From a virus, in IMG/VR virus record IMGVR_UViG_3300044675_005482, positions 49,998 through 113,997 of that record: a stretch of 64,000 bases of DNA, one strand, 5' to 3'. A program made the translations under genes and the position numbers. The notes under the pieces are model-generated. The model did no database searches and was not told the DNA's origin. It was given only the letters and a program-made list of their open reading frames with translations. The stretch's first letter is position 1. Every line of letters starts with the position of its first letter. This document shows positions 1 through 64,000 of this stretch, piece by piece.

Positions 1-2124
1 GAATATCAAAAGGGTGGACAAGAAGCTTTTAGAGTAACATACCAAGCTAAATTTTATACCAATCAAAACTACGTAGACTATAAAATTATTAGATGGGGAT
101 CAAGCTTAACAATGTCTCCGACTGCTTTTGGTATGTACGCAAATGGCTCATTAGTTGCTAACACATATTCGGGACCATTTGTTTATAGTCCTGGAGTTAC
201 AATGCGTGTTTATTATGATGGAAGTATTCCAACAGCTTATGTTGGATTTACAGAGATTCCAGCAGCAGTACCAAATGATGCAATGCTAAATGCTGGTGCA
301 GTATCATCTGGATCTGCAGATGATGGTTATTTAACTTTATCTACTGCAGCAAATCAATATAATCCACCAACATTAACATCTGTAAGTGCATCTTCCACTG
401 GTACTTCTATTTCTGCAACATTTACAACTGGAGCTGATTATAACGGACATAATTATGTAATTAGGACTGGATCACACTTTGGAACTCTTATAAATAGTGG
501 AAGCTCATTTAGCGGTGCTTTTGCGTATGATAACCTTTCTGGAGGAACTACATATTATGTTACGCTTACACCATTTAACTCTCAATCACAAACTGGCTCA
601 TCATCTCAATTTAGTGTAACAACCTCAAGTAATCCTGGAGCATTTAGCGTTAACAGCGGAAGTAAATTTAAGCCACCAACGTCATTTGGAACTAGAACAG
701 TTACTGTTGGATGGTCAACATCACTAAATGGCCCCAATTATGAAGTTCAATTAGAAGGTAGTAGTGATGGATCTACGTGGGCAATATGTACTGGAAGATG
801 GCCAGGAAACACAGTAGATACAACATTAAGTTTAGCTGGATCTCCTTACTTTACAACAACTTCAATAACAATAACAAATGTTCAATATTTTAAATTTTAC
901 CGTGCTACTGCAAGAGCAAGAAATTCAAGTTTTGATTCTGCTTCTGCAGCATACTCAAATGGCGGAACTTCTACAAGCCTTCAATACTATCAGTTAGCTG
1001 GAGAAAATCCAGGAACTCCAGGAATTGGAACAATAACTTTAGGTAAAACTTCTGCATCAATACCATGGACATTTCCAACAAATACTGGATCCAACTTTAT
1101 TGATTGGGTACAGTTTTCGTTAGATAACTCTACATTTAATAATGATTTTACTACACCATATGCATTTACTGGTTTAACAGCAGGAACAGCATATACGTTA
1201 TATTATAGATCATTAAACTATGATGGGCTTTTTTCTTCTACTCTAACAAGCTCATTCACAACACTTGCACTTCAACCACCAAATACTCCAGCCGCACCAA
1301 CTGCTGGAACAACCAACAATACAAGTATTGCATGGAGCTGGTCTGCTCCAACAGTAGACTCAACACACTTAGCAGCTACTGGATATGAATATGCTCATAC
1401 ACAGTCTGCATCAACACCAACAAGTGGTTGGACGGCAACAACGGCTACATCTGTTACCATAACAGGGCTTTCTCAAAATACAACATATCATATGCATATT
1501 AGAGCAACAAACGCTGACGGAACTAGCGGATCAAGTAGTGCTTCTAAGACAACCACAAATGTAGTTGCAACAAGCTATACTGTTACTTATAGTGGAAATG
1601 GAAATACTGGAGGTACTGCTCCAACTGCACATTCAACTACAAGCTCATTAACAATTAAGGCCCTGCCTTCACCAGCCTTTACAAGAACAAACTGTACGCT
1701 TGGATCGGGATGGAATACGGCTGCAAATGGAAGCGGAACAAATATTGCAGCTGGAGACACATATACACCTACAGCAAATATTACTCTGTATGCAAAATGG
1801 ACTGCAAATTCTGTATCAGCAGCAGCTCCAGCAAACTTTACATTCGTTGGAAATATTAACAACAACACTCAAAAGCAGTGGAGCTGGAGTGCTCAAACAT
1901 CTGTTACAGGTGGAACGGCAAATGGCTACAGGTGGCAGCTAACAACAACAAACCCAAACGTTGCTGGATGGAACGGGGTATTTACAGAAGGTACTCAAAC
2001 GGCAACATCCCGTACTATTTCTGTTGCAAATGCTTCTTCAAACCCTAGATGGATGAGAGTATGTGTAAATATAACAGACGGCCTTGGGGCTGCAAAAAAT
2101 GGATCATTTACTCTATGGAAATAG
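1..2124 (+). CDS. tail fibre / minor tail protein, C-terminal part (5' end outside window)
   Basis: The frame is open from base 1, so the gene begins before the window and ends at TAA 2122-2124. The protein is Ser/Thr/Gly-rich with consecutive fibronectin type III-like modules (about nt 361-640, 1000-1270 and 1280-1550, each opening with a Pro-rich strand and closing in a TTY/TTT-rich strand). An InlB B-repeat-like module follows (nt 1570-1800, YTVTY start and LYAKWT end), then a last beta domain. These modules are typical of phage adhesins. It probably binds host surface glycans as part of the tail tip; receptor unknown. Confidence 0.85.
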   Translation, partial: EYQKGGQEAFRVTYQAKFYTNQNYVDYKIIRWGSSLTMSPTAFGMYANGSLVANTYSGPFVYSPGVTMRVYYDGSIPTAYVGFTEIPAAVPNDAMLNAGAVSSGSADDGYLTLSTAANQYNPPTLTSVSASSTGTSISATFTTGADYNGHNYVIRTGSHFGTLINSGSSFSGAFAYDNLSGGTTYYVTLTPFNSQSQTGSSSQFSVTTSSNPGAFSVNSGSKFKPPTSFGTRTVTVGWSTSLNGPNYEVQLEGSSDGSTWAICTGRWPGNTVDTTLSLAGSPYFTTTSITITNVQYFKFYRATARARNSSFDSASAAYSNGGTSTSLQYYQLAGENPGTPGIGTITLGKTSASIPWTFPTNTGSNFIDWVQFSLDNSTFNNDFTTPYAFTGLTAGTAYTLYYRSLNYDGLFSSTLTSSFTTLALQPPNTPAAPTAGTTNNTSIAWSWSAPTVDSTHLAATGYEYAHTQSASTPTSGWTATTATSVTITGLSQNTTYHMHIRATNADGTSGSSSASKTTTNVVATSYTVTYSGNGNTGGTAPTAHSTTSSLTIKALPSPAFTRTNCTLGSGWNTAANGSGTNIAAGDTYTPTANITLYAKWTANSVSAAAPANFTFVGNINNNTQKQWSWSAQTSVTGGTANGYRWQLTTTNPNVAGWNGVFTEGTQTATSRTISVANASSNPRWMRVCVNITDGLGAAKNGSFTLWK

Positions 2125-2156
2125 TATAATCATATGAGATATGTTATAATTACAAT

Positions 2157-2378
2157 ATGAGAGACTTTACGCATATATCTAATGAAGATAAAATAAGCAT
2201 TATAAACGGAAGAATTAGAAATTTAGAATGGAATCTTTATAATTTAGAGGCTGGACTAGTAGAAGAAAATGCTAGAGAAAATATAATATCTGAAAATGTT
2301 ACTAATATAACTAATGAAATATTAGAGACTAAAAGATGTATAGAGGCTTTAGAGGTAGAGCTAAATAGCTTAATCTAG
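2157..2378 (+). CDS. small helical protein, paralog of the next gene
   Basis: Seventy-three residues, predicted helical and coiled-coil-like. It shares the pattern KI-IIN-R/K-L-YNLE-L--ENA with the gene at 2426, so the two are tandem duplicates. It starts leaderless: TATAAT at 2145-2150 is followed by exactly 6 nt and ATG. No known family is recognised; position right after the fibre suggests a tail-associated or assembly role. Confidence 0.7.
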   Translation: MRDFTHISNEDKISIINGRIRNLEWNLYNLEAGLVEENARENIISENVTNITNEILETKRCIEALEVELNSLI

Positions 2379-2381
2379 GTA

Positions 2382-2410
2382 TTGCCTAAAATTTACTAAA
2401 ATGCTATAAT
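2382..2410 (+). promoter_or_regulatory. promoter TTGCCT-17-TATAAT
   Basis: TTGCCT at 2382-2387, a 17 bp spacer and an extended -10 (TGC TATAAT, 2405-2410). A strong AAGGAGG ribosome site lies between it and the ATG at 2426, giving a very short leader. Confidence 0.7.
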
Positions 2411-2425
2411 AAAGAAGGAGGAAAG

Positions 2426-2653
2426 ATGACAACATTAACAAAAGAAGAAAAGATTAATATAATCAATTCTCATAAAAGAAGTCTTTTGTATTCTCAATAT
2501 AATCTAGAAGTAGATCTTATACAAGAAAATGCAAAGACCACAGTAGATCCAGAAAATTTGGCTGTAATTAATAACCAGATTGCTGAATCTCAAAAGCAGA
2601 TAGATGCTCTAACTGCTGAGGCAACTAGACTTACAAACTTAACAGAAGCATAG
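2426..2653 (+). CDS. small helical protein, paralog of 2157-2378
   Basis: Seventy-five residues, coiled-coil-like, tandem duplicate of the preceding gene but driven by its own promoter and a perfect Shine-Dalgarno. Function unknown; it may form a helical bundle with its neighbours. Confidence 0.75.
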   Translation: MTTLTKEEKINIINSHKRSLLYSQYNLEVDLIQENAKTTVDPENLAVINNQIAESQKQIDALTAEATRLTNLTEA

Positions 2654-2659
2654 GATACA

Positions 2660-2857
2660 ATGACAAACAGCAATCCAGAAAAATTTGAATTAGTCATAAC
2701 TGCCTTGCAGCAAAGAATAGGTGAACTTGTCTCAAACTATGAGACTCAAATTGCTATTCTTCGTGCAGACCTTACTCAATTAGTAAAAGAAAAGGAATCA
2801 AAAGATGGGGCTATTCAAGAGTACTCAGACTCCCTTAATAATCTCACAGCCAACTAA
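2660..2857 (+). CDS. small coiled-coil protein
   Basis: Sixty-five residues, heptad-like and Leu/Gln/Glu-rich, starting 6 nt after the preceding stop. Its 3' end overlaps the next gene by 53 nt. Probably a tail accessory protein; family not recognised. Confidence 0.65.
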   Translation: MTNSNPEKFELVITALQQRIGELVSNYETQIAILRADLTQLVKEKESKDGAIQEYSDSLNNLTAN

Positions 2858-3203
2858 TTTCCCATCTGGCATAGCAGTTAAAACAGACAAGAATACATAT
2901 TGGATTAAAGATTCTAAAAGGTATAAGTTAATATCTGACCGTGCTGCAAACTCATGGTCATTTACAACTGTTAATGCCACAGAAGAAGCTTTATCTAGCA
3001 CAAAGCTTGTTGGCAAGCTAGGATTTAGAGATGGAACCTTGATAAAAAACATCTCAGATGGTAAAATGTATTTAGTATCACAGAATAAACTAAGACACAT
3101 TTCTGACCCAGATCTATTTTTAAAATATGGTTTAGACAGATCAAAGGTTATAGAAGTATCTGATGCAGAAATTAAGTCACATGATTTAGGAGAAAATTTA
3201 TAA
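2805..3203 (+). CDS. tail-associated hypothetical protein
   Basis: 132 residues. Start chosen at ATG 2805 with AAAGGA just upstream, despite the long overlap with the previous gene. The Tyr/Lys-rich strands repeat as (D)G-xx-Y-x-V/I units (YWIKDSKRYKLISD, KMYLVSQNKLRHISD), as in small beta repeats of phage or cell-wall proteins. The stop overlaps the next ATG (TAATG), so translation is coupled. Confidence 0.7.
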   Translation: MGLFKSTQTPLIISQPTNFPSGIAVKTDKNTYWIKDSKRYKLISDRAANSWSFTTVNATEEALSSTKLVGKLGFRDGTLIKNISDGKMYLVSQNKLRHISDPDLFLKYGLDRSKVIEVSDAEIKSHDLGENL

Positions 3204-3625
3204 TGGCATTTAATGATGGAGAGCCTTTAGACGCTGCAAAGCTTGGGGCATTAGAGCTACAGATTAATAATCTAAGCGCTAATATACCAAAGATTGGTGC
3301 ATCTACTACAAATGTTACTGTAAATAATCAGACAGTCCAGCAAGCAAATATTCCACAAATAGTAGGAAATGCATTTGGAGAACCATGGGCATTAAAATTA
3401 GGACACAATACTAAAGACTTTCAGTTTCCAGGAACTGGATTAAATAGCATTCCTAAGGCAGTGATTCTTACTACAAGACACGGTGGGTCTAAGAATGTTT
3501 GGACTCCAGCGGTAGGTACAAAAACTGGAAGCATAACACAATCTGGTTTTACGGCACACGTATTCTTGCCAAGTGGTTGTACTCCACACAATATCTATAT
3601 CAGCTATATGGCAATCTGCTACTAG
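3203..3625 (+). CDS. probable virion surface / tail protein
   Basis: 140 residues. A short helical N-terminus (about residues 1-45) is followed by a beta-rich domain ending in TPHNIYISYMAICY, a pattern seen at the C-termini of phage tip or decoration proteins. Coupled by TAATG to the gene before it, and last in the tail operon before a terminator. Confidence 0.7.
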   Translation: MAFNDGEPLDAAKLGALELQINNLSANIPKIGASTTNVTVNNQTVQQANIPQIVGNAFGEPWALKLGHNTKDFQFPGTGLNSIPKAVILTTRHGGSKNVWTPAVGTKTGSITQSGFTAHVFLPSGCTPHNIYISYMAICY

Positions 3626-3645
3626 TTGACAACACAAGTTAATAT

Positions 3646-3692
3646 GTTACACTTACGGTGTAACATCAAAGTCACGCACCCGTGACTTTTTT
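3646..3692 (+). terminator. double-hairpin intrinsic terminator
   Basis: First hairpin GTTACAC/GTGTAAC (3646-3664), second GTCACG/CGTGAC (3671-3686) running straight into six T residues. It closes the tail operon before the replication block. Confidence 0.85.
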
Positions 3693-3708
3693 CGTATAAA
3701 GGCGAACA

Positions 3709-4509
3709 ATGAGCAACGATTTAAAGTGGATGCTTTCATCCGACCAGCAGTTTCCGTATCAAGACGACAAGATGATTGCCCTATGGTTTAAGGTAATGAA
3801 ATGGTTCAAGCCAGACGTTGTAGACTATCTTGGCGATACAGATGACCAAGCTTGCTACAGCAAGTATACAGAAGGAAGATCGGCTGAGTTTTTAAACTAT
3901 CACAAGACAGAAAGCGGAGACCTCATTGTTCCAATGATGCGTCACGAAGCAAAGGGTGCAAGAGATTTCTATGCAAAGACAAGAGACATGCTTCCAGATG
4001 CTCAATTATTTTCTGCTTTAGGTAATCACGACATTAGAGTATTTAATTATGTAGATGCAAAGCTTCCAGAGTATATTAGCGAAGTAACTCCAGAATCTTT
4101 GTGGAGCCTTGACTCTTTAGGATACGAATACATTTATTACAATGAACTTCCTAAGCGCCGCTTTGGAGACATACATGTACACCATGGACTTTCTGTTTCA
4201 GCAACTGGTGCTGTTAGAAAAGACATGGAAGATTTACAGGTTTCATTAATTCGTGGCCACTCACACAGAATTGCTTCGCATATGGTAACATATGAACTTA
4301 GAAATAATGGAGAGGGAGAAACTCTGCGTGGCTATGAAATTGGACATATGTGTGATGAAAAGAGTGATGGCATGAAGTATAGCCAGCATCATGACTGGCA
4401 AAAGGGGTTTGCAGTTGCACATATTGTAAACGACTATCCACACATTCAAATGATTCACGTATCCCCAGACTACTCATGCGTAGTGGATGGAAAGGTGTTT
4501 ACTTTATAA
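3709..4509 (+). CDS. calcineurin-like metallophosphoesterase
   Basis: 266 residues with the ordered signature of the family: SSDQQFP at the start, YLGDTDD (GD motif), ALGNHD (GNHD), HVHHGLS and RGHSHR (GHxH). All expected di-metal ligands are present. Such phage enzymes may act in DNA repair, as nucleotidases or as phosphatases; the substrate is not inferable. First gene of the replication block. Confidence 0.9.
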   Translation: MSNDLKWMLSSDQQFPYQDDKMIALWFKVMKWFKPDVVDYLGDTDDQACYSKYTEGRSAEFLNYHKTESGDLIVPMMRHEAKGARDFYAKTRDMLPDAQLFSALGNHDIRVFNYVDAKLPEYISEVTPESLWSLDSLGYEYIYYNELPKRRFGDIHVHHGLSVSATGAVRKDMEDLQVSLIRGHSHRIASHMVTYELRNNGEGETLRGYEIGHMCDEKSDGMKYSQHHDWQKGFAVAHIVNDYPHIQMIHVSPDYSCVVDGKVFTL

Positions 4510-4694
4510 TGTGGTGCCAAAAATGTAATGGCAGGGTTTTTGTAGATAGAGTATTTTCACAAAAATTACATATGGAGCTATTCTGCATAATGTGTGGAAA
4601 GCGTTGGATGATTAATAAGGAAACGAGTGCTTTCGGTAAATGGCTAGATCAAAAAGAAACGGCAAATCAAAAAGCTTACGGTATTTCTTCCTAA
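4509..4694 (+). CDS. small zinc-ribbon protein
   Basis: Sixty-one residues. Start at ATG 4509, which overlaps the preceding stop (TAATG). CQKC and CIMC pairs form a four-cysteine zinc ribbon. Function unknown, possibly nucleic-acid binding. Confidence 0.7.
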   Translation: MWCQKCNGRVFVDRVFSQKLHMELFCIMCGKRWMINKETSAFGKWLDQKETANQKAYGISS

Positions 4695-5119
4695 ACGATA
4701 AGATACATAAGGTATTAAAGCTTTCAAGGTCTAAAGACGAATTGGTTGCTTGGTGCTATCCAGACAAAAAAAGATATATGTACTCCTATTCTCAAGTTAA
4801 AAAGCATATGGAGAATGCATACGATCTAACTGAAGTTGGATCAATGCTGGGCAAGCACAGAGTAACCATACTTGATTATATACTTGAAGGAAAGATCGTT
4901 GCCCCACAGAAAGTTTATCCAATAGGCAATCCAGAAAGCACATGGTCAAAGTATATGTTTAATCAAAAAGACATATACGGATTACATGAGTTTATTTTAG
5001 ATTCAGGGCATGCTTCAAACATGCCTTCTAAAATAGAATTAACAGCGCTTCTCAAACACAACATTATATTGTATACTAAGACCGAATCGGGATTCGTACC
5101 AGTATGGAAGGCGGAGTAG
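4640..5119 (+). CDS. putative MerR/excisionase-like DNA-binding protein
   Basis: 159 residues. The centre (YDLTEVGSMLGKHRVTILDYILEGKIVAPQK) looks like a winged helix-turn-helix of the MerR/Xis kind: helix, recognition helix, then a wing with K-x-Y-P-I-G. The C-terminus is unassigned. The start overlaps the zinc-ribbon gene by 55 nt and has only a weak ribosome site, so the exact start is uncertain. Confidence 0.65.
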   Translation: MARSKRNGKSKSLRYFFLNDKIHKVLKLSRSKDELVAWCYPDKKRYMYSYSQVKKHMENAYDLTEVGSMLGKHRVTILDYILEGKIVAPQKVYPIGNPESTWSKYMFNQKDIYGLHEFILDSGHASNMPSKIELTALLKHNIILYTKTESGFVPVWKAE

Positions 5120-5232
5120 TGGAAAAGGGAAGAACTGTTAACTGTGAGCTTTGTGGAAGAGACATAGAAGTTCGTTGGGGAATATTTGCTAACGAAACAT
5201 TATCAAGACATAAGAAGGCGGAACATAAATGA
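5119..5232 (+). CDS. 37-residue C2H2-like zinc finger protein
   Basis: GTG start overlapping the previous stop; it ends in ATGA with the next gene. C-x2-C-x18-H-x4-H spacing (CELC ... HKKAEH) gives a minimal zinc finger, probably DNA- or RNA-binding. Both-sided coupling supports it as a real gene. Confidence 0.65.
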   Translation: MEKGRTVNCELCGRDIEVRWGIFANETLSRHKKAEHK

Positions 5233-5432
5233 CAACGAAGGTAAAAGTAGACCTGTCTTTTACAAGAAATCTTGGGAACTATGAAAGCATTAAAATTGGA
5301 ATAGGTATTGAAGATGATGTACGACAAGGTGAGAATGTTGATGCTGCAACAGAACGTGTATACAAATTTGTTGAAGATAAGCTAATCCAAAAAACTCGTG
5401 AGGTAGAAGAGGAGCTTAAGGGTGGCAAATGA
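5229..5432 (+). CDS. small hypothetical protein
   Basis: Sixty-seven residues. An N-terminal beta strand (TTKVKVDLSFT) and a C-terminal acidic/basic helix rich in E and K. Lies in the replication operon, coupled on both sides. Family not recognised. Confidence 0.7.
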   Translation: MTTKVKVDLSFTRNLGNYESIKIGIGIEDDVRQGENVDAATERVYKFVEDKLIQKTREVEEELKGGK

Positions 5433-5745
5433 TAGATCTCCATATATCTTAATGTCAATGTATCAGGCACTATATAAAGAAAGATATGGCACTGAGCCAC
5501 GAATGAATAAGTTTCGTGAGAAGTGGGCTATGCAAGATGTTATTGATAGTGTAGGATTAGATCGTGCAAAAGAGATACTGTCGTACTACTTTACACTGCC
5601 AAAGGGTGGCCACCCACTCCAATTCTTTCTGTATAACTTTGATAGAATAGATGCAGCTATTTCAGAGGCTGAAAAAGATAAAGAACGTCGTCGTTTGTTA
5701 TTAGAGGAAACGAAAAATTTAGTTGAAAGAGGCGGCATAGAGTGA
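5422..5745 (+). CDS. hypothetical protein upstream of helicase (possible helicase loader)
   Basis: 107 residues, GTG start with AGGAG 8 nt upstream. All-helical (YQALYKERYGTEPRMNKFREKWAMQDVIDSVG) with a long charged C-terminal helix. Directly precedes and overlaps the DnaB-type helicase gene, where phages often encode loaders; the loader role is inference from position only. Confidence 0.65.
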   Translation: MANDRSPYILMSMYQALYKERYGTEPRMNKFREKWAMQDVIDSVGLDRAKEILSYYFTLPKGGHPLQFFLYNFDRIDAAISEAEKDKERRRLLLEETKNLVERGGIE

Positions 5746-6989
5746 ATACAGAAGCAACATTAATTTCTGCTGTATGTAAGAATAAAGATATTAGCACATT
5801 GCTGGCAGATAACGTAGACGAACTCTTTACATCGCATAGAGACATCTGGGAAGGTTTAAAATCTTATTACTATAAGTTTAAAGCTGTACCAGAAGCTGGT
5901 GTGCTGCTTGAAAAGTTTAAAGATTTTGAGATTGACCCAAACGCAAAAGCTGAGACTGGATACTATTTAGACAAACTAAAGAACGAGTATCTAACTAATA
6001 GGCTAAAGAATATTATTCTTAAGAGCGGCTCAATGCTTAAAGAAGATGCAGCATCTAGAGTTCTTGAGCAAATGCAAGTTCAGTTATCTTCTCTTAGCAA
6101 ATTTACTAGCAATGTTAGAGATTTAGATGTTACTGATATTGAAAATGCTACAAAGCACTTTGAGGCGGTAAAGCTTAGGTCTGCTGAAATGGGTGGATCT
6201 CCAGGAATTAAAACTGGGTTTGAAGCTATTGATTTAGCATACCCAACTGGTATGGCTCCTGGACACCTTATAGTTGCTATTGGTTGGCCAGGCCGTGGTA
6301 AGACATGGTTTACATCCTACCTCGCATGCAAGGCTTGGGAACAGGGATTCAAGCCAATGATTGTTTCACTTGAAATGTCACCAGAAAATATGCGTGACCG
6401 TATATTTACAATGTTAGGCTCTGGACTATTTCGTGCAAGTGATTTGTCAAAGGGTGACATTAACATTGACGATTTCCGTTCTTGGGGTAAAAAAAGATTT
6501 GATGAAAAGAATGGATTCGTTCTTGTATCAAATGAGGGAATGGCAGAAGTTACTCCTGCAACTATTCAGGGTAAGATTGATCAGCACAAACCAGACTTAG
6601 TTATTTTAGATTATCATCAGCTGTTTTCAGATAATAAAAAATCTATGGGTGCTACAGAGCGTAACATGAATATCTCTCGTGAGTTTAAAATGTTAGCAAT
6701 GAGCAATAACATTCCTATTATTGATATTACTGCAGCAACTATGGACGATGTATCAGATCAGGATAATCCTCCGATGCTATCTCAGGTTGCTTGGTCTAAG
6801 GCTATTGAATACGATGCTGATATGGCTATTGCAATTCATAAATATACTGGAACAAATATGGTTGAGGTGGTTTCAAGAAAGAATCGTCACGGCCAAGAGT
6901 TTGGCATGTATCTAGATTGGGATATCAACCGTGGTATTGTCAAAGAGATTTACGAAAATCCTTTTGCGAATGACGCACAAAAGAATTAA
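5742..6989 (+). CDS. DnaB-like replicative DNA helicase
   Basis: 415 residues, GTG start overlapping the previous gene. A helical N-terminal domain (residues 1-140) precedes the RecA-fold core: Walker A GWPGRGKTW, Walker B LVILDYHQLF, and a C-terminal SRKNRHG segment with the arginine-finger region of F4 helicases. It unwinds the fork together with the primase (7197) and DnaE-type polymerase (9184). Confidence 0.92.
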   Translation: MNTEATLISAVCKNKDISTLLADNVDELFTSHRDIWEGLKSYYYKFKAVPEAGVLLEKFKDFEIDPNAKAETGYYLDKLKNEYLTNRLKNIILKSGSMLKEDAASRVLEQMQVQLSSLSKFTSNVRDLDVTDIENATKHFEAVKLRSAEMGGSPGIKTGFEAIDLAYPTGMAPGHLIVAIGWPGRGKTWFTSYLACKAWEQGFKPMIVSLEMSPENMRDRIFTMLGSGLFRASDLSKGDINIDDFRSWGKKRFDEKNGFVLVSNEGMAEVTPATIQGKIDQHKPDLVILDYHQLFSDNKKSMGATERNMNISREFKMLAMSNNIPIIDITAATMDDVSDQDNPPMLSQVAWSKAIEYDADMAIAIHKYTGTNMVEVVSRKNRHGQEFGMYLDWDINRGIVKEIYENPFANDAQKN

Positions 6990-7272
6990 AAGATTTCAGG
7001 TTGATGTCGAGTTTGGTGATAATGCACAGATTATAAGCTTAAGGCCTCAGTACGAAAATTTGTTAGTGCACGACATGAGGTCAAAGGGATACGTTAGGGT
7101 ACTTGACATAGACCCAGCGTTTTCGGTAGAATTTACAGGTGAAACATGGAAGTTCTTAATGACTCTTCATGGCGTATACGTAGGAAAGAAGAAGGCATGG
7201 CAATCGGAGGGTATAATACAAAGCAAGTTGATACCACGCAATATTCCCCAGCACACATTAAGTCAATATTAA
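6970..7272 (+). CDS. hypothetical protein between helicase and primase
   Basis: 100 residues from ATG 6970; an upstream in-frame ATG at 6931 lies deep in the helicase gene and is less likely. Beta-rich, possibly a small nucleic-acid-binding fold. The 3' end overlaps the primase gene. Function unknown. Confidence 0.6.
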   Translation: MTHKRIKRFQVDVEFGDNAQIISLRPQYENLLVHDMRSKGYVRVLDIDPAFSVEFTGETWKFLMTLHGVYVGKKKAWQSEGIIQSKLIPRNIPQHTLSQY

Positions 7273-8195
7273 AATCAATTGGCTTAGAGATAGTTGGAGA
7301 AACCAACAACGATTTCCTATGCTACTGCCCATTTCATTCAAATAGACATACATCAAGCTTTAGCGTAAGTCGTGAGAAAGGCGCTTTTATTTGTTTTAAT
7401 CCAGCATGTGGAGAAGCTGGAACCTTATTAGATTTAGTTAAAAGAACAATGCAGAAGAATGATTTTGAGTCTATGAGGTTTATATCCTCAAAAGAAACAG
7501 AGGCATTAGAAAACTTTGATGAGCTACTTAATGATGCAGTATCAGACAAGCCTGTATTTGAAGAGTTTCCTTATGAAACCTTAGTTAAATTAAATGATGA
7601 TTTGGTTACTGAATGGAAAGCCCAAAGGTACTTTGAGTCCAGAGGAATTACTATGGAGTCTGGAAAGTATTTTAATTTAGGGTATTCAAAAAATATGGAC
7701 ATGGTTACAGTGCCAGTTCACAGTCCAGACGGAATGCCAATTGGTATTGTAGGAAGATCAATAGAAGGAAAGTCATTTAAAAACAGCACAAACTTACCTA
7801 AAAGCAAAACTCTTTTTAATATTCACCGTGCTAAAAAGATTGGCGGAAATGTAATAGTTGTGGAGTCTAGCTTTGATGCAATCCGTGTGCATCAGGCTGG
7901 CTTCCCAAACGTTGTTGCTACCCTTGGTGGCTTTTTGTCAACAGAGCAACAGCATTTACTAAACAGATATTTTAATAAGATATTAATAATGACAGACTCA
8001 GATTTAGCTGGCAGGCAATTAGGCTTAAGCATAGCTAATAAATTAAAGATGAAAGACCTCTTGTGGGCTTCTTACGAATATGGTAAGATATATCCACATG
8101 ATGCAAAAGATGTGGGCGATATGACTGATGAAGAGATTAAAGCCTGTATTAAAAACGCTGTATCCGATATAGAATACAGATCCTGGAACTCGTGA
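7197..8195 (+). CDS. DnaG-type DNA primase
   Basis: 332 residues. Start chosen at ATG 7197 with AAGAAGG just upstream rather than 7146. Zinc-binding CHC2-like module (CYCPFH ... CFNPACG), then a Toprim domain with VVVESSFDAI (catalytic Glu) and ILIMTDSDLAG (DxD). Makes primers for the DnaE-type polymerase; shorter than host DnaG (about 600 aa), without an obvious helicase-binding domain. Confidence 0.9.
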   Translation: MAIGGYNTKQVDTTQYSPAHIKSILKSIGLEIVGETNNDFLCYCPFHSNRHTSSFSVSREKGAFICFNPACGEAGTLLDLVKRTMQKNDFESMRFISSKETEALENFDELLNDAVSDKPVFEEFPYETLVKLNDDLVTEWKAQRYFESRGITMESGKYFNLGYSKNMDMVTVPVHSPDGMPIGIVGRSIEGKSFKNSTNLPKSKTLFNIHRAKKIGGNVIVVESSFDAIRVHQAGFPNVVATLGGFLSTEQQHLLNRYFNKILIMTDSDLAGRQLGLSIANKLKMKDLLWASYEYGKIYPHDAKDVGDMTDEEIKACIKNAVSDIEYRSWNS

Positions 8196-8201
8196 TATAA
8201 T
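8196..8201 (+). promoter_or_regulatory. -10 box TATAAT for the SSB gene
   Basis: TATAAT at 8196-8201 spans the primase stop region; the -35 is weak. A leader of about 40 nt with AAGGAGA precedes the ATG at 8248. Confidence 0.6.
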
Positions 8202-8247
8202 ACAAATACAGATGGATTTACACCATCAATTACACAAGGAGATATAA

Positions 8248-8919
8248 ATGAGTATAGTAAAAGGTCTAAAAGACTTAAACAAGGCACTAGATAAGCCAAC
8301 ATACAGTGGCGGAGATGAAAACAAAGGTCGCTGGCTAAAGATTGAAGATGGCGAAAGCGTAAAGATCCGTTTCTTGCAGGAACTAGATCCAGATTCACCA
8401 ACATATAATGACAAGCTTGGTTGCGGATTTATCGCATTAGAGCACACAAACCCAAAGGATTACCGTCGTAAGGCTCTAGACACAATGGAGACCGAAGGCC
8501 GTGACTGGGCAAACGAACAGCATCGTAAGGATCCAAAGGCTGGCTGGAAGGCAAAGACACGCCTTTACATCAACGTATTAGTAGATGACGGCAAGGAAGA
8601 ACCATACGTTGCAATCCTTTCACAAGGCACAAGTGGAAAAACAATCACACCTACTCTTATTGAGTATGCTGGCGAAATTGGAAGCATTACTAATCTGATG
8701 TGGCGCATTAAGCGTAATGGGCTTAAGACAGATACAAGTTACACAATCATTCCACTCGCAAAGGATGAGACCCCATTTGATTTCTCAGGTCTAGAATTGT
8801 TTGATCTTGAGAAGACAGCAGTCAGACACGTTCCATATGCAGAGCAGGAAGCTTTTTATATGGGCGAAGGCGGAAGCGCAGAAGAGTCTTCTTCTACAAG
8901 CAGCAGCCTAGACTGGTAA
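8248..8919 (+). CDS. single-stranded DNA-binding protein (gp32-like)
   Basis: 223 residues. A basic N-terminal segment, an OB-like core (WLKIEDGESVKIRFLQEL ... GWKAKTRLYINVLVDDG) and a Ser/Glu-rich acidic tail ending DW, the usual partner-recruiting tail of phage SSBs. G/C-rich third positions and a strong ribosome site fit high expression. Own promoter and own terminator. Confidence 0.85.
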   Translation: MSIVKGLKDLNKALDKPTYSGGDENKGRWLKIEDGESVKIRFLQELDPDSPTYNDKLGCGFIALEHTNPKDYRRKALDTMETEGRDWANEQHRKDPKAGWKAKTRLYINVLVDDGKEEPYVAILSQGTSGKTITPTLIEYAGEIGSITNLMWRIKRNGLKTDTSYTIIPLAKDETPFDFSGLELFDLEKTAVRHVPYAEQEAFYMGEGGSAEESSSTSSSLDW

Positions 8920-8927
8920 CATTAAAT

Positions 8928-8957
8928 AATAGGGCCAGTCTATTGACTGGCCCTATT
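8928..8957 (+). terminator. 13-bp hairpin terminator overlapping the next promoter
   Basis: Perfect inverted repeat of 13 bp (AATAGGGCCAGTC, loop TATT). Its right arm contains the -35 box of the following leaderless promoter, so the same bases end one transcript and start the next. Confidence 0.8.
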
Positions 8958-8971
8958 GTATTTAGTAGAAT
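8943..8971 (+). promoter_or_regulatory. leaderless promoter TTGACT-17-TAGAAT
   Basis: TTGACT (8943-8948), 17 bp, TAGAAT (8966-8971), 6 nt, ATG 8978. Drives a small gene plus the DNA polymerase operon. Confidence 0.85.
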
Positions 8972-8977
8972 AGCAAC

Positions 8978-9184
8978 ATGATATCATACGAAATACCAGA
9001 TCCATTTACTACATTTGTTACTAAAAAGTATCAAAACTATACTGGAATGGCTTATGATTTCTTTGCCAGAGAATGGCATTTAAAGTGTGCTTGTTGCAAA
9101 GAGGATCTATATGCACCAAACAAAAAGCTTATGACAAAGATTAGACTTTATCATACTAGAAACGAATGCACAGGCGGATATTAA
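8978..9184 (+). CDS. small zinc-finger protein preceding polymerase
   Basis: Sixty-eight residues with CACC and a C-terminal H-x4-C. Leaderless start. Its stop overlaps the polymerase ATG (TAATG), so it may act as a translation-coupling leader gene for the polymerase. Confidence 0.7.
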   Translation: MISYEIPDPFTTFVTKKYQNYTGMAYDFFAREWHLKCACCKEDLYAPNKKLMTKIRLYHTRNECTGGY

Positions 9185-12100
9185 TGAGTTTTACGCACTT
9201 ACACGTTCACTCCTATTATTCATTAATGGATGGACTTAACTCACCTAAAGAATTATGTCAGGCAGCGCTAGATGCTGGACAAACTGCAATTGCAATCACA
9301 GACCATGGTACTCTCTCGTCACACAGAGATATGCAGATTGCTGCAAAGGAAATTGGCATTAAGCCGATTCTTGGTGTTGAAGCGTACATTTCTCCAACAG
9401 ATAGGTTTGACAAGTCTTCTAAAACAGACAAGAGTATTCAAGCCTATAACCATATTATTTTGCTAGCTAAAAATAAGACTGGGTTGGAGAATATTAATAT
9501 CCTGCAAGAGCTTGCCTGGAACGAAGGCTTTTATCATAAGCCACGTATTGACAGAGAGGTATTAAAAGAATATGCTGAAGGTATTATTGTATTGTCTGGA
9601 TGCCTTAATGGGCTTATCTCTAAGTGCATCGAAAGGAGCGAGTTTTCTGAGGCTAAACTTATTCTCAAAGACTTTAAGAAAACTTTCGGTGAAGATTTTT
9701 ATATTGAGGTTCAATCTCACAACCCGAAAGAGGTTAACGAAAAACTCTTAGAGTTGGCGGACGAGCTAAAGATTAAGGCGGTGGCAACAGGAGATGCTCA
9801 CTTTGCTAAAGAAGAAGATAGAATTCTAGAAGAAGCCCTGCTCATTTTATCTACATCTCCAAAGGCAGACAAAGACACAGATTTTGATATGTCTAGAAAC
9901 ATGAAGAACATGTTAGATAGATTTAACTATCTTTATCCTGATCGTAGAATTTCATTCCAAGATATGAATCTATTTATCCAGAGTCGCTCTGAAATTGAGG
10001 CTGACTTTAATAAGGCTGGAATTACTCGTAAGGATATTTACGATAATACAATAGAGATTACTAATAAAATTGGAGACTATGAATTCCATAGCGGACTAGA
10101 CCTTCTACCAGTCCCAAAAACAGATGCTGATGAAAGACTAAGGTCCCTATCTGAAAAGGGCTTAGAGAGCCTTCAGAAGGCTTCAGACCCAATTTATATA
10201 GAGCGCCTAGAAGAAGAGCTCTCAGTAATTGCATCTAAAAACTTTGCATCTTACTTCCTTGTTGTAGCCGATATGATTAACTGGGCAAAAGAAAATGGCA
10301 TTAAGGTTGGTCCAGGTCGTGGCTCTGCTGCTGGATCCTTAGTTTGTTATGCATTAGGAATTACAGATGTAGATCCAATTGAATATAACCTTTTGTTTTT
10401 CCGATTTATTAATCCAGAGCGAAATGACTTTCCAGATATTGATACAGACTTTGAAGACCGTCGACGTAAAGAAGTTAAAGACTATTTAAAGAAAAGATTT
10501 AAGCATGTTGCTTCTATCTCTACATATACTTATTTTAAGGATAAGGGTGTAGTTAGAGATGCTGCTCGTGTATTTATGGTTCCGCTTCAAGAAGTTAACC
10601 GTGCAATGAAATCAATTGACACCTTTGAAGACTTTATGGAGTCTCCAAATACAAAAGAATTTAGAATGAAATACCCAGAAGTTGTTTGGCTTGCAGAGCG
10701 TTTACGTGGACGCATTCGTTCTGTTGGAGTTCACGCTGCTGGAGTTGTGGTGGCAAAAGATGATCTTAGAAAGTATGCTCCAGTAGAATCTCGTGCAGAT
10801 GCTAATGACGATGTATCTGGACGTATCCCAGTTGTTGCATATGATATGGATACAGTTGCAGATATCGGACTTATTAAGCTTGATGCACTTGGACTTAAGA
10901 CTTTGTCTGTTATATCAGATACTTTGTCATCAATTAAAAAGAGAACTGGCAAAGATATTAATCTTTCTAGTCTTAAGTTAGACGATCCAAAAGTCTACAA
11001 GATGCTAAGCGATGGTTATACCAAGGGAGTTTTCCAGGCAGAAGCAACCCCATACACCAATTTGCTTATCAAGATGGGTGTGGATAAGTTTGAAGACCTT
11101 GTTGCATCAAACGCTTTGGTAAGACCAGGAGCTATGAACACGGTTGGAGCAGCTTACATTGACAGAAAAAATGGTAAAGAGGCTGTTGATTTTAGCCATT
11201 TGATTATGAAAGAGTTTACCGAAAACACATATGGTGTTATTATATATCAAGAGCAGGTTATGCAAGCCTGTGTGTATTTAGGTGGCATGTCTTGGTCAGA
11301 GGCTGATAAGGTCCGCAAGATTATTGGAAAGAAAAAGGATGCAAAAGAGTTCGACCAGTTCAAAGATCAATTTATTGATGGGGCTTCAAAACACATTACT
11401 AAGAAAAAAGCAGAGCAGCTATGGCACGACTTTGAAGCTCATGCTGGATATTCTTTCAACCGTTCTCACGCTGTTGCTTATTCTATGCTTAGCTATTATA
11501 CTGCTTGGCTTAAGTCCTATTATCCTCTTGAGTTCATGTTTTCAGTTCTTAAAAACGAAAACGATAAAGATGCGAGAACAGAATATTTAATTGAGTCTAA
11601 GAGACTAGGCATTAAAGTAAAGCTTCCACATGTAAATGAGTCTGAGATGTACTTCTCTTTAAAAAATGACTCGATTGTTTTTGGTTTAGCTGAGATTAAA
11701 TTTATTTCAGACAACATTGCAAATAAAATAATAGAAAAGAGGCCATATAAAAACTATGATGACTTTATTGAAAAATCATCGCAAAAAGGTAGCGGTATTA
11801 ACAGCAGGGCTGTCTCTGCTCTTAATGCCATCGGTGGTGCGGCGTTTGATGATAATCCAAGACAAGGTAACGAAAAAGACAACTACTACGAATACCTAGG
11901 CATACCAACATTTAATTTGGACCTACCTCCAAGAATTAAATCTCAAGCACGACCTATTTCTGAATTTGATGATCTAGGTTCGTTTGTAATGTTTGGAATG
12001 GTAAAGGCAATTAAAAGAGGAACTGGCTGGGCCAGAGTAGAGCTTGTTGATGAAACAGGATCTATTGGACTATTCCATACAGAGCAAACACAAATTGAGA

Positions 12101-12450
12101 CTGGGCAAATGTACTTCATCCTTGTTGGAGATAATCGTATTGCCAGATACATTAAGGTTGGAGACATTGATCCCAAGTCCGACGATTTGTTTGTAGACTA
12201 CCTGTATCGTAAGGAATATGATTTAGAAGAAGATGAATATATAGTTGTTAACTTTACTCCATACAAAACAAAAGCTGGCAAAATGATGAGCCACATAGTT
12301 TTGTCTAATGCAGATAAAGAATTAACTAGAGTAATTGTTTTTCCAACTATGTACAAAATGTCTTTAGCAAAGATGCGTGAAGGAATGAAGTGTAAGCTGG
12401 TTCTGTCAAAACTTGACGACGGAACTTTAAATGTTAAGGAGATACTATAA
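9184..12450 (+). CDS. dnaE: DNA polymerase III alpha subunit (DnaE-type)
   Basis: 1088 residues from ATG 9184. PHP domain at the N-terminus (THLHVHSYYSLMDG, AITDHGTLS), then the C-family polymerase core with GPGRGSAAGS and the catalytic FPDIDTDFED acidic motif, helix-hairpin-helix region (QKGSGINSRAVSALNAIGG), and a C-terminal OB-fold (VMFGMVKAIKRG). Nearly full host length. The phage therefore brings its own replicative C-family polymerase rather than a family A or B enzyme. Confidence 0.95.
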   Translation: MSFTHLHVHSYYSLMDGLNSPKELCQAALDAGQTAIAITDHGTLSSHRDMQIAAKEIGIKPILGVEAYISPTDRFDKSSKTDKSIQAYNHIILLAKNKTGLENINILQELAWNEGFYHKPRIDREVLKEYAEGIIVLSGCLNGLISKCIERSEFSEAKLILKDFKKTFGEDFYIEVQSHNPKEVNEKLLELADELKIKAVATGDAHFAKEEDRILEEALLILSTSPKADKDTDFDMSRNMKNMLDRFNYLYPDRRISFQDMNLFIQSRSEIEADFNKAGITRKDIYDNTIEITNKIGDYEFHSGLDLLPVPKTDADERLRSLSEKGLESLQKASDPIYIERLEEELSVIASKNFASYFLVVADMINWAKENGIKVGPGRGSAAGSLVCYALGITDVDPIEYNLLFFRFINPERNDFPDIDTDFEDRRRKEVKDYLKKRFKHVASISTYTYFKDKGVVRDAARVFMVPLQEVNRAMKSIDTFEDFMESPNTKEFRMKYPEVVWLAERLRGRIRSVGVHAAGVVVAKDDLRKYAPVESRADANDDVSGRIPVVAYDMDTVADIGLIKLDALGLKTLSVISDTLSSIKKRTGKDINLSSLKLDDPKVYKMLSDGYTKGVFQAEATPYTNLLIKMGVDKFEDLVASNALVRPGAMNTVGAAYIDRKNGKEAVDFSHLIMKEFTENTYGVIIYQEQVMQACVYLGGMSWSEADKVRKIIGKKKDAKEFDQFKDQFIDGASKHITKKKAEQLWHDFEAHAGYSFNRSHAVAYSMLSYYTAWLKSYYPLEFMFSVLKNENDKDARTEYLIESKRLGIKVKLPHVNESEMYFSLKNDSIVFGLAEIKFISDNIANKIIEKRPYKNYDDFIEKSSQKGSGINSRAVSALNAIGGAAFDDNPRQGNEKDNYYEYLGIPTFNLDLPPRIKSQARPISEFDDLGSFVMFGMVKAIKRGTGWARVELVDETGSIGLFHTEQTQIETGQMYFILVGDNRIARYIKVGDIDPKSDDLFVDYLYRKEYDLEEDEYIVVNFTPYKTKAGKMMSHIVLSNADKELTRVIVFPTMYKMSLAKMREGMKCKLVLSKLDDGTLNVKEIL

Positions 12451-12650
12451 TGTCAAGCGAAGAAGAAGTTATTGCCTCGCTCAGCACAAATAAGATATTG
12501 GTGGCAATCCTAGAGTCTTTGGGTAAAGTTTCAGTACCAACCCTGACATTTTTAGATGCTTCTAATGAGGATAAAGAATTAGTTATTGACTATGACGAGG
12601 AAGGCCCGTCATTTGTTTTTAGTGTAAAGGCAAAGCAAAATAATGGATAA
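12450..12650 (+). CDS. small acidic hypothetical protein
   Basis: Sixty-six residues. Start coupled to the polymerase stop (TAATG). An N-terminal helix, then beta strands with DYDEEGPSFVF. Could be a polymerase-associated small subunit by position; not recognised. Confidence 0.65.
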   Translation: MSSEEEVIASLSTNKILVAILESLGKVSVPTLTFLDASNEDKELVIDYDEEGPSFVFSVKAKQNNG

Positions 12651-12987
12651 CAGTTTAGTTACAGACTATGGATTAGATGCACTCTCTGCAGTACTTCATG
12701 AGACCGCTATTGAAAAAGGTTTCTGGGATGGAGATTACAGTAATGACAAAATTGGAAACAAGTTAGCACTTGTTCATTCTGAAGTTACTGAAGTGCTTGA
12801 AGCAATTAGAAAGTCTAAGGGCAGCGAACATATTGTAGAAGAAATTGCAGATATTTTAATTAGAACATTAGATGTATACGCAGCAATGAGAAATGAAAAT
12901 GTAGTTGTAGATAGTCTAGATGAAATTCTAAATAAAAAGATTAATATAAATAAAGATAGGCCAAGGCTTCACGGAAACCTATTTTAA
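12643..12987 (+). CDS. MazG-like nucleotide pyrophosphohydrolase
   Basis: 114 residues. Single MazG module: KLALVHSEVTEVLEAIR (E-x3-E type) and HIVEEIADILIRTLDVYA (E-x2-D). Phage MazG proteins hydrolyse NTPs or alarmones to keep host metabolism active. Overlaps the gene before it by 8 nt. Confidence 0.85.
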   Translation: MDNSLVTDYGLDALSAVLHETAIEKGFWDGDYSNDKIGNKLALVHSEVTEVLEAIRKSKGSEHIVEEIADILIRTLDVYAAMRNENVVVDSLDEILNKKININKDRPRLHGNLF

Positions 12988-12991
12988 ATGG

Positions 12992-12997
12992 TATACT
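12992..12997 (+). promoter_or_regulatory. -10 box TATACT upstream of recA
   Basis: TATACT at 12992-12997, followed directly by AGGAGAAAG and an ATG at 13018. No good -35 seen. Confidence 0.45.
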
Positions 12998-13017
12998 AGG
13001 AGAAAGAAAAGGTTAAT

Positions 13018-14022
13018 ATGAAAATAGATATCGATAGTGTACTATCAAAATTAGATCCAAAAACAAGACAAAGAGTTCAATCAGCACAAGATGTAAAAGT
13101 AGAAAAGCAATTAACGCCAAGCATTGGTTTAAACATGGCGCTCAGAGGAGGACTTGGTTACGGTAGACAAGTTCTTGTATGGGGAAATAAGTCTGCTGGA
13201 AAGTCTTCTTTTTGCTTACAAATGATAGCCCTTGCACAAAAAGAAGGAAAGACTTGTGCATGGATTGATGCTGAGGCATCTTATGATCAGTCTTGGGCAG
13301 AAGCTTTAGGAGTTGATTCTTCTAAACTAATTTATTCACCAGCAAAAACTGTTAATGACATGGTAGATGTTGCTACAAAACTTATGGATGCAGGCGTAGA
13401 CATGATCGTTGTAGACTCAATATCTGCTTTGCTACCAGCCATCTACTTTGAAAAAGATGGAAATGAAATGAAAGATTTGCAAGACACTAAGCAAATCGGC
13501 GCTGAAGCAAAGGATATGACTCACGCAGTCAAAATGTTAAACTATGCAAACAAAAACACATTACTTGTTCTCATCTCACAACAACGAAATCAATTTGGAT
13601 CTATGCATGCTTCGCACATCCCCACAGGTGGCATGGCAGTCAAGTTCTTTTCTTCCACTGTCATTAAGCTCTGGTCGTCTGAGGCTGAAGCGAATGCTAT
13701 TAAGGCTGGGATTAAAGTTGGCGACAAGATCATTGAGCAAAGAGTCGGAAGGCCAGTTAATTGGATTATTGATTACAACAAACTCGGCCCCCCAAATCTA
13801 TCAGGACAATACGACTTTTACTACCAAGGGGAATCTCTTGGTGTAGATTATGTTGGAGAAACTTTAGATGTTGCTGAAATGGTTGGAGCAATTGAAAAGG
13901 GCGGAGCTTGGTATACTGTCAATGGAGAAAGACTTCAAGGACGTGCAAAAGCTGTTCAATATCTTCGTGATAATCCTGAAGTAGTTTTAAAACTACAGGA
14001 GGATATCAATGCCAAATCTTGA
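13018..14022 (+). CDS. recA: RecA/UvsX-like recombinase
   Basis: 334 residues. Walker A GNKSAGKSS, CAWIDAEASYD, Walker B MIVVDSISALLP, the QQRNQFGSM signature loop after it, and GGMAVKFFSS in the L2 region. Length matches bacterial RecA (about 340). Catalyses strand exchange in phage recombination and replication restart. Confidence 0.93.
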   Translation: MKIDIDSVLSKLDPKTRQRVQSAQDVKVEKQLTPSIGLNMALRGGLGYGRQVLVWGNKSAGKSSFCLQMIALAQKEGKTCAWIDAEASYDQSWAEALGVDSSKLIYSPAKTVNDMVDVATKLMDAGVDMIVVDSISALLPAIYFEKDGNEMKDLQDTKQIGAEAKDMTHAVKMLNYANKNTLLVLISQQRNQFGSMHASHIPTGGMAVKFFSSTVIKLWSSEAEANAIKAGIKVGDKIIEQRVGRPVNWIIDYNKLGPPNLSGQYDFYYQGESLGVDYVGETLDVAEMVGAIEKGGAWYTVNGERLQGRAKAVQYLRDNPEVVLKLQEDINAKS

Positions 14023-14197
14023 CGAATTTTTAAAACCACAGATCGAGCATAAGGAATATAATTTAGAAAAGCTTCCTGGGCTAAGAGCTTGCAACACATG
14101 TGACGAAGATGTTAATGGTGCGCTGTGGGATCCGATAGAGTTGGTAATGTCTTGGAGATGTTCCAAAGGTCATGAAACAGTATTTAAGGTGCAGTAG
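14009..14197 (+). CDS. small zinc protein
   Basis: Sixty-two residues with CNTC and C-x3-H pairs (RACNTCDEDV, WRCSKGHE). Overlaps recA by 14 nt. Likely a nucleic-acid-binding zinc ribbon; function unknown. Confidence 0.7.
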   Translation: MPNLDEFLKPQIEHKEYNLEKLPGLRACNTCDEDVNGALWDPIELVMSWRCSKGHETVFKVQ

Positions 14198-14502
14198 TGT
14201 CAGAAAGATCAGAAGTAAAAAGAGATGGTGCCAAAGCACAGAAGAATTCTGGACGTGGTGATTATCAAAAGGGCGATGCTAAATGGAAGATGTTTCTTGT
14301 AGACTACAAGGAAGCTTCAAAATCTTTTACTTTAAACAAGCCAGTATGGTCAAAGATTTGTACTGATACATTTAAAGTAAGTAGAGATATGCATCCAGCA
14401 TTAAAGATTATTATAGGTGAGGATTCCAAAGTTCGACTTGGAATTATTGAATGGACTGTATTAGAAGAGCTAATGCAATTCTGGGAGGACAATCATGATT
14501 AA
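14197..14502 (+). CDS. candidate PD-(D/E)XK nuclease
   Basis: 101 residues, GTG start. The order GRGDYQKGDAKW then FLVDYKEASKSFTL resembles the core of Holliday-junction-resolvase/Vsr-like PD-(D/E)XK folds: Asp in KGDA, then D-Y-K on a beta strand. Unusually short. Sits between recombinase and Cas4-like nuclease, supporting a DNA-processing role. Confidence 0.5.
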   Translation: MSERSEVKRDGAKAQKNSGRGDYQKGDAKWKMFLVDYKEASKSFTLNKPVWSKICTDTFKVSRDMHPALKIIIGEDSKVRLGIIEWTVLEELMQFWEDNHD

Positions 14503-14653
14503 AGAAATATTTTTAACAACATTAACTGGAGCAGGAGTGGGTGCAATATTTGCATTGTTTAAGCTTCCAGTTCCAGCCCCACCAGTATTTGCAGGAGTTA
14601 TGGGTATTGTTGGTTTGTGGATTGGCTACGGATTAATTGCGAGAGCATTATAA
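14495..14653 (+). CDS. XapX-domain small membrane protein
   Basis: 52 residues, coupled to the previous gene. Two transmembrane stretches around the motif LFKLPVPAPPVFAGVMGIVG, the hallmark of XapX proteins (function unknown, found in bacteria and phages). Confidence 0.75.
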   Translation: MIKEIFLTTLTGAGVGAIFALFKLPVPAPPVFAGVMGIVGLWIGYGLIARAL

Positions 14654-14757
14654 TGACTATGTTTTTATTAGGATTGATGTTGGGTTTTAGCGTCGGATAC
14701 CCAATGGGATTGTTTATAGACAAATTAGATAAAAGGGTGAAGAATGGCAGAAGATAA
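14653..14757 (+). CDS. 34-residue membrane peptide
   Basis: One transmembrane helix (MFLLGLMLGFSVGYPMGLFI) and a basic tail. TAATG coupling to the XapX gene and 14 nt overlap with the next gene support translation. Confidence 0.6.
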   Translation: MTMFLLGLMLGFSVGYPMGLFIDKLDKRVKNGRR

Positions 14758-15082
14758 AAATACACTAGAACTTATTAGTGACATAACTGAGTTTAACGAC
14801 CTTCATGAGTTTATGAAGGACGAACATCTAGACAAAGCTTTGGCAGTTGTTGTAAAGCTTTTGATGAATCCAGATGTTCCATCTGCAAAGTCTCCTATGC
14901 TAATTATGGAGCTTCAGGCAATGTCTACTAAATTTGCTGTGCTTGCGTCTTACTATTCAACTATTGCAAAAGATAAAGCTGGCACAGAAAATAATAACAA
15001 AAAGAATATTTATTACTCTTTAAAAGAAGCCATCGACAAACTTGTAGATGCCCTTAAATATGTCGTTAGGTACAATTCATAA
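14744..15082 (+). CDS. helical hypothetical protein
   Basis: 112 residues, all helical (DLHEFMKDEHLDKALAVVVKLLM, LVDALKYVVRYNS). In the recombination operon next to the Cas4-like nuclease. Not recognised. Confidence 0.7.
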   Translation: MAEDKNTLELISDITEFNDLHEFMKDEHLDKALAVVVKLLMNPDVPSAKSPMLIMELQAMSTKFAVLASYYSTIAKDKAGTENNNKKNIYYSLKEAIDKLVDALKYVVRYNS

Positions 15083-15867
15083 TGGGAAGAGATATTGTAA
15101 AGAACCTTAAGTTTAAAAAGCATGCTGGAAAACATTTTGACCCAGAACGCTTTGCCAATCTACTAGACGAGGCATATAGAAATACAAAACGTGCAGACGG
15201 TGAGATGACAAAGAAGTCATTTAGCCCAAGCTCGCTTGGCTATGGACATGGAACCTGCCCAAGATACTGGTACATGGCATTTAGCGGAGCAATGTTTATT
15301 GATAATAACGATGCAGTTGCTGTTGCTAATATGGCACAGGGAACACAGGCTCACGAAAGGCTTCAGAATTTAATTAAGAGTATGCCAGAGTGGAGAGCGG
15401 AAGAAGAAGAGATCATTAATGAGTATCCTCCTATTCGTGGCTTCATTGACTTGATCATGGAGTATGATGGCGAAACTGTAATTGGTGAAATTAAAACGGC
15501 GAAGCAAGAAGTTTGGGATGCTAGACAGTCTGAGATGAAGTCTTCTGCTAACCACATGCTTCAACTCCTTACATACATGAAGCTAAAGAACGCTAAAGAG
15601 GGATTCTTTTTGTATGAAAATAAAAATACTCAGGAGATTCTTGTCATTCCAGTCTCAATGAATGAAAAAAATAAAAAGATAATTGAAGATACATTTTTAT
15701 GGATGCAAGAAGTGTGGGATAATTTTCAAGACGGAGATCTTCCTATGCGTCCAGCAGGTGCAACAAAATCCAAAATGCCGTGCACCTATTGTCCAGTTAA
15801 GAAAGAATGTTATGCTGGACTTACTGGTACAGTTCAAATAGAAAAGTTTGAGATTCCAGTATTATGA
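15082..15867 (+). CDS. Cas4/RecB-like exonuclease
   Basis: 261 residues. CPRYW with an N-terminal Cys, GTQAHERL, RGFIDLIMEYDG, the catalytic strand VIGEIKTAK (D...ExK), HMLQLLTYM and a C-terminal CTYCPVKKEC. The four cysteines predict a 4Fe-4S cluster as in Cas4. No cas genes nearby, so a recombination or end-processing exonuclease is more likely than CRISPR adaptation. Confidence 0.85.
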   Translation: MGRDIVKNLKFKKHAGKHFDPERFANLLDEAYRNTKRADGEMTKKSFSPSSLGYGHGTCPRYWYMAFSGAMFIDNNDAVAVANMAQGTQAHERLQNLIKSMPEWRAEEEEIINEYPPIRGFIDLIMEYDGETVIGEIKTAKQEVWDARQSEMKSSANHMLQLLTYMKLKNAKEGFFLYENKNTQEILVIPVSMNEKNKKIIEDTFLWMQEVWDNFQDGDLPMRPAGATKSKMPCTYCPVKKECYAGLTGTVQIEKFEIPVL

Positions 15868-16145
15868 TATGCTCAAATAAAGAGTGTGGCAAAGAGTTCG
15901 AAATAAGAACCCATAATCAAAAGTATTGCTCTGATGAGTGTTGCCGAATTGCAACAAATAAAAGAATTATGGAAAAGTATTATGAGAAAAAGGCAATAAG
16001 AAACGGATCAATTGTAAGAACATGTAAAAAGTGTAAGACACGACTAAGCGTCTATCACAACCAGGATGTCTGCTCTGCTTGCGAAAAATCTTTAAGCCTA
16101 GAGGCTCGTGAGAAATTGTTGAGGATGATAGATGACATTAGCTGA
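15864..16145 (+). CDS. double zinc-finger protein
   Basis: 93 residues with an N-terminal CSNKEC-x12-CSDEC-type finger (typical of HNH-adjacent or recombinase zinc modules) and a second CKKC ... CSAC pair. Overlaps both neighbours (ATGA at 15864). Probably nucleic-acid binding. Confidence 0.7.
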   Translation: MICSNKECGKEFEIRTHNQKYCSDECCRIATNKRIMEKYYEKKAIRNGSIVRTCKKCKTRLSVYHNQDVCSACEKSLSLEAREKLLRMIDDIS

Positions 16146-16701
16146 TTTAGTAAAGGTTAAAGCAAACCGTGTCCTAGGTATTGATGCTTCTACCAATTCC
16201 GTAGCCTTTTGTTTAATGGAAAATGATAAACCTTTAAAATGGGGTAAGATAGAATTTAAAGGCAACGATATCTTTGAAAAAATTCACGATGCAAAAAATA
16301 AAATGCATGTAATGCTAGATGAATTAAAGAGTGATTATATTGTAGTTGAGGGTGCAGTACTTGTCAGATCACCTGATGCTGTGATAAAATTGTCTTATGT
16401 CTATGGAGTTGTTATTGCTGAGCTTATGTCTACTGGCGCTAAGGTTATTACAATTAGCCCTACCGCTTGGCAGGCGTACATTGGCAACAAAAATCCGACG
16501 AAAGATGAAAAGTCTGCAATAAGATTAGCCAATCCAGGATATGCAGATTCATGGTACAAAAATCAATTAAGAAATATGCGTAAGCAAAGAACCGTAGACT
16601 ACTTTAATAAAAAGTATAATCTATCGCTAACAGATTTTGATGTTGCAGATTCATTCGGAATTGCACACTACTCTAATCAAATACTGACGGAGAGAAAATG
16701 A
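16132..16701 (+). CDS. RuvC-like Holliday junction resolvase
   Basis: 189 residues with the RNase H-fold acidic set: GIDASTNS (Asp), YIVVEGAV (Glu), and FDVADSFGIA (Asp pair). Length is close to bacterial RuvC. Resolves branched DNA before packaging, consistent with RecA and the terminase nearby. Confidence 0.85.
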   Translation: MTLADLVKVKANRVLGIDASTNSVAFCLMENDKPLKWGKIEFKGNDIFEKIHDAKNKMHVMLDELKSDYIVVEGAVLVRSPDAVIKLSYVYGVVIAELMSTGAKVITISPTAWQAYIGNKNPTKDEKSAIRLANPGYADSWYKNQLRNMRKQRTVDYFNKKYNLSLTDFDVADSFGIAHYSNQILTERK

Positions 16702-17546
16702 TACCTAAAACTATTTTTCAAACCTACTCCTGCGCCTACGAAGATCTTCCTTCATACATTAAGAATTGTACAGACACATGGAAAGAAAGAAACCCAGACT
16801 TTGATTACGTTTATATGAGCGAAAAAGAATGTTATGAGTTTATTTTAAACAACTATAGTCAACGCCATGCAGATATTTATGCTGGGCTTAAACACAAGGC
16901 AATGAAAGGCGATTGGTGGAGATACCTTATTGTGAATAAGCTTGGCGGAGTTTACATGGATATAGACACTGTATGTCGTAAGCCCTTATCTTCAGTTTTA
17001 GATTTAAGTAATGACTTTATGACATCGTTAGATTTAGTACCAAGCGCCTTGTTTACACAGTGGGGATTTGCAGCTAAGTCTAATAGTCCAATACTTGAAA
17101 ATCTAATTGATCATGTATTAGATAATTATGATGAGTTTCCAGATAACAGAAAGTTAATTGGAACAGATTTAACTGGGCCAACAGCTTTTCAAAAATCAAT
17201 TAAAGATGTAATTGGAGATGATATTCAAATGCTAATTAATTTGTGTAGCCCTGATGCATCCAAGCATCTAGACTTTGCAGAAGAAAATTCACAATCAATT
17301 GATCAAATTGTAGAAATTTTTAACAACTCAGAGCACGTTAAAAACAATAAATTTAAATTATATTTTTGGACATTTAATAATGCTGCTCGACACTTTACGT
17401 CGGCATGGAGATGGTCGGACCATACAATAGATGATAACATTATTAGTAGAATGATAAAGCATAAGTGTGATAATGTTAATTATGAGTATGCAGATATTAA
17501 AATACATTTAAAGAAGCCTTCCTACAGTTCGTTTGGATTTAATTAA
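16698..17546 (+). CDS. glycosyltransferase (GT32/OCH1-like, DXD)
   Basis: 282 residues. IPKTIFQTY start, WKERNPDFDY, KGDWWRYLIVNKLGGVYMDIDTVC with the DXD metal and sugar-nucleotide motif. This matches sugar-binding DXD transferases of the GT32 type. Acceptor unknown; could glycosylate phage DNA, virion or host wall. Confidence 0.85.
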   Translation: MIPKTIFQTYSCAYEDLPSYIKNCTDTWKERNPDFDYVYMSEKECYEFILNNYSQRHADIYAGLKHKAMKGDWWRYLIVNKLGGVYMDIDTVCRKPLSSVLDLSNDFMTSLDLVPSALFTQWGFAAKSNSPILENLIDHVLDNYDEFPDNRKLIGTDLTGPTAFQKSIKDVIGDDIQMLINLCSPDASKHLDFAEENSQSIDQIVEIFNNSEHVKNNKFKLYFWTFNNAARHFTSAWRWSDHTIDDNIISRMIKHKCDNVNYEYADIKIHLKKPSYSSFGFN

Positions 17547-17547
17547 T

Positions 17548-17892
17548 ATGGCTATGGACTTAATTGGACTGGACCCTATAGGAATAGAGGGCAAACATTT
17601 TAGAAGAAATATTAGATCATGGCATCATATGTGGGATGCAATATCAGCATTATACCCAGATATTGCCACTAAAGTAGAGTACGCATATTCAAATGATGGC
17701 GACGGTTTAAATAAAGAAGATTGTTTGGCACTGGCAGAGCTTCTTGCCTTAGAAATGGAAAATGAAAGACAAGACTTAAAGGTGTATGTAAAAGAAAATT
17801 TTTCTAAAAACAATGTAATGGCTCCAGACTTTACAGACTTTAATGATTTTTTAATCTTCTTAGAAGAGTGTGGAGGATTTGAAATATGGTAA
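17548..17892 (+). CDS. hypothetical protein
   Basis: 114 residues from ATG 17548, one base after the previous stop. Contains WHHMWDAISALYPDIATKVEYAYSNDGDG and a helical C-terminus; resembles unannotated phage proteins with conserved W/D residues. Function unknown. Confidence 0.7.
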   Translation: MAMDLIGLDPIGIEGKHFRRNIRSWHHMWDAISALYPDIATKVEYAYSNDGDGLNKEDCLALAELLALEMENERQDLKVYVKENFSKNNVMAPDFTDFNDFLIFLEECGGFEIW

Positions 17893-18035
17893 AGTTTTAT
17901 CAAAGCAAAGAATGGCTATATAGAAGGTACGTTGTTCAAAAGAAAACGGTAACAGAGATAGGTAAAGAGTGTGGAGTTTCTGCTATGACTATACAGAGAT
18001 ACTTAGAACAGTTTGGATTGATTAAAAAAAGATGA
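17886..18035 (+). CDS. 49-residue helix-turn-helix protein
   Basis: TVTEIGKECGVSAMTIQRYLEQFG is a clear helix-turn-helix of the homeodomain-like/resolvase type. Basic, and overlaps both neighbours (ATGA). Likely a small DNA-binding regulator or terminase accessory. Confidence 0.7.
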   Translation: MVKFYQSKEWLYRRYVVQKKTVTEIGKECGVSAMTIQRYLEQFGLIKKR

Positions 18036-18613
18036 CTAACCCAATAGCTTTTGACAATGTATATTTAAATGATGTATGGGGATACAAAAGTGGACCAGGC
18101 TCTGACCCAACATTTGCTAAGCCTTGGATTGATCAGGTTAATTATTTTCTGTCAAGAAAAGATGTTAAGACTGTAATTGATATTGGTTGTGGAGACTGGA
18201 GAATAGGCAAATGCTTAAATCTAGAAGGCAAAGACTATACTGGTATAGATATTAGCTCAATAATTTTAAAAGAAACCTCTTTAAACGCCACAGAAAATAT
18301 TAAATTTATACACGGAGACTTTGAAACCTTAGAGACACACGATGCTGATCTAATAATAATTAAAGACGTACTACAACACTTGACAAACGCTTCTATATAT
18401 AATATTATTAATAAAATTATGGGCAAAGCTAAGTATGCTTTAATTTGTGATGATTTAGATAGAGATAATAAAAGCAACAACAATGCAGATATTATGCCAG
18501 GACATCATAGATTTATAGATATATCTGCAGAGCCATTTAACTTTAACTTTATACAGTTAGGATATTTTAAAGGCAAGAACATTAGTCTATATATTAGAGA
18601 TGAGGAGCGGTAA
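18032..18613 (+). CDS. SAM-dependent methyltransferase
   Basis: 193 residues. Class I Rossmann signature VIDIGCGDWRIG (motif I), TGIDIS (acidic loop), and ADLIIIKDVLQHL (motif IV). Not a DNA-base methylase by motif (no DPPY/NPPY); a small-molecule or sugar methyltransferase is more likely. Confidence 0.85.
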   Translation: MTNPIAFDNVYLNDVWGYKSGPGSDPTFAKPWIDQVNYFLSRKDVKTVIDIGCGDWRIGKCLNLEGKDYTGIDISSIILKETSLNATENIKFIHGDFETLETHDADLIIIKDVLQHLTNASIYNIINKIMGKAKYALICDDLDRDNKSNNNADIMPGHHRFIDISAEPFNFNFIQLGYFKGKNISLYIRDEER

Positions 18614-18955
18614 ATGTTGAAGCCAGTATATGAGGACGTAAGCAGGTTTGATTGCTCAGACCTATATTTAAGATCAGTTGGTGCGCCTTCTGGTTCTAAA
18701 ATATGGTCAGCGTGTCACGAAATAGCCCACCTCCTAATTGAAAAGAATATATCATATGGAGACTCAGCTTTAAATCCTGCAAGAATATTTTCTTCGGCGG
18801 ACCCAACAGAACAGCTAAAGGTTCGCATAGATGACAAGCTAAATAGAGTAATGAATAATCAAGGATATGCTGGGGATAATGATATCGATGATTTAATTGG
18901 ATACTTGGTTCTATATAAAATTGCTAAAAGTCAGGTTGCAATTTCAGTCGACTAG
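18614..18955 (+). CDS. Nmad1/DUF1599-like protein
   Basis: 113 residues. HEIAHLLIEKNISYGDSALNP ... LKVRIDDKLNRVMN ... DDLIGYLVLYKIA matches the helical domain called nucleotide-modification-associated domain 1, a MazG-like fold. Possibly hydrolyses nucleotides. Confidence 0.7.
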   Translation: MLKPVYEDVSRFDCSDLYLRSVGAPSGSKIWSACHEIAHLLIEKNISYGDSALNPARIFSSADPTEQLKVRIDDKLNRVMNNQGYAGDNDIDDLIGYLVLYKIAKSQVAISVD

Positions 18956-18964
18956 AAGTATAAT
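18936..18964 (+). promoter_or_regulatory. leaderless promoter TTGCAA-17-TATAAT
   Basis: TTGCAA 18936-18941, 17 bp, TATAAT 18959-18964, 6 nt, ATG 18971. It overlaps the end of the previous gene and starts the terminase operon. Confidence 0.8.
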
Positions 18965-18970
18965 ATATAC

Positions 18971-19507
18971 ATGACAGAATTAGAACCAGCGGTGCATTTT
19001 GATCGCATGAACAAGGTAGTTGAAGAGTTATTAAAGGGCAATACTCATAGTCAGATTGCAGCATCTACTGGATTCAAAAGAGCAGAAGTAATAGAGCTAA
19101 TTAATGAATGGAAAGATGTCGTTCATAATGATGTTAGTTTAAGAGGTCGTGCAAAAGAAGCCATATCTGGAGCTGATCAGCACTATGCAATGCTCATTAA
19201 AGAGGCCTGGAAGACCGTAGAGGACGCAGATACACAGGGCCAACTAAGTGTTAAGGCTGGTGCTTTAAAGCTCATAGCGGACATTGAGACCAAGCGTATA
19301 GGCATGCTACAGTCTGTCGGGGTGCTTGAAAATAATGAACTGGCATCTCAAATTGCAGAGACAGAAAGAAAGCAGGAAATCCTTGTTGGCATATTAAAAG
19401 AGGTAACTGCAGGATGTCCAAAATGTAAGATGGATGTTGCTAAAAGGCTTTCACAAATTACTGGAATAGTAGAGGCAGTTGTTGTAGAGGACTCCAATGC
19501 CGTTTGA
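18971..19507 (+). CDS. terminase small subunit
   Basis: 178 residues. N-terminal helix-turn-helix (GNTHSQIAASTGFKRAEVIELINEW) for DNA recognition, a central helical oligomerisation part and CPKC near the C-terminus. Leaderless start, and overlaps the large subunit gene by 11 nt. Confidence 0.8.
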   Translation: MTELEPAVHFDRMNKVVEELLKGNTHSQIAASTGFKRAEVIELINEWKDVVHNDVSLRGRAKEAISGADQHYAMLIKEAWKTVEDADTQGQLSVKAGALKLIADIETKRIGMLQSVGVLENNELASQIAETERKQEILVGILKEVTAGCPKCKMDVAKRLSQITGIVEAVVVEDSNAV

Positions 19508-21293
19508 TTTTGGCGACTTAATAGATTTACTTGATGGCGAAGAGTTTGAAGAAAAGCCAGTAGATCTTCGTGAGTTTGTTACAAGCCCAAATTATTTAGG
19601 GCTTCCTCCATTGTCAGATCTTCAATACACATTAATCGAAAAAAGCTCACAAATATATAAAGAGTCCACATTGATAAAATTGTTTGGAGAAGAAGAAGGA
19701 AAAAGAATTGCAAAACAAACTGCAACTGAAGTTATTGCACAGCTAGGCAAGGGAAGCGGAAAAGATTACTGCTCTACAATTGCAGTATCTTATATAGTAT
19801 ATTTACTATTGTGCCTAAAGGATCCAGCATCATATTATGGTAAGCCTCCAGGTGATGCAATTGATATCATTAATATTGCTATTAACTCACAGCAAGCAAA
19901 CAATGTATTCTTTAAGGGATTTAAAACTAGAATTGAAAAGTCGCCATGGTTTATAGGTAAATACGATCCAAAGGCTTCTGAAATGAAGTTTGATAAAGCT
20001 GTTACAGTACACTCAGGTCACTCAGAAAGAGAAGCCTGGGAAGGATATAACGTTATTGTAGTTATTCTAGATGAGATATCAGGCTTTTCTATTGAAAATA
20101 CAACAGGACACGATCAGGCTAAAACTGCTGACGCTATATATGATATGTATCGTGCATCCGTAGACTCTCGTTTTCCAGACTTTGGGAAAGTAATTCTTCT
20201 TTCATTTCCACGATTTAAAAATGACCCTATACAAAAATTTTATGAATCTGTCATTGGTGAAAAAGAAACTATAATTAGAACACATAAGTTTAAGATGGAT
20301 GAAGATCTTCCAGACGGAACTGTTGGGAATGAGTTTGAGGTTGAGTGGGAAGAAGATCATATAAAGTCTTACCTTGTTCCAAAAGTGTATGCTTTAAAAA
20401 GACCAACTTGGGAAGTAAACCCAACAAGAAGCATTGAAGATTTTAAGACAGCGTTCTACAAAAATAGTATGGACGCACTTGGTAGATTTGCCTGCATGCC
20501 TCCAGAAATGATTGATGCATTTTTTAAATCAAGAGAAAAAGTAGAAAAAGCGTTTAACAACACAGGCATAGCCGTAGATCAGTTTGGAAGACTTGAAGAA
20601 TGGTTCAAGCCAGATCCAGACAAAAAATATTTTCTTCACGTTGACTTGGCTCAAAAGCATGACCATTGTGCAGTTGCAATGGCACATGTCGATAGATGGG
20701 TAAACGTTAAAGTAACAAGCGATTATTCTCAGCCAGCTCCAATAGTACATGTAGATGCTGTAAGATATTGGACTCCTACTCCAGATAAGTCTGTAGATTT
20801 TACTGAAGTAAAAGACTATATTCTTTCATTAAGAACAAGGGGATTTAATATAGGTGTTTGCACATTTGACCGATGGAACTCTCACGACATGATGCAGCAA
20901 TTAAAGCAGTATGGAATTAACACGGAGATTTTATCTGTAGCAAAGAAGCATTATGATGATATGGCAATGGTGGTTCTAGAAGAAAGAATTAACGGACCAC
21001 ATATACCGCTTCTTATTGATGAATTGCTTCAGCTTAAGATAATGAGAGATAAAGTAGATCACCCAAGAAAGGGATCCAAAGACTTGGCTGACGCAGTTTG
21101 TGGATCAATATTTAATTCAATTAGCAGAACTAGACCAGATAATAATTCTGAAATAAATATTCATACTTATGAATCAATGAGTTATGATAATGACTTTAAG
21201 GTTGATGATAAAGAAACATCACTGAATATGATTAGGCCACCAAGAATGCCAGATAGGTTGTCGGAAGCGCTAGAGAGTATGGAGATAATATGA
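19497..21293 (+). CDS. terL: terminase large subunit
   Basis: 598 residues. ATPase with Walker A-like AQLGKGSGKDYC, Walker B VIVVILDEIS, and the RNase H-like nuclease (FLHVDLAQKHDHCAVAM, CTFDRWNSHDM, KDLADAVCGSIFN). Powers DNA packaging and cleaves concatemers. Confidence 0.93.
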   Translation: MPFDFGDLIDLLDGEEFEEKPVDLREFVTSPNYLGLPPLSDLQYTLIEKSSQIYKESTLIKLFGEEEGKRIAKQTATEVIAQLGKGSGKDYCSTIAVSYIVYLLLCLKDPASYYGKPPGDAIDIINIAINSQQANNVFFKGFKTRIEKSPWFIGKYDPKASEMKFDKAVTVHSGHSEREAWEGYNVIVVILDEISGFSIENTTGHDQAKTADAIYDMYRASVDSRFPDFGKVILLSFPRFKNDPIQKFYESVIGEKETIIRTHKFKMDEDLPDGTVGNEFEVEWEEDHIKSYLVPKVYALKRPTWEVNPTRSIEDFKTAFYKNSMDALGRFACMPPEMIDAFFKSREKVEKAFNNTGIAVDQFGRLEEWFKPDPDKKYFLHVDLAQKHDHCAVAMAHVDRWVNVKVTSDYSQPAPIVHVDAVRYWTPTPDKSVDFTEVKDYILSLRTRGFNIGVCTFDRWNSHDMMQQLKQYGINTEILSVAKKHYDDMAMVVLEERINGPHIPLLIDELLQLKIMRDKVDHPRKGSKDLADAVCGSIFNSISRTRPDNNSEINIHTYESMSYDNDFKVDDKETSLNMIRPPRMPDRLSEALESMEII

Positions 21294-21529
21294 GCGAGTA
21301 TCAGGAAAGAGCAAAGGAGTGTAAATGCTGTGGAAAGCATGTTCCTCTACCAACCGTGTTAAAAGATTTTAACGGTATTATTTTATGCCCAACAACCTTT
21401 GCTAACGTAATGGAATATAAAAGAATATGGAAGGCAATAGGAAGTAGGCCAAGCGGATCTATTAGAAAACATTTCTCTGAGTATGTTCAATCTCTAGTAG
21501 AAAATGAAGCTATTAATGAAGTTCAATGA
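21290..21529 (+). CDS. zinc-finger hypothetical protein
   Basis: 79 residues. CKCCGKHVPLP followed by a later Cys forms a partial zinc motif. ATGA-coupled to terL. Function unknown. Confidence 0.65.
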   Translation: MSEYQERAKECKCCGKHVPLPTVLKDFNGIILCPTTFANVMEYKRIWKAIGSRPSGSIRKHFSEYVQSLVENEAINEVQ

Positions 21530-22595
21530 TGTTTTTAATACCAGGGTACTTAATTCAATACATCCAGATTCGGTAGAAAGATTTTTATTTAACTTAGATT
21601 CAAATAGCGTTTTAAATAAAGAACGTGTACAAAAAATGTTTTATAATAATATAAGCAACGAAAATATAAAATATATACACACTCTAGGAAAATCTGGACA
21701 CAAAAATGACAACATTACATATTCTTATAATAGCTTGGGCTTTAGAGGCAAAGAGTTTGAGCCAGAAGAAGATTTAGTTATTGCTGGGTGCTCTCAAACT
21801 TTTGGAATGGGGCTAGAAGAAAATTATATATGGGGGAATGTAGTAGCAAACAGTCTTGGATATAAGGCCTCAAATATTTCTATGCCAGGTGCATCAACTG
21901 AATCAATTATAAATAACATATATGCTTACTTTAAAGAGTATGGTCACCCTAAAATGCTACTAGCTCTTTTCCCAGACATGTATAGATTTCAAATACCAAC
22001 TAATAGAAAATATATAACATCTTCCTCTATTAAAAATGAAGGACCAGAACCTTACGAACAACCATACATGACCTACCTTTACCTTGATAAACAAGAGCAA
22101 AGCAAGAAGCCTAAGTACCAAAAGATTCCTTTTGATTTAGAAGAAATTATAACACCAGAAATTGCTTTTTTTTATAACATGAAAAGCATTATTATTTTAA
22201 ACCAATATTGTAATGCATTGGGTATCAAATTTTATTGGGCTAGCTGGAGGCCAGAACTAGATATTGCTATAACAAAGATTAAATCTGATTCTAAAGACTA
22301 CGAAAACTATGTATCATTAGACATATTTAACTGGTACACAAAGCACTCATTTGAAGAAGACCCATTCGGGGTTGAAAAAAATTTAATAGAATCGGAATAT
22401 TATCATAAAGATTACGCCTTAGATTGCTATAATTGCTATAATGAACAAGAGTGTGACATGATCGTTAATTGCCATGAGGAATTATTTGAATCTAATAAAA
22501 ATTTGTTTCATCACGGAAATGACCGTGCACATATAGGCTCGCATAAACATCAACACATAGCAGAAAAATTTATTGAAAGGATAAAGAATGAATAG
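21504..22595 (+). CDS. SGNH/GDSL hydrolase-like protein, paralog 1
   Basis: About 363 residues (ATG 21516 is an alternative start). VIAGCSQTFGMGLEE carries the family nucleophile block, NISMPGAST supplies the Gly block, and GSHKHQHIAEKF near the C-terminus gives the catalytic His region. Its paralog lies at 24262. Such enzymes add or remove acyl groups on polysaccharides. Located at the start of the glycan cassette. Confidence 0.75.
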   Translation: MKLLMKFNDVFNTRVLNSIHPDSVERFLFNLDSNSVLNKERVQKMFYNNISNENIKYIHTLGKSGHKNDNITYSYNSLGFRGKEFEPEEDLVIAGCSQTFGMGLEENYIWGNVVANSLGYKASNISMPGASTESIINNIYAYFKEYGHPKMLLALFPDMYRFQIPTNRKYITSSSIKNEGPEPYEQPYMTYLYLDKQEQSKKPKYQKIPFDLEEIITPEIAFFYNMKSIIILNQYCNALGIKFYWASWRPELDIAITKIKSDSKDYENYVSLDIFNWYTKHSFEEDPFGVEKNLIESEYYHKDYALDCYNCYNEQECDMIVNCHEELFESNKNLFHHGNDRAHIGSHKHQHIAEKFIERIKNE

Positions 22596-22689
22596 AATAA
22601 CATTTACTACTTTTTATATTATAGAAAAAATAAAAAGAAAAATAAAGACTAAAAAATATAAAAAAAGAAATAGCGGGTTTATGTACTAA
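22588..22689 (+). CDS. 33-residue highly basic peptide
   Basis: Extremely Lys/Ile-rich. Overlaps the upstream stop by 8 nt and the downstream ATG by one base, so it is translationally coupled between the hydrolase and the carbamoyltransferase. Function unknown. Confidence 0.5.
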   Translation: MNRITFTTFYIIEKIKRKIKTKKYKKRNSGFMY

Positions 22690-24197
22690 TGATTATCCTG
22701 GGGATAAACGAGACTTCTCACGATGCTTCTGTGTCTTTAATTAAGGATGGCCAGATACTTTTTGCAGGACATGCAGAAAGATATAGCAAAGAAAAGAATG
22801 ATTGGTATATAAATGATGATCTCCTTAAAGATGCTTTTTCTTATGGGTTTCCAGACCACATAGCATACTATGAGAAGCCTCTTTTAAAAGCATCTAGATT
22901 ATTTTTAAAAGGAGGATCTGGAGACTGGCTTCCAAGATATAAAGTAGATAATATTTTTGGCAGACCTCTACCAGTAAAATCATTCAAGCATCACTACTCC
23001 CATGCTTGTGCTGGGTATTATACTAGCCCATATGCAGACGCAGCTATTGTTGTGCTTGATGCTATTGGAGAATATAATACTTCAACCATCTGGGTTGGAG
23101 AAGGAGAAAAAATTAAATTAAAGTATAAGCAAAATTACCCAGTGAGCTTTGGACTTTTTTATTCGGCATTTACAGAGCTATTAGAATTAATGCCAAATCA
23201 AGAAGAGTATATAATGATGGGAATGGCAGCTTATGGAAATCCAGATAGATATTTTAATCAAGTAAATAATTATTTCCCAGAATACAATAAGCAAAAATAT
23301 AATTTTCACAAAGGAATAAAAGATTTTGATTGGGGACACGTTCCTTGTTTTGCTGGTACGGAGGGCACAGGCTATGTTGGAGAATGGTTCCAGCAAAGAA
23401 AATTTGATTTAGCTGCGGCGGTACAAAAGGTATACGAACTAAGGCTTAGCGAGTTTATGCACATGGCATATACAATTACTGGTAAAAAGAATTTAGTTTT
23501 TATGGGAGGTTGTGCTTTAAACAGCAAGGCAAATACAATGCTCTGGAATATATTTAAAGATGTTTGGATCATGCCAAACCCAGGAGACGCTGGAAGCTCA
23601 TTAGGAGCAGCATTAGCACTATACGGCAAACACATAGAGTGGAAAGGTCCATATTTAGGACACGACATTGGTGGGAAATATCCAGTTCAAAAAATTTTTG
23701 ATGGCATATTAAAAGATGGCATAGTTGCTGTTGCTTCAGGAAGGGCAGAGTATGGCCCAAGAGCTTTAGGAAATAGAAGCATCCTTGCTGACCCTAGAGA
23801 TCCAAACATTAAAGACAAAGTAAATCTAATAAAACAAAGAGAGATGTTTAGACCGTTTGCTCCAGTAGTATTAGAAGAGTTTGCCAGCGAATGGTTTGAT
23901 ATGAATTTTGCATCTCCATATATGCAATACACTGTTAAATGTAAATATCCAGACAAGGTTCCATCTGTAGTTCATGTAGACGGAACATCTAGAGTTCAAA
24001 CAGTCAATAGAGATCAGCATCCAGGCCTGCACATGGTTTTAAGAAAGTTTTACTGGGAAACTGGAATCCCAATGCTATTGAATACTAGCTTAAATATAAA
24101 GGGACAGCCATTGTTAAATGATAAACAAGATGCTATTGACTGGCAGGAGCATTATAGATATAATATACTAACTAGCAACAATAGCTTAGTTGGTTAA
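22689..24197 (+). CDS. carbamoyltransferase (NodU/TobZ family)
   Basis: 502 residues. An ASKHA-type N-terminal domain (ILGINETSHDASVSLI, HHYSHACAGYYTSP) and a C-terminal YrdC-like part (GDAGSSLGAALALYG, EYGPRALGNRSILADPRD, NTSLNIKGQP). Transfers carbamoyl from carbamoyl phosphate to a hydroxyl, in known cases on sugars or hydroxymethylated bases. Its stop codon lies inside the tRNA-Met gene. The target is not evident; no base hydroxymethylase is in the window. Confidence 0.9.
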   Translation: MIILGINETSHDASVSLIKDGQILFAGHAERYSKEKNDWYINDDLLKDAFSYGFPDHIAYYEKPLLKASRLFLKGGSGDWLPRYKVDNIFGRPLPVKSFKHHYSHACAGYYTSPYADAAIVVLDAIGEYNTSTIWVGEGEKIKLKYKQNYPVSFGLFYSAFTELLELMPNQEEYIMMGMAAYGNPDRYFNQVNNYFPEYNKQKYNFHKGIKDFDWGHVPCFAGTEGTGYVGEWFQQRKFDLAAAVQKVYELRLSEFMHMAYTITGKKNLVFMGGCALNSKANTMLWNIFKDVWIMPNPGDAGSSLGAALALYGKHIEWKGPYLGHDIGGKYPVQKIFDGILKDGIVAVASGRAEYGPRALGNRSILADPRDPNIKDKVNLIKQREMFRPFAPVVLEEFASEWFDMNFASPYMQYTVKCKYPDKVPSVVHVDGTSRVQTVNRDQHPGLHMVLRKFYWETGIPMLLNTSLNIKGQPLLNDKQDAIDWQEHYRYNILTSNNSLVG

Positions 24198-24248
24198 AGC
24201 CCCGAACTCATAATTCGGTAATCGTAGGTTCAAGTCCTACTTGTTGCA
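24175..24248 (+). tRNA. tRNA-Met (CAT)
   Basis: Acceptor stem GCAACAA/TTGTTGC with discriminator A, anticodon stem CCGAA/TTCGG around loop CTCATAA (anticodon CAT) and T-loop TTCAAGT. No encoded CCA. The 5' 23 nt are also the end of the carbamoyltransferase gene. Could be elongator Met, or Ile after lysidine modification. Confidence 0.9.
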
Positions 24249-24261
24249 CACAGGAGGTGCT

Positions 24262-25266
24262 ATGTTTAATACACATATGGGTGACAATGAAAGCTTGCTG
24301 GACGCAATGATCCATAAGCCAAGTCATTTTTTTAATGTGTCAGAACACACCAAATTTTTATTATATGATAACTCTTTAGTTAAAGACACACCTAAAGAAG
24401 TAAATCCTGCTGTGTTTAGAAAGAATCAAATATCATACAGGATGAACAGAAAAAATTATAGGTCTCCAGATTTTCACAAAGACACCGACATTCTTTTTGC
24501 TGGTTGCTCTTTGACTTATGGTGACGGAATCCCAGAAGAATTTGTATGGCCTAGCATTGTTGCAAGAGATCTTGGTCTAACCTATGCCAATTTGGGACTA
24601 TCTGGAGATTCAGTTTACGGACAAGTAAAAAGAATATTTGCCTACTTTAAAGAATTTGGACATCCTAAATATCTATACGCTATTTTCCCAGAATTTTATA
24701 GAATGGTTATACCAATAAATAGAAGAGTGTTTACTACTGGGAATTCTGTAAGAGAATTAAAGGAAAGAAAAGATAATGATTATAATGAATTTATTTTAAA
24801 AAATGCTTTTATTCCAGGCTCTATAGATAAAAACTTTAAAATGTCTATTCGTCCTCATGTTGCAGAGCATGTATTGAACCCAGAAATACCTCATTTTTTA
24901 TCTGCACAAAGCATACTTATGCTGGACGCATACTGTGAAGCCGCAGGCATTAAGTTTGCTTGGTCTACGTGGGATCAAAAACAATTTATGGTGCTAAAAT
25001 CATTAGGAGAAAACTACTATAAAAACTTAATAGATATAGACATGGAGTCATGGGAAATATGCTATAGTCCAATAGAAGATAAGTATAAGAAAAATGGAGA
25101 ACAGGTATTCTGCCATAATGAGTTAAAAGATATAAGCAGAGGGTTTTTTGATTTAGGTATGGATAGAGATTATGGAATTAAATCAGCACATTGGGGATCT
25201 CATAGGCATCAGCACGTAGCTGATATCATTAAAAATCATGTATCGAAATGGATTAGTAATGGATGA
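24262..25266 (+). CDS. SGNH/GDSL hydrolase-like protein, paralog 2
   Basis: 334 residues from ATG 24262, with AGGAGG 8 nt upstream. Shares with 21504-22595 the blocks FAGCSLTYGDGIPEE, FAYFKEFGHPKYLYAIFPEFYR, and GSHRHQHVAD. Same likely role in acyl modification of a glycan. Confidence 0.75.
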   Translation: MFNTHMGDNESLLDAMIHKPSHFFNVSEHTKFLLYDNSLVKDTPKEVNPAVFRKNQISYRMNRKNYRSPDFHKDTDILFAGCSLTYGDGIPEEFVWPSIVARDLGLTYANLGLSGDSVYGQVKRIFAYFKEFGHPKYLYAIFPEFYRMVIPINRRVFTTGNSVRELKERKDNDYNEFILKNAFIPGSIDKNFKMSIRPHVAEHVLNPEIPHFLSAQSILMLDAYCEAAGIKFAWSTWDQKQFMVLKSLGENYYKNLIDIDMESWEICYSPIEDKYKKNGEQVFCHNELKDISRGFFDLGMDRDYGIKSAHWGSHRHQHVADIIKNHVSKWISNG

Positions 25267-25540
25267 AATAATGCAACATTACCTAGAAATAGGTGCAATT
25301 GAAATTTCTGGTGTAGATAGTAATGGAGAAATGCTGTTCTCTATTACTGAAAAAGCAAAGGAAGTTGCCCCAGAACTATGGGAGTCTCACCAAGAGCATG
25401 TAGATAAAACCCTTATAGATCTTTATGAAAAGGGGCTTATTGAGGTAGAGTATAATGAAAACCTAGAGGCTGAAATAAAGTTAAGCGAAGCTGGCATTGA
25501 GGCATCAAGAGAATACGGCTTAAGGTTTTTAGGAGAATAG
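25259..25540 (+). CDS. winged-helix-like small protein
   Basis: 93 residues starting in overlap with the previous stop. HVDKTLIDLYEKGLIEVEYNENLEAEIKLSEAGIEA looks like a DNA-binding winged helix (MarR/PadR style) or small adaptor. Function uncertain. Confidence 0.6.
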   Translation: MDEIMQHYLEIGAIEISGVDSNGEMLFSITEKAKEVAPELWESHQEHVDKTLIDLYEKGLIEVEYNENLEAEIKLSEAGIEASREYGLRFLGE

Positions 25541-25543
25541 TTA

Positions 25544-26593
25544 ATGTTTAGTTATCAGGGCTGGAAATTTGACACTATAGAATCAATACCATACCCAGAA
25601 GAAAACTTTGAAATAATTAAGGTTACTAACTTAAGGAACAGAGAGTCTATATCCTATGGCTCTGTAATTGAAGAGCCTGCCTTTATGATGCCAGCCAACG
25701 CACACCTGTGGCATTTTGTGCAGGAGGGCCTAGCTCAGTATGAAGTTATAGCCAATAAAATTCCATCAGTTAAGTTATTTTTGCACGACATACATATTGG
25801 AACCGTAACAGAAAAATTTTTAAGTATTGAAAATTATTGTAAAATAAAAGGAAAGAATTTTAAATACATTAAAGATTTGTCTAATATTTATAGTCACGAT
25901 AAAAAAGTATACATTACACACAGCAGGACTATTCTCATTAAGGAAGCATATTTTATTAACGATACACTAAGATTAATAGACAGAGATTTAGTGCTTCAAG
26001 GTAATGTTGTGCCATACTGGGTAGAAGCAACAGATGCTGACGGTAACTGGATTGAAGGAGAAGAGTATAAAAAGGCTTCCCCTTATTTTAATCAAGACTG
26101 CATATACGATAGATGGCAGATGGACGGACTACACCTTGTAAAAGATAGATTGAGTCCTTATATAAAAGAAAATAATGAGTCTTATAAAAAAATATATATT
26201 AGCAGAGAAGATGTAAATAAAATGTGGTCGCAATTGTCCCCAGATAGAGCCTTTGCGGAAGAGCATATCTTGGTTGACTATTTTATTTCACAGGGGTATA
26301 ATAAGGTTGTACTGACTAATTATGATTACATAGATCAAATTAATATTATTTTTAATGCTACTCATATTGTTGGTCTTACTGGTTCTGGTTTATTTAATAC
26401 CTTTTTATGTAAACCTGGCACTACCGTAATTGAAATAAACGTAAGCGGTGGATACTATTGGTCTTATGAATATTTTAAAGAATTTAATATAAAAGTTAAA
26501 ACGGCAGAACTAAGATGGAGAAAAGATTACACTGCAGTATTGTCAAAGAAAAACATGGATAAATTAAAAGAACTGGTAGAAAATAATGATTAA
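25544..26593 (+). CDS. GT61-like glycosyltransferase 1
   Basis: 349 residues. KKIYISREDVNKMW, LVDYFISQGYNKVVL, and the C-terminal GLTGSGLFNTFLCKPGTTVIEI motif, typical of family 61 (DUF563) transferases. One of four relatives in this window. Probably transfers a pentose or GlcNAc-like sugar; donor unknown. Confidence 0.8.
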   Translation: MFSYQGWKFDTIESIPYPEENFEIIKVTNLRNRESISYGSVIEEPAFMMPANAHLWHFVQEGLAQYEVIANKIPSVKLFLHDIHIGTVTEKFLSIENYCKIKGKNFKYIKDLSNIYSHDKKVYITHSRTILIKEAYFINDTLRLIDRDLVLQGNVVPYWVEATDADGNWIEGEEYKKASPYFNQDCIYDRWQMDGLHLVKDRLSPYIKENNESYKKIYISREDVNKMWSQLSPDRAFAEEHILVDYFISQGYNKVVLTNYDYIDQINIIFNATHIVGLTGSGLFNTFLCKPGTTVIEINVSGGYYWSYEYFKEFNIKVKTAELRWRKDYTAVLSKKNMDKLKELVENND

Positions 26594-27680
26594 TATAGTT
26601 GTTCCGCTAGCTGGAGAAGGAACTAGATTTTCTTCTGCTGGCTTCAAAACCCCAAAGCCTTTAATAGTTGTCGATGGCAAAACTATGATAGAGCATTCCG
26701 TAGAGACCCTTGGTATTAAGGGCAGGTATATTTTTATAACAAAAGAATATAAAAACAATTTATATAACATTGAGCTGTCCTCTATTATTAAAAGGATAAT
26801 GCCAGATGCAATTGAAATAAAAGTTGATAAAAAACAACGTGGTGCTGCAGATGCCGTAATGTATGCAGAAAAATATATTGATAATAAGAACAGCTTAATA
26901 ACAATTAATTGCGATCAAATTTTAAATTGGGATGCGGAAGAGTTTCTTAAGCATGTTGAAGATTCTGGTGCTGACGGTGCTGTAGTTTTATTTAAAGCCG
27001 ACGATCCAAAGCATAGCTACGCAGAAGTTATAGACAATAAGATTATAAAGATTGTTGAAAAAGAAGTGATATCTAATGACGCATTAATTGGAGTACACTA
27101 CTGGAAACACGGTTCAGATTTTGTTGCTTCGGCAAAAGAGCTTTTAAACATTGACGGCCCAAATGAAGTATATATATCTCAAACATACTCTGCTATGTTA
27201 AAAAATGGAAAGACAATATCTCCATTCTTTATTCCTAATAATGACTATATTAATTTAGGAACACCAGAAGACGTAACAATTTATTTGGGGAAGGTTAAAG
27301 AATTTTATACAGACAAGCCAAAAACAATATTCTGCGATATAGACGGAACAATTATAAAGCACCTACACAAGTTCAGTGACCTAGGTAAATTTGATGCAGA
27401 AATTTTGCCAGGGGTAATAAATAAGTTTAATGAGTGGGATTCAAAAGGATATAAGATTATTTTAACAACTGCTAGAAAAGAATCGGCAAGGGCAATTACA
27501 GAGAAACATTTAAATGGGCTTGGTTTGTGCTGGGACATGTTAATAATGGGAGTCACAAGCGGGCAAAGAGTTCTAATAAATGATAAACTAAACTATAAAG
27601 ATCCAGATAGAGCAACTTCTATTAACCTAATCACAAACGACGGGTTTGAATCAACATACTGGGAAGAGTACGGGCTATGA
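26586..27680 (+). CDS. sugar nucleotidyltransferase fused to HAD phosphatase
   Basis: 364 residues. Residues 1-235 form a nucleotidyltransferase (VVPLAGEGTRFSSAGFKTPKPLI, INCDQILNW, GTPEDVTIYLG). Residues 245-364 are HAD-like (IFCDIDGTIIK, ILTTARKE). The fusion would make an NDP-sugar or related activated precursor and remove a phosphate, supplying the nearby transferases. Confidence 0.85.
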   Translation: MINIVVPLAGEGTRFSSAGFKTPKPLIVVDGKTMIEHSVETLGIKGRYIFITKEYKNNLYNIELSSIIKRIMPDAIEIKVDKKQRGAADAVMYAEKYIDNKNSLITINCDQILNWDAEEFLKHVEDSGADGAVVLFKADDPKHSYAEVIDNKIIKIVEKEVISNDALIGVHYWKHGSDFVASAKELLNIDGPNEVYISQTYSAMLKNGKTISPFFIPNNDYINLGTPEDVTIYLGKVKEFYTDKPKTIFCDIDGTIIKHLHKFSDLGKFDAEILPGVINKFNEWDSKGYKIILTTARKESARAITEKHLNGLGLCWDMLIMGVTSGQRVLINDKLNYKDPDRATSINLITNDGFESTYWEEYGL

Positions 27681-28006
27681 AGCTTTCAAGACTAGAAGAC
27701 ACTATCGGAGGATGGTTTGTAGGAGATTTTGACAAGGCGGCATACAGGACAGATGCATGTGAGGTATCCTATAAGTATCATCATAAGGGAGAGCATTGGC
27801 CCACACACTACCAAGAAAAGGTAATGGAGATCAATCTAATGGTTCGTGGACAAATGAAGATGCAGGATAAAATACTTTTATCTGGAGATATTTTTATAAT
27901 ATATCCTTATGAGATAGCTGATCCAGAATTCCTTACTGACTGCGAAGTTGTTTGCGTAAAGGTTCCTGGAATTACAAATGACAAAGTGGTAGTTGAAAAG
28001 ATATGA
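27677..28006 (+). CDS. cupin-like protein
   Basis: 109 residues, beta-rich, with KGEHWPTHYQEKVMEINLMVRGQMKM and SGDIFIIYPYEIADPEF resembling the two cupin motifs. Overlaps neighbours on both sides (ATGA). Possibly a sugar-phosphate isomerase or epimerase, but metal ligands are incomplete. Confidence 0.65.
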   Translation: MKLSRLEDTIGGWFVGDFDKAAYRTDACEVSYKYHHKGEHWPTHYQEKVMEINLMVRGQMKMQDKILLSGDIFIIYPYEIADPEFLTDCEVVCVKVPGITNDKVVVEKI

Positions 28007-28473
28007 GGCTTATATCTCATAGAGGTAATTTATCTGGACCAAATTCTGAAAAGGAAAATAGTCCAGAGTATATAAAAATAGCTTATGAATTAGGGTACGA
28101 TGTAGAGATAGATCTTTGGTCTAATGACACAGAAATGTTTTTAGGTCACGATGAACCACAATATAAAATAGATTATGAGTTTATAAACTCAATGTCTGAT
28201 AGATTATGGGTACACTGCAAAAATTTAGAAGCCCTATATTGTTGCGAGTTTTTACTTAAAGATATAAACTATTTTTGGCATCAATCTGATGATTTTACTT
28301 TAACTAGCAAAAACATAATATGGACATATCCAGGGAAATACTTAACTCCAAATTCTGTTCTTGTGATGCCAGAGCTTAATAAGTTTGCTGATATCGGTCC
28401 AGATGTGTATGGTATTTGCACAGATGAGATTCTAGAAGTAAAGGAAATGCTAGATGACATACCAGTTTCCTGA
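28003..28473 (+). CDS. glycerophosphodiester phosphodiesterase-like (GDPD) protein
   Basis: 156 residues. The N-terminus LISHRGNLSGPN, YDVEIDLWSND and FLGHDEP match the HRG, ExD and GHD metal motifs. Shorter than GDPD enzymes (about 240), so a trimmed TIM barrel. May cleave glycerophosphodiester in teichoic-acid-like polymers or carry sugar-phosphate substrates. Confidence 0.7.
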   Translation: MRLISHRGNLSGPNSEKENSPEYIKIAYELGYDVEIDLWSNDTEMFLGHDEPQYKIDYEFINSMSDRLWVHCKNLEALYCCEFLLKDINYFWHQSDDFTLTSKNIIWTYPGKYLTPNSVLVMPELNKFADIGPDVYGICTDEILEVKEMLDDIPVS

Positions 28474-29572
28474 TAGATGGAAGGCTGAGTCGGTAGAAGT
28501 AATAGATACACCAGATTCATTTGGCAAAATATTTAAGCTCTCTAATGTATCTTATACCAATAAGTCTCATACTGAAACAATACATGTACCAGGCAAAACT
28601 TTTATTGGCTTAGCAGACTTTTATATATGGCATTTTTTATATGATTCGATTGCACAATTTTGTTATTTAAAAACTCAAATTAAAGATATTAATCTTTTTT
28701 TTATTGCTCCAGCAGTAGTTGAGCCTGGCACAAAAGATGACTTCTTAGATCAAATGAAATACATTAGCTTTCATGCTAAGTCAGATACAATTAAAGAACC
28801 TCAGCCACACAAATATTTTGAAGATATATTTGAAATATTTGTAACCCAAGAACATATATATAATCTAGACTCTGTTAACTTTACTTTTGAGGAAGTATAT
28901 TTTGTTTATGACAACGTTAGATATTTTAATAGAGTTCCAGAACTATTACATGCTGGCAAACACTGGTTTAATATACCATACGCATATTGGATAAATAACT
29001 CATGGGAATCTCGTGCTCATATTACTAGGGGAGTTTTTCCAGAAACATGGTGGAGAAGCATAGGCATACTAGAAATGAGAAATATATTTTTAAAAAAATT
29101 AAAAGATGTAAAAACAGAAACTCCTAAAAAAATATTTTTATCTAGAAAAGATGCCAATGGGAGGTACAAAGAGAGAGGACTAAGTCCAACTTTTGATAGG
29201 TATTGCAGTGACGAGGTAGACTCAACTGTAGAAGATTTTTTTGTTTCTCGTGGATATCACCCTATAGTTTTAGAAGGAATGGGATATCTAGAGCAATTAA
29301 ATTATTTTAAAAATGCTACACATATTGCTGGCATAGTCGGATCGTCTTTTTGCCAAACGCTTGTATGTAATCCTTCTGCCATAGTATCTCAAATTATGGT
29401 AAATAGAAAATATGATTTTACCTACCAATTTATTTCAGAGATGGTAGGATATCATCTTAATGATATAGACTTAAGGTCAGTCTATCCAGTTATTGATAAA
29501 ATAAAATTAATTTTAGAAAAAAAATACGGATTCATTGAGTCTGTACATAGGAGTAAAAATTATGAGATATAA
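28454..29572 (+). CDS. GT61-like glycosyltransferase 2
   Basis: 372 residues. Strongly similar to the gene at 47359 along its length (VEVIDTPDSFGKIFK, FLYDSIAQF, PHKYFEDI, PKKIFLSRKDA, CQTLVCNPSA). The GT61 C-terminal motif is GIVGSSFCQTLVCNP. Start at ATG 28454 overlapping the GDPD-like gene. Confidence 0.8.
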   Translation: MTYQFPDRWKAESVEVIDTPDSFGKIFKLSNVSYTNKSHTETIHVPGKTFIGLADFYIWHFLYDSIAQFCYLKTQIKDINLFFIAPAVVEPGTKDDFLDQMKYISFHAKSDTIKEPQPHKYFEDIFEIFVTQEHIYNLDSVNFTFEEVYFVYDNVRYFNRVPELLHAGKHWFNIPYAYWINNSWESRAHITRGVFPETWWRSIGILEMRNIFLKKLKDVKTETPKKIFLSRKDANGRYKERGLSPTFDRYCSDEVDSTVEDFFVSRGYHPIVLEGMGYLEQLNYFKNATHIAGIVGSSFCQTLVCNPSAIVSQIMVNRKYDFTYQFISEMVGYHLNDIDLRSVYPVIDKIKLILEKKYGFIESVHRSKNYEI

Positions 29573-30578
29573 TCAAGTTAATGCTATAGACATAATTCCA
29601 GTTAACTCGTCGGCATTTTGCATGAGGGTACCTAGAGTAAAATTTAAGTCTTTGCAGGCCAGAACACCCACAAGCATATATTATAATTTTGTATACCCAG
29701 AAGAACATGATCCTAATTTAGAAATTACTGAGCAGAGAGACGTATTTGTTATTCCCTATGTTGAAAAATATTATCATAACTTTTTAGAGCTTATTCCAAA
29801 GATATTGTTTTTAAAAAATATTAACCCGAATTTTAGATTAATAGTAATTGCCAATAATGAGTCTGAAGTTAATCCAAAAACTGGACTTTTTTATGGGTGG
29901 GAAAAGGGGGAAGACGACAATAATCATAATTTGAGCAACATAAAAGAATTTTTAGATATGTCTAACATTAGATATATGTGTACTCATTCAAAATCAGATT
30001 TTTTTCAAAACATGGTTGCCCAATCAGCGTACATATTCTTTGATTATAAAAAAAATATTGGAAGAAATCGTCCAAGCTTTTATCCAAAAAATTATGATTT
30101 TCCAAACTCGTACCCCTTTCACGCAACTACAGCTCAGACCGCAGAGTCTTTAATGCCGTATCTTGAGATATTACATGGAATAATAAATGAAAGTATATCT
30201 GGAAATAGAAGCATATATGTATCTAGAAAACATTTTCCAGAAAGAAAATTAGATAACGAAGAAGCTTTAGAGCAATTTATGATTGATTCTGGATACGAGA
30301 TACATCATTTTGAAACAATGTCAATAGTTGATCAATTAAAATTAGTAAAAGAGTGCAAAAGAATAGTTATTTTAAATGGATCTTCCGCAGTTAATTGTAT
30401 GTTTGCCAACCCAGGCACAGAAGTTTTTGTTTTTAATAACGGGGCTGACATAGTAGGTCTTTACGAAAAGGCTTGTGAGGAGTATAATATACAATACAAC
30501 TTCATAGAAATGCCAGACAACAATGCAGAATGGATAATTGAATATTTAAAAACAAATAAACTTAATAAGCCTTTGTAG
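29562..30578 (+). CDS. GT61-like glycosyltransferase 3
   Basis: 338 residues from ATG 29562 (AGGAG upstream). RSIYVSRKHFPERKLDNEEAL, NGSSAVNCMFANPGTEVFVFNNG. More divergent than copies 2 and 4. Its last 10 bases are the first bases of the tRNA-Arg gene, and the stop is TAG at 30576-30578. Confidence 0.75.
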   Translation: MRYNQVNAIDIIPVNSSAFCMRVPRVKFKSLQARTPTSIYYNFVYPEEHDPNLEITEQRDVFVIPYVEKYYHNFLELIPKILFLKNINPNFRLIVIANNESEVNPKTGLFYGWEKGEDDNNHNLSNIKEFLDMSNIRYMCTHSKSDFFQNMVAQSAYIFFDYKKNIGRNRPSFYPKNYDFPNSYPFHATTAQTAESLMPYLEILHGIINESISGNRSIYVSRKHFPERKLDNEEALEQFMIDSGYEIHHFETMSIVDQLKLVKECKRIVILNGSSAVNCMFANPGTEVFVFNNGADIVGLYEKACEEYNIQYNFIEMPDNNAEWIIEYLKTNKLNKPL

Positions 30579-30641
30579 CTCAGAGGACAGAGCAGGACTC
30601 TTCTAAGGTCTTGGTCGCAGGTTCGACTCCTGCCAAGGGCA
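30569..30641 (+). tRNA. tRNA-Arg (TCT)
   Basis: Acceptor GCCTTTG/CAAGGGC, loop CTTCTAA with anticodon TCT, T-arm GCAGG-TTCGACT-CCTGC, discriminator A, no CCA. Reads AGA, a frequent codon in this AT-rich phage. Overlaps the end of GT61 copy 3. Confidence 0.9.
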
Positions 30642-30645
30642 CAAG

Positions 30646-30718
30646 GCCCCTGTAGCCCAGTGGCAGAGGCACACGACTTAAAATCGTGAAAGCGTTGGTT
30701 CGAATCCAACCAGGGGCA
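30646..30718 (+). tRNA. tRNA-Leu-like (TAA anticodon) with short variable loop
   Basis: Acceptor GCCCCTG/CAGGGGC, anticodon stem CACGA/TCGTG around CTTAAAA (anticodon TAA), T-arm GTTGG-TTCGAAT-CCAAC, discriminator A. Only 73 nt: it lacks the long variable arm of bacterial leucine tRNAs. Confidence 0.88.
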
Positions 30719-30722
30719 CAAT

Positions 30723-30795
30723 TGGAGATTAGCTCAGCAGGCAGAGCGGGAAGCTGTTAACTTCTAGGTCATAGGTTCGAATCCTATATCTCCAG
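30723..30795 (+). tRNA. tRNA-Asn (GTT)
   Basis: Acceptor TGGAGAT/ATCTCCA with discriminator G, anticodon stem GGAAG/CTTCT around CTGTTAA (anticodon GTT), T-loop TTCGAAT. Third gene of a compact tRNA cluster. Confidence 0.9.
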
Positions 30796-30815
30796 CAAAT
30801 GTTAAACAGTTTTAT

Positions 30816-31550
30816 TTAGTCTTCTTCTGGCGTCCAGGCAGGACCTTCAAGCCATCTACCTATAGATTCTTTTGATCTATCTTTTACATACTTAAGATAT
30901 TCTTCGCCTTTGTAATTATAAAATGTTCCAGGAGCATGTTCTGTTTTTGTTGCAAAACAAGAGAATGCATATCTTGTTCCAGAAGTCACAGGTTTTGTTC
31001 CATGATAATATGGAGACTCAGCGCCATGAATTACAACATCTCCAGGTTCTGGTTTATATATTAATTCTCCAGGCATGCATTCAATTTCAGCATTTGGTTT
31101 TAATGTTCCGTCTGGTAAAAATGCTGGATAAAAAACTTCTCCACCTTCAAATTCAGATAAATATGTTACAACACCATAATCAATTAGGCTACAGGTTCCG
31201 TATGTGTCTTCTTGTGTAAGCTCGTGAGCTTTATCTTTTCCTGGATTATCAGCATGAATAAACATTCCTTCATGACCTACTCTAGAGGTAATTACTTGAG
31301 ACTGTGGATTAATTACGTAGTCTGGATAAAGCAATTCTGACACATGCTCCCATAGATCTATAATGCCAGGAACTGGTGGGCTCATTTTGTCATCATACCA
31401 AGGAATAGCATTGCCCTCTTCCTGAAATAGCTCTGGATTAAAGGTATCTAGTATGCTTGAAAATCTATCGCACATCTCTCTGGGGACATATCCCTTAAAT
31501 ACGTATATGCCATCAATTATTTTAGTGCAATCTGGTCTGTCGTAGAACAT
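30816..31550 (-). CDS. 2OG-Fe(II) dioxygenase (prolyl-4-hydroxylase-like) 1
   Basis: 244 residues. Iron ligands H-x-D in MFIHADNPG and a distal His in YYHGTKPVTSGTRYAF, where the Arg binds 2-oxoglutarate. Only leftward gene between the rightward blocks. Leaderless start. May hydroxylate a phage or host protein, nucleotide or sugar. Confidence 0.88.
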   Translation of the reverse strand: MFYDRPDCTKIIDGIYVFKGYVPREMCDRFSSILDTFNPELFQEEGNAIPWYDDKMSPPVPGIIDLWEHVSELLYPDYVINPQSQVITSRVGHEGMFIHADNPGKDKAHELTQEDTYGTCSLIDYGVVTYLSEFEGGEVFYPAFLPDGTLKPNAEIECMPGELIYKPEPGDVVIHGAESPYYHGTKPVTSGTRYAFSCFATKTEHAPGTFYNYKGEEYLKYVKDRSKESIGRWLEGPAWTPEED

Positions 31551-31556
31551 TCCTTA

Positions 31557-31562
31557 ATTATA
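31557..31562 (-). promoter_or_regulatory. leaderless -10 (TATAAT) for the leftward oxygenase
   Basis: TATAAT on the minus strand, exactly 6 nt before the ATG at 31550. No clear -35. Confidence 0.65.
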
Positions 31563-31612
31563 CCATAGGTAATATATTTCCTAGGCAACCACTTTTTTAA
31601 TAGAAAAAATGC

Positions 31613-31618
31613 TATAAT
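31613..31618 (+). promoter_or_regulatory. -10 (TGC TATAAT) for the endolysin operon
   Basis: Extended -10 about 48 nt before the endolysin ATG; the leader ends in AAAGGAG. Divergent from the leftward oxygenase promoter 50 bp away. Confidence 0.65.
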
Positions 31619-31666
31619 ACATATATATGCCATAGAGCATAAGCAATAATTTTAAAGGAGAATAAC

Positions 31667-32230
31667 ATGTCAAGCAATATACACCCAAATGCAGCAAAGG
31701 TGGTAGCAGCAGCAAAGAAGTATGCAGATGAAGGATACTCAGAGGGACCAAACAACGATACAATTTTTGGAAAGCGCTATGGAATGAATAATCAACCATG
31801 GTGTGCAATGTTTGTTTCAGGATGCTTTGATGATGCAGGACTAGTTCACCTAGTTGCAGCTTCAACCAAGAAGGGCTTTGCATCATGCGATGCAGGAGCA
31901 CAGTGGTTTGCAAAGAACAAGAGAATTGTTCCAATTGGACAAGCACAAGCTGGTGACGTAGTATTCTTTAACTTTGATAAGACTCCTACAGATACAGAGC
32001 ATGTTGGAATTGTTGTTAAGAATGACGGAAAGAATCTTCATTGCTATGAAGGAAACACAAGCGGAAACGCAAAAGGATCTCAAGCTAACGGAGACGGTGT
32101 ATTTCTTAAGAAGAGAGCATACAGCTTAGTAATGTCAGTTGCTCGCCCAGATTGGGATGCAGCTCCAAAGGCTGCGGCTGCAGCTCCTGCAAAAAAGGCA
32201 GCAGTAAAAGCGCCAGCAAAGAAGAAGTAA
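31667..32230 (+). CDS. CHAP-domain endolysin
   Basis: 187 residues. QPWCAMFVSGCF (catalytic Cys), AGDVVFFNFD, EHVGIVV (His) and CYEGNTSG follow the CHAP amidase/endopeptidase order. After residue 160 comes an Ala/Lys/Pro-rich tail (histone-H1-like), probably for binding anionic wall polymers. No signal peptide, so it needs a holin; two holin-like genes are at 37.3-37.8 kb. Confidence 0.85.
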   Translation: MSSNIHPNAAKVVAAAKKYADEGYSEGPNNDTIFGKRYGMNNQPWCAMFVSGCFDDAGLVHLVAASTKKGFASCDAGAQWFAKNKRIVPIGQAQAGDVVFFNFDKTPTDTEHVGIVVKNDGKNLHCYEGNTSGNAKGSQANGDGVFLKKRAYSLVMSVARPDWDAAPKAAAAAPAKKAAVKAPAKKK

Positions 32231-32461
32231 ATGCTTCATAGATGGTTGCCAAATCCAGATAACAGTATAGATTATAATTATTTAGATATCGATACTCACA
32301 ATGGCCCATTTTGCGACGTATGCAGAAAGTTTTTTTGTATGATATGCGACGACCTATCTCTTTTAAAGTGCGAAGAAGATCCAGATCCTAGCATAGAGTG
32401 GTCTCCAATAGGTGGAGAACTTGCAATGGCAATAATAAATAGAAAAGGTCACAATGAATAA
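32231..32461 (+). CDS. Cys-rich small protein
   Basis: 76 residues starting immediately after the endolysin stop. FCDVCRKFFCMICDD gives two CxxC pairs. Overlaps the next gene by 8 nt. Function unknown. Confidence 0.65.
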   Translation: MLHRWLPNPDNSIDYNYLDIDTHNGPFCDVCRKFFCMICDDLSLLKCEEDPDPSIEWSPIGGELAMAIINRKGHNE

Positions 32462-33044
32462 AGTAGAATTAGGTCCAGACATTTGGGCAATTGAAGATTT
32501 CTTATCTAAAGAAGAATTAGATCAGCTTGTAGAGTTGGCAGAATCAAAGACTCAAGAAGATTGGGAGTATCAGTATAACTTTGATATTTCACAGGCCGCC
32601 TCACAAGATGGTAAATTTAAAAAGGGTGACCCAGAATTTGATGAAGCAGTAAAAAAGAAAAATGTGTTTTGGGATGACAAAATGTTAGCAATATCTTTTC
32701 CAGAACTAAGAAAAATTCTTACAAAGAGAACGCTAGATGCATTTGACAATCAGTATAGAATCAATGAAATAGCACGAATTCAAAGACAATATCCTGGAAC
32801 AGAGTTAAAGGTTCATCACGATCAGGGCTACGACATGACTCTATTAAGAGCGGTTATCATTTACCTTAATGATGATTATGATGGTGGAGAACTTTACTTT
32901 ACACAGCACGACTTAAAGCTTAAACCAAAGGCTGGTACCCTGGTTACATTCCCAGGAACTGACGACTACTTACATGGGGTGGCAAATGTATTGCCAGGCA
33001 AAACACGCTATGTGATTAGCACATTTGCTTTTTCTAAGGACTAA
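32454..33044 (+). CDS. 2OG-Fe(II) dioxygenase 2
   Basis: 196 residues. LKVHHDQGYD (H-x-D), GGELYFTQHDL, and YLHGVANVLPGKTRYVIS (distal His and Arg). Compact prolyl-hydroxylase-like fold, same class as 30816 and 43317 but clearly diverged. Confidence 0.88.
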   Translation: MNKVELGPDIWAIEDFLSKEELDQLVELAESKTQEDWEYQYNFDISQAASQDGKFKKGDPEFDEAVKKKNVFWDDKMLAISFPELRKILTKRTLDAFDNQYRINEIARIQRQYPGTELKVHHDQGYDMTLLRAVIIYLNDDYDGGELYFTQHDLKLKPKAGTLVTFPGTDDYLHGVANVLPGKTRYVISTFAFSKD

Positions 33045-33048
33045 TACA

Positions 33049-33555
33049 ATGAATATATCAATACTTGGCAATGGTTTTATTGCATCTGCATTAATAGAAA
33101 TTATTGATGATTACAATAAAAAAGAAGAAGCAAACAAAATAAACATCAATAACGTTCTTGTCAGAAACCCTTCTAGATATAGCAATGTTTCAGAATATAT
33201 GACTACTGATTTAGAAGACATTCTTCAAAACCAAAGCGATATTGTTATAGATCTTAGTAATAACATAAAGTTTTCTTTAGAGACATTGCCTAAAATTGCT
33301 GCTGCTGGTAAATCTATAATGGTTCTAGGCAAAGTTTTTCTTTCAGAGCACGGTAAATTTGTATCCAACTTAGAAAAAGAATATGGAATAAAGGTTTTAA
33401 TAGGAGGCTGTATTTCTGCTGACCTTCCACTTAACATATCAGATTCTAATCCAATGTATTATCCAGGAGTTAATTACATTGAAAAAAGAGGGAATAGCTC
33501 TGACCAAGTCTGTACTGCAATTTTTGAAGAACTCATATATTTCTATAGCAAGTAA
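33049..33555 (+). CDS. Rossmann-fold NAD(P)-binding protein
   Basis: 168 residues from ATG 33049 (AAGGA upstream). The N-terminus ISILGNGFIASALIEII is a GxGxxA dinucleotide-binding loop; DIVIDLSNNIKFS and KSIMVLGKVFLSEHG resemble oxidoreductases of the Gfo/Idh or homoserine dehydrogenase type. Too short to hold a full catalytic domain. Confidence 0.65.
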   Translation: MNISILGNGFIASALIEIIDDYNKKEEANKININNVLVRNPSRYSNVSEYMTTDLEDILQNQSDIVIDLSNNIKFSLETLPKIAAAGKSIMVLGKVFLSEHGKFVSNLEKEYGIKVLIGGCISADLPLNISDSNPMYYPGVNYIEKRGNSSDQVCTAIFEELIYFYSK

Positions 33556-33560
33556 TATGA

Positions 33561-33625
33561 TATAATTATACTAGGATGCCCGATAGGGGTCCTAATATAA
33601 CTTATTCGCTTGAAAGGGGAATAAA
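33561..33625 (+). promoter_or_regulatory. promoter and hairpin leader of HSP20 gene
   Basis: TATAAT 33561-33566; the leader begins with AGGA-tg-CCC-gata-GGG-g-TCCT, able to fold into a stem, and ends in GAAAGGGG before ATG 33626. Confidence 0.6.
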
Positions 33626-34045
33626 ATGGTAACACAATTTGCTATGGATCTTTTTAGAGATCCATTTTTTATTGGCTTTAATCGTGAGTTAGAAAGAATG
33701 GCTAATGTGCACAATGCTGCATCTCGTCAATCTTATCCTCCATATGATGTATTAAAGCTAGATGATGACACATACAGAGTGTCACTTGCAGTAGCAGGAT
33801 TTACAAAGGAAGATATTGATCTATCAGTAGACAATGGAACCCTTGTAGTATCTGGAGAAATCACAGAAATTACCGATGCAGAAGTTTTGCATAAAGGAAT
33901 TGCTGCCCGTAAGTTCACAAGGTCTTTTGCCCTTGGAGAATACATGGAAGTCTCTACTGCGTCGTTAAAGGACGGAATGCTTCATATTGATATTGATCGC
34001 ATTATTCCTGAAGACAAAAAGCCAAAAACAATTAAAATCAAATAA
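33626..34045 (+). CDS. HSP20/alpha-crystallin small heat-shock protein
   Basis: 139 residues. The alpha-crystallin core is visible: DDTYRVSLAVAGFTKEDIDLSVDNGTLVVSGE, RKFTRSFALGE, and LKDGMLHIDI. ATP-independent holdase; phage copies probably aid virion assembly or stabilise proteins during stress. Confidence 0.93.
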   Translation: MVTQFAMDLFRDPFFIGFNRELERMANVHNAASRQSYPPYDVLKLDDDTYRVSLAVAGFTKEDIDLSVDNGTLVVSGEITEITDAEVLHKGIAARKFTRSFALGEYMEVSTASLKDGMLHIDIDRIIPEDKKPKTIKIK

Positions 34046-34047
34046 GG

Positions 34048-34149
34048 TATAATAGTACTGTCCCATCGGATGGGATATCGGGCTAATAGTTACGCCTTAG
34101 GATGGACCTGAGCATGTCCTCAAACTGCTCTTTAAATTTAGGGAGACAC
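34048..34149 (+). promoter_or_regulatory. promoter and structured 5' leader of nuclease gene
   Basis: TATAAT 34048-34053, then a roughly 90-nt leader with CCCATC/GATGGG and AGGA...TCCT stems and a final AGGGAGA. An in-frame ATG at 34102 lies inside the leader but lacks a ribosome site. Confidence 0.55.
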
Positions 34150-34557
34150 ATGTTTGAATACAGGGTTAAGCAGGTAACAAAGGTAGTGGACGGAGATACT
34201 ATTGATGTTGATATTGATCTTGGTTTTAGCATATCTTACTCTCAAAGATTAAGACTAGCTGGAATAGATACACCAGAGTCTAGAACATCAGACAGGTTTG
34301 AAAAGACACTTGGAGTTGAATCAAAGGATTATTTAAAACATAAGTTAAAAGATGCTAAGGATGTAGTTGTAAGAACAGAAAAGCCAGACAGCTCAGAAAA
34401 GTATGGCAGAATACTTGGTTGGGTTTATGTTGATGGAAACACAAAATCAGTTAATGAACAAATGATTGAAGATGGATATGCATGGGGATACATGGGAGAA
34501 ACTAAGGTCAAAGATTTTGCAGCCTTAGCTGAAAAGAGAAAAAAGAGCGGCAAGTAA
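34150..34557 (+). CDS. thermonuclease (SNase) family protein
   Basis: 135 residues from ATG 34150. VVDGDTIDVDIDL (metal Asp), LRLAGIDTPES (catalytic Arg region), and EKYGRILGWVYVDG (second Arg) match staphylococcal nuclease. No signal peptide, so it acts in the cytoplasm, perhaps degrading host nucleic acid. Confidence 0.9.
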   Translation: MFEYRVKQVTKVVDGDTIDVDIDLGFSISYSQRLRLAGIDTPESRTSDRFEKTLGVESKDYLKHKLKDAKDVVVRTEKPDSSEKYGRILGWVYVDGNTKSVNEQMIEDGYAWGYMGETKVKDFAALAEKRKKSGK

Positions 34558-34745
34558 TGCCAGTATACGAATACAAATGTAGATTAGATGAAGCACATGC
34601 TTTGTTATCAATAACAAGATCCATATCAGATTCAGATCCAGGATACAGATGTGAAGAATGTAACTCAGAAATGATAAGACACTTTAGTCCATTTGGTATA
34701 CAGTTTAAGGGTAACGGCTTTTATAAAACAGATAATCCTAGTTAA
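34557..34745 (+). CDS. FmdB-family zinc-ribbon protein
   Basis: 62 residues. MPVYEYKC opening, CEECNSEMIRHFSPFGIQFKGNGFYKTD ending. This is the standard FmdB layout (Y-E-Y-x-C, C-x2-C, FKGxGFYxTD). Coupled to the nuclease gene (TAATG). Putative regulatory protein; role in phage unknown. Confidence 0.85.
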   Translation: MPVYEYKCRLDEAHALLSITRSISDSDPGYRCEECNSEMIRHFSPFGIQFKGNGFYKTDNPS

Positions 34746-34763
34746 TTTTAACTAACATTCTGC

Positions 34764-34812
34764 TATAATTACTAAGTAAGCAAAGATATTGCATTACTTA
34801 GGAGATACCTAG
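34764..34812 (+). promoter_or_regulatory. promoter and SD-overlapping hairpin leader
   Basis: TATAAT 34764-34769. CTAAGTAA (34772-34779) pairs perfectly with TTACTTAG (34794-34801), whose last two bases are the start of AGGAGA (34800-34805). The TTG start follows 7 nt later, so folding could limit translation. Confidence 0.65.
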
Positions 34813-37326
34813 TTGACTAGAAAGTTACAGTATTTTTTAACCAGCCTTTTTATAATCGGCTGGCTTTTCCTTTTTGGGCCCAGTATAGCAAATGCTGATG
34901 AGCCAACAGTTCAAGTAACTCCAGCTAATCCTTCTTCAGATACTGCCACAGCAACCACTCCTATTACAGTTGAAACGGTTGCAGATAAGGTAGAAGCGGC
35001 AGCAGATACATTACAGGCAGCAGCAGAAACACAAGCAGCTGCTATAACTACTACAATTCAAGCTAATGTTCCTAACACAACAATAACACAAGCAGCTACA
35101 ATTGCTACCACACAAGAGCCAATTGCTACTGCAGTTGCAGAGGCTACAGTAAAGGTGCAAGAGGCCACAACAGCGATTCAGTCTGCTGAGACAGCGGTTT
35201 CTGTTGCTACAACGGCACAGTCAGCTGTTGAGTCACAAACGGTGGTAGTTGCAGAAGCAACAACAAATTTAAATAATGCTCAGACAGCATTAAATACAGT
35301 AACTCAGCAAGTCGAATCACAGACCGCAGTGGTTGCTGCAGATACTGCAAACGTAGCAGTGGCGCAGGCTGCCGTTAATGCACAGACCACCGTAGTAAAT
35401 ACCGAAACTTCAGAGCTAACTGCTCTTCAAAATACTCCTTCAGATTCTAAAACCTATACAACTACTGGATATGTAGCCCCAGTTGCTCCTGAAAATCCAA
35501 CCACAACCACTACAGTTTTGCCAGCAATGTATGATGCAGCAACTAAAATAAACACACCGTTTGATATCAAAATGGGTAACACTGTTTATGAAGGACAGGG
35601 CAATAATAGCCAGATATATGTAACTTCAAAAGCAACTATTACATTTGGCGTGGGAGATTTTAACTGGACCGACTTCCCAGCAGGTGCACACATTTCAGTA
35701 TTTGGTAGTGATTTTATGAGTGCAGGTCCTGGTGCTGGAATTACTGTAAAAACAACAGAGACAACTTTAGCTGTTGATTGGGATCTTCATAGATTTGGAG
35801 ACAATAATGGACCAATTACAAATGTTAATTGGACTATGACTGTTAACCCTACAACAGGTGAATGGACTGGTGTAGGTACCGTTGCTGGTAATACTACATC
35901 ATTATATGGCGGACCTCGTATTGGAATTCGTGAGGCTTCTGGCCAAGCTGTAAAGCCAATGACAAATGTAACTAATACAGAACTAACTGCTCAAATTGAA
36001 AGTCAAACAGCAGTGGTTGCTACTGAAACTGCAGAACTAACTACCTTAGTCCAAGAAAAGAATGAAGCTGTAGCGGTACTTGCAGCAGACACTGCAATTC
36101 TAAATACATTGCAAGCGCAAAAAACAACTGCTGAAGCAGTAGTTATAGATAAAACAGAAATTAAAACAGCAGAAGTTGCAACTTTAACTCAACTTACAGA
36201 AACTGCAACGGCCACAGTTCAGGCTGCAGATACACTTGCAAATACAGCAACTACAAAAGTAAATGAGGCAGTAACAGCAATGACAAATGCTGCACAAGTT
36301 ACTACAAATTATTACGCAGAACAGAGAGCTGCACAACAAGCAGCGTCTCAGGCAGCTGCAGAAGCAGCAGCACAACAAGCAGCACAAGAAGCTGCGGCAG
36401 CGGAAGCTGCAGCGGCCAAAGCAGAAGCAGAAGCTAAAGCAGCTGCAGAAGCTGCAGCAAAAGCCGAAGCCGAAGCAAAGGCAGCCGCTGAAGCAGCGGC
36501 CAAAGCAGAAGCAGATAGAGTTGCTGCTGAGGAAGCAGCAGCTAAAGCAGAAGCAGATCGTGTAGCAGCAGAAGAAGCTGCAGCAAAAGCTGAACAAGAA
36601 GCTAAAGAGCAAGCAGAGGCAAATGCTAAAGCAGAAGCAGAAAGATTAGAGGCAGAAGCAGAGGCTGCAAGACAAGCAGAAGAGCAAGCCAAAGCAGAAG
36701 CAGAAGCTAAAGCACAAGAAGAAGCAAATGCAAAAGCAGAAGCGGAAGCTAAGCAAGCAGAGGCAGATAAATTAAAGGCTGAGGCGGAAGCAAAAGAGGC
36801 AGAGAAGGAAGCCCTTGATAAAGCTATAGAAGATGCTAAACAAGGTAAAGAATTAACTGAAGAACAAAAAGACGCAGTAGTTGAAAGTCTTGTTGCAGAC
36901 CTAAAGCAAGGAGAAGCAGTAAGTTCTGCAGATATTAAAGCATCTGGAATTGAATATAAAGATCTTCCACCTGCAACCCCAGTAGATGTTAGAACAGATG
37001 AAAATGGAAATGCAGTTGTAATTACTGCAGCAGTTGCTGCACAAGTAGAATTATTACAAAATCCTTCAGAGCTTTTGTCAACAGCATTAGAGAATCCAGC
37101 TGCAGCAATTGCAGCATTGGGCGCAATCGGTGCTGACATGTCAGATGAAGAAAGAGAAGAAGCAACAGATATGGTTGTTGCTACAGTAGTTGCAGCAGGT
37201 GCTGCAATTAACGCAGCAGCCGTTGCCACAGGAGGAGCCACAGGAGGTGGCACAGGAGGCGGAGGAAGTTCTGGTGGGGGCTCAGGAGCCAATTCACCAG
37301 GTTCACGAGGAGGAAGAAGATGGTAA
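34813..37326 (+). CDS. exported Ala-rich coiled-coil protein
   Basis: 837 residues, TTG start. A signal peptide (about residues 1-28, ends ANA-DE) leads to Thr/Ala-rich helices, a beta domain at about 240-390, then a TolA-like Ala/Glu/Lys coiled coil (about 500-690) with a repeated ADRVAAEEAAAKAE unit and a Gly/Ser tail. A long exported rod; may line the cell envelope, block superinfection or assist lysis, as it lies just before two holin-like genes. Confidence 0.8.
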   Translation: MTRKLQYFLTSLFIIGWLFLFGPSIANADEPTVQVTPANPSSDTATATTPITVETVADKVEAAADTLQAAAETQAAAITTTIQANVPNTTITQAATIATTQEPIATAVAEATVKVQEATTAIQSAETAVSVATTAQSAVESQTVVVAEATTNLNNAQTALNTVTQQVESQTAVVAADTANVAVAQAAVNAQTTVVNTETSELTALQNTPSDSKTYTTTGYVAPVAPENPTTTTTVLPAMYDAATKINTPFDIKMGNTVYEGQGNNSQIYVTSKATITFGVGDFNWTDFPAGAHISVFGSDFMSAGPGAGITVKTTETTLAVDWDLHRFGDNNGPITNVNWTMTVNPTTGEWTGVGTVAGNTTSLYGGPRIGIREASGQAVKPMTNVTNTELTAQIESQTAVVATETAELTTLVQEKNEAVAVLAADTAILNTLQAQKTTAEAVVIDKTEIKTAEVATLTQLTETATATVQAADTLANTATTKVNEAVTAMTNAAQVTTNYYAEQRAAQQAASQAAAEAAAQQAAQEAAAAEAAAAKAEAEAKAAAEAAAKAEAEAKAAAEAAAKAEADRVAAEEAAAKAEADRVAAEEAAAKAEQEAKEQAEANAKAEAERLEAEAEAARQAEEQAKAEAEAKAQEEANAKAEAEAKQAEADKLKAEAEAKEAEKEALDKAIEDAKQGKELTEEQKDAVVESLVADLKQGEAVSSADIKASGIEYKDLPPATPVDVRTDENGNAVVITAAVAAQVELLQNPSELLSTALENPAAAIAALGAIGADMSDEEREEATDMVVATVVAAGAAINAAAVATGGATGGGTGGGGSSGGGSGANSPGSRGGRRW

Positions 37327-37499
37327 GAATAATAAAGAATATCCTAAAGGATATGGTAGACCAAGCATGGACGCTTCTCGGTATGTTTATTGCTTGGGTA
37401 GTTCTGGACGGAAGTGCAAAGACTGTAGTTGGTTATGGAATCATGGCAACAACTGCTCTTTGGATAATTACAAGCCCGATCAGAAATAGAGAGGAATAA
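37320..37499 (+). CDS. holin-like small membrane protein 1
   Basis: 59 residues, overlapping the coiled-coil gene. A basic amphipathic N-terminus, two hydrophobic helices (AWTLLGMFIAWVVLDG and GYGIMATTALWIIT), and a short charged tail: a class II holin layout. No direct proof. Confidence 0.6.
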   Translation: MVRIIKNILKDMVDQAWTLLGMFIAWVVLDGSAKTVVGYGIMATTALWIITSPIRNREE

Positions 37500-37501
37500 A
37501 A

Positions 37502-37792
37502 ATGGCAAAAGCACATATTGAAGAGCCAGTACAGGTAGGTTCTGGAGCAATTGCAAGCATCAATAACATATTCATGAGAATTGTTGCTGTATTTGCAGCA
37601 TCAGGACTTTCAGTAATTGGAGCAGGAGCAGTAGTCGGAATTGAAACATACAAGGCTGTTATTCTTGCTGGAACATTAGGAGTAGCAACAGTAGTTGAGA
37701 AATTAGCTCGTGGTTTCCTAGATGATGGCAAGCTAACAATTGATGAAATTAATTCAGCGTTTTCAGCAGTCGATAAAAAAGCTGCGAAATAA
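37502..37792 (+). CDS. holin-like small membrane protein 2
   Basis: 96 residues with two hydrophobic stretches (MRIVAVFAASGLSVIGAGAVVG, TYKAVILAGTLGVATVV) and a charged C-terminus. Preceded by GAGGAATAA. Either the holin or a holin/antiholin partner of the gene before it. Confidence 0.65.
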   Translation: MAKAHIEEPVQVGSGAIASINNIFMRIVAVFAASGLSVIGAGAVVGIETYKAVILAGTLGVATVVEKLARGFLDDGKLTIDEINSAFSAVDKKAAK

Positions 37793-37807
37793 TGCTATAA
37801 TAGTATT

Positions 37808-37951
37808 ATGAAAACCTATTTAATTAAGTTATCTGTTGATATTGAAATAGAGGCCTTTAATGAGGACGATGCTAAAGAATATTTATCAGACATATTTAAT
37901 ATTGATGATGAGATTAAAAAGGTTGGCATAGTAAAAATTATTGAAAAATAA
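37808..37951 (+). CDS. 47-residue hypothetical protein
   Basis: Starts with KTYLIKLSVDIEIEAFNEDDAKEYLSDIF, a ferredoxin-like beta-alpha-beta pattern. Leaderless: TATAAT at 37796-37801, 6 nt, ATG. Short but with a complete promoter, so probably real. Confidence 0.65.
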   Translation: MKTYLIKLSVDIEIEAFNEDDAKEYLSDIFNIDDEIKKVGIVKIIEK

Positions 37952-37954
37952 TCG

Positions 37955-37984
37955 TTGACAAACCTCATTAATACAATGTATAAT
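37955..37984 (+). promoter_or_regulatory. strong promoter TTGACA-18-TATAAT
   Basis: Both hexamers are consensus. About 30 nt of leader with AGGA precede the GTG start at 38020. Drives the WhiB operon. Confidence 0.85.
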
Positions 37985-38019
37985 AGTTATACCAGGCGGA
38001 CTGAGTGATAGGAAAATGA

Positions 38020-38253
38020 GTGCTTAATCTCACCGAAAAGGGTGTTGAGGTATTTATCAAAAAATACAAAAGCGACAAGCAAGAGTCTTTCTGGGATAAC
38101 TACGACCTAATTATTTGGAATAAAAATAATAGTGGTTTTACAAACATCAAAGGACTTTTCAGAAACAATTCATGGGGCCTAGCAGATAAAATATCTGTTA
38201 GTGATCAAGGAGTCTGGAAACTGTCAAAAAAGTATGTCAAATATTTTAAATGA
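38020..38253 (+). CDS. hypothetical protein
   Basis: 77 residues, GTG start. Lys- and Trp-rich (KKYKSDKQESFWDNYDLIIWNKN). First gene behind a consensus promoter and overlapping the WhiB gene. Not recognised. Confidence 0.65.
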   Translation: MLNLTEKGVEVFIKKYKSDKQESFWDNYDLIIWNKNNSGFTNIKGLFRNNSWGLADKISVSDQGVWKLSKKYVKYFK

Positions 38254-38545
38254 ACTTGGTATAGATAGAGACGACTTTCAATGGTTCCATCTTGCGCTAT
38301 GTCGTGGGATGGACACCAATTTGTTCTATGACAAGTACGAAGCAGATGTAAATATAGCAAAAAATATAGACGAGGCCTGTCTTGGGTGCCCCGTTATTAA
38401 AACATGCTACGAGTTTGGTACTGAAAACAACGAGCACGGAATCTGGGGTGGAGTGTACTTAAACTCTGGATCAACAGATAAAGCCAGAAACTCTCATAAA
38501 ACAAAAGAGGTCTGGAAGAGACTAAAGGCAAAGCATGGAAAATAA
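38234..38545 (+). CDS. WhiB-family iron-sulfur transcription factor
   Basis: 103 residues from ATG 38234. Four cysteines (LCRGMDTNLFY; ACLGCPVIKTC) and the GIWGG turn define the family, followed by a basic C-terminal tail that contacts DNA. WhiB proteins bind host sigma factor, so this phage copy likely redirects host transcription or blocks superinfection. The family is restricted to actinobacteria and their phages. Confidence 0.92.
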   Translation: MSNILNELGIDRDDFQWFHLALCRGMDTNLFYDKYEADVNIAKNIDEACLGCPVIKTCYEFGTENNEHGIWGGVYLNSGSTDKARNSHKTKEVWKRLKAKHGK

Positions 38546-38840
38546 ACACTTTAAGTATGGAATCAATCAATGGACTGGTGAGCCAAATAAGCCTGTTTTT
38601 TATACCCCAGAAATGTCTAAAGCTGTAAGATCAATTAAAAAACCAGTTCACAATTTACAAATGGACATAGCACAGTACCCAGATTTTCTTGCTATAAGAC
38701 TATATGAAGATAATTTTGTTCAATTTGCTGGAAATAAAAAAGAAATGGTAATTGATTATGTATCTAAGATTAAAAAGATTATAGAGTCATATGGGGTAAG
38801 ATGTGAATTGGAAGGTGTTCCTAGTGCAAGAATACTATGA
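38535..38840 (+). CDS. hypothetical protein
   Basis: 101 residues, overlapping the WhiB gene. C-terminal half FLAIRLYEDNFVQFAGNKKEMVIDYVSKIKKIIES has an alternating beta-alpha pattern. Unknown function. Confidence 0.7.
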   Translation: MENKHFKYGINQWTGEPNKPVFYTPEMSKAVRSIKKPVHNLQMDIAQYPDFLAIRLYEDNFVQFAGNKKEMVIDYVSKIKKIIESYGVRCELEGVPSARIL

Positions 38841-39021
38841 TACGGTTATTATAGTTTATTTACACAATTTAGGTGTTACTGGAACAATTGATAAAATGGG
38901 AGCGTATGCTTCAATTGTAAGATATAAAAAAGACGAAGTAGAGTACGAAGAACTGATTGAAAATAATGAATTCGCCATATTGGATGAATTAGTATTTGAA
39001 CATATAATAGAGGAACAATAA
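38824..39021 (+). CDS. hypothetical protein
   Basis: 65 residues from GTG 38824, with GGAAGG upstream. Acidic C-terminus (ELIENNEFAILDELVFEHIIEEQ). Its stop overlaps the next ATG. Unknown. Confidence 0.6.
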   Translation: MQEYYDTVIIVYLHNLGVTGTIDKMGAYASIVRYKKDEVEYEELIENNEFAILDELVFEHIIEEQ

Positions 39022-39257
39022 TGGAAAAGATCCTGTGCTATTCATGCAATAAGAGTAAGAATAAACTAAGCGTAAAGTTTTCTTCCCTTTTGCCAATTAG
39101 CCTACTGATGTGCGAAACCTGCATATCTTCTAAGTTTGAGCCACGCTGGGTAATTATCTTGTCTGGAAGACAAAATGGGGCTGAGTCCGTAAGAGACTTT
39201 ATCCTAAAAAGAAAGTACGTTGGTAGCGAAATTACAGCATCTGAGCTTATTCTTTAA
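39021..39257 (+). CDS. small zinc-finger protein
   Basis: 78 residues. CYSC-x26-CETC zinc ribbon followed by a basic helix (SVRDFILKRKYVG). Coupled to the gene before it. Confidence 0.7.
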   Translation: MEKILCYSCNKSKNKLSVKFSSLLPISLLMCETCISSKFEPRWVIILSGRQNGAESVRDFILKRKYVGSEITASELIL

Positions 39258-39262
39258 GCATG

Positions 39263-39291
39263 TTGGACATTGAATTTATAAATAGTATACT
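39263..39291 (+). promoter_or_regulatory. leaderless promoter TTGGAC-17-TATACT
   Basis: TTGGAC 39263-39268, 17 bp, TATACT 39286-39291, 6 nt, ATG 39298. Confidence 0.75.
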
Positions 39292-39297
39292 AGTATT

Positions 39298-39855
39298 ATG
39301 ACCTGTATAGTTGCTATTGCCCAAAATGGAGTTGTCTATATGGCCTCCGACCATGCTGCTTCAGACGATAAAACTGGATGGATTCTGTCTAGAAAAGAAC
39401 CAAAGGTTTTTAAAGTTGGACAATATGGAGTTGCATTTACAGATTCATTTCGCATGGGACAAATTTTGCAATACTCATGGACTCCTCCAAAGTACACACC
39501 AACAAAAACAAATTCTGGTTTAGATAAATTTATGAGAACTAAGTTTGTTGATTCAGTTAAGCAAGCATTTAAAGACAACGGATACGGAAGCATCGGATCT
39601 TCCTCAGAAGAAGATACTGGTGGAATTTTTATAGTAGGGGTATGCGGTAGAATCTTTACTATAGATGAAGACTTTCATGTAGGAGAAAATGTTGTAAACT
39701 ATATGGCGGAAGGCAGTGGCGGAATGATAGCATTGGGAGCTTTATACGCTACAAAAAATCAAAAGAATCCACGTTTACGTTTAAAGGCTGCATTAGAAGC
39801 TGCAACAGAGTTTAATATGTCAGTAGCAGCACCCTACACTTATATTCAAGTTTAG
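39298..39855 (+). CDS. proteasome-beta/HslV-like Ntn hydrolase
   Basis: 185 residues. MTCIVAIAQNGVVYMASD places Thr2 where the catalytic nucleophile would be exposed after Met removal, with the family Asp in the ASD strand, KVFKVG (Lys33 region) and AEGSGGMIALGAL (the GSG loop). This is the 20S beta/HslV fold. May degrade host proteins, process virion proteins, or compete with the host proteasome. Leaderless. Confidence 0.82.
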   Translation: MTCIVAIAQNGVVYMASDHAASDDKTGWILSRKEPKVFKVGQYGVAFTDSFRMGQILQYSWTPPKYTPTKTNSGLDKFMRTKFVDSVKQAFKDNGYGSIGSSSEEDTGGIFIVGVCGRIFTIDEDFHVGENVVNYMAEGSGGMIALGALYATKNQKNPRLRLKAALEAATEFNMSVAAPYTYIQV

Positions 39856-39869
39856 TGTATAATTGAGGT

Positions 39870-40199
39870 ATGAAGATGTTAACAACCTTACTTGCAGCAG
39901 TAGTTGGATTTTTCGGATTCAAGGCGGCCAGAGAGTTCTTTGATAAGAATGTAATTTTAATTGCAGATAAAGACGATATTATTCAAGAAGGATATAACGA
40001 TCCTGATGATTTTTACAAAGATGCTATGGATTTAAGAGGGACCCCAACACACGAATGCGTATGTGGATCTAATATATGGAATGTTAGAGTTATATTCCAA
40101 GATTTTGAGGTTGCCCAATACTTTTTAGATATGGAATGTGCAGGCTGTGGTAGCATTGCAACAGCACCTACGTTATTAGACAGAGAACCTAAAGAATGA
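39870..40199 (+). CDS. membrane-anchored zinc-ribbon protein
   Basis: 109 residues. Leaderless (TATAAT 39858-39863, 6 nt, ATG). N-terminal transmembrane helix (LTTLLAAVVGFFGF), then a soluble part with CVCG and CAGC pairs. Unknown function. Confidence 0.7.
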   Translation: MKMLTTLLAAVVGFFGFKAAREFFDKNVILIADKDDIIQEGYNDPDDFYKDAMDLRGTPTHECVCGSNIWNVRVIFQDFEVAQYFLDMECAGCGSIATAPTLLDREPKE

Positions 40200-40357
40200 G
40201 AAAGACTGAAAGAATAAGGGCTCTAGAGATAGAGCAATCCGCTTTAAAGGCACAATTAGACCTGCTTACAGAAACATTGTTAACTTTAATAGACATTCGT
40301 AGTCTAGAAAAGACTACTCTAGAGTCTGGCAAGTGGTATACAAAACCTAAAGAATAG
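40196..40357 (+). CDS. small coiled-coil protein
   Basis: 53 residues, a single amphipathic helix (RIRALEIEQSALKAQLDLLTETL). ATGA overlap with the previous gene. Ends next to a hairpin/promoter. Confidence 0.6.
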   Translation: MRKTERIRALEIEQSALKAQLDLLTETLLTLIDIRSLEKTTLESGKWYTKPKE

Positions 40358-40390
40358 GCTATTGACAGCCATTATTCTATTTAGTAGAAT
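40357..40390 (+). promoter_or_regulatory. hairpin-embedded leaderless promoter TTGACA-17-TAGAAT
   Basis: GGCT-attgac-AGCC hairpin (40357-40370) holds the -35 TTGACA (40362-40367); 17 bp later TAGAAT (40385-40390), 6 nt, ATG 40397. Same spacer and downstream bases (TTTAG TAGAAT) as the promoter at 8943-8971. Confidence 0.85.
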
Positions 40391-40396
40391 AAAGAA

Positions 40397-41338
40397 ATGA
40401 ATACAAAAACTATAGCGCTGATTGCAGCCTTACTAATTGCAGTACCTCAATCTGCTGAAGCTTCTAAGACTTCAGTTAAGAATACTACTATCACAACGCC
40501 TTCATTGGCAATTCTAGACACTGGACTAGACACCTCTTTGCCGTTCTTTGCTGGCAAAATTGTACACGAAGTTTGTTTTGTTGGCTGGAGCACATGTCCA
40601 AACGGTTCTGGTTTTCAAGAAGGTCCTGGGTCTGCTGTTGTAAACCCTAAGTTTATTAATACAAATGGATTTGATCATGGAACACAGATGGCCTATATTG
40701 CATTGGCTACTAATCCAAATATGAATATTGTGTTTGTTAGAATTGTCGGTAATACTTCAGACGGAAGACGACAGATTGTCCCAGATAGCACAATTGAAGG
40801 TGCATTAAAGTGGGTACTGGCAAATAAAGATAAGTATAATATTCAAGCAGTTGCAATGGCGCAAGGGTCTATGTCAAGAAACACTTCTGCAACAGATTAT
40901 TGCGTAAAGATTCCTACAGTAACTTCAGCAGTCGATGCCCTTGTTGCTGCTGGTGTACCTTCTTTCTTCCCTAATGGAAATGATAGAAATTATAATAAGA
41001 TTAATTGGCCAGCATGTATCCCATCAGCAGTTGCGGTTGGATCAACAGACCAAATGGGGTCCATCAACCTATATACAAATCACGATAAGTCTTTGACAGA
41101 CTTTTTCTCTCTAGGCAATGCTAAAGTAATGGTTCCTGGTGGATCAATTATTAATGGTGCTGGAACCTCTATCTCTGTTCAAACTGCAGCAGCAAATTGG
41201 ATTAAGCTAAAGTCTGCTAAGCCAAATCTCAGTTATCAAGAAACATATAATTTAATTCTTAAAACTGGAAAGGCAACCAAAAATTCAAGAATACCTACTG
41301 GTATTTTGTTTGATGTGAATGGGGCAATAAATGGATAA
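40397..41338 (+). CDS. secreted subtilisin-like serine protease
   Basis: 313 residues. Signal peptide (about residues 1-22, ALIAALLIAVPQSAEA), then the catalytic Asp in LAILDTGLD, His in FDHGTQMA, oxyanion Asn in FPNGND and Ser in GAGTSISVQTAA, all in S8 order. Unlike typical phage proteases it carries an export signal, so it acts outside the membrane. Possible roles: removing a host surface layer, assisting lysis, or superinfection control. Confidence 0.88.
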   Translation: MNTKTIALIAALLIAVPQSAEASKTSVKNTTITTPSLAILDTGLDTSLPFFAGKIVHEVCFVGWSTCPNGSGFQEGPGSAVVNPKFINTNGFDHGTQMAYIALATNPNMNIVFVRIVGNTSDGRRQIVPDSTIEGALKWVLANKDKYNIQAVAMAQGSMSRNTSATDYCVKIPTVTSAVDALVAAGVPSFFPNGNDRNYNKINWPACIPSAVAVGSTDQMGSINLYTNHDKSLTDFFSLGNAKVMVPGGSIINGAGTSISVQTAAANWIKLKSAKPNLSYQETYNLILKTGKATKNSRIPTGILFDVNGAING

Positions 41339-41540
41339 ACAGCAAACTGTAATGGAAGGCATCATTGAAGATGTAGCAACAGACCTATATAATAAATGGT
41401 CAGCAGCACTTCCAGAAGCAGAAAGAAATGATAATGCATTTAGTGCTTTATCAACAAATGCTCACGAGACTACTTTATTTATTATTCAAAACTTTATGAA
41501 TAGATTTAATGAAGCAGCAGAGGAACTAAAAGATAAATGA
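41331..41540 (+). CDS. small helical protein
   Basis: 69 residues, acidic, all helical. Overlaps the protease and thioredoxin genes. Unknown. Confidence 0.65.
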   Translation: MDKQQTVMEGIIEDVATDLYNKWSAALPEAERNDNAFSALSTNAHETTLFIIQNFMNRFNEAAEELKDK

Positions 41541-41839
41541 AGATTACAGACGACACATTAGACGAAGTTTTAAAGTCTAACGATTTAGTCCTTGTGGATT
41601 TCTGGGCTGAATGGTGCGGACCGTGTTTAAAGATATCTCCAATTCTAGATGAAATATCTAAAGAGACTGGGCTACTCGTTGGTAAGTTAAATATTGATGA
41701 GAATCCTGTAAAAACATCTGAATATTCAGTTGTCTCTATACCAAATATGATATTATTTAAAGACGGTAAGCCAGTAAAAACCATAATTGGAGCAAAGCCA
41801 AAGCATGCTATGCTAAAGGAGCTTGAAGAATGGATTTAG
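41537..41839 (+). CDS. thioredoxin
   Basis: 100 residues. DFWAEWCGPCLKISP active site and the cis-Pro strand VVSIPNMILFKDGK. Full-length canonical fold. May reduce phage ribonucleotide-metabolism or iron-sulfur proteins. Confidence 0.95.
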   Translation: MKITDDTLDEVLKSNDLVLVDFWAEWCGPCLKISPILDEISKETGLLVGKLNIDENPVKTSEYSVVSIPNMILFKDGKPVKTIIGAKPKHAMLKELEEWI

Positions 41840-42024
41840 AAAACCTAGACTCAGATCATTTAGAGTTTGAGATATGGTTAAAAAATGGCTTTGATCGTGG
41901 ATGGGTATCAGATGTATTCTGTAATACTCATGACGGTCCACCTCTTTCAGAAGAAGAGGCGCAAGAATGGGATGAGGGCGGAGATCCGTGCTCTTTCCAA
42001 GTTAAAGTAAATATGCTAAACTAA
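41830..42024 (+). CDS. acidic hypothetical protein
   Basis: 64 residues, rich in D and E, with FCNTHDGPPLSEEEAQEWDEGGDPC. This short pattern recurs in actinophage and actinobacterial small proteins. Overlaps thioredoxin by 10 nt. Confidence 0.7.
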   Translation: MDLENLDSDHLEFEIWLKNGFDRGWVSDVFCNTHDGPPLSEEEAQEWDEGGDPCSFQVKVNMLN

Positions 42025-42073
42025 GTTTCTGTGCTCGCATAAGAGGCAGAATAAATAAGGAGAAATGAATTAA

Positions 42074-43096
42074 ATGAACTCATTTAAGAAAGTATCGCTA
42101 ATCATCGCTGCAGCCCTGACTAGCACAATGCTTGTATCGCCAGCAGCTAACGCTAACGCTGGAACTGTTACCCTAACGGTGGCGGGATCTGCAGCAGTAG
42201 GTGGAACAGTAGTAGGAACTCCTGTATCACTACCAGTACCAGCAGATAACAGTATCGATGCAGCAGATGCATTAAAGATTGCTGTAACATCAGTAGACAC
42301 TGGAACAGTAGTAACAGCAGTTGCAACAAATGCAACAATTGTTCCTGCTCTAGCAACAGCATCAGCACCAGTAACTGCATCAAGCGGTTCATCAACACTT
42401 TCAGTTTCAACAGGAACTGGAAATTCAGCAGACTTTTTTGTATATACTAAGTCTACAGCAGTAGGAACAGTTGCGATTACTCGTGCTGGAACTACAACAG
42501 TTTATTATGTACAAGGTACAGCAGGTGCCCTAAACTCAATCGCAATTACAGCACCAGCATCTGGAGCAGCAGGAACAGTTGCAACACTTAAGGTAGCAGG
42601 ATACGATGTATTCGGAAACCTAAAGGGTGGATCAACAATTAATACTCTTGTAAGCTCAAATGGCGCAGCAGTTGTCACAGCTCTTACAACAGACACAGCA
42701 GTAGCAACACTTGGAACTAAGGAGCAGACAGTTACACTTCCTGCTTCAGGCCAGGTTGTAGTTACAGCATATGCAACAGTAGCATCAGCCGTAACAGGAC
42801 TTGCAACACCTGTAGGCTCTGTAGTTGCAACAGTAGCTGTTCGTGATCTTGCAGGAGAACTTGCAGCAACAAATGCTGCTCTTGCAGTAGCAAATGCTGC
42901 TCTTGCAGCAGAAAAGGCTGGACGTGCAGCAGATAAGGTTGCCTCAGATAAGGCCCTTGCAGACGCATCAGCAAAGCTTGCAACCGATAAGGCAGCAGCG
43001 GATCTTGCTAAGGCTACTTACATTGCAGAGTATAATGCTCTAGCAAAGAAGTGGAACGCAAAGAATCCAAAGGCTAAGGTTAAGCTAAAGAAGTAA
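42074..43096 (+). CDS. exported S-layer-like protein
   Basis: 340 residues. Signal peptide ending SPAANAN-AG; then a long Ala/Thr/Val-rich series of Ig-like strands; a C-terminal AAxNAALAxA coiled coil and a basic YNALAKKWNAKNPKAKVKLKK end. A strong leader (TAAGGAG) and biased codons suggest high expression. Resembles exported host surface proteins; may coat the infected cell. Confidence 0.75.
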   Translation: MNSFKKVSLIIAAALTSTMLVSPAANANAGTVTLTVAGSAAVGGTVVGTPVSLPVPADNSIDAADALKIAVTSVDTGTVVTAVATNATIVPALATASAPVTASSGSSTLSVSTGTGNSADFFVYTKSTAVGTVAITRAGTTTVYYVQGTAGALNSIAITAPASGAAGTVATLKVAGYDVFGNLKGGSTINTLVSSNGAAVVTALTTDTAVATLGTKEQTVTLPASGQVVVTAYATVASAVTGLATPVGSVVATVAVRDLAGELAATNAALAVANAALAAEKAGRAADKVASDKALADASAKLATDKAAADLAKATYIAEYNALAKKWNAKNPKAKVKLKK

Positions 43097-43104
43097 TGCT
43101 TACA

Positions 43105-43150
43105 TTAAAGATTGAGGGCAGTATATACTTATATTGTCCTCAATCTTTAA
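43105..43150 (+). terminator. 13-bp hairpin
   Basis: TTAAAGATTGAGG pairs with CCTCAATCTTTAA across a 20-nt loop. No long T-run follows, so it may act as an RNA stability element or weak terminator. Confidence 0.6.
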
Positions 43151-43169
43151 CTTCAACAGAAAGAATAAA

Positions 43170-43313
43170 ATGAATCAAGAAGCCCAAAACATTGAAGATC
43201 AAGTTCGTGAAAAGATAGTCCAAAGCCTTTTGGCATTAACAATACCATCTACATGGAATCCAGACACTACATTGAGATATATAATTAGCTATATTAGTAA
43301 AAAGGATAACTAA
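43170..43313 (+). CDS. 47-residue hypothetical protein
   Basis: NQEAQNIEDQVREKIVQSLLAL, helical; ends with a Lys-rich tail 3 nt before the next (TTG) start. Reading frame and context support translation. Confidence 0.55.
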   Translation: MNQEAQNIEDQVREKIVQSLLALTIPSTWNPDTTLRYIISYISKKDN

Positions 43314-43316
43314 CAA

Positions 43317-44036
43317 TTGATTAGAACATTGTATGACAAGATATTTGTAATAGAAAATTATATAAGTAAAGACACTTGTAACTTTTTAGCTAACTGTTTT
43401 GAGTCTAGGGTTGTAGAAACAGAAAGAAAAGGTATATTTGGCGGACCATCATATTCAAAAGGCAATAACATTAAAGGCGCCTCAGATGGCCAAAACTTTT
43501 TAGATTATTCAAACGTTCCTGATTACAACATAGGCGTTGATATTATGGCGGGCATAATAGAAAGAACATGCAGAACAATATCAGACCATTACGATAATCC
43601 TTATTACTTAAAGAGTATGTTCTGGAGTAAAATGCTTACTGGAGGCAAAAATACTCTTCATATGGATAACTGGTATGAAAATTTTGATGGACAATTAAAG
43701 CCAAGACCATATAACATGTACGATAGATCTGGACTTCTTTACCTAACAGATAACTATCAGGGTGGGGAATTGTATTTCCCTAAGCAGGATCTTAAATTTA
43801 AGCCTAAGGCTGGAACATTTATATTCTTTGAAGGCAATATAGAAGTTCCTCATGAAGTGCTAGAAGTAACTGGTGGTACAAGATGTAATATTATTTCTTT
43901 CTATGGAGATGCAAATAATTATACACTGGATACAAACTCTATCTTGGATCAATTTCCAATTAATGAAACACAAAGTACTGCAGATAGTTTAAATAACATA
44001 AAGGAGATAATAAAAGAATATGACAGATTCAACTAA
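43317..44036 (+). CDS. 2OG-Fe(II) dioxygenase 3
   Basis: 239 residues, TTG start with AAGGATAA upstream. NTLHMDNWYENFDG (H-x-D), GGELYFPKQDLKFKPKAGTFIFFEG, and VPHEVLEVTGGTRCNII (distal His, Arg). Third member of this class in the window. Confidence 0.85.
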   Translation: MIRTLYDKIFVIENYISKDTCNFLANCFESRVVETERKGIFGGPSYSKGNNIKGASDGQNFLDYSNVPDYNIGVDIMAGIIERTCRTISDHYDNPYYLKSMFWSKMLTGGKNTLHMDNWYENFDGQLKPRPYNMYDRSGLLYLTDNYQGGELYFPKQDLKFKPKAGTFIFFEGNIEVPHEVLEVTGGTRCNIISFYGDANNYTLDTNSILDQFPINETQSTADSLNNIKEIIKEYDRFN

Positions 44037-44223
44037 AAAGACTTTACTAAAAACAACAAGCTGGGAAACTTTTCACCTAGTAGGAGTTGCTGGAGTAATT
44101 TATTTATTTACTGGTGAATGGGAGTATGCTAGCTTAGGTGCACTTATTTATATCGGCTGGGAAGCTCTTGGATACTTTTTACACGAAAGAGTATGGGCTA
44201 AATTTGGTGGTAAGGTTAAGTAA
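44020..44223 (+). CDS. DUF2061-like membrane protein
   Basis: 67 residues. LLKTTSWETFHLVGVAGVIYLFTGEWEYASLGALI and YFLHERVWAKFG match the short two-helix DUF2061 family. Function unknown. Confidence 0.75.
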   Translation: MTDSTKKTLLKTTSWETFHLVGVAGVIYLFTGEWEYASLGALIYIGWEALGYFLHERVWAKFGGKVK

Positions 44224-44369
44224 TGGGAAAGCATAACGATAAGATTAAAAGAGCATTGGAGCAAAGAATTGCTTCAACTCCAAATGGTGCTGGCTTTAAG
44301 AAGCCTGGATCAATGAATAAGAAGAAGACAGGGTACCGTGGCCAAAAGGCCAGAGGAACATCAAAGTAA
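44223..44369 (+). CDS. 48-residue basic protein
   Basis: KR/G-rich with GFKKPGSMNKKKTGYRGQKARG. TAATG coupling on both sides. Possibly nucleic-acid binding. Confidence 0.6.
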   Translation: MGKHNDKIKRALEQRIASTPNGAGFKKPGSMNKKKTGYRGQKARGTSK

Positions 44370-44491
44370 TGTTTAGCGATATATGCGAATGGAATAAATG
44401 TGGCAAGAAAGCTAGCAGGATTGCCGCAAAGCCAGAGGGCGGTATCATAGACATTTGTGACGAATGCTGGCATCAGCATTACAGGTCTTAA
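44369..44491 (+). CDS. 40-residue zinc protein
   Basis: ICEWNKCGKKA and ICDECWHQH: a C-x4-C ... C-x2-C pattern common in actinophage mini-proteins. TAATG coupled. Confidence 0.65.
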   Translation: MFSDICEWNKCGKKASRIAAKPEGGIIDICDECWHQHYRS

Positions 44492-44503
44492 TCAACTAAA
44501 TGC

Positions 44504-44509
44504 TATAAT
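44504..44509 (+). promoter_or_regulatory. -10 (TGC TATAAT) with hairpin leader
   Basis: The leader holds GATGG...CCATC pairing and ends in TAGGAGA before ATG 44567. Confidence 0.55.
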
Positions 44510-44566
44510 AGGGTTATAGATGGAATTCTAGACCCATCTAAATAACAAACCTATAGGAGAAATAAA

Positions 44567-44713
44567 ATGTCAGACGGATTAAACTTAACAGGCTTTAATG
44601 ATGTAAAGCCAGCAGGAACAAACAATTTGGGAGAGCAGTATGCTGCTGATCCAAAGTCAGCATTCCCATCAACAGACGTATCAAACCAATCTGCAGCACA
44701 GGGCCCAAAGTAA
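44567..44713 (+). CDS. 48-residue Gly/Asn-rich protein
   Basis: SDGLNLTGFNDVKPAGTNN ... AAQGPK, low-complexity, without cysteines, and behind a strong ribosome site. May be structural; not recognised. Confidence 0.6.
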   Translation: MSDGLNLTGFNDVKPAGTNNLGEQYAADPKSAFPSTDVSNQSAAQGPK

Positions 44714-44716
44714 ACC

Positions 44717-44815
44717 ATGTGTATTGAATGTGGCTGCGAGTCTATCGGAAGCGAAACAGGTATTGCTTCAGTTGTAATAGAAGATACTTCAACGCAGGAT
44801 AGATCAGGAAACTAA
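44717..44815 (+). CDS. 32-residue Cys-rich protein
   Basis: CIECGCES at the N-terminus. Stop overlaps the next ATG. Tiny but coupled. Confidence 0.5.
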   Translation: MCIECGCESIGSETGIASVVIEDTSTQDRSGN

Positions 44816-45207
44816 TGATCAAGGGTTTTGACAAGATTGGCCCACTTCAAAAGGCTTCTTTAAGAGAAGGTAATTTTGTTCTTACTGGAGACGAAGAAGA
44901 TGTTTTAGTTGGTCGTATCGAATACGTTATGGTCGAAGGATTATTTGGAATACCTGGTTCAGAGTATGCTATTGAAGCATCAGAAGATGAGCCAGCAATT
45001 CTAATAAGAAAATTCGAACAAGAAGAAGAGAGCGGATTGTGGGAAGAAACTCAATGGCTAATCGGTAAGCCTCTAAAGCTTTGTACATTAATACAACCGC
45101 TACCTCTTGAAGAAGAAGATTCAATGGCAAAAGCTATTGATACTGATTCCAATATCACAAAGAGCTATTGGAATGGAAGTTTCAGCCCGAAGGGTGCTAT
45201 AAAATAA
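44815..45207 (+). CDS. hypothetical protein
   Basis: 130 residues. An N-terminal beta domain (LREGNFVLTGDEEDVLVGRIEYVM ... GIPGSEYAIEASEDEPAILIR) resembling small SH3-like folds; C-terminus SNITKSYWNGSFSPKGAIK. Coupled on both ends. Confidence 0.7.
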   Translation: MIKGFDKIGPLQKASLREGNFVLTGDEEDVLVGRIEYVMVEGLFGIPGSEYAIEASEDEPAILIRKFEQEEESGLWEETQWLIGKPLKLCTLIQPLPLEEEDSMAKAIDTDSNITKSYWNGSFSPKGAIK

Positions 45208-45398
45208 TGTCAGATAACGGTACAGGCATGACGCCACCACCAAATGCAGGATCACCTTCAGGTGCTGTAACTAGTAGAGAAGCTACTAGAAAACAACCAA
45301 GACAAGGTTTAAAGATAGATACAAACAAACATGGCATACGCAGGGAAACATCTTTAGTTCCTAAACCGCCTAAAAAGTTTGGTAGAAAGAAAGTATAA
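45207..45398 (+). CDS. basic, disordered small protein
   Basis: 63 residues, Pro/Lys/Arg-rich (TPPPNAGSPSG, PKPPKKFGRKKV). TAATG coupling with the previous gene sets the start at 45207. Confidence 0.6.
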   Translation: MSDNGTGMTPPPNAGSPSGAVTSREATRKQPRQGLKIDTNKHGIRRETSLVPKPPKKFGRKKV

Positions 45399-45407
45399 CT
45401 ATATAAA

Positions 45408-45437
45408 AAATACAGCCCTAGAAATAGGGCTGTATTT
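45408..45437 (+). terminator. 13-bp hairpin terminator
   Basis: AAATACAGCCCTA and TAGGGCTGTATTT with a GAAA tetraloop, followed by ATTTAAGG. Confidence 0.8.
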
Positions 45438-45451
45438 ATTTAAGGATAAAC

Positions 45452-45544
45452 ATGTGTAAAAATTGTGGTAACTGTTCAACAGAACATAATGGAAGAACAA
45501 TAGATGATGCAGTTGATGTATCAGAGGCTAGTATAATTATTTAG
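45452..45544 (+). CDS. 30-residue CxxCxxC peptide
   Basis: CKNCGNCSTEHNGRTIDDAVD, preceded by AAGGATAA. Its end overlaps the convergent gene by 8 nt. Confidence 0.5.
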   Translation: MCKNCGNCSTEHNGRTIDDAVDVSEASIII

Positions 45545-45836
45545 ATTTATCAGTAACGGCACGTTCAATTCTATCAATTGAATCACGTAATGAAGATCCA
45601 CCGTTATTAAATAACTCGGCTTTGATAATTGCAAGCTCAGTGTCTATTTTATTAAAGTGCTCTTGTCCGTCATTTAGTCTTTGAGTAATTCCAGGCTTTT
45701 CATCGGTGCCATACCAGTCATCAATAAACTTAAACCATGTACCAAAAAGCTTTACAAACTTAGAAAATAAGTACCCAATCGCAGAGGCGGCAGCACCAAT
45801 TAAAACAATCCATTGTAAAGGGTTCATATTTTTCAT
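45537..45836 (-). CDS. membrane-anchored coiled-coil protein
   Basis: 99 residues from ATG 45836. N-terminal transmembrane helix (LQWIVLIGAAASAIGYLF), then a charged helix (FNKIDTELAIIKAELF, LRDSIDRIERAV) resembling phage hemolysin XhlA-like or holin-accessory proteins. Minus-strand TATAAT at 45846-45851 lies 9 nt before ATG. Confidence 0.65.
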   Translation of the reverse strand: MKNMNPLQWIVLIGAAASAIGYLFSKFVKLFGTWFKFIDDWYGTDEKPGITQRLNDGQEHFNKIDTELAIIKAELFNNGGSSLRDSIDRIERAVTDKSK

Positions 45837-45901
45837 AATGAACTTATTATACATTCCTGGTAAACTCAATGCAATTAACTAAAAAATGTTTATTATTATG
45901 G

Positions 45902-45930
45902 TTGACAAGGACGTCTATAAATTATATAAT
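45902..45930 (+). promoter_or_regulatory. consensus leaderless promoter TTGACA-17-TATAAT
   Basis: Both hexamers perfect, then 6 nt and ATG 45937. This sets the start of the following gene at 45937 and not at the earlier in-frame ATG 45886. Confidence 0.9.
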
Positions 45931-45936
45931 AAATAC

Positions 45937-46110
45937 ATGATAAACTTAGTCGAAAAAATCGTATGCCTTTTTAAGGGTCATGACCTATCTTTTGCAGGTA
46001 CTTGCCCGTACACACAAAGGGCCTATAACGTATGCTTGAGGTGCACTAAGATGTCTCCCAAGATTAAAGAATTTGATCTTGTAGAAGAAATAGATAAGGA
46101 AGACGTGTGA
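45937..46110 (+). CDS. small zinc protein
   Basis: 57 residues. CLFKGHD, CPYT, and CLRC: the pattern C-x3-H ... C ... C-x2-C of short treble-clef-like actinophage proteins. Leaderless. Confidence 0.7.
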   Translation: MINLVEKIVCLFKGHDLSFAGTCPYTQRAYNVCLRCTKMSPKIKEFDLVEEIDKEDV

Positions 46111-46493
46111 TATATCACAAGCATTTACTAGTAAACGCTAAGGTTAACACCCCAATTAGAACAGAAGAGCAAGGTATTGCATTCCTGCGTAATCTTGTAG
46201 AAAAAATTGATATGAAAATTATCAAGGGTCCGTTTGCTAAGTTTGTAGATAATGACGCAGAGGGAAACTCTGGGTTAACAGGAATAGTTATGATTGAAAC
46301 AAGCCATATAGCATTTCATATATGGGATCAAGTAAACCCAGGACTGCTACAGTTTGATTTATACACATGTGGTAAGCTAGAGTTGGAAAAGGTTACAAGA
46401 CTAATTCAAGAAACATTTGATATTGTTTCAATGGACTATGTCTTATTTGATAGAGAAGATGGTTTTGTTGTAGAAAGCCAGGGTAGCCTATAA
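46107..46493 (+). CDS. S-adenosylmethionine decarboxylase-like (SpeD/SpeH fold)
   Basis: 128 residues, GTG start. IVMIETSHIAFHIWDQ and FDLYTCGKLELE match the SpeD active site: pyruvoyl-forming Ser, catalytic His and proton-donating Cys all present. The residue before the Ser is Thr instead of the usual Glu, and the Pro after the His is replaced. Members of this fold make spermidine precursors or decarboxylate arginine or ornithine. Polyamines help condense phage DNA. Confidence 0.82.
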   Translation: MIYHKHLLVNAKVNTPIRTEEQGIAFLRNLVEKIDMKIIKGPFAKFVDNDAEGNSGLTGIVMIETSHIAFHIWDQVNPGLLQFDLYTCGKLELEKVTRLIQETFDIVSMDYVLFDREDGFVVESQGSL

Positions 46494-46624
46494 TGCCAGC
46501 AATGTGCCACTGCAACATGTCTAAGAACTATCCATTTTGTGATAGTACCCATAAGAAAATCGGGCAGGGAACAGTTAAGCCAGAAGAATCAGAGCAGTTT
46601 GATAAGCCAGAAGAGGCTATTTAA
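46493..46624 (+). CDS. CDGSH-type 2Fe-2S protein
   Basis: 43 residues. CHCNMSKNYPFCDSTH fits C-x-C-x2-S-x3-P-x-C-D-x-x-H, the CDGSH zinc-finger-like cluster ligands. TAATG coupled to the decarboxylase. Probably an electron carrier or redox sensor. Confidence 0.85.
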   Translation: MPAMCHCNMSKNYPFCDSTHKKIGQGTVKPEESEQFDKPEEAI

Positions 46625-46650
46625 CACTAGACGTATAGCAATACTTGCTG

Positions 46651-46705
46651 TATAATAAGAAGATACGTGGCTATAATATTTAGCCTAGAATAAAAGGAGA
46701 TAAAG
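46651..46705 (+). promoter_or_regulatory. promoter and hairpin leader
   Basis: Two TATAAT boxes (46651-46656, 46672-46677). The leader has GGCTA/TAGCC pairing and ends in AAAGGAG. Confidence 0.55.
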
Positions 46706-46915
46706 ATGACTTTAGAATCAACATTTACAGATACTTTAGGTGTTTGGGAGATTGACCTTAACGAAGAGCGTTTTGTTCGCAAGGACGAAGAGGGCAATAT
46801 TAACGGCGAAGCACCATTTGATTACATTGCAGAGGACAAGGAAGCTCCAGAGTGGTTTACTGCTCATCTAGCAGAGATCCGTCCAGCAGCCCCAGCAGAA
46901 GAGTCTGCTGAATAA
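46706..46915 (+). CDS. acidic hypothetical protein
   Basis: 69 residues. Single-gene operon between its own promoter and terminator, with strong ribosome site, so probably highly expressed. Rich in E and D; could be a virion or inhibitor protein. Not recognised. Confidence 0.65.
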   Translation: MTLESTFTDTLGVWEIDLNEERFVRKDEEGNINGEAPFDYIAEDKEAPEWFTAHLAEIRPAAPAEESAE

Positions 46916-46936
46916 TAAACTATAAGTTTAGAACAC

Positions 46937-46963
46937 AAAGCTAGAGGATAATCCTCTAGCTTT
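46937..46963 (+). terminator. hairpin terminator
   Basis: AAAGCTAGAGGAT and ATCCTCTAGCTTT form a perfect stem with a 3-nt effective loop. Confidence 0.75.
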
Positions 46964-46982
46964 AGGTTTATAGAAAGACAAC

Positions 46983-47372
46983 ATGACATACGTAGATAAA
47001 CTATCAGACAATAAATCACTGGCATACTACTTTAAAAAGGTATTTCATTTAACTCCAGATGATATTAAACTAAAGCTATCTGAACAAGACTTTAAGTGTG
47101 TTGTATGCAATACTTACATTGCTGATAAGTTTGTGGTTGATCATGATCACGCATGTTGTCCACCAGCAGAAAACGCTAAAGGCAGGACAAGGAAGACCTG
47201 TGGCAATTGTGTAAGAGGGTTTCTTTGTGGTCCATGCAATAGAGGCATAGGCTTATTAAAAGAAGATAAAGAGATATTGATGAACGCTATTAAATATCTA
47301 GAATACTATGAAACCATGAATGAACTAATTGCAATTAGCTCGAAAGGCAGGGTTTTAAATGAATCCAGATGA
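46983..47372 (+). CDS. recombination endonuclease VII-like HNH nuclease
   Basis: 129 residues. CVVC zinc pair, VVDHDHACC (HNH His pair), GNCVRGFLCGPCNRGIGLLKED. Matches phage T4 endonuclease VII, a resolvase of branched DNA before packaging. Partly redundant with the RuvC-like protein. Confidence 0.88.
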   Translation: MTYVDKLSDNKSLAYYFKKVFHLTPDDIKLKLSEQDFKCVVCNTYIADKFVVDHDHACCPPAENAKGRTRKTCGNCVRGFLCGPCNRGIGLLKEDKEILMNAIKYLEYYETMNELIAISSKGRVLNESR

Positions 47373-48489
47373 CATTCTTCCACGATGGATTGCTGATTCA
47401 GTAGAGGTTATAGATGCTCCTGATTCTATGGGCAAGATCTTTAAAATTTCTAATGCTCAGGTAATAAATAACAAAAAGGAAGAAGTTATAAGGATCCCAG
47501 GCAAGACTTATATCGGAGAGACTCAGCTATACCTTTGGCATTTTTTGTATGATGACATAGCACAGTATGTCTATTTAAAGAAACATATCCCAGACTTAAA
47601 CCTATTCCTATTTGCACCTAAAGAGCTAAGATGTTCTACTAAATCAGAATTCTTAGAAGATATAAAGCATATGAATTTTCATCAAAGGCATGAAGAAAAA
47701 AGTGAAAATGGTCCACATAAATACTTTGAAGATATACTACCTTTATTTTTAACACAGGAGCACCTACCTAACTTATTTAAAGGAAACTATTCTTTTGAAG
47801 AGATATATTTTGTTTATGACTCAAGGTACTATTTTTCAAAGCTGGCAGACCTAGTAAAAGCTGGCCTGCATTGGTTTAATGTCCCATACGCATTTTGGCT
47901 CCCATTTGGCACCTGGGAAGAAAGAGCCGACATTCATAGAGCAGTATTTAATGAATTTTGGTGGAGAGACATTGGTATGCTAGAAATGAAAAAAATATTT
48001 TTAGAACAGATTAAAGATTACCCAACAGATACCCCCAAAAAGATATTTGTTTCTAGGAGAGACGCTCACAAAAGGCACAAGGCCACGAGTGATCCAGGAC
48101 CAATATCTCAAAGAGTTGTTGATGAAAGATTAAACAATAGAATAGAAGAGGCTTTTGAGGCAAACGGCTACGAGATGGTTCACCTTGAGGGTATGGGATA
48201 CTTTGATCAACTAAATCTATTTAGGAACGCAACTCACGTTGCAGGACTCTCTGGCACAGGGCTTTGTCAAACACTTGTCTGCGGACCAAACACCTTCCTT
48301 ACGCAGATATTTGCAACTAAGCTTTATGGATTTTCCTATAAGTTTATACCTAAGAGTATAGGATTTAAGATTCAGAGCTTAACCTTTACCAATGTAAAAC
48401 AATTAGATAAGATAAAAGAGATAGTAGATAAGCATTGTGCTTATGCTGACTCATTCATAGAAGCTAGGTCTAAATTAGATGATAAATAA
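47359..48489 (+). CDS. GT61-like glycosyltransferase 4
   Basis: 376 residues. Close paralog of 28454 (VEVIDAPDSMGKIFK, FLYDDIAQYVYLK, PHKYFEDI, LSGTGLCQTLVCGPN), though 19 kb away from the glycan cassette. The strong resemblance suggests duplication or separate acquisition. Confidence 0.8.
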   Translation: MNPDDILPRWIADSVEVIDAPDSMGKIFKISNAQVINNKKEEVIRIPGKTYIGETQLYLWHFLYDDIAQYVYLKKHIPDLNLFLFAPKELRCSTKSEFLEDIKHMNFHQRHEEKSENGPHKYFEDILPLFLTQEHLPNLFKGNYSFEEIYFVYDSRYYFSKLADLVKAGLHWFNVPYAFWLPFGTWEERADIHRAVFNEFWWRDIGMLEMKKIFLEQIKDYPTDTPKKIFVSRRDAHKRHKATSDPGPISQRVVDERLNNRIEEAFEANGYEMVHLEGMGYFDQLNLFRNATHVAGLSGTGLCQTLVCGPNTFLTQIFATKLYGFSYKFIPKSIGFKIQSLTFTNVKQLDKIKEIVDKHCAYADSFIEARSKLDDK

Positions 48490-48497
48490 GTCCCATA

Positions 48498-48529
48498 TAG
48501 TGCGAAAAAGTGCGGCGAAAAGAGAGAAC
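48498..48529 (+). repeat. gene-boundary repeat, copy A
   Basis: Contains TAGTGCGAAAAA and then GTGCGGCGAAAAGAGAGA. Related copies are at 49591-49620 (+), 62907-62934 (-) and 63109-63141 (-). Confidence 0.6.
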
Positions 48530-48531
48530 AA

Positions 48532-48801
48532 ATGCTTGAATATGTAGTAAATAAGTTATTCACCATAAAGTCTCTAAGAGAGGCAATATTTGCCGAAGTC
48601 CATTTCTATGATCAGATTGATGCGGCTCTAAAAGAGCCAACAACTAATCTTACATGGGAAGAGGGCGGGAAGTGGTATGGATATACCTTCAATGAGATGC
48701 ATAAGATATATCTATTTGATGATACAGGACATGATAGTATGAGTGACCTATGGGATGATCTCTGGAGAAGAGATTCAGACTATAACTTGATGTATCGATG
48801 A
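48532..48801 (+). CDS. hypothetical protein
   Basis: 89 residues, Trp- and Asp-rich (WEEGGKWYGYTFNEMHKIYLFDD). AGAGAG just upstream. Unknown. Confidence 0.65.
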   Translation: MLEYVVNKLFTIKSLREAIFAEVHFYDQIDAALKEPTTNLTWEEGGKWYGYTFNEMHKIYLFDDTGHDSMSDLWDDLWRRDSDYNLMYR

Positions 48802-48980
48802 ACCTATTCACATATAGCTTTATATGCATGAGAGATAAGTCTGTAATGGATCTTGAATTAAGTAGAGAACTTGACTATATACCGAAATGTCTAAAATGTA
48901 ATGGCAATATGATTATTAGATTCTCCATAAATAATGATGGAGATATATGGATGAATTCAGCCATACTAAATAGCGAGTAA
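48798..48980 (+). CDS. small CxxC protein
   Basis: 60 residues. An ATGA overlap; CLKCNGNMIIRF is half of a zinc ribbon. Confidence 0.6.
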   Translation: MNLFTYSFICMRDKSVMDLELSRELDYIPKCLKCNGNMIIRFSINNDGDIWMNSAILNSE

Positions 48981-49004
48981 TCCTAGTTGACTAAGATAAT
49001 ATGC

Positions 49005-49010
49005 TATAAT
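49005..49010 (+). promoter_or_regulatory. leaderless -10 (TGC TATAAT)
   Basis: Six nt before ATG 49017. The -35 is unclear; a GTTGACTA motif ends 13 bp upstream. Confidence 0.6.
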
Positions 49011-49016
49011 AAGAAT

Positions 49017-49247
49017 ATGGATAACAACGACAACATTGAATTAACAGATGAAGAGATCTCAAAGGCCTATACTTCAGATAATGAAGATGAGGACAAATGG
49101 GACAATCTGGAAAAGGCTTGCTGGTCTGGATATAAGCAAGTAGGAATGAAAGAAAAGGGCGGGAAGAAAGTACCGAACTGTGTTCCTATTAAGAAGTCTA
49201 TCTTTGGTACAGAAGGACCTCAATCAATCATACCTAGGAACAAGTAG
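49017..49247 (+). CDS. acidic hypothetical protein
   Basis: 76 residues starting leaderless at 49017. C-terminus CWSGYKQVGMKEKGGKKVPNCVPIK is a segment repeatedly found in phage head or scaffold-type proteins and in stand-alone small ORFs. Confidence 0.7.
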   Translation: MDNNDNIELTDEEISKAYTSDNEDEDKWDNLEKACWSGYKQVGMKEKGGKKVPNCVPIKKSIFGTEGPQSIIPRNK

Positions 49248-49249
49248 CC

Positions 49250-49414
49250 ATGCTAGAACCAATACTTGTATATATAGGGCTTGCTGTAGTAATTGCATAT
49301 CTTGCCATTAAAGAAGATGGCTTTAAATTCTTCACAAATGACAGAGATAAAGACGGCATTGTTCAAGAGGGTACTAAATGGGAGAGATCATTCTTCTATT
49401 GGAGTAAGAAGTAA
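49250..49414 (+). CDS. small membrane protein with EF-hand-like loop
   Basis: 54 residues. One transmembrane helix (ILVYIGLAVVIAYLAI), then NDRDKDGIVQEG resembling a calcium-binding loop (D-x-D-x-D-G), then SFFYWSKK. Confidence 0.6.
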   Translation: MLEPILVYIGLAVVIAYLAIKEDGFKFFTNDRDKDGIVQEGTKWERSFFYWSKK

Positions 49415-49415
49415 T

Positions 49416-49586
49416 ATGGCAATATTAGACAATCTAGAGGCATATATGGAAATGGCGGAAAAGACAGAAAAGTGTCACTATTGCCAAGGTCTAGCTAAAT
49501 ATAATGATATAGCTGAAGTAGATAAGGCTAAATACGATATTGTAGGCGTATGTGAATGTCATTCATATAAGGGATTAGTGTCATAA
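49416..49586 (+). CDS. small zinc protein
   Basis: 56 residues from ATG 49416 one base after the previous stop. CHYC and CECH pairs. Confidence 0.65.
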   Translation: MAILDNLEAYMEMAEKTEKCHYCQGLAKYNDIAEVDKAKYDIVGVCECHSYKGLVS

Positions 49587-49590
49587 TATC

Positions 49591-49620
49591 GTCAGAAGTG
49601 AAGTCGAAAAGTAGAGACCC
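49591..49620 (+). repeat. gene-boundary repeat, copy B
   Basis: AGTGAAGTCGAAAAGTAGAGACC shares the GTCGAAA..TAGAGACC core with the minus-strand copy at 63109-63141. Confidence 0.55.
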
Positions 49621-49641
49621 ATTGGTCACTACGTGGCCACT

Positions 49642-50004
49642 ATGAAGAATCTAAATCAGGTATTTAAGCCTTATAAGGCTCAATTTGATAGATGTCCTAG
49701 ACATATTAAGATCCTAGCCATATTGTGCGTTATGTACCTATCTGTCCCAATTGACCCATTTGATATATTATTCCCATGGATGGCATTTACAGATGATCTA
49801 TTCATAGCAGGTATCCTTTTGAAGATTCTGCACAAACACGGCGGGCTACCAGAAGAAGACAAGACTTCCCCTATAGACCTATTAAGAGATATATTCAAGA
49901 GAGTAGATAATAAACAAGATAGTACATCCCTTGCAGTACATTTGTTTAAAGATAATGTATGTAGCCATTGTGGATTAATTGATCACAACAAGACCAAGAA
50001 TTAG
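49642..50004 (+). CDS. DUF1232/YkvA-like membrane protein
   Basis: 120 residues (GTG 49633 possible). YLSVPIDPFDILFPWMAFTDDLFIAGILLK is the DUF1232 hallmark (P-D at a membrane-embedded segment). C-terminal CSHCGL zinc pair added. Last gene of the rightward arm. Confidence 0.75.
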   Translation: MKNLNQVFKPYKAQFDRCPRHIKILAILCVMYLSVPIDPFDILFPWMAFTDDLFIAGILLKILHKHGGLPEEDKTSPIDLLRDIFKRVDNKQDSTSLAVHLFKDNVCSHCGLIDHNKTKN

Positions 50005-50115
50005 CTTTAAAATTAAAGCAATATGGTCTTAACTCCTCATACTACCCGCCCTTTTACATAGCTTATATAGCCCTTAGAAGGCTTATTTGAGCCATATTTG
50101 TATCATCCTACCAAC

Positions 50116-50301
50116 TTAAATTACTATTAATTCCCTTGTGAATACTACCGATATATATGTATTTAGATATACATGTAATTGAGCGATTCCCCATCTTAAA
50201 CCATAATGCTCCATTTTGCTCCACATGTAGCCCATGTGCCAGCATATTCCAGGGATTTTGTCAATAGCCTCGTAAATGGCATATTTGGCCCACTTTGTCA
50301 A
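50116..50301 (-). CDS. doubtful ORF
   Basis: 61 residues, TTG start without ribosome site, Trp/Tyr-rich (IPGICWHMGYMWSKMEHYGLRWG). Plausible-looking protein but its 5' part coincides with noncoding repeats (CTCGTAAATGG, TTTGTCAATAG). Low confidence. Confidence 0.25.
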   Translation of the reverse strand: MTKWAKYAIYEAIDKIPGICWHMGYMWSKMEHYGLRWGIAQLHVYLNTYISVVFTRELIVI

Positions 50302-50498
50302 TAGTTTTTATGATCTAATTTGGCCATAATTTATGCCAGATTTGTCATACATTTTGTACATATTTGTCGACATTTATAATGTATAATTAATTATTTAGAC
50401 ATATTATGTACACATTTTCTAGGATTTCAGGGAGATTTTATAAGCTCTCGTAAACGGGAAATTTGGCCCTCAATTTTGCACACAAAAAATCCACAGGC

Positions 50499-50518
50499 TG
50501 TGGATAACCTGTGGATAA
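50499..50518. promoter_or_regulatory. pair of DnaA-box-like sites
   Basis: Two perfect TGTGGATAA (reverse complement of TTATCCACA), starts 11 bp apart, i.e. about one helical turn. A looser site lies just to the left. Confidence 0.65.
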
Positions 50519-50573
50519 TTTGGGCTAGATATGTTTATCTATCTTGCCAGACATTCTTCTCTCATATATGTCT

Positions 50574-50939
50574 TTATTGGAATGGATCTTTATCCTCTAT
50601 ATAACCAAAGCCTTGTCGCTTTGGTTCTGTTTTCTTTACCACCGCTTTTGGTTCCTGCGGAAGTTTTAGATTTTTCCAGTCATACTTCTTAGTTAGTTTA
50701 TCTACTACAATGTCTAACTGTTTTGCTAGAAATAGACCTTCGCTTGTTGTTCCGTTGTTCCAGTCCGCCTCGTGCTTTCGTGCTTCCTTCTCAATAATCC
50801 ACACAACCAACTCCATAACTCTGTCAATGGTGTAATGAGGTTGGTCTGCTAAGTATCGGGCTACTGAAGCAGGATTGAAGTAATGGTCTTCGATTGCATT
50901 TGCTATCGCAACTGCAACTTTGCTTTCTTTGGTATTCAT
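50574..50939 (-). CDS. hypothetical helical protein
   Basis: 121 residues (VARYLADQPHYTIDRVMELVVWIIEKEARKHEADW); basic Pro-rich tail. Last gene of the leftward arm, with its own TGTCAG promoter. Unknown. Confidence 0.75.
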   Translation of the reverse strand: MNTKESKVAVAIANAIEDHYFNPASVARYLADQPHYTIDRVMELVVWIIEKEARKHEADWNNGTTSEGLFLAKQLDIVVDKLTKKYDWKNLKLPQEPKAVVKKTEPKRQGFGYIEDKDPFQ

Positions 50940-50960
50940 AGTCCGCCTTTCTTGATTAGG

Positions 50961-50995
50961 ATTATAACATAAGGGACTGACATTGTGCCAGTCCC
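50961..50995 (-). promoter_or_regulatory. TGTCAG-type promoter inside a terminator hairpin
   Basis: Minus-strand TATAAT (50961-50966), 10 bp, TGTCAG (50977-50982). The TGTCAG lies in the stem-loop GGGACTG...CAGTCCC (50973-50995) that ends the upstream gene. Confidence 0.8.
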
Positions 50996-51010
50996 CTAAT
51001 GTATATTAGA

Positions 51011-51160
51011 TTACTTAGCCTTGTTGACTGGAGTCTCTGCGGTAAACTTCATGCCCTTTGATTCCGCCTCCTGGATAGCAACCTTAGCTGCTCCTGAGAA
51101 ACGACCACGAGCTCCGACTGTGATTCCTTGTGACTTTAGATATTCACGCTTTGTTGTCAT
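51011..51160 (-). CDS. Lsr2 C-terminal-domain-like mini protein
   Basis: 49 residues. REYLKSQGITVGARGRFSGAAKVAIQEA resembles the DNA-binding domain of actinobacterial Lsr2, where R-G-R inserts in the AT-rich minor groove. No dimerisation domain, so it could compete with or relieve host Lsr2 silencing. GAAAGGGG ribosome site. Confidence 0.65.
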   Translation of the reverse strand: MTTKREYLKSQGITVGARGRFSGAAKVAIQEAESKGMKFTAETPVNKAK

Positions 51161-51190
51161 TTGTATCCCCTTTCAAGAGATGTTTTATTT

Positions 51191-51220
51191 ATTATATCAA
51201 CTATTTACGGATTTGTAAAT
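51191..51220 (-). promoter_or_regulatory. promoter TTTACA-17-TATAAT with palindrome over -35
   Basis: -10 at 51191-51196, -35 at 51214-51219. ATTTAC-N6-GTAAAT (51203-51220) covers the -35, an operator-like layout for the Lsr2-like gene. Confidence 0.7.
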
Positions 51221-51268
51221 AGCTTTCCGCCTATATTTAATTGTGATCGTAAGAGCCAAATTTGGCCC

Positions 51269-51406
51269 CTACAAATTTACCTGTTCTACTCGATCTTTAA
51301 TTAATTTACTAATGATGTTGTGGGCCTCGATATTCTCAGTCTCAGATCCACCCCACAAAAGCTGCTGTGCTTTATTTAATTGATCATTGATGTACACATC
51401 ACTCAT
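51269..51406 (-). CDS. 45-residue helical protein
   Basis: YINDQLNKAQQLLWGGSETEN... Overlaps the previous stop by 8 nt. Unknown. Confidence 0.65.
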   Translation of the reverse strand: MSDVYINDQLNKAQQLLWGGSETENIEAHNIISKLIKDRVEQVNL

Positions 51407-51713
51407 CTTCATCTTCGTCCTCCTCCTCTTCAAACATCAAGTCTGTCATGATGTCGTTGTTTAACAGCCAGTCACGTATATCTTCGTAGTGTTGCTCTGC
51501 CCCGTACTCCAGAGAGAACCCGTAGCCGTTCTGTACAGCCTCTCCGAGTTTGTCCCACACCTCTTGCTCTGATACCTCAAAGCGAAACTCCTTGTCGTCC
51601 ATTAGGTTTTTAATTGTGGACCATGTCCACAGCCATACCATGGAAAGACCAAGGTCGGTGGTGTCAAGAATCTTTAAACATTCATTTAGTTTATCTTTGT
51701 CATCAGGCTTCAT
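51399..51713 (-). CDS. hypothetical protein with acidic tail
   Basis: 104 residues from ATG 51713. Central FRFEVSEQEVWDKLGEAVQNGYGFSLEYGAEQHYEDIRDWL; pure Asp/Glu tail (EEEEDEDEDE), a DNA-mimic-like end. Confidence 0.7.
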   Translation of the reverse strand: MKPDDKDKLNECLKILDTTDLGLSMVWLWTWSTIKNLMDDKEFRFEVSEQEVWDKLGEAVQNGYGFSLEYGAEQHYEDIRDWLLNNDIMTDLMFEEEEDEDEDE

Positions 51714-51975
51714 CTCGTTCTCCAATCGCAAATGCCAACTGATATGTAAGTTGATATAGTTCTACTAATGTATCAAGGGCACCCTCACATCTTGTGCGCT
51801 CCATTGAGTCCATTGCTTCTTCTGATTCATCCTCCTGCTCCTGTGCACGGGCTAGGTCCCGTTCAGCAATGAGCATTAGATTCTTTAGTTCTCCATGGAT
51901 GATGTCAAGGCCTGACACTCCAGCATTAACCATGCGTTGCATGTGGGGCGGGAGCCCAATATCTTCTGAGTTCAT
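51703..51975 (-). CDS. helical hypothetical protein
   Basis: 90 residues, long acidic helices (LMLIAERDLARAQEQEDESEEAMD). Preceded by AACGAAAGG, the common leader of this arm. Confidence 0.7.
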   Translation of the reverse strand: MNSEDIGLPPHMQRMVNAGVSGLDIIHGELKNLMLIAERDLARAQEQEDESEEAMDSMERTRCEGALDTLVELYQLTYQLAFAIGERDEA

Positions 51976-52166
51976 TATTCATACCTTTCGTTAGAAGAGT
52001 TCATTATATCAGTAGCCACTGACAATAAATGCCTGGTTGTCTCAATCTCTGCTTGTTTAACTTTATAGAAATGATGACCATTTACATAGTCAATCTTTTC
52101 TAGGTCTTGTTCAAGACTAATTAAATGAAGTTTCATATATTCCATAAACTTAGAAGACTTAGACAT
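51975..52166 (-). CDS. small helical protein whose 3' end contains a promoter
   Basis: 63 residues (LISLEQDLEKIDYVNGHHFYKVKQAEIETTRHLL). The last residues SVATDIMNSSNER are encoded by the TGTCAG, TATAAT and AACGAAAGG elements of the next gene. Confidence 0.65.
   Translation of the reverse strand: MSKSSKFMEYMKLHLISLEQDLEKIDYVNGHHFYKVKQAEIETTRHLLSVATDIMNSSNERYE
52003..52024 (-). promoter_or_regulatory. TGTCAG-type promoter inside a coding region
   Basis: TATAAT 52003-52008, 10 bp, TGTCAG 52019-52024. It lies within the 3' end of the upstream gene 51975-52166. Confidence 0.75.
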
Positions 52167-52272
52167 CTACTACCTCATATCTCTGAGTCAATCTGTCGAA
52201 ATACCTGGCAGCTTGGCAGGTACAACTGCATACACCAGGTATGTCTGTCGCTTGCCAGTAATGTTTATGCAT
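52159..52272 (-). CDS. 37-residue Cys-containing protein
   Basis: From ATG 52272. GVCSCTCQAARYFDRLTQRYEVVDV. Overlaps both neighbours by 8 nt. Confidence 0.55.
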   Translation of the reverse strand: MHKHYWQATDIPGVCSCTCQAARYFDRLTQRYEVVDV

Positions 52273-52429
52273 GATCGAAATACCCCTCTGCCCACAGCCC
52301 TTGAAGGAAATCGTGGGCGGATACAAGATAGTTATGAATAGCAGGATTCTCATCAGCATCTATTAACAAGTCTGCTTGATAAACCCCATATGTCATATCT
52401 GCTAAATCTCTCTGTGTATAACCTAACAT
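52265..52429 (-). CDS. 54-residue hypothetical protein
   Basis: LGYTQRDLADMTYGVYQADLLID ... NYLVSAHDFLQGLWAEGYFDHA. The N-terminus is HTH-like. TAATG coupling to the gene before it. Confidence 0.6.
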   Translation of the reverse strand: MLGYTQRDLADMTYGVYQADLLIDADENPAIHNYLVSAHDFLQGLWAEGYFDHA

Positions 52430-52578
52430 TATGCAACCTCGTATTCATGTAAGTAGTTTAATACATTGTGAATTATGCAATCACAATCTCCGCCCATATT
52501 ATCCATAAAATCTAAGTGGGAATAATTATCCTCATAGATAGTATTGATTACTTTATCAAACATTTCTATTGTTGTCAT
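52429..52578 (-). CDS. 49-residue hypothetical protein
   Basis: MFDKVINTIYEDNYSHLDFMDNMGGDCDC ... HEYEVA. Coupled to both neighbours (ATGA and TAATG). Confidence 0.6.
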   Translation of the reverse strand: MTTIEMFDKVINTIYEDNYSHLDFMDNMGGDCDCIIHNVLNYLHEYEVA

Positions 52579-53348
52579 ACATCCGCCTTTTCTCTAGATT
52601 CCAATAATACCATGTGGGTCTGACATTTTGCCATAGCCTCTTCATCTTGCCAAGAGCCTTGGTTACATTCTGAGCAGAATTCACCACAGTCATCTTCACA
52701 GTAATCTAATGTATCAAAAGATTGGCAAGCATAACAGCGATTCTCATATGAAAGAATTTCCTTTACCTCACCACGGACAATCTCATACTCTCCGCCCCAG
52801 CCTGTTTCTTCCTCATACTCTAATGTAAGCAGGCAGTTCGGAACAAGATTACTTAGTTTAGTTAAGATAGTTACAGCAGGTGACCATGCAGTCTCATAAC
52901 GATAGATAACCCAGTTGTCATCACCTTCTGATTTATATTCAACTAATTCTGTATTTGAATACTCCTCATCATCACGAACGGCTACATCCCACTTAGTTCC
53001 CCAGTTGGTGTTATTCCAAGAATACCAATCCTTTTGAGTCTTAGCATGTTCAATAGATTTAGCAAACCAATTAGGGTCGTCCATTGAATAATCACCACGA
53101 GAAGGCTGGCATGCATATTCCTCATCAGTAATGCCGTCATCCTTATATGAATGAATGTTGTGAAAAGCGAATACAGGATTATTATATTCAACTAATTTAA
53201 TTTTGGTGGGGAATCCAGAAGAACTAATATCACCCATACCATAAGTCTCTTGTGCTAATGTAAATGGCTTATTCAATCTATCTTTAATCATATCTACCTC
53301 AGACTTAGGTCCTTGGATAGTTAATGTGTTATAACACCAATTTGGCAT
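52575..53348 (-). CDS. Api92/YubB-like ferredoxin-fold protein with zinc tail
   Basis: 257 residues. MPNWCYNTLTI opening, DWYSWNNTNWGTKWD and TAWSPAVTILTKLSN blocks are characteristic of the Api92-like family on phages and plasmids. A C-terminal CYACQSFDTLDYCEDDCGEFCSEC adds a Cys-rich zinc module. Family function unknown; often near anti-defence genes. Confidence 0.8.
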   Translation of the reverse strand: MPNWCYNTLTIQGPKSEVDMIKDRLNKPFTLAQETYGMGDISSSGFPTKIKLVEYNNPVFAFHNIHSYKDDGITDEEYACQPSRGDYSMDDPNWFAKSIEHAKTQKDWYSWNNTNWGTKWDVAVRDDEEYSNTELVEYKSEGDDNWVIYRYETAWSPAVTILTKLSNLVPNCLLTLEYEEETGWGGEYEIVRGEVKEILSYENRCYACQSFDTLDYCEDDCGEFCSECNQGSWQDEEAMAKCQTHMVLLESREKADV

Positions 53349-53375
53349 TTTATATCCTTTCGTTGATATGGCTTA

Positions 53376-53459
53376 ATTATACAATGGACCACTGACAATT
53401 GGAATACTTTATAAGTGTGTTTCACACCACATTTTTCAAGCTATGTGGTCAAGATCACC
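53376..53459 (-). promoter_or_regulatory. TGTCAG promoter with two Crp-like palindromes
   Basis: TATAAT 53376-53381, TGTCAG 53392-53397, degenerate TGTG(T)-N6-(C)CACA at 53416-53431 (centre 45 bp from the -10 centre) and TGTGG-N6-TCACC at 53444-53459 (73 bp). Confidence 0.75.
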
Positions 53460-53527
53460 AAATTTCCAGGAAATATATATTGACTTCGTAAACAAACTAT
53501 TATACCCTCAGCTTTTGGGGGCCAAAC

Positions 53528-53670
53528 AAAAATCCCCGCTTGCACGGGGATTAATGAAATGTACGGCTGCTAGGATCTACCAACGAAAGTAAAAAGTCCT
53601 GCTTTACTTAGCGACTTGACGAATGCCTTATCTAGCCGCACCGAACATGTATAAGAAGGCACCAGGCCTA
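53528..53670 (-). ncRNA. candidate structured small RNA
   Basis: Minus-strand TATAAT (53676-53681, overlapping the upstream stop) starts about 140 nt without any sizeable ORF, ending in a perfect terminator (AATCCCCG, loop TGCAAG, CGGGGATT then T-run, 53531-53552). Internal pairings CGGCTAG/CTAGcaGCCG, TGCCTT/AAGGCA and AGTAAA/TTTACT suggest a branched fold. Confidence 0.6.
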
Positions 53671-53676
53671 CTTAAA

Positions 53677-54042
53677 TTATACCATAACTAGTCGACTGTA
53701 TTTATTTACAAATTCATCGATAGTTAAACTGAAGACAACTGTCTCAAGGTCCTCTTCCATCAATGTAAATGTTTTGGCAGCCCAGTCAATTACTGGTACC
53801 TTGTGCTCATTGTCCGCCAATTGATTTACGCTAATGCCCCAGCCTGTTTCTGATTCCCATTCTTCGCCAACCATGCGACTAATAGCAATACGTGTAGCAT
53901 ATGACTCATCATTCCAACGAGGACGTGCTGCCTCTACAGCATTGGCCAAGTTCTCTAACATGTTATAGCCTGCCCAGTGCCCGTACAGGAATACTGTATC
54001 TCCCTTACGGTCCTTAAATCCAAAGTTTGCTCTGTCTCCCAT
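53677..54042 (-). CDS. hypothetical protein
   Basis: 121 residues. GDRANFGFKDRKGDTVFLYGHWAGYNMLENLANAVEAARPRW: a conserved-looking N-terminus (GDRAN, HWAG) known from actinophage early proteins. Function unknown. Confidence 0.8.
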   Translation of the reverse strand: MGDRANFGFKDRKGDTVFLYGHWAGYNMLENLANAVEAARPRWNDESYATRIAISRMVGEEWESETGWGISVNQLADNEHKVPVIDWAAKTFTLMEEDLETVVFSLTIDEFVNKYSRLVMV

Positions 54043-54043
54043 T

Positions 54044-54253
54044 TTATTCCGCCGTTTCTAATGTAGGTACTTCTTCTTCGATTTTGTCTAATTCTATCAT
54101 CTCGTATGAGACCTTGGCAAGTCCATCCTCGAACTTGTTTTTGTGGTGACCGCAGAAGAACAGCTCGCCTTCTACTAGCTTAATTAACCATTTAGCTTGA
54201 GCTGTACTACATGCATCACATGCAATCCATCTAGTTAGATCTTCAGAGGTCAT
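54044..54253 (-). CDS. DUF7455-like zinc protein
   Basis: 69 residues from ATG 54253. ACDACSTAQAKWLIKLVEGELFFCGHHKNKFE: CDxC and FCGHH are the family zinc ligands. Common in actinobacteria and their phages. Confidence 0.75.
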   Translation of the reverse strand: MTSEDLTRWIACDACSTAQAKWLIKLVEGELFFCGHHKNKFEDGLAKVSYEMIELDKIEEEVPTLETAE

Positions 54254-54398
54254 AGTCAACGGTTCCAAATTCTATGGTGTCAGCAATGTCATCATAAACC
54301 TGTCCGTCATCAGATGACTCCGCCCATAGTCTAATGTTGGCAATGATAACTTCACGGGCAAATTTTACCCCGTCTTCAAAACCGTCTTGGTAATCCAT
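54243..54398 (-). CDS. 51-residue acidic protein
   Basis: DYQDGFEDGVKFAREVIIANIRLWAE. Overlaps the next gene by 11 nt. Unknown. Confidence 0.6.
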   Translation of the reverse strand: MDYQDGFEDGVKFAREVIIANIRLWAESSDDGQVYDDIADTIEFGTVDYDL

Positions 54399-54399
54399 T

Positions 54400-54612
54400 T
54401 TATCTCCCTGTATATCCTGTTGGCTCGTAGTCTGATGTATAACTCTCTACTAGGTTATACTTATCACGAATGCGTGATACTTTCTCAATGCTACCAGTTC
54501 CCACATTGAATGTCAATGGTCCAATCGCTTGTGGGTCCAGGCCAATCATCTCCGCATCCCAGGTAGCCCTCGCAAAGGCTACCTGGTTTGGAGCGGTTAA
54601 TTCAAAATACAT
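54400..54612 (-). CDS. hypothetical protein
   Basis: 70 residues. TAATG coupling to the upstream gene fixes ATG at 54612. ELTAPNQVAFARATWDAEMIG. Unknown. Confidence 0.7.
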   Translation of the reverse strand: MYFELTAPNQVAFARATWDAEMIGLDPQAIGPLTFNVGTGSIEKVSRIRDKYNLVESYTSDYEPTGYTGR

Positions 54613-55262
54613 TAGCACTCCCTAACGTGACATACTTCTTGTTCTGTCACTTCGATATTGCCATTGTGTGAATCGGCATAGATAGCATCTGCAATCTCAT
54701 CTTCGATGTCATAGTCCTCAAGCAAATCAAGTTCCATGGTTCCGCTAACCTCGATAGTTGCAGTCCATTCAACGCTACGTGTTAGAGAGATATCTAAAGC
54801 CTCAGCAATTGCACGTAATGTGTCTTGGTCTTGTGAATCAGCATATGCCTCAGCAATAATATCTTTAACTGTTTTAACTTTGTCTTCAAAGATGCCAACA
54901 CGCTTTTGTGCTTGACGTGCATTGTGTAGGTCCCACTCAATTGATGTGACCTTGTCAGTTGCATACTCTGCATCTGAGTATCCACGAATAACTTTATAGG
55001 TTACTAATAGATTTGGGTTATATGTATCAGGAACAGTTACTGCAGTTGTTGTTTCTTCCATGGTTTCCTCTTTCGTTTGTGTAGGTTGTATTGTAGCATG
55101 CTCCACTGACACCAATGTAGTATCTCGACCACACGGGCATGTGAGCTTAGTCACACCAGATGGGAATCCAAATCCATCCGATGATGTTAGTTCAATTAGA
55201 GAATCACATTCATCTGGGTCACATACAAATGTGTACTTACTTGATATGAGTTCGTTGGTCAT
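54612..55262 (-). CDS. zinc-ribbon plus helical protein
   Basis: 216 residues from the nearly leaderless ATG 55262. N-terminal four-Cys module (FVCDPDEC, KLTCPCG), a Thr-rich linker, helices (YADSQDQDTLRAIAEALDIS) and an acidic tail. An RNA polymerase- or DNA-binding regulator is possible. Confidence 0.7.
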   Translation of the reverse strand: MTNELISSKYTFVCDPDECDSLIELTSSDGFGFPSGVTKLTCPCGRDTTLVSVEHATIQPTQTKEETMEETTTAVTVPDTYNPNLLVTYKVIRGYSDAEYATDKVTSIEWDLHNARQAQKRVGIFEDKVKTVKDIIAEAYADSQDQDTLRAIAEALDISLTRSVEWTATIEVSGTMELDLLEDYDIEDEIADAIYADSHNGNIEVTEQEVCHVREC

Positions 55263-55269
55263 GACGAGA

Positions 55270-55334
55270 ATTATACACCTGGCCACTGACATTTACAAGC
55301 TTTTTCAGGGATTTTATTTGTGATTCGTAACACA
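55270..55334 (-). promoter_or_regulatory. TGTCAG promoter with Crp-like palindrome
   Basis: TATAAT 55270-55275 (7 nt before ATG 55262), TGTCAG 55286-55291, -35-like TTGTAA at 55293-55298, palindrome TGTGA-N6-ACACA 55319-55334 centred 54 bp from the -10 centre. Confidence 0.75.
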
Positions 55335-55364
55335 CAAAATGTGCCTTCACATCTGGGGGCTTTG

Positions 55365-55438
55365 CGATCCATAACGGACTTGAACCGTCGACCTCTACCG
55401 TGACAGGGTAGCGCTCTAACCAACTGAGCTAATGGACC
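55365..55438 (-). tRNA. tRNA-Asp (GTC)
   Basis: Minus strand: acceptor GGTCCAT/ATGGATC, anticodon stem CTACC/GGTAG around CTGTCAC (GTC), T-arm GACGG-TTCAAGT-CCGTT, discriminator G. The only tRNA on the leftward strand. Confidence 0.9.
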
Positions 55439-55444
55439 TAATGG

Positions 55445-55467
55445 TGAGCAGTTTTAAATCTTGCTCA
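55445..55467 (-). terminator. TGAGCA/TGCTCA hairpin, copy 1
   Basis: 23-nt hairpin downstream of the DUF932 gene; 21 of 23 bases match the hairpin at 57241-57263. Confidence 0.55.
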
Positions 55468-55480
55468 GGATTTTTTTTAT

Positions 55481-56485
55481 TTAGAAATTCATAACCAATT
55501 TCTTGATTTTGTTTTTCTCAGCAGTTAGAACGGGGTCAAATCCAGATGCACCCGCCATAAGAGTTTCACCATTGCCACGACCAGAACGATAGTAATCAAG
55601 GCGCTCAGTAAGTGCATTAAACGCACCCCATTTTGTTCCCTTGATATTAGCGTTAGTTGGTGAGTTATGATACAAATCATCAAGCAGGACAACTTTGTTT
55701 TCCCACTTCTTCAATGCACCCTTAGTGTCTTTATCAGGCTTTGGATAAATTGTCTGAATCAACTTTGAGAATTCAGCATCGGTGATTGCTTGAGTGTAAA
55801 GCGCCTTTGCTTCAACTTCAAACTCATCAAAATAACCAAGAGCAAGACCAAGAGTCTCACGAGCAACTTGAATGCGACCTTCAACAGATTGCGTGTGGCG
55901 AATCTTGAAAGATTGCTTTGCATTACGCATTGCAAGATTCAAAGTATTTTGGCAAACAACACGAACAGGAGTAACCGCTGCTTGAACAGCAACAGAACCA
56001 TCGTGTGATGTCCATACGATTAGATATAACTTTGTCTCATCATTGGCGCCTTGTGGGTCAAGAACCATTGTGCGAGGAATATCTACAGTGCCGAATACAA
56101 CTTTGCCCTTCTTAAGAGAACCAGCAGATTCCCAACGGCAATCAGCATTCGCATCGTGAATTGCATCTGCAAACTGAAATAATTCTTCATTCTGCACAGG
56201 CTTGTAACGCTTTCCAACAGTTGCAAGAACATCAGTTCCGCCATTGAATGGATTTGTGCGAACAACTAGAGATGAATCTGAAACATCATTCCAAGATTCG
56301 TCAATGTGATTTGTGATAGGTGATAAGCGAACATTCCAATTTGCTAACTTTGCTTCTTCAAGCATTGTTGCAGTTGTAACTTCCTCATCTTTTGTGAAGA
56401 TGCGATTTGCTAGATTATGCCAAGCAGGAGCACCACGGAGAGCGAAAGCAACTTCGCCATTTTCGACTTCGAGATTGTGAGCCAT
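55481..56485 (-). CDS. DUF932 (phage/plasmid-like) protein
   Basis: 334 residues. HNLEVENGEVAFALRGAPAWHNLA start, GKRYKPVQNEELFQFADAI, VRVVCQNTLNLAMRNAKQSFKIRHT. Typical DUF932 size and blocks. Widespread phage early protein of unknown function, possibly anti-restriction. AACGAAAGG leader. Confidence 0.88.
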   Translation of the reverse strand: MAHNLEVENGEVAFALRGAPAWHNLANRIFTKDEEVTTATMLEEAKLANWNVRLSPITNHIDESWNDVSDSSLVVRTNPFNGGTDVLATVGKRYKPVQNEELFQFADAIHDANADCRWESAGSLKKGKVVFGTVDIPRTMVLDPQGANDETKLYLIVWTSHDGSVAVQAAVTPVRVVCQNTLNLAMRNAKQSFKIRHTQSVEGRIQVARETLGLALGYFDEFEVEAKALYTQAITDAEFSKLIQTIYPKPDKDTKGALKKWENKVVLLDDLYHNSPTNANIKGTKWGAFNALTERLDYYRSGRGNGETLMAGASGFDPVLTAEKNKIKKLVMNF

Positions 56486-56514
56486 TTTTTACCTTTCGTT
56501 TAGTTGATTTGGCA

Positions 56515-56590
56515 ATTATAACAGGTGGCACTGACATTGTCTAGATTAGTTAGTCATTTGTCCGAATTGATCCGTGTGAGTAATCTCACA
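56515..56590 (-). promoter_or_regulatory. TGTCAG promoter with perfect Crp-like palindrome
   Basis: TATAAT 56515-56520, TGTCAG 56531-56536, TAGACA 56538-56543, palindrome TGTGA-N6-TCACA 56575-56590 (65 bp from -10 centre), directly followed by AATTTTCAGG. Confidence 0.8.
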
Positions 56591-56603
56591 AATTTTCAGG
56601 GGC

Positions 56604-56633
56604 TGTGGATAACCGTCTTAAACCTGTGGATAA
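56604..56633. promoter_or_regulatory. second pair of DnaA-box-like sites
   Basis: Perfect TGTGGATAA at 56604-56612 and 56625-56633, starts 21 bp (two turns) apart. Confidence 0.65.
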
Positions 56634-56673
56634 GTCCGCACATATGCGGGCGTCTCAGATAGTGGGAAGATGA

Positions 56674-56694
56674 GGCGGGATTTTAGATCCCGCC
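56674..56694 (-). terminator. hairpin terminator
   Basis: GGCGGGAT and ATCCCGCC with a 5-nt loop, downstream of the gene ending at 56702. Confidence 0.7.
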
Positions 56695-56701
56695 CCAAGC
56701 T

Positions 56702-56962
56702 TTAAAGTATTCCGATTTCCTGAGCAGTTAGTGGCTTATGTGTGTTCATTTTATTTACAATACTTTCATCAAGAAACATTGCAGTTGTTTTCTTTTTCTT
56801 TACGCTATCAAACACATAAGCATTTACTCTGCCGCTAAACTTACGCAGGTTGCTAAATACTAATTCCGTTAGGTATTCTTTATCTACACCTTGCTCAGAA
56901 TAAATTGTTACATCGTTCATCTTGTTTGCGTCATAGATTTCAATTCTAAAACGATTTTTCAT
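56702..56962 (-). CDS. hypothetical protein
   Basis: 86 residues, beta-rich N-terminus (RFRIEIYDANKMNDVTIY), then YVFDSVKKKKTTAMFLDE. Unknown. Confidence 0.7.
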   Translation of the reverse strand: MKNRFRIEIYDANKMNDVTIYSEQGVDKEYLTELVFSNLRKFSGRVNAYVFDSVKKKKTTAMFLDESIVNKMNTHKPLTAQEIGIL

Positions 56963-56989
56963 TTTGTTCCTTTGTTAGTAGGGATAAGA

Positions 56990-57025
56990 ATTATAACATT
57001 GGGGGCTAGAGTTTGTCTAGCCCCC
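56990..57025 (-). promoter_or_regulatory. promoter within a 10-bp terminator stem
   Basis: TATAAT 56990-56995; TAGACA (57014-57019) falls in the hairpin GGGGGCTAGA/TCTAGCCCCC (57001-57025). TGTCAG box absent here. Confidence 0.65.
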
Positions 57026-57031
57026 TAAAAG

Positions 57032-57214
57032 TTATGCGCCGATTTTTACCATAGCCCAGCGCAGACCATTTTCTGTATTCAATCCTAGTTTAGTTAGATT
57101 AGGACGGATAGAAACGATTTCTGCGATAGTGCCAGTAATTCCTGATTTACCAGTTGTAAAGACATCGCCCTTACGATAGAAGCGACCCTTAGTAGTATCT
57201 AGAATTGGTGACAT
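57032..57214 (-). CDS. SH3-like small protein, copy 1
   Basis: 60 residues from ATG 57214. YRKGDVFTTGKSGITGTIAEI ... NGLRWAMVKIG; paralog of 57807-57980. Small KOW/SH3-like barrel pattern. Confidence 0.7.
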   Translation of the reverse strand: MSPILDTTKGRFYRKGDVFTTGKSGITGTIAEIVSIRPNLTKLGLNTENGLRWAMVKIGA

Positions 57215-57240
57215 TGTATTACCTTTCGTTAGTGGGTTGG

Positions 57241-57310
57241 TGAGCAGTTTTACAACTTGCTCAGGTTGTCCCACTCTATTTATTTAGACACGCATTTCTG
57301 TGGGGCGTGT
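57241..57310 (-). terminator. two hairpins, including TGAGCA/TGCTCA copy 2
   Basis: TGAGCA/TGCTCA hairpin at 57241-57263 and an ACACGC/GCGTGT hairpin at about 57287-57310, both downstream of the gene ending at 57319. Confidence 0.55.
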
Positions 57311-57318
57311 TGTATTAG

Positions 57319-57735
57319 TTAGAGATACTTAGCAATCTGCTTCATTGTAGAAGCATTTACTGTTTCCTCATCTGTCATCTTTAGAATTGTGAGAGCATTT
57401 GTGATGTCCTCTTTCATTTCCTTATAGGTATGAGTGTGAATAACCTCAAAATCCTTTTCAGGTTCAGCAGGGAACTCTGAGCCATTTACTGTGATGTCAA
57501 AATCAACATTAAGTGTCTTGTTCCAAGAACGATAGTTTGTGCGAAGGTTCTCAGCCTTTGAGAAATTGTCAATAGCCCACTTGCCAATTTCCTTGCGCCA
57601 CTTTTCTTGCGCCTTCTGATACTTTGCTTCGTTAGCACCTTGTGTAGCATAGTCTTTTTCCAACTGTGCTAGACGACCTTCTAGTGCCTTGATTACCTTT
57701 GGTGTTGCCACCTTTACTGTTATTGCTCTACTCAT
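57319..57735 (-). CDS. hypothetical protein
   Basis: 138 residues. A long N-terminal coiled coil (KVIKALEGRLAQLEKDYATQ), then a W/Y-rich part and VIHTHTYKEMKEDITNALTIL. Common type in actinophage early regions; function unknown. Confidence 0.75.
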   Translation of the reverse strand: MSRAITVKVATPKVIKALEGRLAQLEKDYATQGANEAKYQKAQEKWRKEIGKWAIDNFSKAENLRTNYRSWNKTLNVDFDITVNGSEFPAEPEKDFEVIHTHTYKEMKEDITNALTILKMTDEETVNASTMKQIAKYL

Positions 57736-57767
57736 TGTGTTTCCTTTCGTTGGTTGGTTGTTTGAGT

Positions 57768-57796
57768 ATTATAGCAGGGGGGTCTGACAACCCCCC
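57768..57796 (-). promoter_or_regulatory. TGTCAG promoter whose box is the loop of a hairpin
   Basis: TATAAT 57768-57773. GGGGGGT (57777-57783) pairs with ACCCCCC (57790-57796), leaving exactly CTGACA (the TGTCAG box, 57784-57789) as loop. Confidence 0.75.
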
Positions 57797-57806
57797 TGCC
57801 ATTTCA

Positions 57807-57980
57807 TTACGCTAGGCTATCGGCAAGAACTGTTGTCCAGCGTTCGCCATTTTGTGTTTCTAAGCGAACACGCACCGAGCCAGATGCGTTAGGAATAATC
57901 TCTTTAATTACTCCAGTTTCTTTTGACTTCAGAGTGGTGAATAAATCTCCAACCTGATAGACTTTGTTATCTAGTGTCAT
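57807..57980 (-). CDS. SH3-like small protein, copy 2
   Basis: 57 residues. YQVGDLFTTLKSKETGVIKEI ... NGERWTTVLADS, paralog of 57032-57214. GAAAGGAAG leader. Confidence 0.7.
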   Translation of the reverse strand: MTLDNKVYQVGDLFTTLKSKETGVIKEIIPNASGSVRVRLETQNGERWTTVLADSLA

Positions 57981-58006
57981 TTTGCTTCCTTTCTGTTTAG
58001 GGTCTG

Positions 58007-58062
58007 ATTATAGCAGAGGCTACCGACATTTAGTAGCCCCTGCCTGTGTGAGTTATCTCACA
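58007..58062 (-). promoter_or_regulatory. TGTCGG promoter, hairpin and Crp-like palindrome
   Basis: TATAAT 58007-58012, TGTCGG 58023-58028 inside a GGCTAC/GTAGCC hairpin (58018-58038), perfect TGTGA-N6-TCACA at 58047-58062 (45 bp). Confidence 0.8.
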
Positions 58063-58324
58063 ATTCTTCAGGTAGCCAAGCACCCAAGTGGTGTTGTTCG
58101 ATGATAGCCCAAGCGGGTGCGTGAGTCTGACCCTTATACGATACGCCTTCAGGCATTTCGATAGCACGATCAAAATCTTCTTCGTAGTATGCGTCAATTG
58201 CTTCGATGCAAGGTTCGACCATAGAAAGTGGAACGGGTGGGTAATGATTACCCTGCAAGTGATAGCCAATAGCAACTTCTAAATCTAATTCTTGCGATAG
58301 GTCTAGTGCTGTGTTGTATCCCAT
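58058..58324 (-). CDS. hypothetical protein
   Basis: 88 residues. AIGYHLQGNHYPPVPLSMVEPCIEAIDAY ... LGAWLPEEL. This N-x-H-Y-P-P-V-P pattern recurs in actinophage early genes. The stop overlaps the palindrome. Confidence 0.75.
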   Translation of the reverse strand: MGYNTALDLSQELDLEVAIGYHLQGNHYPPVPLSMVEPCIEAIDAYYEEDFDRAIEMPEGVSYKGQTHAPAWAIIEQHHLGAWLPEEL

Positions 58325-58326
58325 TA

Positions 58327-58551
58327 TTAGTTACCTTCCTTAATTGTTAATTCTGCCCAAGAGTTACCTTCATTTGCAACTGTAAGAGTGTTAGACATAG
58401 CAAGAGCGTGAATTGTTGCACCCTTACACATCTTTTCAATTTCAGATTGTGGTAGGTTGATTAGCGCAGGCAATAACTTTGCGTCAATTTTATCCAAGTC
58501 AATAATTGCCTCGAATACAACTGTGTGTGGAACTTTCATTAGATTAGACAT
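58327..58551 (-). CDS. hypothetical protein
   Basis: 74 residues. DLDKIDAKLLPALINLPQSEIEKMCKGATIHALAMSN. Co-transcribed with 58058. Unknown. Confidence 0.7.
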   Translation of the reverse strand: MSNLMKVPHTVVFEAIIDLDKIDAKLLPALINLPQSEIEKMCKGATIHALAMSNTLTVANEGNSWAELTIKEGN

Positions 58552-58580
58552 TTGTTACCTTTCGTTGTTGGAATAAGAGT

Positions 58581-58666
58581 ATTTTAGCATAGGCCACTGA
58601 CATTTAATAATCGAGCTTCGGCGTGTTTCTAATTTATTTTGTGATAAACCTCACAATTTTCAGGGT
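58581..58666 (-). promoter_or_regulatory. TGTCAG promoter with perfect Crp-like palindrome
   Basis: TAAAAT 58581-58586, TGTCAG 58597-58602, TGTGA-N6-TCACA 58640-58655 (64 bp), then AATTTTCAGGG. Confidence 0.8.
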
Positions 58667-58733
58667 GTGTCGTAACTTGACGTAAACGGCTTTTTGCCCC
58701 CACACCTTTGCGGGCTTCTTTCAGTTTGTCAAG

Positions 58734-58877
58734 TTAATTTTGCCAAATGTCGGGATCAACATCCTGCAAATATTCTTTTGCAAGCTTTTGTTGTTCGTCT
58801 GATCCAGTTACAGTGGCCATTAATGCATTTAAATAGCCAAGGTCCATTTTATAAAAAGGATTTTCGTTACTCATCAT
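58734..58877 (-). CDS. 47-residue hypothetical protein
   Basis: From the ATGATG at 58877, with AAGGGG upstream. YKMDLGYLNALMATVTGSDEQQKLAKEYLQDVD. Followed by a long gap rich in repeats. Confidence 0.6.
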   Translation of the reverse strand: MMSNENPFYKMDLGYLNALMATVTGSDEQQKLAKEYLQDVDPDIWQN

Positions 58878-58998
58878 GTTGCCCCTTATGTTTAATTTTA
58901 CGTGTGTACTTTTTTTTATTGCGAACAGGTTGCGCCGCATTGCTACGGCGCAATTCCTGAATGCGTTTTACTTTATTTTGAACTGAAGTTAGGAACAT
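58867..58998 (-). CDS. 43-residue basic protein
   Basis: VKRIQELRRSNAAQPVRNKKKYTRKIKHKG, strongly basic, possibly DNA- or RNA-binding. Bridges the gap between its neighbours by overlapping both. Confidence 0.5.
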   Translation of the reverse strand: MFLTSVQNKVKRIQELRRSNAAQPVRNKKKYTRKIKHKGQHDE

Positions 58999-59164
58999 TG
59001 TAATTACTCGCTTCGTGAAATCTTTTTACATCAAATCGCTCATTGTCTTTCGCAAACATTTCTGCGAAGTCGTGAACAGTTTTAGAAAAAACAGCGGGGT
59101 GAACTTTATTGCTGAGATACTTTAGAATTTCAGCGGTTGCGATGTAATCTTTTCGTGTCATCAT
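58973..59164 (-). CDS. hypothetical protein
   Basis: 63 residues (start ATG 59164 or 59161). YIATAEILKYLSNKVHPAVFSKTVHDFAEMFAKDN; a pattern seen in actinophage small proteins with similar N-termini. Function unknown. Confidence 0.7.
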   Translation of the reverse strand: MMTRKDYIATAEILKYLSNKVHPAVFSKTVHDFAEMFAKDNERFDVKRFHEASNYNVPNFSSK

Positions 59165-59361
59165 TTTTGTGTAACCTTTCCATTTCGGTAGAAGTTCTTA
59201 GTGTGCATTTTACCAGAAGGCTCTGACAAATTATAGGTTGCGTATTCTTTAGCATCGCCAAAGTCTGAGCATTTATCGAATTCGTGAACGGCGGTTAGAG
59301 CATCTGAAAAATCCCACGATGCAACTCTTTCACCATCATAAGCAATAGTTAGTTTATACAT
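59161..59361 (-). CDS. hypothetical protein
   Basis: 66 residues from ATG 59361 (TAATG). Beta-rich start (YKLTIAYDGERVASWDFSDALTAVHEFDKC). Unknown. Confidence 0.65.
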   Translation of the reverse strand: MYKLTIAYDGERVASWDFSDALTAVHEFDKCSDFGDAKEYATYNLSEPSGKMHTKNFYRNGKVTQK

Positions 59362-59501
59362 TAAATGTTCCAATCTTCTAGGGCGCATTCACACGCTTCT
59401 ACATCATAATTATTTTCATCGCCCCAGAATAAAAATCCAGCGCCACCGCATTCATCACAACTCGCTGCGATAATTTCTAAGTATTGTTTTACTTTAGCCA
59501 T
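59361..59501 (-). CDS. 46-residue zinc protein
   Basis: SCDECGGAGFLFWG and CECALEDW form a half DnaJ-type zinc ribbon (CxxCxGxG). AACGAAAGGG leader. Confidence 0.65.
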   Translation of the reverse strand: MAKVKQYLEIIAASCDECGGAGFLFWGDENNYDVEACECALEDWNI

Positions 59502-59616
59502 TCAGGTTTTCCCTTTCGTTTGTTTTGGTAATTGTAGCAGATAGGACTGACAAGGCTTCCGCCTTGCTTGCTTCACGTTGTTCGATAACGTGCTTCTTGA
59601 ATTCTTCTAAGTTCAT
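59494..59616 (-). CDS. 40-residue protein whose 3' end contains a promoter
   Basis: Helical N-terminus (LEEFKKHVIEQREASKAEA); its tail LSVLSATITKTNER is encoded by promoter elements. Overlaps both neighbours. Confidence 0.55.
   Translation of the reverse strand: MNLEEFKKHVIEQREASKAEALSVLSATITKTNERENLNG
59531..59552 (-). promoter_or_regulatory. TGTCAG-type promoter inside a coding region
   Basis: TACAAT 59531-59536, 10 bp, TGTCAG 59547-59552, inside the 3' end of gene 59494-59616. Confidence 0.75.
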
Positions 59617-59738
59617 TCGAACGCCCCCTCTTCTAGTAATCCTAATTCAATGTTAAACAATTCATCGGGAGTGGCTTCGGATAAATCTACCCAGCCAGCA
59701 CCCTCGTCATCCATTCTAAAAATTTCAATGTATCCCAT
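59613..59738 (-). CDS. 41-residue acidic protein
   Basis: GYIEIFRMDDEGAGWVDLSEATPDELFNIELG. ATGA coupled. Unknown. Confidence 0.6.
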   Translation of the reverse strand: MGYIEIFRMDDEGAGWVDLSEATPDELFNIELGLLEEGAFE

Positions 59739-59740
59739 TA

Positions 59741-59947
59741 TTATTCACCAACCTTTACTGCGATTGTTGCGAATTTATTTCGCAGACCGCCTGTGCGAAT
59801 TTCGATTAAATAGGCTTCAGCGTTGTCGCCATAATAAATTTCAGGGCGAGGTTCTGCTGAAACAATTTCGCCTGAAAAGTGGCGAGAGTTTGAGCGATAG
59901 TTTTTCCCTACAAGTAGGCTTTCGATTGTGTATAGTTTGGTAGCCAT
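59741..59947 (-). CDS. small beta-rich protein
   Basis: 68 residues. KLYTIESLLVGKNYRSNSRHFSGEIVSAEPR: SH3/KOW-like pattern, perhaps distantly related to 57032 and 57807. Confidence 0.65.
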   Translation of the reverse strand: MATKLYTIESLLVGKNYRSNSRHFSGEIVSAEPRPEIYYGDNAEAYLIEIRTGGLRNKFATIAVKVGE

Positions 59948-59980
59948 TGGCAGACCTTCTTTCGTTTTGTTAATAATGGT

Positions 59981-60065
59981 ATTTTACCAGAACGGACTGA
60001 CATTTTCCAATTCTGCAAGGGTTTGTCTCATTATTTGGAGCGTGGGCAATGTGATAAGCATCACA
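59981..60065 (-). promoter_or_regulatory. TGTCAG promoter with Crp-like palindrome
   Basis: TAAAAT 59981-59986, TGTCAG 59997-60002, TGTGA-N6-TCACA 60050-60065 (74 bp). Confidence 0.8.
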
Positions 60066-60092
60066 CGTAAATGTCCGATTTGTCTGTCAAAT

Positions 60093-60197
60093 CGACACGC
60101 CGCAAATTTTCAGGGAATTTATAACTCTTTCATAACGACACGCCCGACGCCGCACCACTGTGGGCGGGCCAGCTTGATTTTGTCAAGCCGACACGCC
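60093..60197. repeat. three CGACACGCC repeats and hairpins in a 200-bp gap
   Basis: CGACACGCC at 60093-60101, 60136-60144 and 60189-60197, with AAATTTTCAGGG between and a CTTGA/TCAAG hairpin. No gene seen between 59948 and 60206. Confidence 0.55.
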
Positions 60198-60206
60198 GTT
60201 ATTTAT

Positions 60207-60404
60207 TTATTCATTTTCTAATTCTGCTAAATAATCTTCGTGCTCTACTAATCCAATCGCAAACGCTACAGGATCGCAACACTCTAAAATTTCGGCAGGT
60301 GTGAAAGTAGAGTAACCGATTTTTACAGTAGGGTAAATATCGTTTAGCAAATCTATAAAGCTTTCTTTTATTTCTAAATCTTTTTCAAATTGTGTTTTTT
60401 CCAT
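60207..60404 (-). CDS. hypothetical protein
   Basis: 65 residues, helical and acidic (FEKDLEIKESFIDLLNDIYPTVKIGYSTFTPAEILECCD). Unknown. Confidence 0.65.
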   Translation of the reverse strand: MEKTQFEKDLEIKESFIDLLNDIYPTVKIGYSTFTPAEILECCDPVAFAIGLVEHEDYLAELENE

Positions 60405-60405
60405 T

Positions 60406-60516
60406 TTAGTTTAATCCGTTTTCTCTTAGGTCTTTTATTACTAGGCGCAACATTAGCAGGGCGGGAATACCGATACCTAATTGCACAAGGGTGGTTAGTA
60501 TGCGTGTAGTAGTCAT
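60406..60516 (-). CDS. 36-residue membrane peptide
   Basis: One hydrophobic helix (LVQLGIGIPALLMLRLVI) with basic end. TAATG coupling with the upstream gene. Confidence 0.55.
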   Translation of the reverse strand: MTTTRILTTLVQLGIGIPALLMLRLVIKDLRENGLN

Positions 60517-60656
60517 TACTTATTCTTCTTTCTCTTGATTACTTTATAAAGTGTAACACCTACCACCGACAAGATAATAAACGCCCACGATTGGGAGATA
60601 TATAGAAAGTCCCCTAGGTCAATCATTAAGCCATATTCATTTAGTTCTATAGTCAT
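60516..60656 (-). CDS. 46-residue membrane peptide
   Basis: Helix SWAFIILSVVGVTLYKVI and a KRKKNK tail. Coupled on both sides. Confidence 0.6.
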   Translation of the reverse strand: MTIELNEYGLMIDLGDFLYISQSWAFIILSVVGVTLYKVIKRKKNK

Positions 60657-60844
60657 TACTTATCTCCAAACATATTAAAGACCTCATCTAATTGGTCATC
60701 GGTTAGGTGGTCAATTTCAATAGCCTTAGCAAATCCGAAAATATCTTCTTCTTCTGCCATTAGTTTTTCATACATTTCTTCTTCTGCTAGGTGTGCGTAT
60801 TGGTCTTGCACATCTGCTTGAATTGTATCCCATTTGCTCATCAT
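60656..60844 (-). CDS. acidic hypothetical protein
   Basis: 62 residues (WDTIQADVQDQYAHLAEEEMYEKLMAEEEDIFGFAKAIEIDHLTDDQLDEVF). Helical. Unknown. Confidence 0.65.
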   Translation of the reverse strand: MMSKWDTIQADVQDQYAHLAEEEMYEKLMAEEEDIFGFAKAIEIDHLTDDQLDEVFNMFGDK

Positions 60845-60845
60845 A

Positions 60846-61013
60846 TTACTTACCTACCTTTATCTCTTGAACATTAGCGGAAAACTTTTGTGATTTAGCG
60901 AGGTCGCTAGTATTTAATTCTTTAATTAGGTTATCTATCTCCTTAGTGTTAGTAGCAACATTACCAATAGATAGTAGGCGAGAGCCTTGCCATAGTGAGT
61001 ATGTGATAGTCAT
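60846..61013 (-). CDS. 55-residue hypothetical protein
   Basis: SLWQGSRLLSIGNVATNTKEIDNLIKELNTSDLAKSQKFS. AACGAAAGAAG leader. Unknown. Confidence 0.6.
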   Translation of the reverse strand: MTITYSLWQGSRLLSIGNVATNTKEIDNLIKELNTSDLAKSQKFSANVQEIKVGK

Positions 61014-61048
61014 TTACTGTTCTTCTTTCGTTAGTAGTTATAGTAGGA

Positions 61049-61114
61049 ATTGTAGCGTATAGCGGGGACAAATAGGGGGATATAGCGGGGGTGTGTCGTG
61101 TGAGTTACCTCACA
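61049..61114 (-). promoter_or_regulatory. variant promoter (TGTCCC box) with perfect Crp-like palindrome
   Basis: TACAAT 61049-61054, 10 bp, TGTCCC 61065-61070; TGTGA-N6-TCACA 61099-61114 (55 bp). The palindrome covers the stop of gene 61105. Confidence 0.7.
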
Positions 61115-61257
61115 TTGACTAGGGCGTGTGTAGCGTAGTTACCGCCACACATTACGCATAGAGTCCAAGCGGTTACTCTACCGCAACCGCTAGAGCAAGC
61201 CACATAGTGGGCGGGTGTGTGGTAGTCGTTACGACTTTCCCATATTCTATTAGTCAT
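61105..61257 (-). CDS. 50-residue zinc protein
   Basis: VACSSGCGRVTAWTLCVMCGG: C-x3-C ... C-x2-C. TAATG coupling. Confidence 0.65.
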   Translation of the reverse strand: MTNRIWESRNDYHTPAHYVACSSGCGRVTAWTLCVMCGGNYATHALVNVR

Positions 61258-61427
61258 TAGTTAGACTCCTTATCTAAACAGTTGATACATTGGCAACCCT
61301 TAGAGGATAGCAAGGCTTTTAGTATCGCCTTTCGTGTATAGGTATCTAGTCCATATGAGGACTTGACTCCACCATTGTGAAAGTCGTGCACGATTGTGCT
61401 ATATAGTGTTTCTGTAAGTTGAGTCAT
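61257..61427 (-). CDS. 56-residue zinc protein
   Basis: First gene of the leftward arm. SKGCQCINCLDKE at the C-terminus; N-terminal helix (TQLTETLYSTIVHDFHNGG). AAAGGAGTCA leader. Confidence 0.65.
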   Translation of the reverse strand: MTQLTETLYSTIVHDFHNGGVKSSYGLDTYTRKAILKALLSSKGCQCINCLDKESN

Positions 61428-61476
61428 TATCTGACTCCTTTCTTTTAGTTAGTATCTCTAACTCCTTATACATATA

Positions 61477-61562
61477 ACTATACAGGTGGGGTCTGACAAA
61501 TTGCAACCCCAAAAAGGAATAAATCGGACATTTTAAAAAATAACTATGTGTTTTACATCACA
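61477..61562 (-). promoter_or_regulatory. first leftward promoter with Crp-like palindrome
   Basis: TATAGT 61477-61482, TGTCAG 61493-61498, degenerate TGTGT-N6-TCACA 61547-61562 (75 bp). Confidence 0.75.
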
Positions 61563-61932
61563 TTTAGGGGTCTTATGGGCGCACTATCGGACAAAACGGA
61601 CATTTTTTATAGTGTGTATCATACAAATTAAAAATATATTAACATTTTAGAAAATATGAAAAAAGTATTGACTTACGAAAATTTCAAATGTTATACTTAG
61701 AAAGGTTTCGGGGGGTTACACTAAGGAACTCAATACACCAAGTAGCTCTTGGGATTTTGATCCAGACTCTCCTCTATCTTTCCAAAAAGATTTTTTAAAT
61801 TTGGGGGGTAGGGGGGGTTTGCTAAAAAATCTAATTCCCAAGTAATCAATATACTAAATATAGAATATATTATATATATAAGCAATAGATATCTAAAAAA
61901 AATATTTTATTAACATTTAGATATATCTAATA
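61563..61932. other. AT-rich divergent region with rightward promoter and G-tracts
   Basis: No gene seen. Rightward promoter TTGACT-18-TATACT (61668-61673, 61692-61697, with TG before the -10) followed by a stretch with no good start codon. G-runs (GGGGGG at about 61710, GGGGGGTAGGGGGGG at 61803-61817), then very AT-rich DNA. Could hold an origin, a packaging site or a small RNA. Confidence 0.5.
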
Positions 61933-61961
61933 TTGCAGTTGACTAGAATATATAGTACAAT
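61933..61961 (+). promoter_or_regulatory. leaderless promoter TTGCAG-17-TACAAT
   Basis: TTGCAG 61933-61938, 17 bp, TACAAT 61956-61961, 6 nt, ATG 61968. Confidence 0.75.
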
Positions 61962-61967
61962 AAGATT

Positions 61968-62078
61968 ATGAAATGCAGTTTCTGTGAAAATGAGAAGTAC
62001 GTCCAACGATTAAATTCGAGGGGGATACTAGAAAATTTTTGCATTGACTGCATTTCTAATATAAACCGAATACGCTAA
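61968..62078 (+). CDS. 36-residue zinc protein
   Basis: CSFC and CIDC pairs, basic tail. Leaderless start; stop 7 nt before the tRNA. Confidence 0.65.
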   Translation: MKCSFCENEKYVQRLNSRGILENFCIDCISNINRIR

Positions 62079-62085
62079 TCCTTAA

Positions 62086-62160
62086 GGGGATATAGCTTAA
62101 TCTGGTTAAAGCATTTGTCTTATATACAAACGAGTTTGGGTTCAAATCCCAATATCCCTA
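62086..62160 (+). tRNA. tRNA-Ile (TAT)
   Basis: Acceptor GGGGATA/TATCCCT (terminal G-U), anticodon stem TTTGT/ACAAA around CTTATAT (anticodon TAT), T-arm TTGGG-TTCAAAT-CCCAA, discriminator A. Decodes AUA directly. Confidence 0.88.
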
Positions 62161-62185
62161 CTATAAAGCAGTTGACTAGGATAAT

Positions 62186-62266
62186 ATGAAGAAATTAAAA
62201 CTTTATACGAACTACTTTGCGTGGTTCTGGATGATTGCATGGATAATTTATCTTATTAGATTGTGA
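62186..62266 (+). CDS. 26-residue membrane peptide
   Basis: Basic start then FAWFWMIAWIIYLI, one aromatic transmembrane helix. AGGA lies just upstream. Very small; moderate trust. Confidence 0.45.
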   Translation: MKKLKLYTNYFAWFWMIAWIIYLIRL

Positions 62267-62290
62267 TTAAACGTGTTATATAATTAACAC

Positions 62291-62575
62291 ATGGAGCAAA
62301 CCAAATCTTCTGCAAGAAAGACTAAAGAATATTTGGCACGGTACTTAAAAGAAATTAAAGAAAAGAATCCATGCATGGACTGTAAAGTTTGGTATCCGTA
62401 TTATGTGATGGACTTTGATCATGTTAGAGGGCGGAAGCACAAGAATGTTGCAGAACTCATCGATACTCTATCAAAGAAGAAAATAGATGAAGAAATAGCA
62501 AAGTGTGAGATTGTTTGTTCTAATTGTCATAGAATTCGTACACATGACAGATTAATGAATAAGAAAGCTAGTTGA
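62291..62575 (+). CDS. HNH endonuclease
   Basis: 94 residues. CMDCKVWYPYYVMDFDHVRG ... CEIVCSNCHRIRTHDR: zinc-binding Cys pairs with D-H and N-C-H HNH residues. Leaderless (TATAAT 62279-62284). Small stand-alone HNH nuclease, possibly homing or packaging-associated. Confidence 0.8.
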   Translation: MEQTKSSARKTKEYLARYLKEIKEKNPCMDCKVWYPYYVMDFDHVRGRKHKNVAELIDTLSKKKIDEEIAKCEIVCSNCHRIRTHDRLMNKKAS

Positions 62576-62606
62576 CTAGAATATATATGAATATGGAATA
62601 TCATAC

Positions 62607-62903
62607 ATGATTATAAAAAACGGGGAAGAACTAGTAAAAGGCCTTATCTTGGCCTATGAGAGCTCAAGGATCCAGAATAGGAACTTCTACCTTGGAGATG
62701 AGATAATGGCTCAAAAGGCCCTTGGAGTATTTGTAAGCTATATCCAGGATATCTTGCTAGAGTGTCCAAATGTAGAATTTAAGAAATGCTCTACTTGGTG
62801 GAGACATGACGATTGCAATAAATTGATGAATATCTTATTTGATCTTACTGGAGATAAGGGATATAAGGCTGAATTTGCTAAACAAGAAAGTCTATGGGAC
62901 TAA
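62607..62903 (+). CDS. hypothetical protein
   Basis: 98 residues. ALGVFVSYIQDILLECPNVEFKKCSTWWRHDDCNKLMNILFDL. Helical, unknown. Confidence 0.65.
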   Translation: MIIKNGEELVKGLILAYESSRIQNRNFYLGDEIMAQKALGVFVSYIQDILLECPNVEFKKCSTWWRHDDCNKLMNILFDLTGDKGYKAEFAKQESLWD

Positions 62904-62906
62904 TTA

Positions 62907-62934
62907 GGTCTCTTATTTCGCCCGCCGCACTTTT
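62907..62934 (-). repeat. gene-boundary repeat, copy C
   Basis: Minus strand AGTGCGGCGGGCGAAATAAGAGACC, overlapping the stop of the gene 62913-63086. Confidence 0.5.
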
Positions 62935-63086
62935 CTGATCCAATATAGAGGATTAAGTGCATTTAGTATTCTAACAATACGAGCTTCTATTTTCTTTTCT
63001 ATCTGAGCAGTTTTAGACTCTTCCTGGAAATACTTAGTACGGAAGTATGGGTTATTCATCTGCTTAGAGAAATGATGTGGACTCAT
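62913..63086 (-). CDS. 57-residue basic protein
   Basis: NNPYFRTKYFQEESKTAQIEKKIEARIVRILNALNPLYWIRKVRRAK. Leaderless (TATAAT 63093-63098, 6 nt, ATG 63086). Helical, basic end. Confidence 0.65.
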   Translation of the reverse strand: MSPHHFSKQMNNPYFRTKYFQEESKTAQIEKKIEARIVRILNALNPLYWIRKVRRAK

Positions 63087-63108
63087 ATATTAATTATACA
63101 CCCAAATT

Positions 63109-63141
63109 GGTCTCTAGTTTCGACGCACTTTTTTCGCACTA
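63109..63141 (-). repeat. gene-boundary repeat, copy D
   Basis: Minus strand TAGTGCGAAAAAAGTGCG then TCGAAACTAGAGACC; the first TAG is the stop of the gene 63139-63612. Closest to copy A. Confidence 0.6.
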
Positions 63142-63612
63142 TTCGGCTATATAAGTTCCATTAATATAAATCTTAGTGGCTGTAGTTAATATTACTGGAG
63201 AAGTGCCTGTAAGAAGGTTTTCCATAACTGGCTTAGGTTCAGCGGTAGCTCCACGATACCAGTGCAAGTCTAGAACTTTAGTATCCGCAAGGTGGTCTGC
63301 CTGCAAAACAACGTGACCTGCTAAATCTGGATTTACAGAAGGATCAACATTGGCCCATGCAGAAAAGTGGTTCATCTTGCCAGCCATCGGCATTACTGGA
63401 AGCTCTGTCTTTATTTGGCCAGTTCCAAAGTTTGTAATTGTTGCACAATTAATTTCAATATAAAAGCTTACTAGCTTTCCAACCTTTACGTAGTGTGAGT
63501 TATAGCATGGGTGGGTAGCGTTTGTTCCAGTAAAGGTAAATCCGCCATTAGCAGTTAGTGTTGGAGTCCATCTTACGACTGGTTGTCCAGCAGGGTCAGA
63601 TACGTGTATCAT
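63139..63612 (-). CDS. virion surface / fibre-tip protein
   Basis: 157 residues, beta-rich (VRWTPTLTANGGFTFTGTNATHPCYNSHYVKVGKLVSFYIEI ... ATKIYINGTYIAE), the pattern of phage fibre or decoration beta-barrels. Overlaps the upstream gene. Confidence 0.75.
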   Translation of the reverse strand: MIHVSDPAGQPVVRWTPTLTANGGFTFTGTNATHPCYNSHYVKVGKLVSFYIEINCATITNFGTGQIKTELPVMPMAGKMNHFSAWANVDPSVNPDLAGHVVLQADHLADTKVLDLHWYRGATAEPKPVMENLLTGTSPVILTTATKIYINGTYIAE

Positions 63613-63878
63613 GCCTTTTCCAAAATCAATACTGATACAGTTACACCAGTATCACCAGTTGCATATAGTTTATTTTCTGCTCCTAAGTCGATAAAGAAAC
63701 TCTGTCCAGGAAACAGTTTGTGTCCATATGACGTTGAGGATACAGTCTGTGTTCCAATATAGGCATACCCTGTGTCAGATGTGTTTTGAATTGATATAGA
63801 GTTTGGGCTATCTACGGCATCATCGATTGTTAGTTCTTGAGGTGTGCCGTTAAGCGTTAAATTACGTGTTCTAAGCAT
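63609..63878 (-). CDS. virion-associated small beta protein
   Basis: 89 residues from ATG 63878 (leaderless, TATAAT 63885-63890). NSISIQNTSDTGYAYIGTQTVSSTSYGHKLFPGQSFFIDLG matches small head or tail decoration proteins. ATGA overlap with the next gene. Confidence 0.75.
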   Translation of the reverse strand: MLRTRNLTLNGTPQELTIDDAVDSPNSISIQNTSDTGYAYIGTQTVSSTSYGHKLFPGQSFFIDLGAENKLYATGDTGVTVSVLILEKA

Positions 63879-63906
63879 GTTTACATTATACACCCATACA
63901 AACACA

Positions 63907-63938
63907 AAACCCAATCAGAGGCGGATCCGATTGGGTTT
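63907..63938 (-). terminator. hairpin terminator
   Basis: AAACCCAATC and GATTGGGTTT; on the minus strand followed by TTGTGTTTG. Separates the cut-off upstream gene from the next promoter. Confidence 0.75.
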
Positions 63939-63958
63939 ATGTAGTATATTACTATACG

Positions 63959-64000
63959 TTATACTGGGAACATCTCTGCTCTACCAGCACTGCTTAATTG
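63959..64000 (-). CDS. C-terminal end of a leftward gene cut by the window
   Basis: Minus-strand frame QLSSAGRAEMFPV then TAA, followed by a terminator. Probably the end of a structural gene; most of it lies outside. Confidence 0.45.
   Translation of the reverse strand, partial: QLSSAGRAEMFPV

Follow-up and report, generated by a model that had tools for sequence, protein, structure and literature searches.

Class I promoters of Escherichia coli, of the lac type, bind Crp dimers centred at −61.5, −71.5, −82.5 or −92.5, i.e. about 52, 62, 73 or 83 bp from the centre of the −10 hexamer. The common view is that phage promoters avoid depending on the host's metabolic regulators or rely on just one or two of their sites, and nothing relevant on Crp at actinophage early promoters was found in the literature searched. 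Crp sites of Mycobacterium tuberculosis cluster at −60 to −40 (PMC4117774). In T4, the MotA box is located 12 ± 1 bp from the −10 element (PMC2988021). Here we describe the leftward promoter region of IMGVR_UViG_3300044675_005482, analysed in a window of 64,000 nt (the whole stretch of DNA under study, to which coordinates refer) out of a full record of 113,997 bp. Among isolated Streptomyces phages that belong to this lineage, the counterpart of the region is the leftward gene block within the ~11-kb terminal repeat (PMC5764925).

Six exact copies of TGTGAN6TCACA were found in the 113,997-bp record, all within C1:105137-111111, a leftward promoter stretch of about 6 kb, and none scattered elsewhere. 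The reversed control pattern gave no exact match in the same record. The excess is confined to exact sites; matches with up to two mismatches were at chance level over the whole window (37 observed versus 34.8 expected). An explanation of the palindromes as chance matches was ruled out by the clustering of exact sites, the control patterns and the phasing in the window and in relatives. An earlier note on this DNA had listed eight Crp-like sites, described as TGTGA-N6-TCACA or close variants, with distances to the −10 centre of 45, 54, 65, 45, 64, 74, 55 and 75 bp. Every listed coordinate and distance was reproduced exactly, five of the eight sites being exact, two (55319 and 61547) having one mismatch and one (53416) having two. 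This confirms the observation of Crp-like palindromes, which is stronger than first stated.

All features described in the following are on the minus strand. Exact operators of the earlier list are TGTGAGGTAACTCACA (61099..61114), 55 bp from the −10 centre of a promoter with a degenerate box, TGTCCCCGCTATACGCTACAAT (61049..61070); TGTGATGCTTATCACA (60050..60065), 74 bp from that of TGTCAGTCCGTTCTGGTAAAAT (59981..60002); TGTGAGGTTTATCACA (58640..58655), 64 bp from that of TGTCAGTGGCCTATGCTAAAAT (58581..58602), for which many orthologues in relatives have the operator at 60; TGTGAGATAACTCACA (58047..58062), 45 bp from that of TGTCGGTAGCCTCTGCTATAAT (58007..58028), whose box lies inside the loop of a strong hairpin; and TGTGAGATTACTCACA (56575..56590), 65 bp from that of the DUF932 gene promoter TGTCAGTGCCACCTGTTATAAT (56515..56536). 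The operators with one mismatch, TGTGATGTAAAACACA (61547..61562) and TGTGTTACGAATCACA (55319..55334), are placed 75 and 54 bp from the −10 centres of the promoters TGTCAGACCCCACCTGTATAGT (61477..61498) and TGTCAGTGGCCAGGTGTATAAT (55270..55291), respectively. The operator TGTGGTGTGAAACACA (53416..53431; two mismatches), 45 bp from the −10 centre of TGTCAGTGGTCCATTGTATAAT (53376..53397), reads TGTGG-N6-TCACA in many orthologues and has only one mismatch there; a second Crp-like site further upstream, GGTGATCTTGACCACA (53444..53459; two mismatches, 73 bp), is stronger in relatives. An additional exact operator, TGTGACTAAGCTCACA (55140..55155), lies within ORF 54612-55292 and had not been listed beforehand. 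Since it is located upstream of a good promoter, TGTCAGTGGAGCATGCTACAAT (55090..55111), at a distance of 55 bp from the −10 centre, it serves as an out-of-sample confirmation.

All nine operators of the window are in helical register (R = 0.957; Monte Carlo p = 1.5 × 10−5 against nine distances drawn uniformly from 40–80). For comparison with relatives, 1,635 promoter contexts were taken from IMG/VR, 350 of them non-redundant. An exact operator is present in 549 of the 1,635 contexts and an operator with at most one mismatch in 153 of the 350 non-redundant ones; three scrambled control palindromes had no exact match in the contexts of relatives. Among 485 distinct exact palindromes, 456 are located 35–115 bp upstream of a TGTC[AG]G-N10-TANNNT promoter. 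Loss of phasing in related phages had been named beforehand as a possible refutation, but the phasing was kept (period 10.1, R = 0.763, 153 non-redundant promoters), with 21 sites at 45 ± 1, 47 at 55 ± 1, 38 at 65 ± 1, 26 at 75 ± 1, four at 85/86, eight at 60/61 and nine elsewhere. The claim that all sites lie near 45 + 10n holds for nine of nine operators in the window but not throughout the relatives, where the eight of 153 non-redundant sites at 60 form an exception class. This exception is a single orthologous family, half a turn out of register and absent from the window. More than one whole-turn distance is used in 15 of 17 orthologous promoter families, with unrelated intervening sequence, and distances of 55, 65 and 75 bp are still seen in the very divergent phages L215, L260, L269 and L289. 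Selection appears to have maintained the phased layout in hundreds of relatives, and the phages bearing it appear to form a large freshwater family, still uncultured, that infects actinobacteria.

Like E. coli class I promoters, the phage promoters have the same palindrome, a single upstream dimer site and several positions a helical turn apart. However, the phage register (45/55/65/75 versus about 52/62/73/83) is approximately 3 bp off, a departure from the textbook geometry. The phage centres are found at about −54.5, −64.5, −74.5 and −84.5, when the −10 centre is taken as −9.5, and these promoters, putative early promoters of a phage of actinobacteria, add a TGTCAG box in the spacer. With promoters of GlxR and mycobacterial Crp (Rv3676) they share the consensus, and the position −54.5 falls within the −60 to −40 cluster mapped for M. 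tuberculosis Crp (PMC4117774). In contrast to that regulon, the sites are on a phage genome, and a strict, reused phasing with a common core promoter is not described for it in the text consulted. The operator core TGTGA-K-D-T-W-W-M-TCACA, including the T-A/T centre of TGTGANNTANNTCACA, fits the actinobacterial GlxR/Crp consensus, as had been claimed.

From the sequence, host Crp/GlxR probably activates the early phage promoters in a class-I-like manner. Host RNA polymerase would transcribe the leftward early genes from about 15 small promoters of one core design, consisting of an extended −10 (TGNTANAAT), TGTCAG exactly 10 bp upstream and a −35 that is weak or absent. Nine of these promoters would have a dimer of host Crp/GlxR bound to the TGTGAN6TCACA operator, centred near −54.5, −64.5, −74.5, or −84.5 (relatives only) and facing the same side of the DNA in every case. 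The strict register would permit contact with the polymerase, the likeliest target being the alpha C-terminal domain by analogy with class I Crp promoters, and it supports the earlier proposal of an activator acting from one face. No phage-made factor would then be needed for activation when infection begins.

The TGTCAG hexamer, which is absent from the earlier note, is found exactly 10 bp upstream of the extended −10 in nearly every promoter. TGTCAG-N10-TATAAT occurs in 687 copies compared with 0–8 at any other spacing, and the strand bias of the box promoter is 2,031 versus 7. In viral contigs, the mis-spaced N9 pattern gave 50 scattered matches, a rough background, and the N10 pattern at least 120. 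At least six further leftward promoters, likewise missing from the earlier note, have the box without a Crp site: TGTCAGTCCTATCTGCTACAAT (59531..59552), TGTCAGAGCCTTCTGGTAAAAT (59207..59228), TGTCAGACCCCCCTGCTATAAT (57768..57789; box inside the loop of a strong hairpin), TGTCAGACCCACATGGTATTAT (52604..52625), TGTCAGTGGCTACTGATATAAT (52003..52024) and TGTCAGTCCCTTATGTTATAAT (50961..50982; hairpin overlapping the box). A weak promoter-like match without an operator, TGTCGGTGGTAGGTGTTACACT, is located at 60550..60571. The box is more conserved than the Crp site and separate from it, and it defines a promoter class that exists without Crp sites. As common host promoters, TGTCAG promoters are unsupported, with one match in eight candidate host genomes. 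Flanking motifs common to the promoters are CCTGAAAATT, CGACACGCC and TGTCCG.

In most promoters the −35 is weak or missing when compared with standard SigA −35/−10 sequences. TTGACA-like −35 elements (at least five of six matches, 16–19 bp) precede 27% of the Crp-site promoters and 10% of the others (control 0–1%), and a −35-like TTG at a spacing of 17–19 is seen in 35% and 12%, respectively. It is conceivable, though doubtful, that TGTCAG-N10-TATAAT is a sigma-appropriation promoter of the T4 middle type, with a phage factor at −28, auxiliary Crp sites and a region that is not immediate-early. Such a reading would be compatible with activation by Crp, and the confidences in the two overlap. 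Proteins of the WhiB family act on sigma region 4, and the phage encodes one, but whiB is located in the rightward gene block and not in the early block. The weak −35 also favours sigma appropriation, as do the position of the box and the extended −10, which resemble MotA-box promoters (PMC2988021): in both systems a box near −28 to −30 sits at an almost fixed distance. The phage box, however, is TGTCAG rather than TGCTTtA and lies exactly 10 bp upstream of the −10 instead of 12 ± 1 bp (PMC2988021), and some promoters keep a −35 remnant. A complete replacement of the −35, as in T4, was toned down as an interpretation, given the −35-like TTG at 17–18 bp in about one-third of the Crp-site promoters, a proper spacing that speaks against sigma appropriation as well. 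Streptomyces cluster BE phages (Samistivirus, Stanwilliamsviridae) belong to a related lineage and have a similar leftward block with the DUF932 gene, as well as TG[TC]C at the same −28 position. Unlike the promoters described here, their early promoters have a conserved GGG-TTG −35 and a TAGACT −10, and no exact Crp operator was found in the left ends of four BE genomes. Since these relatives combine TG[TC]C with a good −35, the contacts of sigma region 4 are not necessarily replaced by the box.

The protein that binds the palindromes is probably host Crp. The earlier note had stated that the window has no Crp homologue; none is encoded by the whole phage record, nor by 18 long relatives, so that a recognisable phage mimic, the other possibility raised there, is disfavoured and host Crp favoured. 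In 19 phage records neither PF00027 nor HTH_Crp was detected, and sigma70 region 2 was absent from 17. A phage-encoded activator of unrecognised fold, either made early or delivered with the particle, is unlikely: it would need to converge on the exact Crp consensus, the palindrome and spacer composition are close to Crp/GlxR, and the 19 records lack HTH_Crp and cNMP domains. In its favour, no known domain was recognised in the majority of the early proteins tested, and the phage is dense in operators whereas candidate host genomes show no enrichment (0–1 exact sites, one-mismatch counts similar to the control), the latter also counting against host Crp.

Nanopelagicales genomes, found via a 16S signature, were considered as candidate hosts only because of their habitat, their low GC and the presence of WhiB in the phage; no host emerged from a search of genome contigs for the DUF932 protein. 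One Crp/GlxR orthologue is present in six of eight genomes of this candidate host order searched. Its alignment with Crp of M. tuberculosis spans the full length, the SRETVNKALADFA stretch being common to both. Class III adenylate cyclase was found neither in these six Nanopelagicales genomes, all complete, nor in 17 phage records, which, for these candidate hosts, argues against simple cAMP sensing and leaves the proposed wiring to the host cAMP state unsupported. Crp of a streamlined freshwater bacterium may accordingly be able to work independently of cAMP. Taken as a whole, the earlier reading of host Crp/cAMP-wired activation is partly supported.

Activation by host Crp also has to be weighed against an opposite role, in which the promoters are silenced by host Crp or some other factor, or in which the phage, with its many strong sites, draws Crp away from host genes. 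Up to nine sites per phage genome face at most one exact site per candidate host genome, and exact sites would multiply with phage replication. Yet all sites are upstream of about −46 and none overlaps the −10 or the start, and neither repression nor titration needs a register with the −10, which was kept through many independent spacing changes; we regard such a role as quite improbable. That the phasing is merely a by-product of duplicated ancestral promoter cassettes, which may have been copied given the shared flanking motifs, is very improbable, since copying keeps one distance rather than several differing by whole turns, orthologous promoters are found at 45, 55, 65 and 75 with unrelated intervening sequence, and the pattern survives redundancy filtering.

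A whole phage lineage seems to let a single regulator of the host control how its infection cycle begins. The natural whole-turn variants represent a ready-made helical-phasing experiment for actinobacterial transcription, and a box similar to the highly conserved one revealed here can be tested in cultivated Streptomyces relatives. We tentatively suggest a new actinophage promoter class, in which an invariant TGTCAG-N10-extended −10 box is read by a host or phage factor and different clades plug in different phased activator operators, here that of Crp, possibly cAMP-independent in cyclase-lacking hosts. In the L261/L280 clade, a different palindrome, TAAC-N6-GTTA, is found at 60 bp.

The eight Crp operator-like palindromes of the earlier note (TGTGA-N6-TCACA) and their eight distances, measured from operator centre to centre of the -10 hexamer, were all reproduced. 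A ninth operator, exact and absent from that note, was found at 55140, and its distance of 55 bp from its own -10 is an unplanned confirmation of the helical register. With it, every one of the nine window operators keeps the register, an arrangement with a Monte Carlo p of 1.5e-5. A scan of the whole record (113,997 bp, of which the window covers bases 49,998-113,997) revealed six exact operators, all clustered within 6 kb; the window shows no excess of looser matches with up to two mismatches.

Loss of phasing in related phages had been named as evidence against a functional register, but phasing held up in the relatives, which number in the hundreds in IMG/VR. Their 1,635 promoter contexts were reduced to 350 non-redundant ones, and 153 of these contained a site with at most one mismatch. 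The distances of these 153 sites pile up at 45, 55, 65, 75 and 85 bp (best period 10.1, R 0.763). Of 485 distinct exact palindromes, 456 precede a promoter of this same type by 35-115 bp, and scrambled control palindromes gave no exact match in the promoter contexts. When promoters were grouped by downstream gene, 15 of 17 families showed more than one whole-turn distance class, and the stretch separating operator from promoter was unrelated in sequence. Phages having only one to three proteins in common with this one still place the operator at 55, 65 or 75 bp. The claim that all distances fall near 45+10n stands for the window; in the relatives it has one exception, operators at 60 bp, which form a discrete class rather than scatter, mostly at orthologues of the leftward promoter 58602. 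In these contigs (L061, L063, L067 and others) the operator is half a turn out of register, and DnaA boxes lie directly upstream of it. An apparent class at 72-73 bp is explained by tandem operators: it consists of upstream copies paired with a second site at 45.

In the strong promoters, TGTC[AG]G is separated by exactly 10 bp from the -10 downstream of it, which is mostly TGN-extended. In the relatives this spacing occurs in 687 copies compared with 0-8 at any other, and the core promoter is found 2,031 times on one strand and 7 times on the other. This phage has 14 strong copies, all leftward and within 10.5 kb; elsewhere in the genome the next-best match scores no better than a reversed control, and one reverse-strand match above control level overlies the copy at 50982. 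Strong hairpins immediately precede the -10 at 57767-57802, 58005-58045, 50960-50998 and 56985-57030, with energies of -19.7 to -27 kcal/mol and z of about -5 to -6; in three of them the loop or stem contains TGTC[AG]G. Their appearance is that of a terminator ending the upstream gene and merged with the promoter that follows.

The phage encodes a DnaE-like polymerase (tblastn relatives in Streptomyces phages, 56-58% identity), a DnaB-like helicase, primase, RecA, a RuvC-like protein, endonuclease VII and WhiB, predicted proteins which mark it as an actinophage. Isolated Streptomyces cluster BE phages (Samistivirus, Stanwilliamsviridae) encode, close to the left genome end, proteins with about 51% identity to the DUF932 early protein of this phage. 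The terminal repeats of cluster BE phages, about 11 kb long (PMC5764925), comprise a similar cluster of small genes in leftward orientation, and from this synteny we infer that the present region is early. In the first 12-14 kb of four such phages (L334, L378, L379, L380), early promoters (47 examples) have a good -35 (GGG-TTG), the -10 TAGACT and TG[TC]C (TG[TC]CC) at -28, the same position as the box here; none is accompanied by an exact Crp site, and no published description of this promoter family was found. In the present lineage, a -35-like TTG at 17-19 bp occurs in 35% of those promoters that have a Crp site, versus 12% of those lacking one (controls 6%). Since cluster BE combines a similar box with a good -35 and no exact Crp site, and the -35 is weak here, the box seems ancestral, and the Crp sites appear to have been added alongside a decayed -35.

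Keeping register while varying distance is characteristic of proteins that reach polymerase through a flexible arm, class I Crp promoters being the example, and the operator-bound protein would touch polymerase in this way. Taking the -10 centre as -9.5, the operators are centred at about -54.5, -64.5, -74.5 and -84.5. This register is about 3 bp off the E. coli class I positions, and the polymerase contact therefore need not be identical. In M. tuberculosis, Crp sites cluster between -60 and -40 (PMC4117774), a range that includes the -54.5 centre. Literature searches returned no account of a phage lineage whose early operons combine phased Crp operators with an invariant spacer box. Crp-dependent promoters are already known, and the TGTCAG box is most likely the truly new part.

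As stated earlier for the window, no Crp homolog is encoded there, and the phage and its long relatives are likewise without cNMP-binding domain, HTH_Crp or sigma70 region 2. Habitat, low GC and WhiB led to the guess that Nanopelagicales is the host order; phage isolates described from it to date are much smaller, at 39 kb (PMC10202952). Six genomes of this order (G019, G020, G023-G026) each encode one Crp which aligns over its whole length with M. tuberculosis Crp, the SRETVNKALADFA stretch being common to both (two of the six proteins were examined in full). Their own consensus operator sites are few or none. The proposed wiring to host cAMP was not supported, as class III adenylate cyclase was found neither in these six genomes of guessed hosts nor in the phages. 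Should such bacteria be the hosts, cAMP would probably exert little or no control over the action of Crp here. Retention of a Crp/GlxR orthologue without this cyclase makes a cAMP-independent Crp possible in these streamlined freshwater bacteria.

Two contigs of a different phage clade, L261 (9228-14165, 16 core promoters) and L280 (10027-14593, 11), have no Crp site at these promoters; each exact TAAC-N6-GTTA palindrome that they contain, five in total, is 59-60 bp from the -10, which suggests another activator.

Exact DnaA boxes (TTATCCACA; five in the window, 0.8 expected) occur in pairs (56604-56612 and 56625-56633; 50499-50518), one pair immediately preceding the Crp operator at the DUF932 promoter, and in relatives many lie at -140 to -90 upstream of core promoters. 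They may mark an origin of replication, or DnaA may serve as a co-regulator. TGTCCG was found near -60 and -51. The motif GGCGTGTCG / CGACACGCC occurs three times in the window (60093-60101, 60136-60144, 60189-60197; none expected) and in relatives often lies near -50, between Crp site and promoter.
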